A stretch of DNA of 40,933 bases from Rariglobus sp. Its GTDB lineage: Bacteria > Verrucomicrobiota > Verrucomicrobiia > Opitutales > Opitutaceae. This document shows positions 1 through 40,933 of this stretch, piece after piece. Below the pieces are notes generated by a model. The model saw only the letters and a program-made list of their open reading frames with translations, searched no databases and was not told the origin of the DNA. Numbering within the stretch: position 1 is the first letter of the stretch; every line of letters starts with the position of its first letter. The position numbers were made by a program, and so were the translations under genes. The DNA lies in assembly GCA_029266495.1 (NCBI GenBank), contig JAQSWS010000062.1, forward strand, positions 1-40,933. Direction: 5' to 3'.

Positions 1-2145
1 GCGCTTCGAGAGCAGGCCTTGATGGATGACGTTGTCGAGGAGCGTGGATTTGCCGGAGCCGGAGACGCCGGACAAAGCCACCAGACGGTGCAGGGGGATT
101 CGGAGGGTTACGTCGCGAAGGTTGTGTTTGGAGGCGTTTGTGAACGTCAACCAGTGGCTTTGTCCGGAATGACCAGTGACCAATGACCAATGACCAATGG
201 GGCGGCGACGAGTGGGGACTTCGATGCTGTCGCGTCCGGAGAGGTAGCGGCCGGTGATGCTGGCCTTTGATTTGAGGAGGCCGGGGAGGTTGCCTTCGAA
301 GACGATGTGGCCGCCGCGGGCGCCGGGCTCGGGTCCGACTTCGATGAGGTGGTCGGCGGCGCGGATCATGGCCTCGTCGTGTTCGACGACGACGACCGTG
401 TTGCCGGCGTCGGTGAGCGTGCGGATGATCGCGATGAGGCGGTCGATGTCGCGCGGGTGCAGGCCGACGCTGGGTTCATCGAGGACGAAGAGCGTGTCCA
501 CGAGGGACGTGCCGAGGCAGGACGTGAGGTTGACGCGCTGGACCTCGCCGCCGGAGAGGGTTTTCGAAGTGCGGTCGAGGGTGAGGTAGCCGAGGCCGAC
601 TTGCTGGAGATAACGGAGGCGCGTGAGAATGCTCTCGTAGGCGATGGTGGCGCTGCGGTTGTCGGGGAGTTGAGAGTTGAGAGCTGAGAGTTGAGAGCCG
701 GTCAGCCGGGACAGCAGGTCGGAGACGGGGAGCTGGTAGAGTTCGGGGAGAGTTCGACCTTCCCATTTCCAGCAGAGGGATTCGGGCTGGAGACGCGTGC
801 CGTGGCAGGACGGGCACTCGTTGTAGGCGCGGAAGCGAGAGAGGAAGACGCGGACGTGCATCTTGTAGGTGTTCTTCTCGAGCCAGGTGAAGAAACCTTT
901 CACGCCATACCAGGCCTTGGGCCACTCGAGTCCGTTTTCGCCGTAGCCGGGTTCGCCGTTGATGACGAAGTCGCGCTGCTCGGGCGTGAGGGAGGCGATG
1001 GGGACGTTGACGGGAATCTTTTTCTTTTTGGCGACGGAGATCAGGTCGTCCTTGGAGGCGCTGTAAACTTCGCCTTCCCACGCCTTGATGGCGCCGTCGG
1101 CGATGGAGACGGACTGGTCGGGGATCGCGAGGCGGTAGTCGATTTCGATGATGCGACCGAATCCGCGGCACTGCGGGCAGGCGCCGAGCGGGGAGTTGAA
1201 AGAGAAGAGCGCGGGGGATGCGGCGCGGAAGGTGCGGCCGGTTTCGGGCGAGTGGAGTCCGCGGGAGTAGTGGCCGACGACGGAGGGAGTTGAGAGCTGA
1301 GAGTTGAGAGCTGAGAGTCCGGAGCCGGAAGGGACGGAGGAAAGATCGGCGGGGAAAATGTAGATCTGGCCTTGGCCGAAGTGCATTGCGGTTTCGACGG
1401 CTTCGAGGAAACGGGGGCGGGCGTCGGGGGTGACGGCGAGGCGGTCTTGGGCGACGTAGAGCGCCGTGCCGGCGCTCAGTTGAGAGTTGAGTGCTGAGAG
1501 TTGAGAGTCCGGAGCGAGGAGGTCGTCGATGCGGGCGACGGAGAGCGTGTCGCCTGCGGGGATGAGGACGCGGACGTAGGACTGGCCTTTTAAGTTGGTG
1601 AGGATTTCGGGCCAGGTGAGCTTTTCGGGTTTGGTGACCTTGAAGGCGATGACGACCTGGGCGTTGGGCGTGGCGGTGCGGGTCTTTTCCCAGATGGAGG
1701 CGGGGGTGTCGTCTTCGACGGGTTTGCCGGTGGCGGGGTCGAAGCAGGTGGCGACGTGGCTGAACCAGACTTTAAAGAAGTCGGTGAGCTCGGTCATCGT
1801 GCCGACGGTCGAGCGGGAGGTTTTGACGGTGTTGGTCTGCTCGATGGCGATGGACGGGCGGATGTTCTCGATGGAGTCGACCTTGGGCTTGTCGAGGAGG
1901 TCGAGGAATTGGCGCGTGTAGGCGGAGAACGTCTCGACGTAGCGGCGCTGGCCCTCGGCGTGAAGGGTGTCGAAAACCAGGGAGCTTTTGCCCGCGCCGG
2001 AGAGGCCGGTGACGACGACGTATTTGCCGAGGGGCAGGTCGAGGTCGAAGCCCTTCAGGTTGTTCTGACGCACGCCGCGCAGGCGGATGCATTCGGGGGC
2101 GGCTTTGGACTTTGAGACGGGGAGGGAGGAGGCGGGACGGACCAC
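1..2145 (-). CDS. uvrA: UvrA, excinuclease ABC subunit A (partial, C-terminus beyond window)
   Basis: DNA damage recognition ATPase of nucleotide excision repair. The frame is open from the left edge to about 2145. The first Walker A (GLSGAGKSS) lies near residue 40, followed by the UvrA signatures RRYVETFSAYTRQFL and IEQTNTVKTSRSTVGT, the zinc-type pairs CPQC and CPSC, then LSGGEVQR, VLDEPSVGLHPRD and VVEHDEAMIRAADH of ABC domain I. The second Walker A (GVSGSGKST) is near residue 687. About 715 codons are present; UvrA is usually about 940, so roughly 225 are missing to the left. No ATG occurs near the start; GTG at 2145 is chosen, with TTG at 2151 possible. Four heptad-repeat insertions are in frame (see the repeat entries). 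Family assignment is firm; the start is not. Confidence 0.93.
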   Translation of the reverse strand, partial: MVRPASSLPVSKSKAAPECIRLRGVRQNNLKGFDLDLPLGKYVVVTGLSGAGKSSLVFDTLHAEGQRRYVETFSAYTRQFLDLLDKPKVDSIENIRPSIAIEQTNTVKTSRSTVGTMTELTDFFKVWFSHVATCFDPATGKPVEDDTPASIWEKTRTATPNAQVVIAFKVTKPEKLTWPEILTNLKGQSYVRVLIPAGDTLSVARIDDLLAPDSQLSALNSQLSAGTALYVAQDRLAVTPDARPRFLEAVETAMHFGQGQIYIFPADLSSVPSGSGLSALNSQLSTPSVVGHYSRGLHSPETGRTFRAASPALFSFNSPLGACPQCRGFGRIIEIDYRLAIPDQSVSIADGAIKAWEGEVYSASKDDLISVAKKKKIPVNVPIASLTPEQRDFVINGEPGYGENGLEWPKAWYGVKGFFTWLEKNTYKMHVRVFLSRFRAYNECPSCHGTRLQPESLCWKWEGRTLPELYQLPVSDLLSRLTGSQLSALNSQLPDNRSATIAYESILTRLRYLQQVGLGYLTLDRTSKTLSGGEVQRVNLTSCLGTSLVDTLFVLDEPSVGLHPRDIDRLIAIIRTLTDAGNTVVVVEHDEAMIRAADHLIEVGPEPGARGGHIVFEGNLPGLLKSKASITGRYLSGRDSIEVPTRRRPIGHWSLVTGHSGQSHWLTFTNASKHNLRDVTLRIPLHRLVALSGVSGSGKSTLLDNVIHQGLLSKR
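171..198. repeat. heptad array GACCAAT x4, in frame in uvrA
   Basis: Four tandem 7-bp units (GACCAGT then GACCAAT three times) lie inside uvrA. On the coding strand they encode part of PIGHWSLVTGHS, at about residue 650, in the linker between ABC domain I and domain II. The reading frame stays open. Confidence 0.85.
667..698. repeat. heptad array GAGAGTT type, in frame in uvrA
   Basis: Period-7 array with units GAGAGTT and GAGAGCT. On the coding strand it reads CTCTCAAC and encodes SQLSALNSQL near UvrA residue 485, shortly before the domain I signature. It is the first of three copies giving the same peptide in the same frame. Confidence 0.88.
1287..1318. repeat. heptad array GAGAGTT type, in frame in uvrA
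   Basis: Same repeat family as at 667-698. It encodes LSALNSQLS near residue 278 of UvrA, in the region that normally forms the UvrB-binding and signature insertions. Confidence 0.88.
1477..1508. repeat. heptad array GAGAGTT type, in frame in uvrA
   Basis: Same repeat family again. It encodes SQLSALNSQLS near residue 215 of UvrA. The identical peptide appears in three separate places in one protein. Confidence 0.88.
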
Positions 2146-2226
2146 CTGCAAACGGATGCGCGGGGATGAGCGGAAAGCAAATCGGGAACGTGCGGGAAGC
2201 GAACGGCTGCTGACATAGGGGTGTCA

Positions 2227-2281
2227 GGACGGACGGAGAACGGACGGTCGGAGAACGGAGGGCGGAGGACGGAGGACAGAC
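2227..2281. repeat. heptad array GGACGGA type upstream of uvrA
   Basis: Degenerate period-7 array (GACGGAG, GGAGAAC, GGAGGAC units) in the 203-base gap between the uvrA start and the deoR stop. Read in the uvrA direction it is a pyrimidine-rich CCTCCGT repeat. The rest of the gap holds REP-like hairpins. Confidence 0.75.
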
Positions 2282-2290
2282 GTTGCGCGT

Positions 2291-2346
2291 GATCGCGGCG
2301 TAAAGCCGCTCCTACGAACGGCGGGGAGCGGAGTCCCCGCCCTACC
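2291..2346 (-). repeat. paired REP-like hairpins with GTAG heads
   Basis: On the minus strand two hairpins follow each other, each preceded by GTAG: GTAG at 2345-2342 before a 7-bp stem GCGGGGA/TCCCCGC (2321-2340), and GTAG at 2315-2312 before a stem GCGGC/GCCGC (2295-2309). A GTAG or GGAG tetranucleotide beside a hairpin is the known layout of REP elements mobilised by RAYT transposases. The pair follows the deoR stop directly and may also end its transcript. Confidence 0.65.
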
Positions 2347-2348
2347 GT

Positions 2349-3125
2349 TCAGGCCTTGGACTTGGGGGCGAGGGTGAGGGTGGCGCCGGCGTTCTTGATT
2401 GCGGTGGAGATGGCCGGGGCGGGCTTCTGGTTGGTGATGATGGAGAACTTTGGATTGAACGGGGAGGTGAGGCTCATGGCCTTGCGTCCGAATTTGGAGC
2501 TGTCCAAGGCAAAGAGGACGCGTTCGGAGGCGGCGATCATCTTGCGCTGGGTGGCGACGATGAGGGCGTTGTGATTCCAGACCCCGGCCTCGGTGATGCC
2601 GGCGCCGCCGAGGATCGCGATGTCGGCATGGATTTGCTCGAGGGATTGTTCGCAGAGCGGGCCGACGAGGACGCCGAGACGGTTGTGAATGCTGCCACCG
2701 GTGACGATGGTTTCGAGGGAGCCGATTTCGCTGAAGAGGCCGGCGATGGGGAGGGAGTTGGTGATGACTTGCAGGCGTTTGGCGGCGAGCAGGCGGGCGA
2801 CTGCGTAGGTGGAGGTGCCTCCGTCCAGGATGACGGTCATGCCGGGCTGGACCTGGTCGGCGACGAGGCGGGCGATGGAGAATTTTTCCTCGGACTGGCG
2901 CTGGTCGCGGGAAATGAAGTCGTATTCCTTGGCGAGTTCGTCGGTTTCGATCAGCGAGGCGCCGCCGTGGTGGCGGCGGAGGACGCCGCGCAATTCCAGT
3001 TCGTCGAGCGCGCGGCGCACAGTGGAGAGGGAGCTGCTGAAGAGCGTGGCGAGGGTGTGCAGGTCGGCGTATTTGTGCTCACGGATGTGTTTCTCGATGA
3101 GGTCGAGCCGCTGCTTGTTCGTCAT
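2349..3125 (-). CDS. DeoR/GlpR-family transcriptional regulator
   Basis: 258-residue regulator. An N-terminal winged helix (residues about 3-58: TNKQRLDLIEKHI, then STVRRALDELE and LRRHHGGA) is followed by a DeoR-type sugar-phosphate sensor domain with IARLVADQVQPG, ILDGGTSTYAVA and VTGGSIHNRLG. The family usually represses sugar or polyol catabolic genes and is released by a phosphorylated sugar. The start at 3125 (MTNKQ) fits the family; upstream in-frame codons are low-complexity. No catabolic genes lie next to it, so its target is unknown. Confidence 0.9.
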   Translation of the reverse strand: MTNKQRLDLIEKHIREHKYADLHTLATLFSSSLSTVRRALDELELRGVLRRHHGGASLIETDELAKEYDFISRDQRQSEEKFSIARLVADQVQPGMTVILDGGTSTYAVARLLAAKRLQVITNSLPIAGLFSEIGSLETIVTGGSIHNRLGVLVGPLCEQSLEQIHADIAILGGAGITEAGVWNHNALIVATQRKMIAASERVLFALDSSKFGRKAMSLTSPFNPKFSIITNQKPAPAISTAIKNAGATLTLAPKSKA

Positions 3126-3211
3126 GGCATGGGTTTGTAGGCGTTGACGGGCAAAGGTCGAGGCGGGGAATTTTTCGTTGCGGGACGGGACGACGGGTTG
3201 AAAGTGGCGCG

Positions 3212-3655
3212 ATGAACAAGTCTTTCTTCGCACTGCTGGTGCGGTGGTCGGTGCTGGCCCTTGGCGTGACCATCGCAACGAAGATCATTCCCGGGATCCA
3301 TTACGATACGCTGGGAACGCTCATGGTCGTGGTGGTGTTGCTGAGCTTGTTCAACGCGGTGCTCAAGCCGTTGCTGGTGCTGTTCAGCCTGCCCTTCATC
3401 GTGCTGACGCTCGGGCTGGGGATTTTGTTGATCAACGCGCTGTTGTTCATGCTCGTGGGCAAGATCGTGCAAGGTTTCGTCGTTGACGGGTTCTGGCATG
3501 CGCTGGGAGGCGCGTTGATTGTGAGCCTGACGAACATCGTGGTCAGCACGTTGATCGGTAAAAAGCCGGGTCCGCCCGGACCGGGGGCGGGGCGCGGCGG
3601 TCCGGTATCGTCGGGGCCGCGCAAGATCAAAGCGGACGACGTTATCGACATTTAA
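3212..3655 (+). CDS. YvlD-like four-helix membrane protein (phage holin 4 superfamily)
   Basis: 147 residues. Four hydrophobic segments cover roughly residues 7-112: FFALLVRWSVLALGV, TLMVVVVLLSLFNAV, LFSLPFIVLTLGLGI with INALLFMLVG, and ALGGALIVSLTNIVVS. LFNAVLKPLL and LPFIVLTLGL are typical of the PF04020/YvlD family. The polar tail is rich in Pro and Gly. Despite the family name these are chromosomal inner-membrane proteins of unknown function, and no phage genes are nearby. Confidence 0.85.
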   Translation: MNKSFFALLVRWSVLALGVTIATKIIPGIHYDTLGTLMVVVVLLSLFNAVLKPLLVLFSLPFIVLTLGLGILLINALLFMLVGKIVQGFVVDGFWHALGGALIVSLTNIVVSTLIGKKPGPPGPGAGRGGPVSSGPRKIKADDVIDI

Positions 3656-3749
3656 CCGCATATAGGGCGGCAGAGTTTCAATTTGACCGGCGGAGCGGCG
3701 GGCGTGACGTTGGGGCCTTTCGTCGGCATAACCTTTCCCTCTTTCCATC

Positions 3750-5147
3750 ATGGCAGACACACCTGAATACGATCTGATTGTCATCGGCGGCGGCCCGGCG
3801 GGCTACGCGGGCGCGATTCGCGCCGGTCAACTGGGCAAGAAAGTCGCCTGCATCGAGCTGGAGAAAGCCGGCGGCACGTGCCTCAACTGGGGCTGCATTC
3901 CCACGAAGGCCTTGCTCAAGAGCGCCGAGCTTTATCAAAAGATCAAAAAGTCCGAGACGTTCGGCATCTCCGTCAAGGACGTGACCTTCGACTTTGCCAA
4001 GGTCATGGAGCGTTCGCGCGGCGTTGCCGGCCAGATGGCCAAGGGCATCGAGTTTCTCTTTAAGAAGAACAAGGTCGATTATTTCACCGGCAAGGCGCGC
4101 ATCATCGCCGCGGGCATGATCGAGATCACTGAAGGCGAGCATAAGGGGAAGTTTTTCAAGACGAAGAACACCCTCATCGCCACGGGCTGCAAAATGCGCC
4201 GCATTCCCGACCTCGCGGTCGACGGCGTGCGGGTGATGACCTCCCGCGAGGCCCTCGCCAACACCAAGCTGCCCAAGTCCATCGTGATCGTTGGCGCCGG
4301 CGCGATCGGCGTGGAGTTTGCCTATTTCTACAACGCCTTCGGCACGAAGGTGACGCTGGTCGAGATGCTCAACCAGGTCCTCCCGGTCGAGGACGAAGAG
4401 GTGGCCAAGGTTCTCCAGCGCTCGCTCGAGAAGCAGGGCATCACCATCCTCACCGGCACCAGGTGCGAGAACTTCCGCGTCGGCAAGGACTCGGTCAAGG
4501 TGGACTTCGTCACCGGTGACAAGAAGCAGGAAGTCGAAGCCGAGGTGGTGCTCTCCGCCATCGGCGTGGTTGCCAACATCGAAGGCGTGATCGCCGATGC
4601 GGTGAAGATCGAACTCGACCGCAATTACGTGAAGGTGGGCGACGATTATCAGACCAACGTGAAGGGCATTTATGCCGCCGGTGACATCATCGGGCCGCCC
4701 TGGCTCGCCCACGTCGCGACCTTCGAGGCGGTCAGCGCGGTCAACGGCATGTTCGGCCACGGCAAGGCGAAGCGCGTGACGAAGTTCCCGGGCTGCACCT
4801 ACTGCCAGCCGCAGGTGTCCAGCACCGGCCTCACCGAGAAGCAGGCGAAGGAAAAGAAGCTCGATTACAAGGTGGGCAAGTTTCCGTTCACCGCGTCCGG
4901 CAAGGCGGTGGCGTCGGCGGACAGCGAAGGTTTCGTGAAGGTCATCACCGATGCGAAGACCGGCGAGATCTACGGTGCGCACATCATCGGCAGCGAAGCC
5001 ACCGAGTTGATCGCCGAGTATGGACTGGCGATCGAGCTCGAGGCGACGGTCGACGAGATTCACCAGACGATCCACGCGCACCCGACGCTCAGCGAAGCCG
5101 TCATGGAGGCCGCGGCGGCGTCGCTGGGCGAGGCGATTCATATCTGA
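3750..5147 (+). CDS. lpdA: dihydrolipoyl dehydrogenase
   Basis: E3 flavoprotein of 2-oxoacid dehydrogenase or glycine cleavage complexes; oxidises dihydrolipoamide with NAD+. 465 residues, normal family length. FAD-binding GGGPAGYAG is at 13-21, the redox disulfide GGTCLNWGC has Cys44 and Cys49, NAD-binding GAGAIGVEFA is in the middle, GIYAAGDI is the second FAD motif, and the active-site HAHPTLSE starts at about 442. No E1 or E2 genes are adjacent, so it probably serves complexes encoded elsewhere. Confidence 0.96.
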   Translation: MADTPEYDLIVIGGGPAGYAGAIRAGQLGKKVACIELEKAGGTCLNWGCIPTKALLKSAELYQKIKKSETFGISVKDVTFDFAKVMERSRGVAGQMAKGIEFLFKKNKVDYFTGKARIIAAGMIEITEGEHKGKFFKTKNTLIATGCKMRRIPDLAVDGVRVMTSREALANTKLPKSIVIVGAGAIGVEFAYFYNAFGTKVTLVEMLNQVLPVEDEEVAKVLQRSLEKQGITILTGTRCENFRVGKDSVKVDFVTGDKKQEVEAEVVLSAIGVVANIEGVIADAVKIELDRNYVKVGDDYQTNVKGIYAAGDIIGPPWLAHVATFEAVSAVNGMFGHGKAKRVTKFPGCTYCQPQVSSTGLTEKQAKEKKLDYKVGKFPFTASGKAVASADSEGFVKVITDAKTGEIYGAHIIGSEATELIAEYGLAIELEATVDEIHQTIHAHPTLSEAVMEAAAASLGEAIHI

Positions 5148-5155
5148 GGTGCGGA

Positions 5156-5182
5156 GGCGCGGAACGGAGTCCGCGCCCTCCC
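5156..5182 (-). repeat. REP-like hairpin downstream of lpdA
   Basis: Perfect 8-bp stem GGCGCGGA/TCCGCGCC with a 6-base loop, and GGAG just outside it on the minus strand. It aligns closely with the hairpin at 2321-2340 (shared GGACTCCG core), so the two belong to one family. Its place 8 bases after the lpdA stop would also suit transcription termination. Confidence 0.6.
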
Positions 5183-5258
5183 TGCAGCAAAAGCCCCGCT
5201 CGCGTTGTCTTTACACTGGACAGCGTCGGGCGGTCGGAAGAGTTTCCGCTCTGTTTTT

Positions 5259-5333
5259 GCAGGCGTAGCACAATGGATAGTGTAGCGGTCTCCGAAGCCG
5301 TCGATCCGGGTTCGACTCCCGGCGCTTGCACCA
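5259..5333 (+). tRNA. tRNA-Arg (anticodon CCG)
   Basis: 75-nt cloverleaf. The acceptor GCAGGCG pairs with CGCTTGC (one G-U); the D stem is GCAC/GTGT; the anticodon stem closes the loop CTCCGAA with anticodon CCG; the T arm is CCGGG-TTCGACT-CCCGG; discriminator A and an encoded CCA end it. It reads the CGG arginine codon. I saw no duplicated tRNA 3' end in the window that would mark an integrated element. Confidence 0.95.
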
Positions 5334-5340
5334 CTTTCCG

Positions 5341-5376
5341 GCCCCTCTTTCCTAACAAGGAAGCGGGGCTTTTCTT
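5341..5376 (+). terminator. intrinsic terminator after tRNA-Arg
   Basis: GCCCC-CTTTCC pairs with GGAAG-CGGGGC and is followed by a T-rich run (CTTTTCTTTTGTTTT). It begins 7 bases after the tRNA CCA. Confidence 0.85.
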
Positions 5377-5384
5377 TTGTTTTA

Positions 5385-6266
5385 ATGTCATCCCACCCAC
5401 CTCATCTCGTCGTTTTTGGCGCCGGCTATGCCGGTGGCGCGGTGGCGCGGCAGGCGCTGGCCCGCGGGTTGCGAGTGACTGCGTTGACGCGTAACGCGGA
5501 CAAGGCGCGGGTGCTGGTGGACGCGGGCGTTGACGTGATCGTGGATGATCTCGCGGCGGAGACCTGGCATGCGCGGTTGCCGGAGGGCGCTGACTTGGTG
5601 CTGAACTGCGTGAGTTCGGGCGGCGGCGGCCCCGAGGGTTACCGGCACAGTTATGTGGGCGGCATGCGTTCGATCCTCGCTTGGGCCGGCCGCATTCCCG
5701 TGGGGACGTTGGTCTATACAAGCAGCACGTCGGTTTATCCGCAGGATGGGGGCGTGCGCGTCGACGAGGAGGCGCCGGTTGACGAAACGCGGGCGGCGGG
5801 GAGCGCGATCGTGGACTCGGAGGATTTGCTGCTGGCGTGGACGGGGGGCGCACGGCGTTTTGTGCTGCGGCTTGCGGGCATTTACGGACCGGGACGGCAC
5901 TATCTGGTTGATCAGCTTCGGGACGGAAGCGGGGAGGTCGCGGGACGCGGCGACCATCGGCTCAATCTCATTCACCGGGACGATATCGTCAGTGCGATCT
6001 GGGCGGCGTTTAACGCGCCGGCAGAGGTGGCGGGCGGGATCTTTAACGTCGCCGACGACGGGGCGGCGCCGAAGGCGGAGATCGCGGCGTTTATTGCAGG
6101 AAAGCTAAGCCTGCCTGTGCCGCGTTTCACGGGTGAGCCGGCGCAGGGGCGGCGTCGCGTGACGCCGGATCGCGTGATTACCAACGACAAGATCAAGCGG
6201 GTGCTGGGCTGGCGTCCGGTTTATCCGACTTACCGCGAAGGTTACGCGGCGATACTTGGGGCTTGA
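5385..6266 (+). CDS. SDR-family NAD(P)-dependent epimerase/dehydratase-like protein
   Basis: 293 residues of the extended short-chain dehydrogenase type, closest in layout to YeeZ-like proteins. The N-terminal dinucleotide motif VFGAGYAGG is at 10-18; VLNCVSSGG and VYTSSTSVYPQDGG follow; LRLAGIYGPGRH is the usual substrate-side motif. INLIHRDD-type residues (LNLIHRDDIVSAIWAAF) and a C-terminal KRVLGWRPVYPTYREG are also typical. The classic YxxxK pair is not obvious, so it may bind a nucleotide without standard SDR catalysis. Substrate unknown. The start follows the tRNA terminator by 8 bases. Confidence 0.85.
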   Translation: MSSHPPHLVVFGAGYAGGAVARQALARGLRVTALTRNADKARVLVDAGVDVIVDDLAAETWHARLPEGADLVLNCVSSGGGGPEGYRHSYVGGMRSILAWAGRIPVGTLVYTSSTSVYPQDGGVRVDEEAPVDETRAAGSAIVDSEDLLLAWTGGARRFVLRLAGIYGPGRHYLVDQLRDGSGEVAGRGDHRLNLIHRDDIVSAIWAAFNAPAEVAGGIFNVADDGAAPKAEIAAFIAGKLSLPVPRFTGEPAQGRRRVTPDRVITNDKIKRVLGWRPVYPTYREGYAAILGA

Positions 6267-6305
6267 AGATTTGCGCCGGTTGCGAGGCACTAAACCCTCT
6301 TTCAG

Positions 6306-6339
6306 AACCCTCAGCGATCAACCTCCAACCTTTCATACC
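6306..6339 (+). repeat. weak heptad array in ybaB leader
   Basis: Period-7 pattern ACCCTCA-GCGATCA-ACCTCCA-ACCTTTC ends 5 bases before the ybaB ATG. It is more degenerate than the others, but the placement and pyrimidine-rich sense strand match the leaders of recR and lptF. Confidence 0.4.
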
Positions 6340-6648
6340 ATGGCCGGCGTAGGCAAACTCCTCAAACAAGCCCAGAAAATGCAGAAATCCATCGAGTCCC
6401 TCCAGACTCAGATGGAAGCCAAGGAAATCGACGTCACCACGGGTGGCGGCGCAGTGAAGCTGAAGATCAACGGCGCGGGCAAATTTCTCTCGCTCCAGCT
6501 CGACCCCGAGTTCCTCAAGGAAGACGCCAAGCTCGTCTCCGACACGCTCCTCGCCGCGATCCAGGACGCCGCCAAGCAGGCGAAGGAATTCAACGACGCC
6601 GAGATGCAGAAGGTCACCTCGGCCTTCCAGATGCCGGGGATGTTCTGA
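6340..6648 (+). CDS. YbaB/EbfC-family nucleoid-associated protein
   Basis: 102-residue DNA-binding protein, normal size for YbaB/EbfC, which forms dimers and coats DNA. It has the typical MAGVGKLLKQAQKMQ start, an amphipathic N-terminal helix, VTTGGGAVKLKINGAGKFLSLQ and LSLQLDPEFL, and an Ala/Lys-rich C-terminal helix. It is paired with recR downstream, a gene order widespread in bacteria. Confidence 0.92.
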   Translation: MAGVGKLLKQAQKMQKSIESLQTQMEAKEIDVTTGGGAVKLKINGAGKFLSLQLDPEFLKEDAKLVSDTLLAAIQDAAKQAKEFNDAEMQKVTSAFQMPGMF

Positions 6649-6668
6649 GGAGCGACGGTCGTCGCTCC
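6649..6668 (+). terminator. hairpin directly after ybaB stop
   Basis: GGAGCGAC, a 4-base loop and GTCGCTCC form a perfect 8-bp stem starting at the base after the ybaB stop codon. There is no T tract, so it may act as a weak terminator or an mRNA-end stabiliser. Confidence 0.45.
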
Positions 6669-6670
6669 GG

Positions 6671-6749
6671 TTGAGAGTTGAGTGATGAGAGTTGAGAGTT
6701 CCGGACTTCGAATTTGGGTCACTCAACTCTCAACTTTCAGCTCTCAACC
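6671..6749. repeat. inverted pair of heptad arrays between ybaB and recR
   Basis: The left arm (6671-6700) is GAGAGTT-type and the right arm (6721-6749) is the reverse complement type AACTCTC/CTCAACT. The arms are about 30 bases each with a 20-base spacer, so the region could fold into a long imperfect hairpin. The right arm ends 10 bases before the recR ATG. Confidence 0.8.
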
Positions 6750-6759
6750 ATTCCGATCC

Positions 6760-7356
6760 ATGACCCCCGCCTTTGAGCGTCTGCAGCAGCAGTTGAAGCA
6801 ACTGCCGGGACTGGGTTTCCGGTCGGCGGAGCGGATTGCATTGCATCTGCTCGTGGGCAAGCCGGCCGACCTTCCGGTGTTGATCAACGCGCTCGAAGAG
6901 GCCGCGCGCAGCGTGCGTCGTTGCACGCGGTGCGGCAATCTGGCGGAAGGCGATCTGTGCGCACTCTGCGCCGACGAACGCCGTGACCAGCGCATCGTGT
7001 GCGTGGTCGAGAATGTGCCCGATCTCGTGGCGTTGGAGCGTTCGGGGGCGTATCGCGGGGTGTATCATGTGTTGCACGGCAAGCTTTCGCCCATCCATGG
7101 CGTGGCACCAGGCGATTTGAATCTCTCCGCGTTGCTGGCGCGCGCGCAGGCGGGTGAGGTGCGTGAACTGATTCTGGCCTTGTCCAACGATGTCGAAGGC
7201 GAGGCAACGTGCCATTACCTGACCGAACACCTGCCGGCCGGCGCGGACGTGAAAGTGACGCGCATCGGCTTCGGACTGCCGAGCGGCGGCGGGGTGTTGT
7301 ATGCGGATTCGGTGACGCTGAAGAGCGCCCTGGAAGCGAGACGCGACTACGTTTAA
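6760..7356 (+). CDS. recR: recombination mediator RecR
   Basis: 198 residues, full length. The N-terminal helix-hairpin-helix covers LKQLPGLGFRSAERIALHLL, the C4 zinc finger uses Cys55, Cys58, Cys67 and Cys70 (CTRCGN, CALC), and the Toprim domain contains ICVVENVPDLVALERSGAYRG-type residues and LSNDVEGEATCHYL. RecR acts with RecO/RecF to load RecA at gaps. The start at 6760 is chosen because upstream in-frame codons derive from the heptad repeats. Confidence 0.95.
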   Translation: MTPAFERLQQQLKQLPGLGFRSAERIALHLLVGKPADLPVLINALEEAARSVRRCTRCGNLAEGDLCALCADERRDQRIVCVVENVPDLVALERSGAYRGVYHVLHGKLSPIHGVAPGDLNLSALLARAQAGEVRELILALSNDVEGEATCHYLTEHLPAGADVKVTRIGFGLPSGGGVLYADSVTLKSALEARRDYV

Positions 7357-7469
7357 AGCCGGGCCGGGCGGGGGGCCGGGTGACGTGATTCGCAGGTGCG
7401 GGGAGCGGCTGGCGTGGAACTAGCTTATAGGGTGATTACCTTATTTTTTGGTTTTTATCCAACACCCAC

Positions 7470-7913
7470 ATGCCGAAGTCCTGGTATGAACGTATCGTCG
7501 GTTCGTCTCCTGTGCCTGCCAGTGCGGCACGACGGGAGATATTGGTGATCGACGATCATGCCGACGCCCGGAAAATGGTTGCCCTGATCCTGGAGCGGCT
7601 GGGGTGGACGGCGCAGGGAGCAGCCTCCGGAGAGGAGGCGCTGACGGTCTTGGCCGGCTGCCATGCGACCGTGGGAATGGCCTTGGTGGACGTGATCCTG
7701 CCGGACACTGACGGGATGAGCCTGGCCCGGAGGTTGCGCGGCCTGTATCCGCAGCTCGCGATCGTGGTGATGAGCGGTCAGCTCAACGATGAATCGCGCT
7801 GGATTGTGAGCGAAGAAGGGTTTCGGTTTCTACCCAAGCCGTTCAGCCTGCCCCAGCTTCGCGACGTGATCGCGGAGATGCTGGGGGATGAGGGTTCGGG
7901 CACGCCCTCGTAA
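7470..7913 (+). CDS. single-domain response regulator
   Basis: 147 residues. A receiver domain fills residues about 23-140: acidic pair Asp28-Asp29 (VIDDH), phospho-acceptor Asp74 (VDVILPDTDG), Ser102 (VVMSGQ) and Lys123 (LPKPF). There is no output domain, so it signals by protein contact. The next gene starts 11 bases later on the same strand and is probably its partner. No histidine kinase is nearby. Confidence 0.9.
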   Translation: MPKSWYERIVGSSPVPASAARREILVIDDHADARKMVALILERLGWTAQGAASGEEALTVLAGCHATVGMALVDVILPDTDGMSLARRLRGLYPQLAIVVMSGQLNDESRWIVSEEGFRFLPKPFSLPQLRDVIAEMLGDEGSGTPS

Positions 7914-7924
7914 CTGCGCGCACC

Positions 7925-9868
7925 ATGGACCAGAACCTTTTGCTCACGGTTGAAAAGCTTACGTTGAATCCGCATCTGCAGCGGGGATGGATCGCGCATC
8001 AGACTTTTGTCATCAAAAACGTGCCGGCGCAGACTTATCTTGTCGTGAGCAGCGACCAGGCGCGGGTGCTGGATGCCTTCGCGCACGGAGAGACCGTGCC
8101 GAAGGTGCTCGCGACGGTGCTGCGCGAGCGCGTCTGCCTGCCGCTGCGGGAATTTTACGAGCTGGTGGTCAAGGCGCATCAGGCGGGGGTCCTGTGTTCC
8201 GGCCAGTCCCGAAAACCAGTGCGCGAGCCGATCCGATGGCCGGCATTGAAGGCGGGATTTATGCTTTGGCCCTCGGCCTTGGTGGCGGTGCTGGCGCTTG
8301 CCTGGCTGGTGGCGGGTTGGCCGGGATTTCCAGACGTGTGGGAATGGACGCAATTGATGGCGGGGCTGGTCGTGGCGCTGGTGGCGCTGAGTGCCGGACA
8401 AATATTGGCGGCCTCCCTCCTGGCGGGTGCCGGCGGGGAGGTGTATCCGCGAAAATTCGTGGCGTCGCTGGTGTGGTTGCACGTGCGGTTCGACTTGGGA
8501 GATCGCAAGCTTTTGCGTCCGTTCGAGCAGGCGTTGATCAAGCTGGCGGCCAATCTGCCGCTGTCGGCCGCGTTGCTGGTCGCATTGATGAAATTCCCCG
8601 CGGCGGCGCCTTCGCTGGCGGCGGTCTGGCTGCTGGCGTGGCGTCCCTGGGGGGCGGGCCTGTTCCGGCGGCTGGCGGGTCTGCTCAACCGGTATCCGCA
8701 TCTCGATACGGACACCCGGTTCCTTTTTCTGCCCAACCAGCGGCCACAACTGCACTGGCGCGCCTGGTGGCGGCGGTGGGACTGGCGGGTATGCGCGCTG
8801 GAGCTGGTCTGGGCGGCCGGGTGGTCGCTGCTGGTGGCCCGTATCGTTCTCGATGCCTTCGAGCTGTCGTTCGTTGAGGCGGCGAGTGACTGGGATCATT
8901 GGTCTTCGGCGCTGCCGTTGGTCGGGTGTGCGCTGTTGCTCAGCATCGCGGTGATCATGGTGCGCCGATGGCGGGACGGCTTGCGCCAGGCGGGGCGCAG
9001 GTTGCGCCAGCACTGGGCGCGCACGCTGCGACACTGGCGGCACGATTATACCTTCCCCGACACCGAGGCGGCGTTGCTGCGGGTGGCGGCGGCGCATCCT
9101 TTGCTCGGGCAACTCAGTCCCTACGACCAGGCGGTCATCGTGCGGGCCTGGCGTCCGGTGACGCGCAAGGCGTGGACACCGCTCGCCGATGCGGAGGCGG
9201 AGGGTTCCCACGTGGGACTCATTCTTTCGGGACGGGCGACCGCCAGCCGGACCGGCCGGAGCGGGCGGCAGGTGCGGGCGCTGTCGCTGGCGGAGGGCGA
9301 TTTTTTTGGACTGCCGCATCTGAAGCCGGGCGGGGATGCGCTGCTGGGAGTGAGGAGCCGCACGCCGATCGCCGCGATGCTGCTGCCGATGCCGGTGTTC
9401 AAGGACGTGGTGATGACCCGGCTGGATCCGGAGGCCATCTATGATCTGACGCATAAATACGCCTTTCTGCAGCGGCTGCCGGTCTGCGCCTACTGGCACA
9501 TGCATGCGGTGGCGCGTTTCGCGCGGCTTTCGCAGATCACGAGTTATTCAGACGGTGATTTTATCCTGCGCGAGCAGGATGACGCGCGCTGGTTCTACAT
9601 TCTTTATGAAGGGATCGCCCATGTGCGCAGTCGCGGGAAATTAAAATCCCGGCTCAAGGCGGGGGATTTTTTTGGCGAGATCAGCTTGCTTCAAAACAGC
9701 GTGACGGTTGCCGATGTCGTCGCGCATGGGACGGTGCGGTGCTTGCAAATCGACCGGACGAGTTTCCTGCGCTTCATGACCCACAATCATCATGTGGCGC
9801 TGCAGTTGGAAAAAATCAGTTCTGCGCGTCTGGGCCGGCCGGTGTTTCCGCTGATGCCGGGGATGTAG
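7925..9868 (+). CDS. membrane protein with two cyclic-nucleotide-binding-like domains and an M50-like region without HExxH
   Basis: 647 residues. An N-terminal soluble part (1-100) resembles the PqqD-like winged region before M50-type membrane proteins (SDQARVLDAFAHGETVPKVL, then a helical end at HQAGVL). Several membrane segments occupy about 112-225 and 290-345. Where M50 peptidases carry HExxH, residues 155-160 read LSAGQI, followed by a GAGGEVYPRKF stretch that aligns in position with the usual glycine motif; the metal ligands are absent. Two cNMP-type beta-barrels follow, about 395-505 and 520-640, the second with EGIAHVRSRG, AGDFFGEISLL and VADVVAH. It is likely a sensor or regulator coupled to the upstream response regulator. 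The family is assigned by pattern only. Confidence 0.7.
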   Translation: MDQNLLLTVEKLTLNPHLQRGWIAHQTFVIKNVPAQTYLVVSSDQARVLDAFAHGETVPKVLATVLRERVCLPLREFYELVVKAHQAGVLCSGQSRKPVREPIRWPALKAGFMLWPSALVAVLALAWLVAGWPGFPDVWEWTQLMAGLVVALVALSAGQILAASLLAGAGGEVYPRKFVASLVWLHVRFDLGDRKLLRPFEQALIKLAANLPLSAALLVALMKFPAAAPSLAAVWLLAWRPWGAGLFRRLAGLLNRYPHLDTDTRFLFLPNQRPQLHWRAWWRRWDWRVCALELVWAAGWSLLVARIVLDAFELSFVEAASDWDHWSSALPLVGCALLLSIAVIMVRRWRDGLRQAGRRLRQHWARTLRHWRHDYTFPDTEAALLRVAAAHPLLGQLSPYDQAVIVRAWRPVTRKAWTPLADAEAEGSHVGLILSGRATASRTGRSGRQVRALSLAEGDFFGLPHLKPGGDALLGVRSRTPIAAMLLPMPVFKDVVMTRLDPEAIYDLTHKYAFLQRLPVCAYWHMHAVARFARLSQITSYSDGDFILREQDDARWFYILYEGIAHVRSRGKLKSRLKAGDFFGEISLLQNSVTVADVVAHGTVRCLQIDRTSFLRFMTHNHHVALQLEKISSARLGRPVFPLMPGM

Positions 9869-9898
9869 GCGTGGGCGGGGACGCCGCGTCCACTTTGT

Positions 9899-11020
9899 TC
9901 AGGCCGTCACGGTTTCGAGTGAGCAGCCATCGGCGCCGGCGGATGGGGTTTCGCAATTGGGACGGGCGATGACGCCCGGGTAGGGTTCGTCGGCGAAGAT
10001 TTTTTCCGGCTCGGCGAGCAGGTGGCGGTCGCAGACGGCAAAGAGCTGGGCCTCGGTTTCGGTGCGGCGCATGTCGTGAAGAAATGCTCCGGTGCCGTCG
10101 ACGCTCTGGCCGACGAAGTTGAGGTATTTCTTCATCTTGTTCACGTGGTCGCGCTCGGGAAGGCCGGCATGGTCGGTCGCGGTGTAGAGGCGCGCGATGT
10201 AGTCGCGCACCTGGGCGAGGGTGACCGGCGTCACGGCTTGACCGGCGAAGGCCTCGCGGCACTGGCGGAAGATCCAGGGATTCCGGATCGCATGGCGGCC
10301 GATCATGACGCCGGCGGCCTTGGTTTGTGCGAGCACGCGGACGGCGGTTGCGGCGGAAGTGATGTTGCCGTTGGCCAGAACGGGGCATTTCACCCGTTCG
10401 ACCGCGCGGGCGATGTAATCATAGTGGACCTCGCTGCGATACATCTCCTTCACGGTGCGACCGTGCAGGCTGAGCAGGTCGACGCCGTGTTTGTTGATCA
10501 GATCGAGGATGCGTTCGAAGTGATCGGTCGTTTCAAAACCGATGCGCATCTTGACCGTGAACAGGCCGGGGACGGTTTGCCGGAGGACGCCGAGGATTTC
10601 GTCGATTTTGGCGGGATCGCGGAGGAGGCCGCCGCCGACGTTTTTCTTATAAACCTTGGGCGCGGGGCAGCCCATGTTGAGGTCCACCCCGGCGACGGGA
10701 TGGTGAAGCAGTTCGGCGGCGGAGCGGGCGAGGTGATGGAGGTCTTCGCCGATGAGCTGGGAGAACACGGGCCGGCCGGTGGCATTTTCGTCGATCGAAC
10801 GGAGGATGTGCTTTTCGAGTTTGGACTGGGCGTGGACGCGAAAGAACTCAGTGAAAAAATAATCGGGCGCGCCGTAGTGGGAGATCACTCCCATGAACGC
10901 CAGGTCGGTGACGTCCTGCATGGGCGCGAGCGCAGTGAGGGGCTGGCCGGGCAGGATGGAAGCCGGAAGCGCGGAAGGCAGAGGACCGAGGACGGAGGAC
11001 GCAGGGACGGAGGAGGTCAC
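9899..11020 (-). CDS. tRNA-dihydrouridine synthase
   Basis: FMN enzyme that reduces uridines in the D loop of tRNA. Signatures: LAPMQDVTDLAF, LIGEDLHHLARSA, GVDLNMGCPAPKVYKKNVGGG (Dus signature with the catalytic-type Cys), KMRIGF, LLSLHGRTVKEMYR, VLANGNI and AGVMIGRHAIRNPWIF. The start is uncertain. The only upstream ATG (11134) would overlap the preceding gene by 65 bases and adds a basic, low-complexity tail; GTG at 11020 is used here, but it also lies in a heptad repeat. The Dus fold itself begins about 30 residues later. The stop is 31 bases from the convergent gene at 9868. Confidence 0.9.
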   Translation of the reverse strand: MTSSVPASSVLGPLPSALPASILPGQPLTALAPMQDVTDLAFMGVISHYGAPDYFFTEFFRVHAQSKLEKHILRSIDENATGRPVFSQLIGEDLHHLARSAAELLHHPVAGVDLNMGCPAPKVYKKNVGGGLLRDPAKIDEILGVLRQTVPGLFTVKMRIGFETTDHFERILDLINKHGVDLLSLHGRTVKEMYRSEVHYDYIARAVERVKCPVLANGNITSAATAVRVLAQTKAAGVMIGRHAIRNPWIFRQCREAFAGQAVTPVTLAQVRDYIARLYTATDHAGLPERDHVNKMKKYLNFVGQSVDGTGAFLHDMRRTETEAQLFAVCDRHLLAEPEKIFADEPYPGVIARPNCETPSAGADGCSLETVTA

Positions 11021-11024
11021 GGAG
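10981..11024. repeat. heptad array GGACGGA type at the dus 5' end
   Basis: Units GAGGACC, GAGGACG, GAGGACG, CAGGGAC and GGAGGAG in period 7. Read along dus they are CCGTCCT-like. If the open frame is translated from upstream they encode a Ser/Val/Pro-rich extension. Same sequence family as at 2227-2281. Confidence 0.65.
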
Positions 11025-11069
11025 GATGCGGAACGGGCATCCCTGAGCTCACGCCCAGGGCCATGCGGA

Positions 11070-11549
11070 TTACTTGTCGTCTTCCTCGTCGGGGGCGTCG
11101 TTTTCCTCGCTTTGCTGGCGGAGGACGCGCTCAAGGATCTCGGTCATGTCCTCGACGGTATCGTAGACTTTGCGGGCGACGAACAAGGGGCGCTGGTGCT
11201 GGAGCGCGAGGACGGTCGAGTCGCTGGGGCGCGCGTCGAGCTCGACGATTTTTTTGCCGAGTTCGTTCTCCATGCGGAGGAGGATGCGGGCGAAAAACGT
11301 GCCTTCGTTGACGTCGTTGATGACGACATGGTCGATGGATGCGCCCAGTCCGGTGAGGATGTGCCCGATCAAGTCGTGGGTGAGGGGGCGCTCTTTTTTG
11401 ACGCCGTCCATGGTCATCTGGATGGCATTGCCGACCGAGTGGTCGACGTAGATGACGAAGGTTTTGTTGTCGTCGCCGAGGAACACGGCGCAGCCATTGG
11501 AGGTGGGCATCACTCCTTTGACGATCACGGGCACGACATCATTCTTCAT
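11070..11549 (-). CDS. bifunctional nuclease (DUF151/BFN) domain protein
   Basis: 159 residues. The BFN fold is recognised from SNGCAVFLGDDNKTFVIYVDHSVGNAI, the Arg/Leu-rich KERPLTHDLIGHIL, VVINDVNEGTFFARI and LDARPSDSTVLALQ (the conserved DARPSD motif). Plant and archaeal members have been reported with nuclease activity; bacterial members are mostly uncharacterised. The tail is acidic (EENDAPDEEDD). It precedes dus on the same strand, and the two probably share a transcript. Confidence 0.9.
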   Translation of the reverse strand: MKNDVVPVIVKGVMPTSNGCAVFLGDDNKTFVIYVDHSVGNAIQMTMDGVKKERPLTHDLIGHILTGLGASIDHVVINDVNEGTFFARILLRMENELGKKIVELDARPSDSTVLALQHQRPLFVARKVYDTVEDMTEILERVLRQQSEENDAPDEEDDK

Positions 11550-11646
11550 GGGCGAAAAGTGGGCGGGGGAGGGGCGGGGCGCAAGTGCGGGCGAAGGAAA
11601 CGAAAAGACGGCCGCGGGGCGGACCTTCGTTCTCCCAAAAGGTTGT

Positions 11647-12498
11647 CTATTCGAAACCGAGGAGGTGGATGCCCCAGGCTTTCGCCTGGGCGAGGACGGC
11701 GGGCTTGTCGAGGAGGATGACGCGGCCGGTTTCGACGGCGGCGGCGGTGAGGCCGGCTTCGCGCATGGTTTCGAGGGTCTTCAGGCCGAAGCAGGGGACG
11801 TCGAAGCGGTAATCCTGGCGGGCCTTGACGGTTTTGACGAAGATGGCTTCGTCGGTCTTGAACTCGCCGGCACGGCGGAGCATGGCGTCGGTGCCTTCAA
11901 AGGCTTCGACGGCGAGGACGGTGCCCTTGCGGACGACGCAACCCTGGCCGATGTCGAGGCGGGCGCATTCGCGGGCGATCTGGACGCCGTGGGCAACGTA
12001 GTCGTCGTCGATCGGAAAACTGCGGCCGGTCATGCAGCCGGCGGACGCGAGCTGGTCGTCGAGGAAGCTGCGAGCGTCGAGGAGATGGATGCCGAGGGCT
12101 TCGATCTCGCGGGCGATGGCGCCGAAGATCGTCTCGGCGTTGCGACGCTTGAGCGACATGAGGATGCGGGCGGCCTTGAAGTCGGGGTGGAGGCCCTTGA
12201 AGAGACGGCGCGGGGTGATCTGCCCGGCCATCAGGGCGCAACCGGCCTCGTAGTCCTTGAGGGTGGCGAGCATCTTGCCGAGCTGGCCGACCTGGATGAC
12301 GCGGCGGTCGGAGGCGGGAAACGACTCGATCAAGTCGGGCCGGGTTTCCTCGTCGAAGGCGATCAGGCGAAGGGGGACGCCGGCGCGACGGACCGCCTGC
12401 GCCACCAGCACGGGGTAGATGCCCTGGCCGGCGATGAGCGCGACGGGTTTTTGCGGGTTGAAGCCAGGGGGAAGAAAGGCGGACGAGGCGGACGACAC
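11647..12498 (-). CDS. lpxI: UDP-2,3-diacylglucosamine diphosphatase LpxI
   Basis: Lipid A pathway: hydrolyses UDP-2,3-diacylglucosamine to lipid X and UMP; it is the LpxH substitute in many bacteria. 283 residues with GTG start at 12498, the usual LpxI length. It shows the N-terminal VALIAGQGIYPVLVAQA, GKMLATLKDYEAGCALMAGQI, the central DARSFL with GCMTG, and the diagnostic VEAFEGTDAMLRRAG. KPAVLAQAKAWGI is near the C-terminus. An ATG-initiated frame would run deep into rlmN, so it is rejected. Outer-membrane biogenesis fits with lptF nearby. Confidence 0.9.
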   Translation of the reverse strand: MSSASSAFLPPGFNPQKPVALIAGQGIYPVLVAQAVRRAGVPLRLIAFDEETRPDLIESFPASDRRVIQVGQLGKMLATLKDYEAGCALMAGQITPRRLFKGLHPDFKAARILMSLKRRNAETIFGAIAREIEALGIHLLDARSFLDDQLASAGCMTGRSFPIDDDYVAHGVQIARECARLDIGQGCVVRKGTVLAVEAFEGTDAMLRRAGEFKTDEAIFVKTVKARQDYRFDVPCFGLKTLETMREAGLTAAAVETGRVILLDKPAVLAQAKAWGIHLLGFE

Positions 12499-12563
12499 GG
12501 CGATGACGTTGCAGGGTTGCACCGGGCGCGGAAACAAAAAAGCCGCGCGGGTGGCGGGCTGTT

Positions 12564-13679
12564 TCAGGCGGACGCGAGTTCGCGGTCCTTCTCGGTCTTG
12601 AGGCGGAGCTGGCCGCAGGCGGCGTCGATGTCGTGGCCTTTTTCGCGTCGCAGGGTGACCGAGACGCGGGCGTCGCGAAGGATGTCGGCGAAGCGTTCCT
12701 GGCGCGTGTTCGACGGGCGCTTCCACGGCAGGCCCTCGACGGTGTTGTAGGGGATGAGGTTCACGTGGGCGTGAAGATCGATCGCGATGTCGCGGAGTTT
12801 CTCGGCCTGGTCGAGCGAGTCGTTGATTTCCTCGATCAGGATGAATTCGAGGGTGACCATGCGTCCGTGCTTTTCGTTGAAGGCCTTGATCGCGGGGAGG
12901 AGTTTTTCCAGCGGGTAGGCCTTGTTGACGGGCATGATTTTTTCACGGACCTCGTTGGTCGCGCCGTGGAGCGAGATGGCGAGGCGGATGCCGAGGGGTT
13001 CCTCGGCGAGCTTGAGGATCTTGGGGACGAGTCCGCTGGTTGAAAGGGTGATGCGGCGGGCGCCGACACCGAGGCCCCACTCGGCGTTGACGATGGTGAG
13101 GGCGCGGATGATGGCGTCGTAGTTGGCGAGTGGTTCGCCCATGCCCATGACCACGATGTTGTCGAAGGAGGCGAGTTCCATGCGGGCGCGCGGGGTGCGG
13201 GCGTCCTCGCGGTAGCAGACCTGAAGGAGCTGGGCGACGATTTCGCCGGCGCTGAGGTCGCGCTTGAGTCCGGCGAGACCGGAGGCGCAAAAGGCGCAGG
13301 CCATGGCGCAGCCGACCTGGGTGGAGATGCAGATGGTCTTGCGGGAGAGGTCGAGGCCGACGCCCTCCTGGGGCACGCGGATGATGACGGTTTCGATGAG
13401 CGATTTGTCGCCCATTTCGAGGAGCAGCTTGTCGGTGACGTCGAGGGATTGTTTGCCGGAGACGAGGGACGCGGGCATGAGTTCGAACGTCTCGTCGAGC
13501 CAGGCGCGGAGAGGCTTCGAGAGGTTGGTCATGTCGTCCCAGGTGCGGGCGCGTTTTTTGTAGACCCACTCGAGGATTTGTTTCGCGCGGAAGGCCGGCT
13601 CGCCCTTTTCGCGCAGACGCGCGGTGAGGGAGTCAAGGGTTTCGCCGGTGAGCGGCGGTTTGGCGGGCGTGAACTTCAT
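12564..13679 (-). CDS. rlmN: dual-specificity rRNA/tRNA adenine C2-methyltransferase RlmN
   Basis: Radical SAM enzyme that methylates C2 of A2503 in 23S rRNA and A37 in some tRNAs. 371 residues. The cluster-binding CAMACAFC has Cys124, Cys128 and Cys131; the second catalytic Cys355 is in GHDIDAACGQLR. Also NIVVMGMGEPLANYD, RITLSTSGLVPKI and RLAISLHGATN. The pattern fits RlmN rather than Cfr. It is upstream of lpxI with a 65-base gap on the same strand, and divergent from lptF. Confidence 0.96.
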   Translation of the reverse strand: MKFTPAKPPLTGETLDSLTARLREKGEPAFRAKQILEWVYKKRARTWDDMTNLSKPLRAWLDETFELMPASLVSGKQSLDVTDKLLLEMGDKSLIETVIIRVPQEGVGLDLSRKTICISTQVGCAMACAFCASGLAGLKRDLSAGEIVAQLLQVCYREDARTPRARMELASFDNIVVMGMGEPLANYDAIIRALTIVNAEWGLGVGARRITLSTSGLVPKILKLAEEPLGIRLAISLHGATNEVREKIMPVNKAYPLEKLLPAIKAFNEKHGRMVTLEFILIEEINDSLDQAEKLRDIAIDLHAHVNLIPYNTVEGLPWKRPSNTRQERFADILRDARVSVTLRREKGHDIDAACGQLRLKTEKDRELASA

Positions 13680-13761
13680 GCGGAAGCGGGAGGAGAGGGA
13701 GGGTCGGGCGTTACGGGCGAAATTGAAGGAACCGAATTGAGTCGGACGTTGCTGTCAGACT

Positions 13762-13795
13762 ATCAACCCTCAACGCTCAACCCTCAACTGTTCAA
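13762..13795 (+). repeat. heptad array CTCAACC type before lptF
   Basis: TATCAAC, CCTCAAC, GCTCAAC, CCTCAAC and TGTTCAA run directly into the lptF ATG at 13796, leaving no room for a Shine-Dalgarno sequence. The polarity matches the recR leader. Confidence 0.8.
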
Positions 13796-14917
13796 ATGAA
13801 CCTTCTTCAGCGCCACATCTTTGCGAGTGTGTTTTTCAGCTGTCTGGTGGCGGCGGGGATATTCTCGTTTGTGCTGATCGTGGGCAACGCGTTGAAGGAC
13901 CTGCTGGGTTACCTCCTCGCCGGGCAACTGACGGTGGAGACCTTTATCAAGTTAACCGTCCTGCTGGTGCCGTATGTGGGGGTGCATGCGCTGCCGGTCG
14001 GCATGCTGACGGGCGTGTTGCTGGTGTTGGGGCGCATGTCGGCCCAGCAGGAGATCACCGCGATGCGTGCGGCGGGGCTGGGACTGGGCTACCTGGCAAA
14101 ACCGATCCTGCTGATCGCGGTGGCGGGGGTGGTCGTTTCGTTGGGGCTGAACTTTTATTATATGCCGCAGGCGCGGACGCTTTATCGCAAAACCGTCAAT
14201 GAAGCCGTGCGGCAGAACCCGTTGAGCATGATCGTGGAGAAGACGTTCATCCGGGAGTTTCCGGGCGTGGTGATTTATGCGGGGGAGAAGAAGGGCGGGG
14301 AGCTGGCGGACGTCTGGTTCTGGAGACTCGACAAGGAAAAACGCGTGACGGAGTTTTTGAGGGCGAGGACGGGGCGCGTGGATTACGACGAAGAGAACAA
14401 TGTGATGAAAGTGGCTTTGCTGGATACGTTTTCAGACCGGCGCAACCCGAAGAACCCCGAGAACTTCGCCAATACGGACACGCAGGTATCCATGGGAGAA
14501 GTGGCCGTGGATATTCCCATGGGCAACCTGTTCGGTGCACGCGGAACTTCGCGCAAGCTGGGTTTGCTTACGTTCGACGAATTGTGGAACCGGCGGAAAC
14601 AGCTCGGACTCGAGAATGCCCCGCTGGCGGAGCGCATGAAGGTTTCGGTTGCGCTCAACGAGAAGGCGGCCGGCTCGCTGACGATCCTGGCGTTTGCGTT
14701 GCTGGCGATTCCGCTCGGGATCAAGGTCTCGCGCAAGGAAACCACGGCCAACCTGGGGGTCGCGCTGTTGCTGACGCTTTTGTATTATTTCCTGAACGTG
14801 ATGGTGAGCTGGCTGGATCGCTCGCCCGCGCTCCGGCCGGACCTGTGGCTGTGGCTGCCTCCGGTGCTTTTCATTGGTCTGGGCGTGTGGCTGTTCCGCC
14901 GGGTGGAGCGGATTTGA
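13796..14917 (+). CDS. LptF/LptG-family permease
   Basis: 373-residue inner-membrane component of the lipopolysaccharide export ABC transporter. Three membrane helices at about 12-115, then a periplasmic beta-jellyroll (about 130-265, with FPGVVIYAGEKKGGELADVW), then three helices at about 290-370. LPVGMLTGVLLVLGRMSAQQEITAMRAAG is the conserved coupling region that contacts LptB. Whether it is F or G cannot be decided without its partner, which is not adjacent. Confidence 0.9.
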   Translation: MNLLQRHIFASVFFSCLVAAGIFSFVLIVGNALKDLLGYLLAGQLTVETFIKLTVLLVPYVGVHALPVGMLTGVLLVLGRMSAQQEITAMRAAGLGLGYLAKPILLIAVAGVVVSLGLNFYYMPQARTLYRKTVNEAVRQNPLSMIVEKTFIREFPGVVIYAGEKKGGELADVWFWRLDKEKRVTEFLRARTGRVDYDEENNVMKVALLDTFSDRRNPKNPENFANTDTQVSMGEVAVDIPMGNLFGARGTSRKLGLLTFDELWNRRKQLGLENAPLAERMKVSVALNEKAAGSLTILAFALLAIPLGIKVSRKETTANLGVALLLTLLYYFLNVMVSWLDRSPALRPDLWLWLPPVLFIGLGVWLFRRVERI

Positions 14918-14934
14918 GCCTTGCCGGCCAGGAT

Positions 14935-14963
14935 GACCAGCCCGGGTTTGGGTCGGGCTGGTC
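14935..14963. terminator. bidirectional hairpin between lptF and leuA
   Basis: A perfect 10-bp stem GACCAGCCCG/CGGGCTGGTC with a 9-base loop sits between the two convergent genes. No T tract follows on either strand. Confidence 0.6.
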
Positions 14964-14988
14964 GATGATGGGGCTGTTTGCGCAGCGT

Positions 14989-16656
14989 TTAGTCTTTCGC
15001 CAGCGAGCGGTTGAGCGCGCTGACGACGGCCTTGATCGAGGCGAGCTCGATGTTGGTGTCGATACCGGCCCCGAAGAACGTGGTGTTACGCTCGGTCTTT
15101 ATCTGGATGTAGCTGACGGCGCGGGCCTCGGCGCCACTGCCGAGCGAGTGCTCGGAGTAGCTGACGAGTTCGAACCTGGGCAGGCCGGCGGCGCGCAATG
15201 CCTGCACGAAGGCGTCGATCGGGCCGTTGCCGGAGCCGGTGATGATCTTCTCCTGGCCGTAGGCGAGCAGGTCGGCCTGGCAGGTGACCGCGCTGGCGCG
15301 TTCGATCGTGCGGAATTCCTTCAACGTGACCGGCGTCACGCGATCGATGTATTCGCTGATGAACACAGCATGGATGTCCTGCGGCGAGAGCTCGGCGCCC
15401 TTGGTGTCGGCGAGATCGTTGACCACCTTGCCGATTTCCTTGTGCATGAGCTTGGGCAACTGGTAGCCGAACTCGTTTTCGAGAACGTAGGCGACCCCGC
15501 CCTTGCCGGACTGCGAGTTGATCCGGATGATGGCCTTGTAGCTGCGGCCGATGTCGGCCGGATCGATGGGAATGTAGATCACGTCCCACGGGCGGCCGGG
15601 CTTCTGATACGGCCATGACTTTTTGATGGCGTCCTGGTGGGAGCCGCTGAAGGCGGTGAACACCAGTTCGCCGGCATAAGGATGGCGCGGGTGGACCTCC
15701 ATGCGCGTGCAACGCTCGTAGGTGTCGCGGATCGAGTTGATGTCGCTGAAGTCGAGCTTCGGGTCGATGCCGTGCGTGTAGAGGTTCAACGCGACCACGA
15801 CCAGGTCGAGGTTGCCGGTGCGTTCTCCGTTGCCGAAGAGCGTGCCTTCGACGCGGTCGGCCCCGGCCAGCAAGGCGAGCTCGGTGGCGGCCACGCCGGT
15901 GCCGCGGTCGTTGTGCGTGTGCAACGACACGATCGTGCGGTCGCGACGCGTGAGATGCCTGCACATCCACTCGATCTGATCGGCGTGGACGTTGGGCGTC
16001 GCATACTCGACGGTGGCGGGCAGGTTGAGGATGATCTTGTTGCCGGCCGTGGGCTGCCAGACGTCGGTGACGGCTTCACAGATCTCCAGGGCAAACTCGA
16101 GCTCCGTGCTCGTGAAGCTCTCGGGCGAATATTCCAGGCGCAAGTGCGTGCCGGCGTCGATCAACGCCTGGCCGTGCTTCTTGAGCAACGACACGCCCTT
16201 GACCGCGATGGCGACGATGTCGGCCTTGGACGCGCCGAAGACATATTCGCGCTGCTTGGGCGAGGTGGAGTTGTAGAGGTGGAAGATGACGTTTTTCGCA
16301 CCCTTCAAGGCCTCGAGGGAGCGCGTGATGAGCTCCTCGCGGCACTGGCAGAGAATCTGGATGGAGACGTCGTCGGGAATGCGTTTTTCCTCGATGAGGC
16401 GGCGGCAGAAATCGAATTCGATTTGCGAGGCGGAGGGGAAGCCGACTTCGATTTCCTTGAAGCCGATTTTCACCAACAGGTCGAAGAATTCGAGTTTCTC
16501 CTCGACGCTCATGGGCTGGGCGAGGGACTGGTTGCCGTCGCGCAGGTCGACGCTGCACCAGACGGGGGCGCGTTCGAGAACGCGGTTGGGCCATTGGCGG
16601 CCGGTCAATTGGACCGGGGGAAAGGGACGGTATTTCGTAACAGGAGCGGATTGCAT
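14989..16656 (-). CDS. leuA: 2-isopropylmalate synthase (type 2 LeuA)
   Basis: First committed step of leucine synthesis: condenses acetyl-CoA with 2-oxoisovalerate. 555 residues. SVDLRDGNQSL (metal-binding Asp) is at about 35-45, IEVGFPSASQIEFDF follows, HTHNDRGTGVAATELALLAGADRVEGTLFGNGERTGN carries the metal-binding His pair, and a C-terminal LeuA regulatory domain (about 430-550) has YSEHSLGSGAEARAVSYIQI and a GAGIDTNIELASIKAVVSALNR end. Length and sequence fit the actinobacterial-type LeuA rather than the E. coli type. A leader with leucine codons lies upstream. Confidence 0.96.
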   Translation of the reverse strand: MQSAPVTKYRPFPPVQLTGRQWPNRVLERAPVWCSVDLRDGNQSLAQPMSVEEKLEFFDLLVKIGFKEIEVGFPSASQIEFDFCRRLIEEKRIPDDVSIQILCQCREELITRSLEALKGAKNVIFHLYNSTSPKQREYVFGASKADIVAIAVKGVSLLKKHGQALIDAGTHLRLEYSPESFTSTELEFALEICEAVTDVWQPTAGNKIILNLPATVEYATPNVHADQIEWMCRHLTRRDRTIVSLHTHNDRGTGVAATELALLAGADRVEGTLFGNGERTGNLDLVVVALNLYTHGIDPKLDFSDINSIRDTYERCTRMEVHPRHPYAGELVFTAFSGSHQDAIKKSWPYQKPGRPWDVIYIPIDPADIGRSYKAIIRINSQSGKGGVAYVLENEFGYQLPKLMHKEIGKVVNDLADTKGAELSPQDIHAVFISEYIDRVTPVTLKEFRTIERASAVTCQADLLAYGQEKIITGSGNGPIDAFVQALRAAGLPRFELVSYSEHSLGSGAEARAVSYIQIKTERNTTFFGAGIDTNIELASIKAVVSALNRSLAKD

Positions 16657-16663
16657 GGGCGTG

Positions 16664-16793
16664 GACTTAGTCGTGATAACGTTGAACAGACGGGGATCGC
16701 AACGTCGCGTTTACTGGCGGCGGAACGACACGAACAGGCGGACGCACGATCAGCTGCTAGGCAGCGATTAGAGATCGTGCGCGTGACTAAGTC
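16664..16793 (-). promoter_or_regulatory. two GACTWAGTC elements bracketing the leuA leader
   Basis: On the minus strand GACTTAGTC is at 16793-16785, overlapping Leu10 of the leader peptide, and its exact reverse complement GACTAAGTC is at 16672-16664, ending 7 bases before the leuA ATG. In RNA they could pair over 9 bp and cover the leuA initiation region. Each is also nearly palindromic, so they could instead be two operator copies. The choice between these is inference. Confidence 0.5.
16744..16780 (-). promoter_or_regulatory. leader RNA hairpin at the end of the leuA leader peptide
   Basis: On the minus strand GCACGATC pairs with GATCGTGC (8 bp) and encloses an inner stem GCTGC/GCAGC with a CTA loop. 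The leader stop codon TAA lies in the internal bulge, so a ribosome finishing or stalling in the leader would alter this hairpin. Confidence 0.6.
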
Positions 16794-16818
16794 GAAGGGC
16801 CTGACGAAAAGCGTTCAT
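16768..16818 (-). CDS. putative leucine leader peptide of leuA (16 aa)
   Basis: Short frame MNAFRQALRLSHAHDL then TAA, 111 bases before leuA. Leucine is 3 of the last 9 residues (codons CTT, CTT, CTC). It ends inside a strong hairpin, and codons 9-12 contain the 9-base element repeated in reverse complement just before the leuA start. This is the layout expected of amino-acid-controlled attenuation of a biosynthetic gene. Translation is inferred, not shown. Confidence 0.55.
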   Translation of the reverse strand: MNAFRQALRLSHAHDL

Positions 16819-16859
16819 TGAACGCGGCCACCTATCCGGCCGGCCGGTGGAAAAGTCAA
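16811..16859 (-). promoter_or_regulatory. candidate leuA promoter and start-site palindrome
   Basis: On the minus strand a -35-like TTGACT (16859-16854) is 17 bases from a weak -10-like GATAGG (16836-16831). Transcription would start only a few bases before the leader ATG at 16818. The ATG lies in a perfect inverted repeat GCGTTC-AAT-GAACGC (16811-16825), either an operator or a start-codon hairpin. The rest of 16826-16958, up to livK, shows nothing else I can name. Confidence 0.4.
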
Positions 16860-16958
16860 GATTTGCGTCCAGGCCGGTCCTTGCCTGTTTCCCGCCGCAG
16901 AAAGCCCGAGGGCAGGCTTGCTACGTGATGGCGATTGCGGCACTTCCGGCAGCAGCGC

Positions 16959-18122
16959 ATGAAATTCTCCCTTCTCCTCGCCTCGACTCTCGCTGTTCTG
17001 GCTCTCGTCGGTTGCAGCAAAAAATCGGCCGAACCGGCTGTTCGCATCGGACTCAACGTTGAACTCACGGGCGAATTGCCCTCGGTCGGCGCCTCTTCGA
17101 AAAACGCGGTCGAACTGCATGTCGCCCAGATCAACGCCGCGGGCGGCCTGATGCTCGGCGGCAAAAGGGTCCCGATCGAACTCGTGATCGGTGACAACGG
17201 AGCCAAGGCCGACCAGGCCGCCGCGACCACCCAGCGTCTCATCTCGCAGGAAAACGTCCTCGTGATGATCGGCCCCAACGCCAGCTCATGCGCGATCCCC
17301 GCCTCCGAGATCGCCGAGTCGCTCAAGACCCCGATGATTTCCCCGTGGTCGACCAACCCGAAGACCACGGTCGACGCGCAGACCGGCAAACATAAGGCTT
17401 ATGTATTGCGCGGCTGCTTCACCGATCTCTTCCAGGCCGGCGTGCTCGCGAAGTTCACCCTCAAGGATCTCGAGGCGAAACGCGCCGCCGTCCTGTTCGA
17501 CGTCGCTTCCGAAGCGCCCAACGGCCAGGCCAACCTCTACAAGGAAACCTTCACCAAGCTCGGCGGTGTCATCACCGCCTTCGAAACCTACACGACCGGG
17601 GACCGCGATTTTTCCGCGCAACTCACGAAGATCCGCGCCTCCAACCCCGACGTGATCTTTCTTCCCGTTTACTACACCGACGTTCCGCTCATCACCCAGC
17701 AGGCCCGCCAGCTTGGCATCACCGCGCGTTTTGTCGGCAGCGATGCCTGGAGCTCGCCCGAGATCGTCAAGCTCGGCGGCGCCGCGCTCGAAGGCGCGTA
17801 TTTCTGCAATCACTACTCGACGCAGATCGCCACCCCCGCCGCGAAGAAGTTCATGGACGATTACCAGGCCAAATATGGACAGGCCCCCGATGACATCGCC
17901 GCGCTTTCCTATGATTCGATCGGTTTCATGATGAAGGCGATCGAGGCCGCCGGCGTGACCGACCGCCAGGCCGTGCGTGCCGCGCTCGCGTCCATCCCCA
18001 GCTACGAGGGCGTGACCGGCGTGATGCGTTTTGCCGAGGGCAGCGGCGACCCGGTGAAGAGCGCGGTCATCCTCCAGATCAAGGACGGCCAGTTCATCTG
18101 GGTGGCCAACGCCGCGCCCTGA
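16959..18122 (+). CDS. livK: branched-chain amino-acid ABC transporter, substrate-binding lipoprotein
   Basis: 387 residues. A lipoprotein signal (MKFSLLLASTLAVLALVGC, lipid-bearing Cys19) is followed by a Peripla_BP_6 domain: VRIGLNVELTGELPSVGASSKNAVELHV, VIGDNGAKADQAA, VLMIGPNASSCAIPASE, VIFLPVYYTDVPLITQQARQLG. The start at 16959 places the signal peptide correctly. In Gram-negative bacteria it would be anchored in the periplasm and deliver Leu/Ile/Val or a related amino acid to LivHMGF. It is divergent from leuA, so import and synthesis of leucine are neighbours. Confidence 0.93.
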   Translation: MKFSLLLASTLAVLALVGCSKKSAEPAVRIGLNVELTGELPSVGASSKNAVELHVAQINAAGGLMLGGKRVPIELVIGDNGAKADQAAATTQRLISQENVLVMIGPNASSCAIPASEIAESLKTPMISPWSTNPKTTVDAQTGKHKAYVLRGCFTDLFQAGVLAKFTLKDLEAKRAAVLFDVASEAPNGQANLYKETFTKLGGVITAFETYTTGDRDFSAQLTKIRASNPDVIFLPVYYTDVPLITQQARQLGITARFVGSDAWSSPEIVKLGGAALEGAYFCNHYSTQIATPAAKKFMDDYQAKYGQAPDDIAALSYDSIGFMMKAIEAAGVTDRQAVRAALASIPSYEGVTGVMRFAEGSGDPVKSAVILQIKDGQFIWVANAAP

Positions 18123-18177
18123 GCGGTTCACGGTCATTCCACGGCTTTCCGCCAAGGAAACGCTCTCCGAATAACGC

Positions 18178-18982
18178 ATGGAATATTTCGCGCAGCAGGC
18201 CATCAACGCGATCCAGCTCCCACGGCGATGTGTTCATGGTGGGTGCGTTTGCCTGCCTTCTCCTGGTCTCGCTCGTGCCGCTGCCTTTCATCGTTGCGCT
18301 GCTCGCGGTCATGGTGATCACCGCGGTGCTCGGTGCGTTGATCGAGCGCGTGGCTTATCGTCCGCTGCGGCAGGCGCCGCGCGTTTCCGCGATCATCACG
18401 GCGCTTGGCTGCGGGCTGGTCATTCAAAACACCACGCTGAGCCTCAGTCCCTACGCGCGCCCGATGCCGCGGTTGTTCGAGTCAAGGACGTTTGAGTTTG
18501 CAGGCGTCACCCTGAACTCGCTCCAGCTTTTCATCATCGGGGTGTCGGGAGTGCTCATGCTCGGGCTCGATTTTGTCATTCGAAAAACCGACTGGGGAAT
18601 CGCGTTGCGGGCGACCGCGAGTGACCGCGCGACGGTTCCTCTCATGGGGGTGCCGGTCAATCGCGTGATCTCGCTCACCTTTGCGGTGGGCGGTGCGCTC
18701 GCCGGGGCGGCCGGCGTGCTCTACAGCCAGGCGTATCCGGTGGTGGGCGCCGCCATGGGCGCGCTCATTGGCTGGAAGGCCTTCGTTGCGGCGGTGATCG
18801 GGGGCATCGGCAGCATTCGCGGGGCGGTGCTGGGCGGCTACATCCTTGGCGTGGTCGAGGTGACGACGGTGGTCGTGCTGCCTTCGACGTGGCGCGACCT
18901 GATCGCCTATTCGCTGCTGCTGGTGATCTTGATCTTCAAACCCAACGGCCTGCTCGGAAGCGCCGCGCAGCAAAAAGTCTAA
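18178..18982 (+). pseudogene. livH: livH permease with frameshifting internal deletion
   Basis: Inner-membrane permease of the branched-chain amino-acid transporter. ATG at 18178 gives MEYFAQQAINAIQL, a normal LivH N-terminus. At 18220 the sequence jumps to HGDVFMVGAFAC, which in intact LivH follows a conserved stretch of the type GS-YALIALGYTMVYGI-LINFA. About 24 codons are missing and the two parts are in different frames (18178 versus 18221, offset 43). The downstream part (18221-18982) is open and typical: LIERVAYRPLRQ, EVTTVVVLPSTWRDL-like tail. Either the gene is broken or the sequence has a local deletion error. Confidence 0.8.
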
Positions 18983-18985
18983 GCC

Positions 18986-19981
18986 ATGCCCACGCCCCGC
19001 ACCCTTGGTTCCTCCGTCGCCGGCTGCCGCTGGGCGCTGCCGGTGCTGGCGGCCTCGGCCTTTCTGGCGGCACTGCTGCATCAGCAATGGGCTTTGTTCA
19101 ACGGCTACACCGAGTTCGTGCTGATCACCGCCGGCATCAACATCATCCTCTGCGCCAGTCTTAACTTGGTGAATGGTTACATGGGCGAGTTCTCCGTGGG
19201 CCACGCCGGCTTCATGGCGGTCGGCGCCTATGCGGCCGGCCTGCTGGCGGTGAAAATTCTCCCGGGGGCCACGCCCGTCTGGGCGTTTCCGCTGGTGGTC
19301 GCCTTCGGCGGGGTGATCGCGGCGGCGATCGGGTTTCTGCTCGCATTGCTTTCATTCAAGACCCGTGGCGACTACCTCGCGATCATCACGCTGGCGTTTC
19401 TGATGATCGTGAAATCCGCGCTGGAAAACATCCCGTTCACCGGCGGGCCGCGCGGGCTCCTCGGCATCGAGCGGCTCACCACGCTGCCGCAGACAGTCGC
19501 CTGGGTGATCGTGACGCTCTGGGTGATCCGCAACCTGGTGTATTCAAAATTTGGACGTGGCATCACCGCGATCCGGGAGGACGAGCTGGCGGCCGGCGCG
19601 ATGGGCGTGCGCACGCGCGAGGCCAAGATCCTTGCCTTTGTGGTGTCGTCGTTTTTCGGCGGCGTGGCCGGGTCGCTCTTCGCGCACCAGCTCCAGTTCA
19701 TCAATCCGGCGACCTTCGACATCATCCGGTCCACGGACATCCTGGTCATGGTTTACATCGGAGGGGTGGCGTCGCTCACGGGTTCGCTCCTCGGCGCCGT
19801 GCTCGTGACCGTGCTGGCGCAGCTGCTCCAGCCGCTCGGCACGTGGCGCGCGGTGGTGATGCCGCTCACGCTGGTTTTTCTCATGCTTTTCCGTCCGCGC
19901 GGGTTGCTCGGCCTGCGGGAGTTCGCCTGGCTTTTGCCCGGCCGCGAACTGCTCCAGCGCATAAAGGAGAAGTCGCCGTGA
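18986..19981 (+). CDS. livM: branched-chain amino-acid ABC transporter permease LivM
   Basis: 331 residues, about eight to nine membrane segments. The conserved LNLVNGYMGEFSVGHAGFMAVGAYAAG is at about 52-80, FKTRGDYLAIITLAFLMIVKSALENIPFTGGPRGL in the middle, and KFGRGITAIREDELAAGAMGV is the loop contacting the ATPases. The start is 3 bases after the livH stop. The livG start overlaps its stop. Confidence 0.93.
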   Translation: MPTPRTLGSSVAGCRWALPVLAASAFLAALLHQQWALFNGYTEFVLITAGINIILCASLNLVNGYMGEFSVGHAGFMAVGAYAAGLLAVKILPGATPVWAFPLVVAFGGVIAAAIGFLLALLSFKTRGDYLAIITLAFLMIVKSALENIPFTGGPRGLLGIERLTTLPQTVAWVIVTLWVIRNLVYSKFGRGITAIREDELAAGAMGVRTREAKILAFVVSSFFGGVAGSLFAHQLQFINPATFDIIRSTDILVMVYIGGVASLTGSLLGAVLVTVLAQLLQPLGTWRAVVMPLTLVFLMLFRPRGLLGLREFAWLLPGRELLQRIKEKSP

Positions 19982-20751
19982 CGCCGTTGCTCCAGCTGGA
20001 TGCGGTGACTAAGCGCTTCGGCGGCCTCTGTGCCGTGTCGGCGGCGCGCCTCGAGGTGCAGGCGGGGCACACGCATGGCATCATCGGCCCCAACGGCGCG
20101 GGCAAGACCACGCTTTTTAATCTGATCACCGGCATCTACACGCCGGATGAAGGTGCGATTCGTTTCGAAGGAACGAACATCGCCGGGTTTCGTCCGAACC
20201 AGATCGCCGCGCGAGGCATCGGGCGCACGTTTCAAAACATCCGCCTGTGTCGCGATCTCACGGTCCTGGACAATGTCCGCATGGCCTATGATGTGCGGCT
20301 CACGTCCTCGACCTGGTCCGCCTTGCTCAACCTCCCTTCGCACCGGCGCGAGGAGCAACGCTCCATCGAGGGCAGCTTTGAGCTGTTAAAGGCTTTCGGC
20401 ATGGATGCGATGGCCGGTCAACTGGCGGGCGGTCTGCCGTATGGCCTGCAGCGCAGGCTGGAAATCGCCCGGGCGCTCGCGCTCAAGCCGCGCCTGCTCC
20501 TCCTTGATGAGCCGGCCGCGGGCATGAACTCGGCCGAGACATTGCGCCTGATGGAATTTCTTCGCTGGGTGCGCGAGCATTTCGATGTGACCCTGGTGCT
20601 CATCGAGCATCACATGAAACTCGTGATGGGGCTGTGCGATCACATCACCGTGCTCGATTTCGGCGTGACCATCGCGGACGGCACGCCGGCCGAAATCCAA
20701 GGCAACCGCCGGGTGATCGACGCCTATCTGGGCGAGGAGGTGGAGGCATGA
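19978..20751 (+). CDS. livG: branched-chain amino-acid ABC transporter ATPase LivG
   Basis: 257 residues. Walker A GPNGAGKTT at about 37-45, Q-loop FQNIRLCRDLTVLDNV, signature region LPYGLQRRLEIARAL and Walker B LLLLDEPAAGMN, then LIEHHMKLVMGLCDHI. The GTG start at 19978 overlaps the livM TGA (GTGA) and has an AAGGAG ribosome site 7 bases upstream, one of few clear ones here. A 65-residue LivG-specific helical insert follows the Q-loop. Confidence 0.94.
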   Translation: MTPLLQLDAVTKRFGGLCAVSAARLEVQAGHTHGIIGPNGAGKTTLFNLITGIYTPDEGAIRFEGTNIAGFRPNQIAARGIGRTFQNIRLCRDLTVLDNVRMAYDVRLTSSTWSALLNLPSHRREEQRSIEGSFELLKAFGMDAMAGQLAGGLPYGLQRRLEIARALALKPRLLLLDEPAAGMNSAETLRLMEFLRWVREHFDVTLVLIEHHMKLVMGLCDHITVLDFGVTIADGTPAEIQGNRRVIDAYLGEEVEA

Positions 20752-21464
20752 GCGAGGTCGTGTTATCGGTCGGGAACCTCACCGTTGGCTACGGCGACAT
20801 CCGGGCGGTCAAGGGCATCTCCTTCGAGGTGCAGGCGGGGGAGATTTTTACGCTGATTGGCGCCAATGGCGCAGGCAAAACCTCCACGCTCCGGGCGCTC
20901 TCCGGCATGCTGCGTTACGGTGGCACGGTGTGCCTCAACGGACGTGACCTGCGCGGACTGGCGGCCGAGGAGATCGTGACGGCCGGCCTCGCCCATGTGC
21001 CGGAGGGGCGGAGGGTGTTCGGGCCGCTCACGGTGTTGGAGAACCTGAAGCTCGGGGCGTGGATCCGCCGCAGCCAGCGCGCGGCGGTGGCGGCGGATTT
21101 GGAGCGGATGTTCACGTTTTTCCCGCGTCTGCACGAGCGTCGCGACCAGCTCGCCGGCACGCTTTCGGGCGGCGAGCAACAGATGCTGGCCGTGGCCCGC
21201 GCGTTGATGAGCCAGGCACGGCTGCTGGTGCTGGACGAACCCTCGATGGGGCTTGCTCCCAAGCTGGTGAAGGAAATTTACGCGGTGTTGCGTGAGATCA
21301 ACCGGGAGGGGGTCACGCTCCTGCTGGTCGAGCAGAACGCGAATCTGGCCCTGCGTCTTGCGGATCGGGCGGCGGTGCTTGAGACCGGGGTGATCACGCT
21401 GGCGGGTGAAAGTGCCGCACTGTTGCAGGACGCACGCGTGCGCGAGGCTTACCTGGGCGCTTAG
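20748..21464 (+). CDS. livF: branched-chain amino-acid ABC transporter ATPase LivF
   Basis: 238 residues. Walker A GANGAGKTS at 38-46, HVPEGRRVFGPLTVLENL (LivF hallmark), signature LSGGEQQMLAVARAL, Walker B LLVLDEPSMGLAP and LLVEQNANLALRLADR. The ATG overlaps the livG stop (ATGA), so the two ATPases are translationally coupled. Last gene of the liv operon. Confidence 0.95.
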   Translation: MSEVVLSVGNLTVGYGDIRAVKGISFEVQAGEIFTLIGANGAGKTSTLRALSGMLRYGGTVCLNGRDLRGLAAEEIVTAGLAHVPEGRRVFGPLTVLENLKLGAWIRRSQRAAVAADLERMFTFFPRLHERRDQLAGTLSGGEQQMLAVARALMSQARLLVLDEPSMGLAPKLVKEIYAVLREINREGVTLLLVEQNANLALRLADRAAVLETGVITLAGESAALLQDARVREAYLGA

Positions 21465-21481
21465 CCAGGGGATTGCGCGTT

Positions 21482-21537
21482 GCAGGGGGCGCCGGCCCTG
21501 CTACGGAGAGCCGGCTTGTAGAAGCTCCGGCGCCGTC
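21482..21537 (-). repeat. REP-like hairpin pair after livF
   Basis: On the minus strand GTAG (21504-21501) precedes a stem GCAGGG/CCCTGC around CCGGCGCC; next to it is a second hairpin GCCGG/CCGGC containing a further GTAG. This double arrangement resembles the pairs at 2291-2346 and 40742-40797. It probably also ends the liv transcript, 18 bases after the stop. Confidence 0.5.
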
Positions 21538-21629
21538 TAAGGTCCCTGTCTGTGTTTTGCCACCCTGACGTAACCCGCCCCGATTCCCGGCGTCTCGGTT
21601 TTGGTGTATGATGCAGTCCCCAGTTTTCC

Positions 21630-22217
21630 ATGCTTGAGGAGACCTTCGATCTGGCAGGTTGCCTTGACCGCGTGCGCCAGCGCGACCAGCTCGCCGCGCG
21701 TGAACTCGTGGAGCACCTGCACCCCATGGTCGTCCGGATCGTCCGCGCCCGCCTGCCTCGCCGGGTGGCCGAGGAAGACCTTACCCAGGAGATTTTTCTG
21801 AAGATGTTCACCCGCATTGCACAATATCAGGGCAACGTGCCGTTCTCCCACTGGGTGTCGCGCATCGCGGTGACGACCTGCATCGACCACCTGCGTGCGC
21901 AGAAACGGCGTCCGGAGTTCCGCTGGGCCGACCTTTCGGAAAACGAGGCCGACGTGCTCGATGCGGTGCTGACGAGTGAAAACGATGTGACCGCCGGCGA
22001 CGCGCTTGCCGCCCATGAACTGGTTCACAAGCTGCTGGACCAGCTCAAGCCTGACGATCGCATGGTGCTGCAACTGCTCGACCTCGAACAAAAAACCCTC
22101 GCCGAGGTGAACGTCCTCACCGGCTGGAATATCACGCTGATCAAAGTCCGCGCCTTTCGTGCACGGCGGAAATTGCAAAAGCTGTTTGAAGACTTAAAGA
22201 AAAAGGAACGCGCATGA
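21630..22217 (+). CDS. ECF-type RNA polymerase sigma factor
   Basis: 195 residues. Sigma region 2 (about 15-95) holds ELVEHLHPMVVRIVRARL, EEDLTQEIFLKMFTRI and FSHWVSRIAVTTCIDHLRAQKRRP; region 4 (about 135-190) holds LDQLKPDDRMVLQLLDLEQKTLAEV and a helix-turn-helix ending KVRAFRARRKLQKLF. It opens an operon: the next start overlaps its stop (ATGA). No regular zinc-type anti-sigma follows; the next gene may do this work. Confidence 0.92.
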   Translation: MLEETFDLAGCLDRVRQRDQLAARELVEHLHPMVVRIVRARLPRRVAEEDLTQEIFLKMFTRIAQYQGNVPFSHWVSRIAVTTCIDHLRAQKRRPEFRWADLSENEADVLDAVLTSENDVTAGDALAAHELVHKLLDQLKPDDRMVLQLLDLEQKTLAEVNVLTGWNITLIKVRAFRARRKLQKLFEDLKKKERA

Positions 22218-22528
22218 AAACCCACTCTTCACCCTGGAGCCGCCTCGTGACGGCCGCCCGCCTCGCCCCGGCCGACCAGCGGGACGCGTCCGCGCCGCTT
22301 GGTTTCGCCACCCGCGTCAGCGCGCTGGGCCTGGCCGCCGTCGAGCCCACGTTCTCGGCGTTGTTTGCCCGGTTCTCGATGCGTGCACTCGGGGTGTGCG
22401 GCCTCCTGATGGTTCTCGGCGTGTCGTTGAACCTGAGCTCGGTGCTGAATGCGATCGAAAGTGACTCGTCGACCGATTCCGTGGCGGTCAGCGATCCCGT
22501 GGCCGAATGGCTCAACGCCGCTTCCTGA
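22214..22528 (+). CDS. small single-pass membrane protein, possible anti-sigma partner
   Basis: 104 residues, family not recognised. A basic N-terminal cytoplasmic-like half (1-58) is followed by one membrane helix (about 58-78, ALGVCGLLMVLGVSLNLSSVL) and a short acidic tail. It is translationally coupled to the sigma gene by ATGA and overlaps the next start by 22 bases. Position and topology suggest a sigma-binding membrane anchor, but no HxxxCxxC or known anti-sigma motif is present. Confidence 0.65.
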   Translation: MKTHSSPWSRLVTAARLAPADQRDASAPLGFATRVSALGLAAVEPTFSALFARFSMRALGVCGLLMVLGVSLNLSSVLNAIESDSSTDSVAVSDPVAEWLNAAS

Positions 22529-23007
22529 CCGTGGCCGCCACCCTTAAAATCATCCTCGCGGTCAGCGGCATTTTTGTCGCCGGAGCGGTCACGGGCGGCT
22601 TTGCCAGCCTCCGGGTGGCCGATCACCTGGCCCGGCAAAAACGCGCCCAGGAGCGCACCGGACCGACCGAGATCGGCGCCCGCCTGGCCGAGCAACTTCA
22701 ACTGACGCCCGAACAGAAGGAAAAAATCCGTCCCATCATCACCCGGACGTCCGAGGAATTGAGAAAAGTGCGCCGCGAGGCGTTCGGACAGATGGCCTCC
22801 GTCGTCGCCAGCATGGATGCGGAGCTGTCGAAGGATCTGACCGACGAGCAGCGCGTGCGCCTCAAGGAAATCCGCGCCAAGGAAGAGGAGCGTCGCAAGC
22901 AGTGGACGATCGAACGCGCCGAACGGGCCAAGCGCAATGAGGCCCGTCCGTTTGATGGACCGGGGGAACCCGGCCCGCGTCCCCCGGGGCCTCCTCCTGC
23001 GCCGTGA
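22507..23007 (+). CDS. Spy/CpxP-like envelope protein with N-terminal membrane anchor
   Basis: 166 residues. One membrane segment (about 10-32, LKIILAVSGIFVAGAVTGGF), then a long helical region with LTPEQKEKIRPII and LTDEQRVRLKEI, the repeated LTxEQ-type motif of Spy/CpxP/heavy-metal sensor proteins. The C-terminus is Pro-rich. Third gene of the ECF operon, facing the periplasm; a role in sensing or buffering envelope stress is inferred from family and context. Confidence 0.75.
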   Translation: MAQRRFLTVAATLKIILAVSGIFVAGAVTGGFASLRVADHLARQKRAQERTGPTEIGARLAEQLQLTPEQKEKIRPIITRTSEELRKVRREAFGQMASVVASMDAELSKDLTDEQRVRLKEIRAKEEERRKQWTIERAERAKRNEARPFDGPGEPGPRPPGPPPAP

Positions 23008-23070
23008 TTTTTACGACGGGAGCCTGTCTGCGCACTTGCCGCGGGGCTTCGTCTGACTGACAGGTGGTCC

Positions 23071-23505
23071 ATGCCAGCGCTTACAGGACACATGTTGTAT
23101 TTCGCCTATGGCGAAGATTTGCCTCACGCCGTGCTTAAGGAGGTGTGTCCGGGCGCCGAGTGGTTCGGCCCCGCGCGGATGGAGGGGCATCGGCTCGTTG
23201 CTGATACCGCCGGGCGCGCCAACGTGCGTGTCGAGGCGGGCGCGACGGTCTGGGGCTCGTTGTGGCTGGTGCCGGCGTCGTCGCTTCCCGCGCTCGATGC
23301 CAGCGCGCCCGAGGGATACGAACGCACCACGCGTCGCATTGTTTCGCCGGCCGGTCCGCGCACCGAGGCGACCGTCTATGTGTCAACGGCTCCGGAACAG
23401 GGCGGGTCGTTGGAGCGGCTGGAGGCATTGCTGGCGGGGGCCAAGGAAAGCCGTTTGCCGGCCGTTTACATCAAGGAGTTGGTTCAGGCCTTCCAAAAAA
23501 GCTGA
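23071..23505 (+). CDS. gamma-glutamylcyclotransferase-like (GGCT/AIG2 fold) protein
   Basis: 144 residues. The N-terminal YFAYGEDLPHAVL matches the YGxNL substrate-binding loop of the GGCT fold; ARMEGHRL, VWGSLWLVPASSLPALD and GYERTTRRIV follow in the usual order, with a possible catalytic Glu in APEGYER. The fold is likely, the exact reaction is not. A start at MLYFAYG (23092) is also possible. Confidence 0.75.
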   Translation: MPALTGHMLYFAYGEDLPHAVLKEVCPGAEWFGPARMEGHRLVADTAGRANVRVEAGATVWGSLWLVPASSLPALDASAPEGYERTTRRIVSPAGPRTEATVYVSTAPEQGGSLERLEALLAGAKESRLPAVYIKELVQAFQKS

Positions 23506-23612
23506 CGCGATCATCGTGACGGGGAGGGCGGTCGAAAGGGGCGGAATCCCCCTCAAAAAATCAGGGAAAGATTCTCGTTGAACCGCGCGCCGACCGGGGC
23601 ACTGTTCGCCTC

Positions 23613-23708
<96 letters not shown>

Positions 23709-23726
23709 ACTTTATTTTTGCATATC

Positions 23727-24482
23727 ATGACGCGCTTATGCGGGCTCCGGATTAAAAGATGGATCTGCTGCGCGGGTGTGCTCCCGCTCGTGGTGGCGCT
23801 CTTGCTGCCGTCGGTTCTGCGGGCGGAATCCGGCCCGTTTCCGTATGCACGCATCGGCGTGGCCAACGGTTGTTTTGTGGAGTCCGTGGCCTTCGGCGAC
23901 GAACTGGGCACGCGGTTCGGCGCCGACGTGTGGTATCGCCTGCTTCAATGGGGCGCAAAGGAGGCGGACGAGGTGGTGGCCGGGCATGCCGTGGTTATAT
24001 TTCAGCACGGTGCACGGTTATGGTCCTATGACATCAATCACGGGTTCACCGTGCTCAAGGTGCCGGCCGAACAGCGGGACGACGTTGCCGCGGTGGCAGA
24101 GCAGGCCACCGCGCCCTACGTCGGCAAGATCACGCCGCGTTATCCGGTTTATCGCGAGGATTTCCCCCAAGTGCCGGAAGCGCGGTCACCGGCTCCCTTT
24201 GGCCAGGTGGAAGAGCTGGATTTGAGCGATGCGGGGCTGGTGGCGGCACGCCTGGCCAGAAAACGTCCGGTGGCGCTGGTGGAGTTTACTTATCCGCAGG
24301 ACGGTGCAACCCGGCGCGGCGCAGCGGTGGCGTTCGTCTATAACGGACGATTATGCGTGTATTCGCCGCCTTCCGGGACGGTGCCGTTCCGGGTGACCGC
24401 ATTGAGCGTGAAAAACTTGCGGCAATTGCAGGAGTTGCTGCGCCGGATTCATCCCGGCGCCAGCAATCTCAAAGCGCGCTGA
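23727..24482 (+). CDS. secreted protein of unknown family with possible Cys-His-Asp triad
   Basis: 251 residues from ATG 23727. A signal peptide (to about residue 34, VVALLLPSVLRAES) indicates export. The mature part has GVANGCFVESVAFGDELGTRFG, DVWYRLLQWG, GHAVVIFQHGARLWSYDINHGF. Cys in NGCFVES, His in GHAVVIF and Asp in SYDINHG occur in the order and spacing of papain-fold cysteine hydrolases (as in C39 or transglutaminase-like proteins). The hydrolase idea is inference; I do not recognise the family. The start upstream at 23694 would lie inside the SRP RNA and is rejected. Confidence 0.65.
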   Translation: MTRLCGLRIKRWICCAGVLPLVVALLLPSVLRAESGPFPYARIGVANGCFVESVAFGDELGTRFGADVWYRLLQWGAKEADEVVAGHAVVIFQHGARLWSYDINHGFTVLKVPAEQRDDVAAVAEQATAPYVGKITPRYPVYREDFPQVPEARSPAPFGQVEELDLSDAGLVAARLARKRPVALVEFTYPQDGATRRGAAVAFVYNGRLCVYSPPSGTVPFRVTALSVKNLRQLQELLRRIHPGASNLKAR

Positions 24483-24533
24483 AACGTTTGATAAGGGGAC
24501 CGGGGCGGCGGGTGTCCGCTCCCGCCACCTTGC

Positions 24534-25664
24534 TCAATAAAACCGCACGCACACCGGAATGCCGACGGTGACGGTCTGGCCGGTCGGGGTGAGCCGGCCG
24601 CTTTTCGGATCGATTGAGAACACCACCAGTGAATCGCCGTCCTGGTTGGCGGCGATCAACCAGCGTCCGGAGGGGTCGAGGGAAAAATTCCGCGGGTTGC
24701 GGCCTTGCGTCGCCACCTGCTCGACCACCGTAAGGGTGCCGGAGGCGGGATCGACGCCGAACACCGTGATGCTGTCATGGCCGCGATTGGAACCGTAGAC
24801 GAAGCGTCCGGTGGGGTGCACCGCGACCTCGGCGGTGGTGCTGTTGCCGGTGAAGTCAGGGGGCAGGGTGGGGACGGTTTGCAACGCTTTCAACGTGCCG
24901 GTGCCCGCGTCGAGGGCGAAGGTCGTCACGGTGTTGGAGAGCTCGTTGATGACATAGGCGCGACGGCCATCGGGAGACAGGGCGAGGTGACGCGGGCCGC
25001 TGCCGGGCTCCAGCGAAACGGACGCGGGCTCGGCCGGGGCGAGGGTGTGGGTGGTCGAGTCGACGCGGTAGGCGTAGATCTTGTCGGTGCCGAGATCGGC
25101 GGCGAAGGCGAAGCGACCGTCGGCCGAGGGATTGATCGAGTGGGCATACGGGCTTTTCTGACGCGAAGGATGGATGCTCTTGCCCTCGTGCTGATCGACG
25201 TAAGCCGGGCCGTCGAGGCCGCCATCGGCGCGCACGGGCAGGAGGGTGACGGTGCCGCTGCTGTAGTTGGCCACGAGCACGTTTCTGCCGTCGGGCGTCA
25301 CTGAAACGTGACAGGGGCCGCGTCCCGCGGAAACGGTGGTGTTGATCAACGCGAGCACGCCGTCGGCGGGATTGATGGCGTAGGCGCTGACGGTGCCGCT
25401 GGGTTTGCCGTTGTAAGTCGCCCCCGCCCCTTCGGAAACGGCGTAGAGGTGGCGCCGGTCCGGCGAGAGCGCGAGAAAGGACGGGTTGACCACGTCGGCG
25501 GCGAGGGTGAGTTCACCGAGCCGGCCGGTCTCGGCATCGAAGCGCCCCACGTAAATGCCCTTGCTGGACGTTTTCGTGTAGGTCCCGACATAGACAAGGA
25601 GTTCGCGAGCGGAGCTGAGGGCGGTGGTCATGGTAAGGAGCGAGAAAATCAGGAGTGAACGCAT
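24534..25664 (-). CDS. secreted lactonase-family (6-phosphogluconolactonase-like) beta-propeller
   Basis: 376 residues. Signal peptide MRSLLIFSLLTMTTALSSA, then a seven-bladed propeller of the lactonase_10/Pgl type: LLVYVGTYTKTSSKGIYVGRFD, NPSFLALSPDRRHLYAVSE, GRGPCHVSVTPDGRNVLVANYSSGTV, GSGPRHLALSPDGRRAYVINELSNTV and NPRNFSLDPSGRWLIAANQDGDS. YbhE-type enzymes hydrolyse 6-phosphogluconolactone in the cytoplasm; the export signal here makes that substrate doubtful. Start 25664 is placed by the signal peptide. Confidence 0.88.
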   Translation of the reverse strand: MRSLLIFSLLTMTTALSSARELLVYVGTYTKTSSKGIYVGRFDAETGRLGELTLAADVVNPSFLALSPDRRHLYAVSEGAGATYNGKPSGTVSAYAINPADGVLALINTTVSAGRGPCHVSVTPDGRNVLVANYSSGTVTLLPVRADGGLDGPAYVDQHEGKSIHPSRQKSPYAHSINPSADGRFAFAADLGTDKIYAYRVDSTTHTLAPAEPASVSLEPGSGPRHLALSPDGRRAYVINELSNTVTTFALDAGTGTLKALQTVPTLPPDFTGNSTTAEVAVHPTGRFVYGSNRGHDSITVFGVDPASGTLTVVEQVATQGRNPRNFSLDPSGRWLIAANQDGDSLVVFSIDPKSGRLTPTGQTVTVGIPVCVRFY

Positions 25665-25743
25665 GGGGCAAAAGTGGGGAAGCGAGAGGTTTGCGGACAG
25701 GAGGGTTGCATGCAAGCCGCGCGGCTTCCACGTTGGGGCGCTT

Positions 25744-27546
25744 ATGGCTTTGTTCAGTCTCCTTGATGTTAATCTCTGCTTTGGTGGTCCGGCCGTCCTT
25801 GATAAGGTCAACTTTCAGGTCGATCCAGGCGAGCGCCTGTGCCTGGTTGGCCGCAACGGCGCGGGCAAGTCCACGCTCATGAAAGTCATCGCCGGCGAGA
25901 TCAAGCCCGACACCGGCGCAGTCTTCCGCCAGCCCGGCGCGCTGTTCACGCGGCTCACCCAGGAGGTTCCGACCGATCTCGAAGGCTCGGTCACCGAGAT
26001 CGTCACCTCCGGCCTGCGCCCGCAGGGCGAGCACGAGGAGGACTGGGAGCGCGACGTGCGCGTCGATAATCTGATCGAGAAACTTCAACTCGCGCCCTCC
26101 GCCGCGTTTGGCGCGCTCTCGGGCGGCTTGAAACGCCGCGTGCTCCTCGCCCGCGCGCTCGCCGGCCAGCCCGACCTGCTGCTCCTCGACGAGCCGACCA
26201 ACCATCTCGATATCGAGAGCATCCTCTGGCTCGAGGAGTTTCTCCTCACCGAGAGACCCAGCCTGTTCTTCGTCACGCACGACCGCGCCTTCCTGAAGAA
26301 ACTCGCGACCCGCATCGTCGAACTCGATCGTGGCATCCTCACCAACTGGGACTGCGACTACGACACCTACCTCCAGCGCCGCGCCGACCGCCTTGAGGCC
26401 GAGGAGCGCCAGCAGGCCGCCTTCGACAAGCGCCTCGCCCAGGAAGAGGAGTGGATCCGCCGCGGCGTGAAGGCCCAGCGCTCCCGCGCCCAGGGCCGTG
26501 TGCATCAACTCATGGCGATGCGCGCGGAACGCGCCGCCCGCCGCAGCAAGGTCGGCAATGCCAATCTCAAGCTCGTCGACGCCGAGCGCTCCGGCGCGAA
26601 GGTCGTCGAGGTCGAGAACATGAGCTTCTCGTATCCCGACGGTCGCGTGCTCGTGAAGGATTTCACCACCACGATCATGCGCGGCGACAAAATCGGCCTC
26701 ATCGGCCCGAACGGCGCCGGCAAGACCACGCTGATCAAGCTCCTCCTCGGCCAGATCCAGCCTACGACGGGCACCATCACGCACGGCACGCGCATGGAAG
26801 TGACTTACTTCGACCAGATGCGTTCGTTGATCGACGACAACAAAACCGTCGCCGACAACCTCAACCTCGGGAGCGACAGCCTCACGATCGACGGCCGCTC
26901 GCGCCACGTCATCAGCTACCTGCAGGACTTCCTCTTCACGCCCGACCGCGCCCGCACGCCCGCGCGCGTGCTCTCCGGCGGCGAACGCAACCGCCTGCTG
27001 CTCGCGCGCCTCTTCACCAAGCCCGCCAACGTCCTTGTGATGGACGAACCGACGAACGACCTCGATGCCGAGACGCTCGACCTGCTGGAGAATCTGCTCG
27101 TGGAATATCAGGGCACGCTTCTGGTCGTGAGCCACGACCGCTCGTTCCTCGATGAAGTCGTCACCAGCACGCTGGTCTTCGAGGGCGATGGGAAAATCGG
27201 CGACTACGACGGCGGCTACACCGATTGGAAAGACGAGATTGCCAAACGCGCCCTCGCCGCCGCCGCGCCGAAGGGCGGCCCGGCCAGGACCTCGGGCCCG
27301 GTGAGAGCCGCGGCGCCTGCCACCCGCAAGCTGACCAACAAGGAGCAACGTGAACTCGCGGAGCTGCCCGCCTTGATCGAGAAGCTGGAGAAGGAGCAGG
27401 CGGTGCTGACCGCCAAACTCGGCGATGTCTCGATCTACCGCAAGGATCCGGCCGCGGCTGCGGCGGCGAAAATCCGACTCGACGCCATCGAGGCCGAACA
27501 CGCCGTCGCCTTTGCCCGCTGGGAGGAGCTGGAGGCTTTGAAGTAG
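25744..27546 (+). CDS. uup: ABC-F family ATPase, Uup-like
   Basis: 600 residues, two ABC domains on one chain and no membrane segment. Domain 1: GRNGAGKST, LSGGLKRRVLLARAL, LLLLDEPTNHLDIESI. Domain 2: GPNGAGKTT, LSGGERNRLLLARLF, VLVMDEPTNDLDAETL and LLVVSHDRSFLDEV. The linker between them and a C-terminal coiled coil (about 520-600, KLTNKEQRELAELPALIEKLE) are typical of Uup, which acts on ribosomes or branched DNA. Divergent from the lactonase gene with 79 bases between starts. Confidence 0.93.
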   Translation: MALFSLLDVNLCFGGPAVLDKVNFQVDPGERLCLVGRNGAGKSTLMKVIAGEIKPDTGAVFRQPGALFTRLTQEVPTDLEGSVTEIVTSGLRPQGEHEEDWERDVRVDNLIEKLQLAPSAAFGALSGGLKRRVLLARALAGQPDLLLLDEPTNHLDIESILWLEEFLLTERPSLFFVTHDRAFLKKLATRIVELDRGILTNWDCDYDTYLQRRADRLEAEERQQAAFDKRLAQEEEWIRRGVKAQRSRAQGRVHQLMAMRAERAARRSKVGNANLKLVDAERSGAKVVEVENMSFSYPDGRVLVKDFTTTIMRGDKIGLIGPNGAGKTTLIKLLLGQIQPTTGTITHGTRMEVTYFDQMRSLIDDNKTVADNLNLGSDSLTIDGRSRHVISYLQDFLFTPDRARTPARVLSGGERNRLLLARLFTKPANVLVMDEPTNDLDAETLDLLENLLVEYQGTLLVVSHDRSFLDEVVTSTLVFEGDGKIGDYDGGYTDWKDEIAKRALAAAAPKGGPARTSGPVRAAAPATRKLTNKEQRELAELPALIEKLEKEQAVLTAKLGDVSIYRKDPAAAAAAKIRLDAIEAEHAVAFARWEELEALK

Positions 27547-27580
27547 CAGCGGGTGGCGGGCATTCGATCCGCCTCCGACC

Positions 27581-27617
27581 TACTCGCTACCCACTACCCG
27601 CTACTCGCTACTTCCCC
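27581..27617 (+). repeat. heptad array CTACTCG type before the WYL regulator
   Basis: Period-7 units CTACTCG, CTACCCA, CTACCCG, CTACTCG and CTACTTC end 6 bases before the ATG at 27623. A short GTAGCAGCGGGTGGCGGG stretch at 27543-27560, which includes the uup stop codon, may be a partial inverted partner. Confidence 0.8.
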
Positions 27618-27622
27618 GTCCC

Positions 27623-28591
27623 ATGAACAGAACGGACCGGCTTGTCGCGATGGTCATGCACCTCCAGGGGCGCCGCGTAGTGCGCGCCGAGGAGCTGGCG
27701 GAGCATTATGGCATCAGCGTGCGCACGGTCTATCGCGACATCGCCGCGCTCGGGGAGGCCGGCGTGCCGGTGGTGGGTGAGGCTGGTGTGGGCTATGCGC
27801 TGGTGAAGGGCTACCACCTGCCCCCGGTCATGCTGACGGCCGAGGAGGCGGGGGCGTTGTTCACGGGGGGCGAACTTGCGAAGAAATTCACCGATGGTTC
27901 GCTCAACGCGGCGGTGGACGGTGCGCTCAATAAACTGCGCGCGATTCTGCCGGGCGACCGCCGGGACCACCTCGAACATCTTGCGCGCGGCACGATCATC
28001 GCCGGCGCGCCCGGAGCCGCGGGCGGGAACGGCGGCGGCCCGGCCTGCCTCGCATCGGTGCAGCAGGCGGTCGCCCGGCGGCGCGTGCTGGCGCTGGCGT
28101 ATCGCGCCCGCGAACAGCAGGCGGACACGGCGCGCGAGGTCGAGCCGCTCGGCGTCGTGTTCTATGGCGGCAACTGGTATCTGGTGGCCTGGTGCCGGCT
28201 GCGAAAGGACCTGCGGCACTTCCGCGTGGACCGTATCCAGAATCTGGATATGCGCGTGGAGACCTTTGGCACGCGCGAGGATTTTTCATTGAGCCGGCAC
28301 ATCGAGGATTACGCACGGCAGGGAGAGACGTTCCCCGCGAAGGTGTGGCTGGCGCGCGAGGTGCAGGAGCGGGCGAGGGGGGAGAGCTACGCGACCCTGG
28401 TGGCCGGTGGGGACCGCGAGGGCGGGACGGAGTTTTCCCTGCTGACGTGGTCGTATGACTGGCTGGCGCGATGGATCCTGTCCTTCGGCGACAAGGCCGA
28501 GGCGCTGGAGCCGGCGGCGTTGCGCGAGCAGGTGCGCACGCAGGCGGAGGCGGTGGCGCGGAGGCATGGGGTGCGGACGGAACGCTCCTGA
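27623..28591 (+). CDS. HTH-WYL (YafY-type) transcriptional regulator
   Basis: 322 residues. N-terminal winged helix (about 1-60: RTDRLVAMVMHLQGRRVVRAEELAEHYGISVRTVYRDIAALGEAG), linker with GYHLPPVMLTAEEAGAL, and a WYL domain (about 140-225: ARRRVLALAYR, VEPLGVVFYGGNWYLVAWCRLRKDLRHFRVDRI) with the WYL core as NWYLVAW; a WCX C-terminal part follows. WYL regulators sense nucleic-acid or other ligands. The following VOC and DHFR-like genes are typical neighbours of this subfamily and are probably its targets. Confidence 0.93.
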   Translation: MNRTDRLVAMVMHLQGRRVVRAEELAEHYGISVRTVYRDIAALGEAGVPVVGEAGVGYALVKGYHLPPVMLTAEEAGALFTGGELAKKFTDGSLNAAVDGALNKLRAILPGDRRDHLEHLARGTIIAGAPGAAGGNGGGPACLASVQQAVARRRVLALAYRAREQQADTAREVEPLGVVFYGGNWYLVAWCRLRKDLRHFRVDRIQNLDMRVETFGTREDFSLSRHIEDYARQGETFPAKVWLAREVQERARGESYATLVAGGDREGGTEFSLLTWSYDWLARWILSFGDKAEALEPAALREQVRTQAEAVARRHGVRTERS

Positions 28592-28630
28592 CACAGGGTT
28601 GTCAGTGGCGGCTGCTAACCTGCGCCCGCC

Positions 28631-29044
28631 ATGAACACCTCCACCAACGCCACCGCGTCATCTCCCATTCGTGTGCTTGAATTTGCGTTTACCGGTTATC
28701 CGGTGACCGACGTGGCCCGGGCGAGGGCTTTTTATGAAGGCGTGCTGGGGCTGAAGACGGGCATGGTGTGGGAGGAGGCCGATCATGCCTGGATCGAATA
28801 CGACGCCGGCGGCCACACGCTCGCGATCAACAACAGCTCGAAGGAATGGAAACCCAGCGCCAGCGGCCCCGCCATCGCGCTGGAGGTGGAGGATTTCGAC
28901 GCGACGATCGCGGCGTTGAAGGAGCGGAGCGTGCGGTTCACGGTGGAGCCGTTTCAAAGCCCGGTTTGCCGGATCGCGGTGATCCTCGATCCGGATGGCA
29001 ATTCCCTCGCAATCCATAAACGCAACGTCCCCGCCCACGGTTGA
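28631..29044 (+). CDS. VOC-family (glyoxalase/bleomycin-resistance fold) protein
   Basis: 137 residues: FTGYPVTDVARARAFYEGVLGLK at about 18-40, WIEYDAGGHTLAI, GPAIALEVEDFDATIAALKERSVRF and RIAVILDPDGNSLAIHKR. The two-module VOC fold is complete, with Glu/His-type metal-ligand positions partly kept. Substrate unknown. It is 39 bases after the WYL gene and 3 bases before the next one. Confidence 0.9.
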   Translation: MNTSTNATASSPIRVLEFAFTGYPVTDVARARAFYEGVLGLKTGMVWEEADHAWIEYDAGGHTLAINNSSKEWKPSASGPAIALEVEDFDATIAALKERSVRFTVEPFQSPVCRIAVILDPDGNSLAIHKRNVPAHG

Positions 29045-29047
29045 ACG

Positions 29048-29608
29048 ATGAAAACAGTTTCCCTCTACATTGCGGCGAGTCTCGACGGATTCATCGCGCG
29101 AAAAAACGGGGCGATCGACTGGCTGCCCGTGCCTTCGGCCGCGGAGGACTACGGTTATGCCGCATTCATTGAAACCGTGGACACGCTGCTGATGGGCCGG
29201 CGGACCTACGAGCAGGTCCTGACGCTGGGCCCCTGGCCTTATGCCGGACGGCGCTGCCTGGTCTTCAGCGCCTCGCGTGACGGGGAGCGGGACGGGCACG
29301 CGGAGTTTGTCGACTGCGACATCGCGGCCTGCGTGCGCGAGCTGAAGGCGGAGCCCGGCGACGGCGTGATCTGGCTGGTGGGCGGCGCGGAGATTATCGC
29401 CGCGTGTCTGGCGGGCGAGGTGGTCGACGAGATTATCCTGACGACCGTGCCGGTGCTGCTCGGCGAGGGAATCCGGTTGTTTCCGGAGACAAGCTGGCTG
29501 ACGCCGCTCCAGCTTAACGAGGTGCGGTCGTATCCTGATGGTTTGGTGCAGCACACCTACCAACTGGCGGCGGTCGATGCTGGCACGCCCACGCTTGCCT
29601 TTGCCTGA
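29048..29608 (+). CDS. dihydrofolate reductase-like (RibD C-terminal fold) protein
   Basis: 186 residues: VSLYIAASLDGFIARKNGAIDWL (typical start), DTLLMGRRTYEQVLTLGPWPYAGRRCLVFS, and IWLVGGAEIIAACLAGEVVDEIILTTVPVLLGEGIRLF. These are the NADPH-fold motifs of the YyaP/YwjB-like group. The reaction is unknown; no riboflavin genes are close. Probably co-transcribed with the VOC gene (3-base gap). Confidence 0.9.
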   Translation: MKTVSLYIAASLDGFIARKNGAIDWLPVPSAAEDYGYAAFIETVDTLLMGRRTYEQVLTLGPWPYAGRRCLVFSASRDGERDGHAEFVDCDIAACVRELKAEPGDGVIWLVGGAEIIAACLAGEVVDEIILTTVPVLLGEGIRLFPETSWLTPLQLNEVRSYPDGLVQHTYQLAAVDAGTPTLAFA

Positions 29609-29620
29609 GGAGGAAAGGGA

Positions 29621-29716
29621 CAGTAGCGGGCAGTGAGTAGTGGACAATGGGCCTTCGAACCTTCGAATCCCCCAGTCCGATCTACTCGCTACTCACCACT
29701 CGCTACTCGCTACTTT
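29621..29716. repeat. inverted pair of GTAGCGG/CTACTCG heptad arrays
   Basis: The left arm (29621-29646) has GTAGCGG, GCAGTGA and GTAGTGG units; the right arm (29682-29716) has CTACTCG, CTACTCA, CCACTCG, CTACTCG and CTACTTT units, ending 9 bases before the nitroreductase ATG. The spacer contains CCTTCGAA twice. The polarity is purine-rich after the DHFR-like gene and pyrimidine-rich before the nitroreductase. Confidence 0.8.
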
Positions 29717-29725
29717 TCCCACCCC

Positions 29726-30298
29726 ATGTCTCTTTTCAGCACACGCCGCTCGATCAAACCTGCCGTGATGGATTCGCACCGCGAGGTGTCGCGGGAGGCG
29801 TTGGTGGAGATTTTGGGGGATGCGCATTGCGCACCGACGCATGGGTTGACCCAGCCCTGGCGCTTTCACGTGTTCACGGGGGCGGCACGGGCGAGACTGG
29901 GCGATGGATTGCAGGCGATCTATGACCGCGTCACGCCGGCGTCTGCGCGCAACGAGGAGAAGCGCTCCAAGCTCGGTGCGACGCCGCGACTCGCGCCCGT
30001 GGTCATCGCGGTGGCCGCCCGCGTCGTTCCCAACGGAAAAATTCCCGAGGTCGAGGAACTCCTCGCGACGGCCTGCGCAGTGGAGAACTTGATGTTGTCC
30101 GCACATGAAAAAAGCCTCGGCTCTTATTGGAGCACGCCGCCGGTGGCGATGACGCCTGAGTTTGCAGCCTGGTTGGGGCTTGATGCGACGCATCGCATGC
30201 TCGGCCTCGTCTACCTGGGACATCCCGTGCCCGGGAAAACGCCGCCACCCCCGTCGCGTCATGCGTTGGGGGATCATGTGGTGTGGAACGATGCCTGA
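29726..30298 (+). CDS. nitroreductase-family protein (YdjA-like)
   Basis: 190 residues: FSTRRSIKPAVMD at the start, VEILGDAHCAPTHGLTQPWRFHVF (FMN phosphate-binding region), LAPVVIAVAARV, ATACAVENLMLSAHEKSLGSYW and MLGLVYLGHPVPGKTPP. Small single-domain FMN enzyme. The start at 29726 (MSLFSTRRS) fits the family; upstream in-frame codons come from the heptad repeat. Confidence 0.9.
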   Translation: MSLFSTRRSIKPAVMDSHREVSREALVEILGDAHCAPTHGLTQPWRFHVFTGAARARLGDGLQAIYDRVTPASARNEEKRSKLGATPRLAPVVIAVAARVVPNGKIPEVEELLATACAVENLMLSAHEKSLGSYWSTPPVAMTPEFAAWLGLDATHRMLGLVYLGHPVPGKTPPPPSRHALGDHVVWNDA

Positions 30299-30451
30299 GC
30301 GACGTCGGCTTGCCTCGCAAGATGGTGCAAATGATGAAAGTGCACATTTGGGGGAATTCCCGATACCGGGATCACGGCATTGTTAATCAAATGCTTGGGT
30401 CAGCTTAGCAGACGGAGCGGAAAGTTTTTTCACTTTGTGGCATTCCGCGGC
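30299..30451. other. intergenic stretch with small palindromes
   Basis: No gene seen. It holds short palindromes (GGGAATTCCC; CCCGATACCGGG) at about 30352-30373 and is AT-richer than its surroundings. It leads into the small-RNA candidate at 30486. Confidence 0.4.
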
Positions 30452-30479
30452 TTGACGTTGGCCCGAGCCATGCTACTAC
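30452..30479 (+). promoter_or_regulatory. candidate sigma-70-type promoter for small RNA
   Basis: TTGACG at 30452-30457, a 16-base spacer, then TACTAC at 30474-30479 preceded by TGC, an extended -10 form. The -10 match is only moderate. Confidence 0.4.
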
Positions 30480-30485
30480 TCATCT

Positions 30486-30571
30486 CGTTCCCGCTTAGCG
30501 GGGACATTTTGGGGTAACCTAGAAAGCAAATGGCCGGTCGCTTAGGGGTAGGCGACCGGCCAACTTTTTTT
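30486..30571 (+). ncRNA. candidate small RNA or 5' leader with strong terminator
   Basis: About 86 nt from the inferred start to the T run. Hairpin 1 is CCCGC-TTA-GCGGG (30490-30502). The final hairpin is a perfect 10-bp stem GGCCGGTCGC/GCGACCGGCC (30532-30561) followed by AACTTTTTTT, a textbook intrinsic terminator. Both hairpins expose the sequence CGCTTAG. No coding frame fits. It lies 146 bases before the MFS gene, so it could be an independent small RNA or an attenuator; I match it to no known riboswitch. Confidence 0.55.
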
Positions 30572-30717
30572 AAAGCGCGGAGATGTCCGCCTCAAGCAGG
30601 CAGGCCGCAAGTGGCAGCCCTGTATTCGGAATCGCGGATGAATTCAGGACCTCCCGCAAGTGGGATATCGCGCGGCCGGTTGCGCGCCGGGCTCTCTCGA
30701 TTACGGTGGCGGCTTTC

Positions 30718-32019
30718 ATGAATCCGCCTTCCTCCCCGACGTCCGCCGGCCGCCTGCATTACGCCTGGGTGGTGGGAGGTGTCACGTTCCTGACGCTGCT
30801 GGCGGCGTCGGCCAGCCGGTCCGCCTCGGGGGTCTTGATTCTGCCGCTGGGCAACGAGTTTCAATGGAGCCGGGCCACCGTGTCGTCGATCGTGTCGCTC
30901 AACATCCTGCTCTTTGGACTGGTCGGGCCGTTTGCAGCCGCGCTTTACCAGCGGATCGGGCTGCGGCGGACGATGCTGCTGGGGATGACGCTGATCGGTG
31001 GCGGGTATGCCTTGTCGACGCGGGCGGCGCATTACTGGCAATTCCTGCTTTCGTGGGGCGTCATGGTGGGGCTGGGGGCGGGCATGGTGGCGATCGTGCT
31101 CGGGGCGGCGGTGGCCAACCGCTGGTTCACGGCCCGGCGCGGATTGGTGGTGGGTGTGCTCACGGCGAGCACGGCGACGGGACAACTTGTCTTTTTGCCC
31201 TGGATGGCCGCGATCGCGACGGAGCACGGCTGGCGTGGCGTCCCGTGGGTGGTGGCGGGGGCCTCCGCGGCGGTGCTGCCGTTGATCTGGTTTTTTATGC
31301 GCGACGATCCGGCCGATGTCGGCCTGCGTCCTTACGGCGAAACGGGCGCGATCACCGCGGCGAGACCGGTGGCGGGCAACCCGGCGCGGCACGCGGTGGT
31401 GGTTCTGCTGGAGGCGGCGCGTTCGCGGGATTTCTGGCTGCTGGCGGGGTCGTTCTTCATTTGTGGCGCGACGACCAACGGCCTGGTGGGCACCCACCTG
31501 CTGCCGGCGGCGTTCGATTGCGGAATCCCCGAGGTGAAGGCGGCGGGATTGCTGGCGATGATGGGGGTCTTTGACCTCGCGGGCACGACGCTCTCGGGGT
31601 GGTTGTCGGACCGTTATAACACGCGGTATTTGCTTTTCACCTACTACGGACTGCGCGGGCTTTCGCTGTTTTTCCTGCCGGTGGCGCTGGTGGGGCCGGC
31701 GACGGGGCTGTTGATCTTTGCGATTTTCTACGGGCTCGACTGGATCGCCACGGTGCCGCCGACGGTGCGATTGACGGCGGATGTGTTTGGACGCGAAAAA
31801 GCCGGCATCGTGTTTGGCTGGATCGTGGCGGCGCATCAATTGGGAGCGGCGTTCGCGGCCTCGGCGGCAGGCGTGCTGCGGACGACGACGGGCAGCTACA
31901 CGCTGGCCTTCCTCGGCGCGGGCGCACTCTGCGTGATCGCGGCGGCGGGCGTGCTGCCGATCGGACGTCTTAACCGTCGCACGACACTGGCCGGCTCGGG
32001 GGCGGGCGCTACGGGGTGA
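30718..32019 (+). CDS. MFS transporter
   Basis: 433 residues, twelve predicted membrane segments. HYAWVVGGVTFLTLLAASASRSASGVLILPLGNEFQWSRATVSSI is the start typical of the OFA/monocarboxylate-like MFS group; GLRRTMLLGMTLIGGG and GWLSDRYNTRYLL are the inter-helix motifs, and DDPADVGLRPYG is the central loop. The substrate, probably an organic acid, is not shown by the sequence. Start 30718 (MNPPSSP) puts the first helix near residue 15; an upstream frame to 30583 is not helix-like. Confidence 0.88.
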   Translation: MNPPSSPTSAGRLHYAWVVGGVTFLTLLAASASRSASGVLILPLGNEFQWSRATVSSIVSLNILLFGLVGPFAAALYQRIGLRRTMLLGMTLIGGGYALSTRAAHYWQFLLSWGVMVGLGAGMVAIVLGAAVANRWFTARRGLVVGVLTASTATGQLVFLPWMAAIATEHGWRGVPWVVAGASAAVLPLIWFFMRDDPADVGLRPYGETGAITAARPVAGNPARHAVVVLLEAARSRDFWLLAGSFFICGATTNGLVGTHLLPAAFDCGIPEVKAAGLLAMMGVFDLAGTTLSGWLSDRYNTRYLLFTYYGLRGLSLFFLPVALVGPATGLLIFAIFYGLDWIATVPPTVRLTADVFGREKAGIVFGWIVAAHQLGAAFAASAAGVLRTTTGSYTLAFLGAGALCVIAAAGVLPIGRLNRRTTLAGSGAGATG

Positions 32020-32032
32020 GGTGAGGGGCGCG

Positions 32033-32062
32033 GTGAGAGTTGAAGGCTGAGAGTTGAGAGTT
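32033..32062. repeat. heptad array GAGAGTT type after the MFS gene
   Basis: Units TGAGAGT, TGAAGGC, TGAGAGT and TGAGAGT in period 7. It is followed by a second short repeat, CGCAAAAGA/CGCAAAAGG/TGCAAAAGA (32065-32092). It lies between the convergent MFS gene and the vsr remnant. Confidence 0.75.
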
Positions 32063-32103
32063 CGCCGCAAAAGACGCAAAAGGTGCAAAAGAAGGGAGGG
32101 GAA

Positions 32104-32285
32104 TTATGAAATCAGCCCGTGGCGGCGGAAACGGGCGAGCAGACGACGCTCATATTTTCGAGTCAGCTCGTGCTCCCAGATGCGCAGCACGCGCCAGCCT
32201 TGGGTGCGGGTAACGAGCCGATCGAGGGCTTGATTGCGGGCGATCTTAGTCCGCCGGAACTTCGCGTCCTGTTTGGGCTGTGTAG
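32104..32285 (-). pseudogene. truncated vsr remnant (C-terminal part)
   Basis: Encodes only the last about 60 residues of a Vsr endonuclease: TQPKQDAKFRRTKIARN, LVTRTQGWRVLRIWEHELTRKYERRLLARFRRHG. It matches the 3' end of the complete vsr at 33358-33774 closely at DNA level, in the same orientation, with small differences including two missing codons. The N-terminal catalytic half is absent, so it cannot be active. It continues in frame to an ATG at 32337, giving an unrelated N-terminus. Confidence 0.8.
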
Positions 32286-32291
32286 AACCGC

Positions 32292-32741
32292 TCAGCCCGA
32301 CCACGGGGAAAGCTCGGGATGGTGCTTTTCCAGCCACACAATCACCGCCTCGCGTAGTTCGCGGGCGAAGTCGGCGAGCTCCCGGGCTTCTTTGGCGCTG
32401 ACCTGCCCGGGTGCATCGTATTCAGCGGTATTTCGTTTTGAACGGCACGTATCCAGATAATCGGCATCGGCCTGACGCTCCGTTCCGAGGATCAAGGGGA
32501 GCGCTTGCAGCGTGCGATAGTGCGCGAGATTTTTCTCCGGTCGCCATCCCTCGGCGAAAACGAGGATGGTGCACAATTTAAGCGCGGCATTGTAGGCGAT
32601 GCCGAATTGCCAATCGGGCGACAGTCCGCGCGCGGCGTCCTCCAGATCGCGATCCACGATGCCGAAGAGGTCGGCAACCTGCCGCTTGGAGGTTTGATGT
32701 GGCCGCAGCCACCCGGCTTTAGCCCAGTCGTGCAAGCTCAT
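32292..32741 (-). CDS. HEPN-domain protein, putative toxin of an MNT/HEPN pair
   Basis: 149 residues from ATG 32741 (an ATG at 32747 adds two). All-helical: MSLHDWAKAGWLRPHQTS, LEDAARGLSPDWQFGIAYNAALKLCTILVFAEGWRP, and RSKRNTAEYDAPGQVSAKEARELADFARELREAVIVWL. The RNTAEY stretch (about 103-108) lies where HEPN RNases carry the Rx4-6H active motif, but the His is replaced by Tyr, as in some HEPN subfamilies. The start overlaps the MNT gene by 23 bases, so they are co-translated. Toxin role is inferred from family pairing. Confidence 0.8.
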   Translation of the reverse strand: MSLHDWAKAGWLRPHQTSKRQVADLFGIVDRDLEDAARGLSPDWQFGIAYNAALKLCTILVFAEGWRPEKNLAHYRTLQALPLILGTERQADADYLDTCRSKRNTAEYDAPGQVSAKEARELADFARELREAVIVWLEKHHPELSPWSG

Positions 32742-33300
32742 CGGCATTTCCCTTAACCCAGAGTTTTTCCCTGGCAAGCACGTCGAGGAGGAAGGGCTTG
32801 TCGTTTCGATCACGAACAAAGTCGCTGGCGGTCATGGTTACGGGGTTGATTTCGCGCCCCAACCACTCGGCGGCCTTGCGGAGACGCGGGGCGAGCGTGC
32901 GGAGCCCGACATCGCCGATCACCAGGAAGTCCACATCGCTTCCCGCCTTGCCGGTTCCAGAGGCGAGCGAGCCGAAGACAAACGCCAACTCGACTCCGTC
33001 GATATCTTGCAATGCCTCCGCCAGCACCTCGCGCAAGCCGGCGGTCTTGAGCACGAGCTGATGCAGATCCGGGAAAAGCGGGTGCGTGGTGTTGGCTTTG
33101 AAATAGCGCCGGTTACCGTCGCGTCGGCTCAGAAGGAGATCTGCGGCGCACAGCTTCTCCACCTCGCTTTGAAGGGTTCCGAGGGTGAGGCCACTTTGCC
33201 GAGTGAGTTCGCGAAGGTGCAGCTCGCGGCTCTCGTCGGCGAACAAAAGCCTCAGCACCTCGGCCCGGACTTGGGGAAAGAGAACGTTAAGCAAGCTCAT
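32719..33300 (-). CDS. winged-helix plus MNT nucleotidyltransferase protein, putative antitoxin
   Basis: 193 residues from ATG 33300. An N-terminal winged helix (about 1-72: RAEVLRLLFADESRELHLRELTRQSGLTLGTLQSEVEKL, then RRYFKAN as the wing) is fused to a minimal nucleotidyltransferase: FVFGSLASGTGKAGSDVDFLVI, with Gly110-Ser111 and the metal Asp122 and Asp124. MntA-type antitoxins AMPylate their HEPN toxin. The fused DNA-binding part probably represses its own promoter, which has palindromes directly upstream. An ATG at 33318 lies inside that operator and is less likely. Confidence 0.85.
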   Translation of the reverse strand: MSLLNVLFPQVRAEVLRLLFADESRELHLRELTRQSGLTLGTLQSEVEKLCAADLLLSRRDGNRRYFKANTTHPLFPDLHQLVLKTAGLREVLAEALQDIDGVELAFVFGSLASGTGKAGSDVDFLVIGDVGLRTLAPRLRKAAEWLGREINPVTMTASDFVRDRNDKPFLLDVLAREKLWVKGNADELARLG

Positions 33301-33302
33301 AT

Positions 33303-33330
33303 CGTATGTTTTAAGCATACGTTCGTATGC
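33303..33330 (-). promoter_or_regulatory. palindromic operator before the MNT/HEPN genes
   Basis: Three half-sites alternate in orientation: CGTATG (33303-33308), GCATACG (33315-33321) and CGTATGC (33324-33330). The last two form a perfect GCATACG-TT-CGTATGC palindrome. It ends 3 bases before the MNT start and lies in an AT-rich spacer after vsr, so it is the likely site of autorepression. Confidence 0.65.
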
Positions 33331-33357
33331 TTTAACCAGTCAATGTGGAATTCCAGA

Positions 33358-33774
33358 TCAGACTAACAGCCCCGCTCTCCGCAGCCGGGCGAGCAGACGA
33401 CGCTCATACTTCCGCGTCAGCTCATGCTCCCAGATGCGCAGCACATGCCAGCCCCGAGCGAGGAGAGTGCGGGTGACGAGCCGGTCGCGAGCGAGGTTGC
33501 GAGCAATCTTGGTCCGCCAGAACTCAGCGTTTTGCTTGGGCTGCGTGGCGTGGATCGGACAGCCGTGCCAGAAACAGCCGTCCACGAAGACGGCGAGTTT
33601 GAGCTTGGGGAAAACGAAGTCGGGTTTGCCGAAGACCGGGGCTTTCCGCCGCCAGCCAGTTACACCGTGTAACCGGAAAACCGCCATCAGCTTCAGCTCC
33701 GTGTCCTTATTACCGGAGCCGCGGATGCGGGACATGAGCGCGGAGCGTTCAACTACCGTGAGAATATCAGACAT
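33358..33774 (-). CDS. vsr: very short patch repair endonuclease Vsr
   Basis: 138 residues, full length. Nicks 5' of the T in T:G mismatches produced when methylated cytosine in a Dcm-type site deaminates. MSRIRGSGNKDTELKLMAVFRLHG at the start, FGKPDFVFPKLKLAVFVDGCFWHGCP with catalytic-type Asp52 and His70, the zinc-site residues around WHGCP, and NLARDRLVTRTLLARGWHVLRIWEHEL. It follows the restriction gene by 95 bases on the same strand and completes the module. A shorter N-terminus (33774) is preferred to the upstream ATG at 33834. Confidence 0.95.
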   Translation of the reverse strand: MSDILTVVERSALMSRIRGSGNKDTELKLMAVFRLHGVTGWRRKAPVFGKPDFVFPKLKLAVFVDGCFWHGCPIHATQPKQNAEFWRTKIARNLARDRLVTRTLLARGWHVLRIWEHELTRKYERRLLARLRRAGLLV

Positions 33775-33869
33775 GGATTGGCCTTTTGCCGCAGAAGAGC
33801 CCCGCGAACTTGTTGAAAACCTCACCTTACGCAAGTTGAGGGAGGGCTAAGATCACCCATTCGATGACT

Positions 33870-35222
33870 TTAGCTAAAACATTTTTGCCTGCTTATGACC
33901 ATTTTTATAAAATCCCCGAATGTTATTACAGGCAAGTTTTCGGCCATAGGTAGAGAATGATGTCGATTTTTCGGTATAACCAAAGTGAGATTAAGCTCAC
34001 GCATTCTTGTAAACTGATTCTTTGGGAGAGCGCCACTGAGCGTTATCAGATGTTTTTTGGGGATTCGTGGGGCCTCTGCTAAAGCTTGTTGCCATCTCTC
34101 TTTGCATGTCGTTTTCGCGGCGAGCATAGTAAGAACCAGTCCTTTTGGGATGGGCTGGGTATTATATGACTTAACGCTCGGCATGATGAAGTCAGGAATG
34201 TCGCCTGTGCTTAATTTTGGACGTTGAGAGAACATTACTTTGTTAGCTTCAAGGACGCTTGCGATTTGATATTCAAATGTGCTTCCCGCTCGTGATTTGC
34301 CTGCTTGAGCGAACGACATGAAACACTTTCTGAGATTCTCAATTGAATCAAAATCGACTGTTTTTTGATCTTTGATGCACGAGGCGAGAATTGTGGATAT
34401 CTGTTCCTTTAGAAGATGGCGATCAACTGCCCTGTATAGCATGTCTGTTTGGTCCCACCACTCGCTAATTGTGTAGTCCGGGTCTTCTATTGGTCTAAAG
34501 TTTTCCACTAATCGTTTTGAGAATTCCGAAATTCTACTCGGTGAAGGAAGCCGGTTGGGCTGTTTTTTTAACAGTTCTTCGACCAATTCTTGATTCGTGA
34601 TGTTTAAATCGATGCCCAAGTTCTCTACTAATTCTCTGCCGACGTAGTCTACGTCAGAAGAGGGAAGATCGGGTTCGTGTATTATTTGGGTTTTGGTGTC
34701 ATTTTTAACTCCGAGCAGGCGGATTATTTCTGATTCTTCCGGAGATCCGGCAGCTGCTACAACTACTGATACCAATGCTTCCGGATTCACTGATGAATCC
34801 TTTTTTGAAACGATGGGTGTTTTGAGCGCTTGTTCTGAAAATAGAAATACTATCAGGTCTCCTTTTTGAGCTAATCCTTCTTTGCCCACCACTAGGTTGT
34901 CTTTATAGTAGAGACGCCACTCGGTTCGGTCGGGATCGCGATGCGACTTATACCAAGACAGTTCGGAATCACTAGATACGGGAGTCTCTGATTTTCCATC
35001 AAAATAGACATATCGAGCAGCATAACGTTTTGCTTGCCCGAACGGCGGACGCCCTAGCGATTCTTTCAATACAGTAGTTCCGTTGAATTCGTGGCTGTTT
35101 GAAGCGTTCGGGTTAACTTCTGAATTCATAACCCTTTTGGAGGCAACCAACGAAAAGTAATCACGGAGCTTGCCCGCTGTCATTCTCCTGCCTTCCTGTG
35201 AACTCGTTTTGTTTTTAGGCAT
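33870..35222 (-). CDS. EcoRII-type restriction endonuclease
   Basis: 450 residues. The C-terminal third matches the EcoRII catalytic domain: [31 protein letters not shown] (PD at about 343), [21 protein letters not shown] (Lys370) and [19 protein letters not shown]. This is a PD-(D/E)xK-type core. The N-terminal part (about 15-200, [20 protein letters not shown]) corresponds to the EcoRII effector-DNA-binding domain. EcoRII cleaves CCWGG as a type IIE enzyme, and I infer the same site. Codon use is much AT-richer than the flanking genes. The ATG at 35222 overlaps the methylase stop by 8 bases. Confidence 0.88.
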
Positions 35223-36330
35223 GAGGAAATGTGGGGGGGGTGTTTTTTTTATTTTTCCTTTTTGGTGCGGGAAAGCATGTGGGGTCTTCTGCGAGAGTTA
35301 GCTCAGGTGTATGACCTATCGGGCACTTCAAGGTCGATAGGACTGCGGTCGCAATTTTTTGCACCACCGGCACAACAACAGAGTTGCCAAACTGCCTGTA
35401 TGCTTGGGTGTCGGATACGTTGATTTTAAATGTATCTGGATATCCCATTAGACGCGCACACTCTCGAGGCGTGAGGCGCCGAGGATTCTTACGTGGACCT
35501 TGGGATACTAAAATTTCGGAACCATCCTTATGGTAACGTGCGCTAAGGGTGCGAGTCGTGCTATCGCCCGTAACCATACCGAATCCGAAGCCGTTGCCCG
35601 CATCTTGGTGTTTTTTAGCATAGGCTTGTAGATAAGCCCAAAGATTGTCGGTTAGGGTGTATTTACTTGGCACATCGCGCTCTAGAATGGAGGCCAGCTT
35701 GGGTTCTGTCTTGGGAAACTCAGGGAACTCAAAATATCGGGGCTCACGAAAACCTACCAAGAAGATGCGTTCGCGATGCTGAGGCACCACGTTACGGGCA
35801 TCGATGATCTTGGTGTGGACTTGGTATCCGAGAGCGCGAGTGAGCGTGTCATAGATGACCTGAAACGTGCGGCCCTTATCGTGGCTTTTGAGATTTTTGA
35901 CGTTCTCCAGCACGAAGGCGGCCGGCTTGTGATAGTCGATGATGTCAGCGATGGAGAAAAATAGGTTTCCTTGCTTCTCGTCATCGAAGCCATGCTTGCG
36001 ACCAAGGCTGTTTTTCTTGGATACACCAGCGAGGCTGAAGGGCTGGCAGGGGAAGCCGCCGCAGAGGATGTCGTGCGCTGGAATATCGGCGACCGCAACG
36101 GTGTGGATGTCCCCGTGTGGGGTCTCGCCAAAGTTGGCGGCGTAGGTGAGGCGCGAGTATTTGTCCCAGTCGCTGGAAAACACGCAGCGTGCACCGATGT
36201 TTTCAAATGCGATTCGAAAGCCTCCGATGCCGCAGAAGAGATCGATGAATCTGAGTGGTGTTGGTGTGCCGTATGGGGCTTGACCTTCGGCTACGGCCCG
36301 CGGCGTTTTAGGACGTGAACGTTTGGTCAT
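35215..36330 (-). CDS. DNA (cytosine-5) methyltransferase, Dcm/M.EcoRII type
   Basis: 371 residues from ATG 36330. C5-methylase motifs in order: [13 protein letters not shown] (about 28-39), [14 protein letters not shown] with catalytic Cys95, [11 protein letters not shown] (Glu142), [16 protein letters not shown] (184-195), a variable target-recognition region, [20 protein letters not shown] and [14 protein letters not shown]. It protects the site cut by the adjacent EcoRII-type enzyme, presumably CCWGG. The start overlaps the controller stop (ATGA); an ATG at 36348 is possible but less likely. Confidence 0.95.
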
Positions 36331-36557
36331 CGTTCGATCCCCTCGCACAGAGCTGAGACGCTGGTTTTCAGCGCCTTCGAGAGCTTGTTGATCGTGATGA
36401 TCGTTGGATTGCGTGCTCCGCGCTCGATCCCGCTGATGAAGGTCTGATCAAGGTCGGCCTTTTCGGCCAATTGCTCTTGCGTCCACTCCCGCTCCTCGCG
36501 GCGTTTTCTTACGTTCTCTCCAAACCGGATTAGCTCCGGCGCTTTGGCTTTAGGCAT
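36327..36557 (-). CDS. Xre-family controller (C) protein of the restriction-modification system
   Basis: 76 residues, the usual size of R-M controller proteins. One helix-turn-helix: [55 protein letters not shown] proteins bind C-boxes upstream of their own gene, activating then repressing, so that methylase appears before nuclease. Matching C-boxes lie 23 bases upstream. First gene of the C-M-R-V series, with overlapping stop and start to the methylase. Confidence 0.9.
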
Positions 36558-36563
36558 CCGGTC

Positions 36564-36569
36564 ATATTA
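36564..36569 (-). promoter_or_regulatory. -10 element giving a probably leaderless controller mRNA
   Basis: TAATAT on the minus strand lies 6 bases before the controller ATG (36557). Transcription would then begin at or next to the ATG. Leaderless transcripts are known for several C genes. Confidence 0.5.
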
Positions 36570-36579
36570 CCGGCTTTAT

Positions 36580-36606
36580 GACTTAAAAGTTAATGGACGA
36601 TGAGTC
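36580..36606 (-). promoter_or_regulatory. paired C-box operators
   Basis: Two dyads of the C-box form GACT-N3-AGTC: GACT-TAA-AAGT (36580-36590) and GACG-ATG-AGTC (36596-36606), 5 bases apart. The outer halves also form a perfect 8-bp inverted repeat, TTATGACT/AGTCATAA (36576-36610). The two-dyad layout just upstream of the -10 matches known controller operators. Confidence 0.7.
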
Positions 36607-36756
36607 ATAAATGGGTCGCAGGTGATGTGCCGTTGATTGCAGGCGAGAACGAAACGACTCGGTCGTTCGACTTCGGGCGGGACATCGTGCAGTTACCGGA
36701 GCCTTGAGACAGAGGAGGTTGACGGTGCCACAGTGGCTCGGCTTGCGAGGATCAGA

Positions 36757-36780
36757 ATCGCGAGCGAGCTCGCTCCCACA
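36757..36780 (-). repeat. REP-like hairpin with a Pseudomonas-type sequence
   Basis: On the minus strand it reads GTGGGAGCGAGCTCGCTCGC, the same form as the well-known Pseudomonas REP (GGGAGCGAGCTTGCTCGCGA). The core GAGCGAGCTCGCTC is fully palindromic. It lies 19 bases from the phosphotransferase stop, between that gene and the R-M island. The other bases of 36611-36798 show nothing further. Confidence 0.6.
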
Positions 36781-36798
36781 TGATCGTTCTTCGGCACA

Positions 36799-37800
36799 TC
36801 ACACCTCCGTCAGCAAGCGGCGCAGATCGTCGGTGCCCGTGGTGAGGTGGTGGCGTGGGGTGGCGGTGTCCATGTCAGGATAGCGGGTGCTTTCCAGGAG
36901 GCACTGGATGGCGATGGTGCCGTGGTAGACGGTGGCTCGGAATTGCGTGGCGGGGTCGGTCGGGCGGGGACCATAGGCTTCCCAGAAGACCGGGGGGAAA
37001 TCACAGCCGTGAAAAACCCATTCGTTCAGCGGGTCGCCAAAGCCGCCGCGTTCGTGGTCGAGCAGCGCCACGATGCGCGGATTGCTGTTGGGAGAATCGC
37101 GACGGATGAGGACGTTTTTAGGCCAAGGATCGCCGTGGAGGACGCGGGGTGTGGTGATTTCATCCAGGGCGGACGCCCCGCATTCGGCTTGGGCGAACCA
37201 AGCGCGGGCTTCTGCGTCGGGCAGGCCGAGCCGTGTCAGGTCATTCAACAGGCCTCGGATGCCACCCAAAATAAAATCACTCCAGCGGGCATGCGGCGGC
37301 TCGGGGTGAGGCCAGCCGAAGTGAGGCGCGGGAGTGGCGTGCACGCGGCGGAGCAGGGCGGCAAGTTCGCGCCAGAGCGCGTCGTTTTCGGCGGGCGTGA
37401 GGGTCGACATGACTGCGTCCCAGTTTTCTCCCTCGATAAACTCGCTCAGCACGGCGTCGCGCGGACAAATCTCGCCGGTGAAATCCGTGCCGGCGATACG
37501 GGGTAGCAGCGGTGCCACGGCGGCGAGCCAGGGTGTGAGTGCATGCTCACGTCGGAGCAAGTGACGCTCGACGTGGAAGAGCAATGGGTGCGTGTGTGGC
37601 GGCGATACGCGGAGCACCGAGCGGTGTTCGTCGGCGGCGGTCAGGAGGAAGGCGTTGTTGAAGGCGCCGCCACCGATTTCGCGGGCCTCGATGATAGCGA
37701 TGTCAGAGCCGAGCAGACGGGCGGCCAGAGCGGTGACTTCCGCGGCGGTGGGCGGCTGTTGGAAATCGGTCGCGAGACGCGGGAGGGGAAGGTAGCGCAT
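36799..37800 (-). CDS. aminoglycoside phosphotransferase-fold (APH family) kinase
   Basis: 333 residues. IGGGAFNNAFLL at about 42-53 is the nucleotide loop, VLRVS carries no clear Lys, LHGDPWPKNVLI (HGD 222-224) is the catalytic loop and ALLDHERGGFGDPLNEW (LDHE 247-250) the metal-binding DFG-equivalent. The family includes antibiotic, choline and homoserine kinases as well as fructosamine-3-kinases; the substrate cannot be told, and resistance should not be assumed. Confidence 0.88.
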   Translation of the reverse strand: MRYLPLPRLATDFQQPPTAAEVTALAARLLGSDIAIIEAREIGGGAFNNAFLLTAADEHRSVLRVSPPHTHPLLFHVERHLLRREHALTPWLAAVAPLLPRIAGTDFTGEICPRDAVLSEFIEGENWDAVMSTLTPAENDALWRELAALLRRVHATPAPHFGWPHPEPPHARWSDFILGGIRGLLNDLTRLGLPDAEARAWFAQAECGASALDEITTPRVLHGDPWPKNVLIRRDSPNSNPRIVALLDHERGGFGDPLNEWVFHGCDFPPVFWEAYGPRPTDPATQFRATVYHGTIAIQCLLESTRYPDMDTATPRHHLTTGTDDLRRLLTEV

Positions 37801-37815
37801 GGGTGGCGGTGGCTG

Positions 37816-37850
37816 CTAGAGTCTGGAGCTGAGAGGCTAGAGTCCAGAGA
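37816..37850. repeat. heptad array CTAGAGT type before the phosphotransferase
   Basis: Units CTAGAGT, CTGGAGC, TGAGAGG, CTAGAGT and CCAGAGA in strict period 7, starting 15 bases upstream of the phosphotransferase ATG. In the gene's direction it reads as pyrimidine-rich ACTCTAG units. The remaining bases to 38069 show no gene I can support. Confidence 0.65.
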
Positions 37851-38069
37851 TGGAATCCTGCACTGAATATGAGAAGACGTGGAAACGATGGATTCTTGAG
37901 TTTGTGTCCGAGCGTTGCACGTTTTCGCAGGGGGAGCGGGTGCTTTCGAGGATGCAGCGTATGGCGATGGTGGCCCGGTGGAGGTTGGCGTGGGTTGGAG
38001 AAGCGGGATCGGTCGGACGATTAAGCGAGAGATGGTTTGTGCCGATAGCAGGGGCAGCCCCACCCCTCC

Positions 38070-38309
38070 ATGAAAGCTATAGACCCCATCGTGTTTCTCG
38101 AACTCGGCTCCATTCAAAAAATCATCGACGACGAGACCTGGCTCGAAGGCGAACGGCGCGGGCATGCGGTCGATCCCCTCGATCCCGTGGTCGTTGCTTC
38201 GGTGTGCGCAATCGTTCTGCGCATCGGGGCCGAGTTGCGCGCCTCCTTCCTGTCAGCCCGCAAAACGCGCGCGTCTTCGCAGAACGAGGACAACGCGATG
38301 GCGGCGTAA
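38070..38309 (+). CDS. small hypothetical protein
   Basis: 79 residues: MKAIDPIVFLELGSIQKIIDDETWLEGERRG, then VDPLDPVVVASVCAIVLRIGAELR. Helical and acidic at the start, with an ETWLEGERRG stretch and the VDPxDPVV pattern that look like a conserved family; I do not know its function. Codon use and composition are like neighbouring genes. No partner gene is evident. Confidence 0.6.
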   Translation: MKAIDPIVFLELGSIQKIIDDETWLEGERRGHAVDPLDPVVVASVCAIVLRIGAELRASFLSARKTRASSQNEDNAMAA

Positions 38310-38398
38310 CGGGCGCGACTCGTCTTCCGGTTGGGTTATCGCGTCTGCCCGGCGAGGAGGGCGTCGAGATCCAGAGGCCGGGGCATTGGGGGCGGAAA

Positions 38399-38431
38399 GT
38401 AGCGGGTAGCGAGTAGTGGGTAGCGGGTAGA
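38399..38431. repeat. heptad array GTAGCGG type
   Basis: GTAGCGG, GTAGCGA, GTAGTGG, GTAGCGG and GTAG run in perfect period 7. It is the reverse complement family of CTACTCG and lies after the small gene ending at 38309. Confidence 0.85.
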
Positions 38432-38466
38432 TCAGGGAGGTAAAACCGGCGGCGTGGAGTGAAGCG

Positions 38467-38497
38467 GAGGGCTGAGGACGGAGGACAGCGGACGGAG
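38467..38497. repeat. heptad array GGACGGA type upstream of yceH
   Basis: GGCTGAG, GACGGAG, GACAGCG and GACGGAG units, the same family as at 2227-2281 and 10981-11024. Two families thus sit side by side in this 266-base gap (38310-38575), which has no other feature. Confidence 0.65.
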
Positions 38498-38575
38498 CCC
38501 TGAGGATGGGTGAACGAGGAGAAACGAGCGCAGGTGCTTCCTTGCGCTGCGCCGGACGGTGGATTTCGTGATGGT

Positions 38576-39256
38576 ATGGCTTCCGTTGCCCCAGGTCCGA
38601 TGCCCGGCGTTGCCCCGCTTTCTCCGCTGGCTGCGCGGGTGTTGGGCTGCCTGATCGAAAAGGAGCTCGCCACGCCCGACATCTACCCGCTCACGCTGAA
38701 CGCGCTGGTCAATGCGTGTAACCAAAAGAGTAATCGTGAACCCGTGATGGAGGTGTCGGCCCGCGAGGTGGAGGTGGCGATCGACGAGCTGCGCCAGCAG
38801 CGGCTGGCGGTGGTGTTTGCCGGGGCGGACGCGCGTGTGCCGAAATACCGGCAGAAGATCGACGAGGTGTATCATCCGTTGGATACGGAGGCGCGGGCGG
38901 TGTTGGGTGAGTTGTTGGTGCGGGGGCCGCAGACCGCCGCCGGGTTGCGCGCCAATGCCGAGCGGCTGCATGCGATGCCGGCGGCGGCGGAGTTCGAGGA
39001 CTTGCTCGCGGAGCTGGCCGGGCGGGCGTCCGGCGCGCTGATGCGAAAGCTGCCGCGTCAGCCGGGGCAGAAGGAGGCGCGCTGGGTGCAATTGCTCACG
39101 GGTGAACCGGCGTTGGAAGCGGGGGGTGGCGCGGAACCAGTGACCGTGACGATGACGCTGCCGCCCGAGGTCGAGCGCCGGCTCGCCGCGTTGGAGGCCG
39201 AGGTCGGGCAGTTGCGGGCGGAGCTGACGGAGTTGAGGAAATCGCTGGGGGAGTGA
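38576..39256 (+). CDS. YceH-family (DUF480, UPF0502) protein
   Basis: 226 residues. Two tandem winged-helix domains: LSPLAARVLGCLIEKELATPDIYPLTLNALVNACNQKSNREPVMEV (DUF480 signature) and RAVLGELLVRGPQTAAGLRANAERL, then LPRQPGQKEARWVQLL and a C-terminal coiled coil (VERRLAALEAEVGQLRAELTELRKSL). Function unknown; the DNA-binding fold suggests regulation. An upstream ATG at 38510 adds 22 atypical residues and is not preferred. Confidence 0.92.
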   Translation: MASVAPGPMPGVAPLSPLAARVLGCLIEKELATPDIYPLTLNALVNACNQKSNREPVMEVSAREVEVAIDELRQQRLAVVFAGADARVPKYRQKIDEVYHPLDTEARAVLGELLVRGPQTAAGLRANAERLHAMPAAAEFEDLLAELAGRASGALMRKLPRQPGQKEARWVQLLTGEPALEAGGGAEPVTVTMTLPPEVERRLAALEAEVGQLRAELTELRKSLGE

Positions 39257-39264
39257 GGGCGGAT

Positions 39265-39302
39265 GGTTGAGGGTTGAGCGTTGAGAGCCCGGAGGACGGA
39301 GG
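39265..39302. repeat. heptad arrays after yceH (GTTGAGG and GGACGGA types)
   Basis: GGTTGAG, GGTTGAG, CGTTGAG and AGCCCGG, then GAGGACG and GAGGCGT. Two families abut here, as they do at 38399-38497. Confidence 0.55.
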
Positions 39303-39314
39303 CGTCGCCTGGGC

Positions 39315-39348
39315 AAAAAAAAGCCCCGCGCCGGTGAGGGCGCGGGGC
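39315..39348 (-). terminator. intrinsic terminator of the DUF5684 gene
   Basis: On the minus strand GCCCCGCGCC/GGCGCGGGGC forms a 10-bp stem with a CTCA-type loop and is followed by eight Ts. It is shared with the convergent yceH. The core of 31 bases recurs exactly at 40704-40734. Confidence 0.85.
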
Positions 39349-39374
39349 GGTGTTGCGGGACCTGTTGCCTTGGA

Positions 39375-39728
39375 TCAGGCGGTCTTCGCGCCTTGGTAGG
39401 TCGCGTCACCGAAGCCGAGGATCGGATAAAAAATCACGCCCAAAAAGGCCAGGCCCACGCCGAAGCCGGTGCCTTTGCCGAAGGCTTTCGCAACATCGAT
39501 TGCGACAATGATGGCCATGACGACGTTGACGATGGGGATCAAAAACAAGAGGAGCCACCAGCCTGGCCGGCCGGCAACCTTCAGGAGGACGTAGAGATTG
39601 TAGAACGGAATGATCGCGGCCCAGCCCGGCTGGCCTGCCTTGGTGAAGACTTTCCAGATGGCGGCGATGATGAGGACGGCGAGCGCGAGTTGAAACAAGC
39701 CGACGAGGAGGGGAGCGATTGAAGCCAT
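39375..39728 (-). CDS. DUF5684-type small membrane protein
   Basis: 117 residues. Membrane segments at about 7-25, 47-70 and 88-105. The pattern VFTKAGQPGWAAIIPFYNLYVLLKVAGRPGWWLLLFLIPIVN and AFGKGTGFGVGLAFLGVIFYPILGFGD is characteristic of DUF5684. Function unknown. Start 39728 (MASIAPLL) is chosen; upstream in-frame codons are low-complexity. Confidence 0.85.
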   Translation of the reverse strand: MASIAPLLVGLFQLALAVLIIAAIWKVFTKAGQPGWAAIIPFYNLYVLLKVAGRPGWWLLLFLIPIVNVVMAIIVAIDVAKAFGKGTGFGVGLAFLGVIFYPILGFGDATYQGAKTA

Positions 39729-39781
39729 GGGAGCGAGGTGTTGAACGATGCTTGATTGTTGGATGAACGGTCCTGACGGAA

Positions 39782-40468
39782 TTATTCTTCGCGGCCCACC
39801 TTGGTCCATTTATCGGACGTCATGAGGGACTCGGGGCTGGATTGCTCGATGAGCAACTGATCGTCCGCGTAGATGCGGATCCAGATGCCGCGCATTTCGC
39901 CGCCGGAGTTGTAGCCGAAATAGGTGTCCTTGGTTTTGCAGACCTCGGTGGAGCGGGTGCGAAAGGTCTCGGAGCCGCGGCTGGCGATGGCGTTGATCAC
40001 CTTGGAGCCCGTGATCATCGTGGGGGAGCTGATGTCCGAATACGTGCGGGCAAAGAGATTGTATTCGACGCGCAAATTTTCGACGGGGCGCAGGTGCTGG
40101 TTGGTGAGCTGAATGCTGAAACCCCAGTCCTCGTGCTTGTGGGTGTAAGTGTCATACTTGGTCAGCGTCCGGGAGGAGAATTTGCCGCGGCTCAGGCCCA
40201 CGATGAGTTTTTTGGGGTCGGGGGTGGACTTTTCCTCGGCGGGGGCGGGCTTGGCGGCCCAGTCCTTGATGAATTTCTGGTCGGCTTCGGTGAGCTTCGA
40301 GATCGACAGGGTGAAGAGCTGTCCGTCTTCGCGCCGGATGCGGACGTTGTCGCCTTCAACGGAAAGAAGCTCGGCGGTGATGCTGCGTCCGAATTGATCG
40401 GTGAACGTGCGGGGCTCGGCTTGGAGAACGGCCGCAAACAAGAACGCGAAGGCGAAGAGTCGTTTCAT
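39782..40468 (-). CDS. secreted protein with SHD1-like domain
   Basis: 228 residues. Signal peptide (MKRLFAFAFLFAAVLQA), then an SHD1/SLA1-type beta module at about 18-70: EPRTFTDQFGRSITAELLSVEGDNVRIRREDGQLFTLSISKLTEADQKFI. This module is common in Verrucomicrobiota and Planctomycetota secreted proteins. The remaining 150 residues form a beta-rich domain (WGFSIQLTNQHLRPVENLRVEYNLF) of unknown function. It is 53 bases upstream of the DUF5684 gene on the same strand. Confidence 0.82.
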   Translation of the reverse strand: MKRLFAFAFLFAAVLQAEPRTFTDQFGRSITAELLSVEGDNVRIRREDGQLFTLSISKLTEADQKFIKDWAAKPAPAEEKSTPDPKKLIVGLSRGKFSSRTLTKYDTYTHKHEDWGFSIQLTNQHLRPVENLRVEYNLFARTYSDISSPTMITGSKVINAIASRGSETFRTRSTEVCKTKDTYFGYNSGGEMRGIWIRIYADDQLLIEQSSPESLMTSDKWTKVGREE

Positions 40469-40703
40469 GATGGTTGGGTTGCGCGAGCTGGACTGGAACT
40501 AAATGTCCGCGATCAACTTTGGCGAGACTGCAAATGACAAGACACTGAAAACCGGTGTTTATTAGGCTGGATTTTGGAAGATAGAGTCCCGGGGTTTTGA
40601 GTTCCTGATGGAGTTCGACGACGGGCGAATCTTTTGGGGGCGACCAAGTAGCGAAGGTTTCCAGCCTGCATTTGGGTGCGGAGGAGACGATGATCGGGGA
40701 AAC
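40469..40703. other. intergenic stretch without recognised features
   Basis: Upstream region of the SHD1-protein gene. It is AT-richer around 40520-40590, where a promoter is likely. I see no gene or repeat. Confidence 0.4.
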
Positions 40704-40734
40704 AAAAAGCCCCGCGCCGGTGAGGGCGCGGGGC
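40704..40734 (-). terminator. intrinsic terminator of ppdK, duplicate of the one at 39315
   Basis: Same 31 bases as the core at 39315-39348: GCCCCGCGCC/GGCGCGGGGC stem and a T run (five here) on the minus strand, 65 bases after the ppdK stop. Confidence 0.8.
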
Positions 40735-40741
40735 TTGGGGC

Positions 40742-40797
40742 GGACCGCCTGCAAGCAGGCGGCCTACGTTGGAGTGCGACCGTAAAGCCGCTCTTGG
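40742..40797 (-). repeat. REP-like hairpin pair after ppdK
   Basis: On the minus strand GTAG (40767-40764) precedes a perfect stem CCGCCTGC/GCAGGCGG (40745-40762), and an AGCGGCTTTACGGT unit (40779-40795) resembles the AGCGGCTTTACGCC unit at 2297-2311. The arrangement copies that of 2291-2346. Confidence 0.6.
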
Positions 40798-40798
40798 A

Positions 40799-40933
40799 TT
40801 ACTTCTTCTTGGCGGGGGCCTTGGCGGCGGCGCGCTTCTCCTCGATCGCGGCCTGGGCGGCGGCGAGGCGGGCGACGGGCACGCGGTAGGGGCTGCAGGA
40901 GACGTAGGTCAGGCCCACCTTATGGCAGAACTT
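40799..40933 (-). CDS. ppdK: pyruvate, phosphate dikinase (C-terminal end, partial)
   Basis: The last 44 codons are present; the gene continues past the right edge. [30 protein letters not shown] is the characteristic PPDK end, in which the conserved CSPYRVPxARLAAAQ closes the PEP-binding barrel. A lysine- and alanine-rich tail ([14 protein letters not shown]) is added after it. PPDK interconverts pyruvate and phosphoenolpyruvate using ATP and phosphate or AMP and pyrophosphate. Confidence 0.88.

Follow-up and report, generated by a model that had tools for sequence, protein, structure and literature searches.

A conserved leucine leader before leuA in Opitutaceae and its candidate pairings with the leuA start

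The leucine operon leader of enterobacteria (Rfam RF00512) carries leucine codons, among them rare ones, in a short leader, and in erm-type genes, which are under translational attenuation, stalling of the leader ribosome releases the start of the following gene. The closest described system is the actinobacterial LEU element, a leader ORF with leucine codons located before leuA, in which a base stem pairs these codons with the leuA ribosome-binding site and which also has internal helices and a conserved pseudoknot (PMC1262725). The authors describe other attenuator elements as missing and favour a regulatory protein because published leader mutations behaved unlike classical attenuation (PMC1262725). 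The Opitutaceae locus presented here resembles the enterobacterial leader in having leucine codons, rare ones included, in a short leader, and differs from it in that the window (the whole stretch of DNA analysed, 40,933 nt) shows no terminator after these codons and no Rfam match at gathering score, T-box and leucine leader families included (relaxed limits gave one match, at chance level). As in erm-type genes, a stalled leader ribosome would free the next start, the signal being leucine shortage and not an antibiotic. With the LEU element the locus shares a leucine leader ORF before leuA and a stem by which leader leucine codons could pair with the leuA start, the latter in the window, three relatives from its genus and a second group of leaders but not family-wide. 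It differs from that element by its phylum, by a Leu-Arg-Leu (LRL) core in place of a leucine run (the leucines of the window leader are residues 8, 10 and 16), by a stem that covers no leuA Shine-Dalgarno box (motif in 0 of 125), by a hairpin named H1 and by a pairing partner that changes between lineages. Since neither the leucine run nor a Shine-Dalgarno box within the stem was found, we do not class the Opitutaceae leader as a LEU element; it may work like one. The original prediction had called the mechanism unusual; complementarity of the leader to the leuA start was indeed found, and the idea also has a precedent in the LEU element (PMC1262725).

The leader and the gene that follows it were defined by the following features, and a liv-type operon for branched-chain amino-acid transport is divergent from leuA in the window.

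14989..16656, minus strand: leuA, 2-isopropylmalate synthase, 555 aa (Pfam HMGL-like, IPMS_D2 and LeuA_dimer; TIGR00970 above its cut-off)
16768..16818, minus strand: leader ORF MNAFRQALRLSHAHDL, 16 codons plus stop (from the sequence and from conservation in relatives)
16789..16797, minus strand: candidate control codons Leu8 CTT, Arg9 CGA and Leu10 CTT (within CGACT[TA]A, conserved in leuA upstream regions as counted below)
16854..16859, minus strand: predicted -35 hexamer TTGACT (TTGAC conserved upstream of the leader ATG)
16831..16836, minus strand: predicted -10 hexamer GATAGG (separated from the -35 by 17 nt and from the leader ATG by 12 nt)

The 16-residue leader frame that had been foreseen before leuA was found as described (ATG AAC GCT TTT CGT CAG GCC CTT CGA CTT AGT CAC GCG CAC GAT CTC TAA), with leucine at 3 of the 16 residues, and it is kept far beyond the genus. 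Relatives of leuA were collected by protein similarity from 94 whole genomes (85 matched, some only through distant paralogues) and from the best 80 public contigs, and their titles were nearly all Opitutaceae, Opitutus, Opitutae or Verrucomicrobia; from such names the organism was placed in Opitutaceae (Verrucomicrobiota). The motif CGACT[TA]A was located at -117 to -259 in 107 out of 130 distinct leuA upstream regions, and in 103 of the 104 with a leuA identity of at least 73% and enough sequence; G023 was the exception, and L099, with only 33 nt upstream, was left out. One of these 103 upstream regions (G022) has only a doubtful GTG-started leader. Eighteen further leaders brought the set to 125, two of which have no ATG and were left out of the 123 used below. 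The leader start was taken as the nearest in-frame ATG for the promoter and peptide counts (17 leaders have more than one ATG) and as the farthest for the E2-invariance and Shine-Dalgarno counts, while the Leu8 codon counts were anchored on the motif and are unaffected.

The peptide core QALRL[TSI] recurs at leuA of relatives, and LRL was present in 120 of the 123 motif-chosen leaders having an in-frame ATG. Both CGA and the CTT or CTA of Leu10 are invariant by construction in leaders chosen by the motif, a constraint from which the 103 out of 104 leuA-chosen upstream regions are free, and in these 103 Leu10 was CTT or CTA and never the commoner CTC or CTG. Among the 125 motif-chosen leaders, the codon before CGA (Leu8) specified leucine in 122, and 31 of its occurrences differed only by a synonymous third base while 3 encoded another residue; this mostly synonymous variation fits selection on the amino acid. 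Among six genes of the window, CTT accounts for 9.6% of the leucine codons and CGA for 0.7% of the arginine codons. Leaders were classified as Type I when the stop directly follows LRL[STI] (45 out of 125) and as Type II when they are longer (80 out of 125), the latter extending to AHDL in 40 out of 78 cases. Within the window's genus, Type II comprises the window and three relatives, and the remaining nine genomes have Type I leaders. On the basis of this conservation, the leucine leader before leuA is real.

Upstream of the leader ATG, TTGAC was found at 70 to 20 nt in all 119 leaders with enough sequence, against a shuffled expectation of 2.5. Its distance to the ATG is nearly fixed (median 41 nt; 5-95%: 38-43), and the end of the -10 lies at a median of 12 nt from the ATG (5-95%: 9-15) in the same 119 leaders. 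The -10 is weak, matching TATAAT in 2-4 of 6 positions in 118 of the 119, and a promoter scan of the window with a stricter consensus gave none at the leader. Were transcription to start where the -10 position suggests, the leader mRNA would have a 5′ UTR of about 5 nt. At the other end, no Shine-Dalgarno-like motif (GGAG, GAGG or AGGA) was present at -16 to -4 of leuA in any of the genomes of the 125 leaders, window included.

The leader had also been predicted to run into a strong hairpin, and this corresponds to H1, which overlaps the end of the leader and is conserved far beyond the genus. Three structures were distinguished in this region.

16742..16782, minus strand: hairpin H1, a 10-bp stem with a 5-bp apical stem (105-sequence alignment; fold of the window leader)
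16735..16803, minus strand: outer stem CAGGC/GCCTG enclosing H1 (pairing in 63.3% of the cells of the family alignment, so not general)
16695..16727, minus strand: second predicted hairpin H2, approximate limits (alifold of four window-type sequences)

The H1 stem pairs 16782-16773 with 16751-16742 and the apical stem pairs 16765-16761 with 16757-16753, both being present in the window fold, and the 5′ arm lies inside the end of the leader ORF. In the alignment of 105 leaders (from 110 rows, leaving out the divergent L122, L133, L134, L135 and L138), 98.9% of the cells were paired in the H1 stem and 93.3% in the apical stem. Covariation, the check suggested with the original prediction, came out in favour of H1, with a value of 0.248 against 0.162 when shuffled (0 of 500) and at most 0.094 when the strands were slid, an operation that destroys the pairing in this alignment. 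Changes on both sides of a pair were counted in 138 cells for the structure as a whole and in 55 for shuffles, a contrast that the relatedness of the sequences inflates. A covariance model (R1), built from 105 of these leaders, matched 171 out of 252 family genomes, with a single match in each except one genome with two, and given its origin this figure is a count and not an independent test. Some of the 81 family genomes that R1 did not match have only distant LeuA (G021, G039, G049 and G052). Applied to a sample of 288 genomes from the phylum, the model gave 21 matches, and the 18 strong ones were all in Opitutaceae.

The pairing that had been predicted between the leader codons and the leuA start involves two elements.

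16785..16793, minus strand: E1 GACTTAGTC, codons 9-12, exact reverse complement of E2
16664..16672, minus strand: E2 GACTAAGTC, ending 7 nt before the leuA ATG, exact reverse complement of E1

Both were found as the original prediction had placed them, a 9-base element in codons 9-12 with its exact reverse complement ending 7 nt before leuA. The match is exact only in the window (G000) and in 3 of 12 genus relatives (G008, G001 and G003), that is, in 4 of 13 genus genomes, and it yields no covariation within the genus. In the window, the duplex with the last 45 nt before leuA was better than in mononucleotide shuffles (about p = 0.01), and the folding energy of the 204-nt leader gave a z of -2.14, with 7 of 200 shuffles as good. 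This folding energy is only mildly unusual, and the case rests on conservation of the leader frame and the hairpin. Across the family, the E1 region was more complementary than shuffles to the 40 nt preceding leuA in 21 of 80 Type II leaders at p < 0.05 and in 12 of 80 at p < 0.01, compared to 4 and 0 of 45 Type I leaders (Mann-Whitney p = 0.002). This bias fits the geometry, because a ribosome at a Type II stop would be past E1 while one at a Type I stop would still cover it. Neighbouring leader words reached z < -2 in 2 and 0 of the 80 Type II leaders, against 21 for the E1 word, and one window further from leuA the E1 word did so in 3 of 68, against 20 of 80 near leuA.

When own tails were compared with swapped tails over 56 clusters, p was 0.001 for the E1 word, 0.013 for the leader start and 0.02 for a 'mid' leader word (0.03 in Type I), which overlaps the start word by about 4 nt; the H1 words showed little or no signal (p = 0.62). 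These clusters were made greedily at 70% and are not independent by descent; single-linkage clustering at 66%, which lumped 114 of 123 leaders together, was uninformative and gave p = 0.99 for the start word and p = 0.03 for the E1 word (8 clusters, some starts misplaced). Among held-out leaders the E1 complementarity was weak, reaching p < 0.05 in 3 of the 16 Type II leaders. Outside the genus, most E1:E2 cases come from a single group of resembling leaders, assembled by eye without a tree, in which GTCAGTCGA or a near variant lies some 20 nt ahead of leuA. One compensatory change was observed outside the genus, G018 having CTG..AGTCGC where CTT..AGTCGA occurs elsewhere, and the pair that it compensates is broken in G054 and L164 (CTC..AGTCGA). 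A family-wide role for E1:E2 was rejected. The complementarity predicted for codons 9-12 holds exactly for the window and 3 of 12 genus relatives and by analogy for the second group, but not for most relatives, in which the leader start is the commoner partner.

A scan of leader words brought out this second candidate pairing: in many relatives the leader start AUGCGAAAC is the complement of a GUUUCGC adjacent to the leuA AUG. Stretches of 6 or more consecutive Watson-Crick pairs between the leader start and the last 20 nt were present in 26 of 123 leaders, against 3.5 when shuffled; counted by cluster, at least 6 pairs occurred in 14 of 56 against 1.8, and at least 7 pairs in 9 of 56 against 0.2. 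The excess was smaller further upstream, with 7 against 1.9 at -40..-21, 6 against 2.4 at -60..-41 and 5 against 2.7 in the next interval, out of 123. The leader-start and GUUUCGC motifs were associated over the 56 clusters (11/5/2/38, Fisher p = 1.8e-6), this motif pair having been picked after seeing the same data, so that the held-out set is the check. Out of 72 held-out regions, 28 repeated training sequences, 21 had no recognised leuA start and 1 had no core; in the 22 used, start pairing occurred in 5 against 0.2 expected and the motif table was 4/0/3/15 (Fisher p = 0.005), these leaders being distinct but, as members of the same family and partly of the same genera, not independent by descent. 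Among 637 control ORFs from the collected loci, many of which may be spurious, GTTTCG[CT] preceded 5, whereas it preceded 32 of 123 leuA genes. In G014 and L270 a shifted pairing is kept, ATGCGAA with TTCGCAT. The window and its three E1:E2 relatives show no start pairing, and the two pairings hardly ever coincide among the 123 leaders (both in 1, start only in 25, E1 only in 18, neither in 79; p = 0.07). Judged from the sequences, pairing of the leader with the leuA start looks recurrent, with changing partners.

The effect of a ribosome on these pairings was predicted by folding with assumed ribosome footprint limits. With Leu8 in the A site, predicted leader:leuA pairs fell from 7.1 to 1.1 in the 19 E1:E2 leaders and from 6.35 to 1.8 in the 25 start-pairing leaders, and with the ribosome at the stop codon 5.4 pairs remained in each set. 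With the ribosome at Leu10, 0.76 predicted pairs remained in the E1:E2 leaders against 6.1 in the start-pairing ones; a stall at Leu10 would not shield the leader start, so Leu8 or an earlier leucine must act in the latter. Predicted accessibility of the window's leuA start rose modestly upon a Leu8 stall, from 0.47 to 0.61, and leaders with neither pairing also gained slightly at Leu8 (0.568 to 0.599, p = 0.03).

We favour, with modest confidence, a translational attenuation of leuA in which the ribosome stalls on the leader leucine codons and pairing between the leader and the leuA start is the switch. The leader ORF, begun almost at the 5′ end of the mRNA, would sense charged leucine tRNA through its rare leucine codons (CTT, Leu8 and Leu10). 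When leucine is plentiful, the ribosome would complete the leader, a leader segment would pair in the cell with the start of leuA, where no Shine-Dalgarno motif is present, thereby keeping leuA translation low; when leucine is short, the ribosome would stall around Leu8 and cover the pairing segment, and leuA would be translated. This segment would be E1, with E2 as partner, in the window and its three genus relatives, and the leader start AUGCGAAAC, with GUUUCGC as partner, in many other Opitutaceae. The loss of pairing with a Leu8 stall, the lack of a Shine-Dalgarno motif and a number of terminator-like sites little different from shuffles together favour translational attenuation at the first control leucine. 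The original proposal that a leucine stall frees the leuA start at the level of translation agrees with the folds, which lose the pairing at Leu8 and mostly keep it at the stop, and with the lack of a terminator-like site after the leucine codons in the window, but the partner it named in codons 9-12 is not general.

The main rival is a Rho-dependent transcription attenuation, in which Rho would load on a C-rich stretch before leuA once the leader ribosome leaves, stalling would prevent this and the long-range pairings would be of secondary importance. The 60 nt preceding leuA are indeed C-rich and G-poor (raw means of C 0.355 and G 0.182 in 125 leaders), sites resembling intrinsic terminators hardly exceed the shuffled number (30 of 125 against 20.8), and H1 is the most conserved structure tested, all of which would suit Rho. 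Alone, however, it does not account for why complementarity gathers in the final 20-40 nt ahead of leuA and recurs among held-out leaders, and we consider it unlikely.

The leader could also work by other means, the E1:E2 match of the four genus genomes being a chance one kept by descent. Its restriction to these four genomes, most relatives being without it, would agree with chance, and nine invariant columns with a background probability of about 0.005 count on the same side. In genus leuA trees of 12 members and six outgroups (12 of the 13 genomes, leaving out G005 with its partial leuA), G003 branches first and the other three E2 genomes lie among the Type I genomes, which lack E2, yet the 17 nt TATCACGACTAAGTCCA around E2 are invariant in all four, compared to 41 of the 74 other columns between H1 and leuA. 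Moreover, E2 accompanies the long leader in 4 of 4 cases and is absent from 9 of 9 short-leader genus genomes, an association that argues against chance and that transfer of the whole leader could also explain. From the branching order, the match either dates far back and has since disappeared repeatedly or travelled with the leader, and chance appears improbable to us.

Classical transcription attenuation with an intrinsic terminator would be expected to combine a leader peptide with hairpins, as in proteobacterial amino-acid operons, and both are found here, together with some terminator-like site in 30 of 125 leaders. However, this family count is close to that of shuffles, and the sole terminator-like site within 16500-17000 lies at the leader start, before the leucine codons. 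With none between these codons and leuA in the window, an intrinsic terminator was rejected as the main device, and we hold this alternative to be very improbable. That GACTTAGTC and GACTAAGTC are palindromic DNA sites of a regulator shared with the divergent transport genes is scarcely credible, for although each 9-mer is itself palindromic around one base and the liv-type operon is divergent in the window, the codon motif to which E1 belongs is mostly not palindromic in other leaders, and livJ, found beside leuA in G001, was not detected near leuA in the ten remaining genus relatives searched, among them G008 and G003 with E1:E2 (loci of 3.9 to 7.7 kb, some ended by contig ends), so that a shared operator was rejected.

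Searches of openly licensed papers yielded no amino-acid leader, and no leuA leader, described for Verrucomicrobiota, in line with the earlier remark that none was known in this lineage. More tentatively than the mechanism itself, we suggest that Opitutaceae may possess an unreported leuA switch in which the leader ORF serves as the anti-start strand, by its start AUGCGAAAC or by its Leu-Arg-Leu codons, the partner being swapped between lineages while the sensor peptide and the hairpin are kept, on an almost leaderless mRNA. The leader gives a clear and widespread example from Verrucomicrobiota, with a covariance model, named control codons and two testable pairings, at a gene lacking a Shine-Dalgarno motif. 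It would open to test the way in which evolution replaces a regulatory RNA pairing while its sensor stays, and also a possible shared mode of action with the actinobacterial LEU element, which is poorly understood. Finally, among 41 more distant leuA upstream regions (21 shown to be without the motif), 11 carried a short ORF with at least 5 leucines per 9 codons, such as MNTTCPILGLLLLGLPLLLPLGE; the reverse strand gave 0 of 41 and shuffles 2.3%, which suggests that leucine leaders before leuA may be common in Verrucomicrobiota.

Among the 104 close relatives of leuA, only L125 (genome G023) had an upstream region without the leader motif CGACT[TA]A, and it presented a TTGACTT site near the leuA ATG. 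The CGACTTA form was retained in four divergent leaders (L133, L134, L135 and L138), which encoded the peptide LRL[TS]xxD[ST]L and differed in the hairpin arm; that of L133 read GACAGCC..GGCTGTC and was followed by GGGACG. Genome G216 gave two matches (contigs C3 and C424) to R1, the covariance model built from 105 of the leaders, and G045 carried two leuA genes (contigs C13 and C301), each with a leader-type ORF, the two ending in LRLPLK and NRLPLA.

Short leucine-rich ORFs were located upstream of leuA in L141, L192 and L143 from the same order, in L203 and L208 from the same phylum, and in L130 and L131, which are divergent family members. The CGACTTA leader was absent from the leuA upstream regions of L141, L143, L130 and L131. 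For several of the order-level ORFs the last residues were LLP or RLP, and the end of the frame coincided with a short G+C hairpin (e.g. CTCCCC..GGGGAG).

In the window, a perfect hairpin, GCGTTCAATGAACGC (16811-16825, minus strand), enclosed the leader start codon and was followed by TTTT; it was not conserved in the genus relative G008. Divergently from leuA, we found a branched-chain amino-acid transport operon, whose content was assigned with Pfam:

16935-21464, plus strand, substrate-binding protein, two permeases and at least one ATPase

Besides the window, livJ adjoined leuA in the genus relative G001, and this neighbourhood was not found at ten other genus relatives searched. Two RNA genes of the window were Rfam matches:

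5259-5330, plus strand, tRNA
23613-23711, plus strand, small SRP RNA
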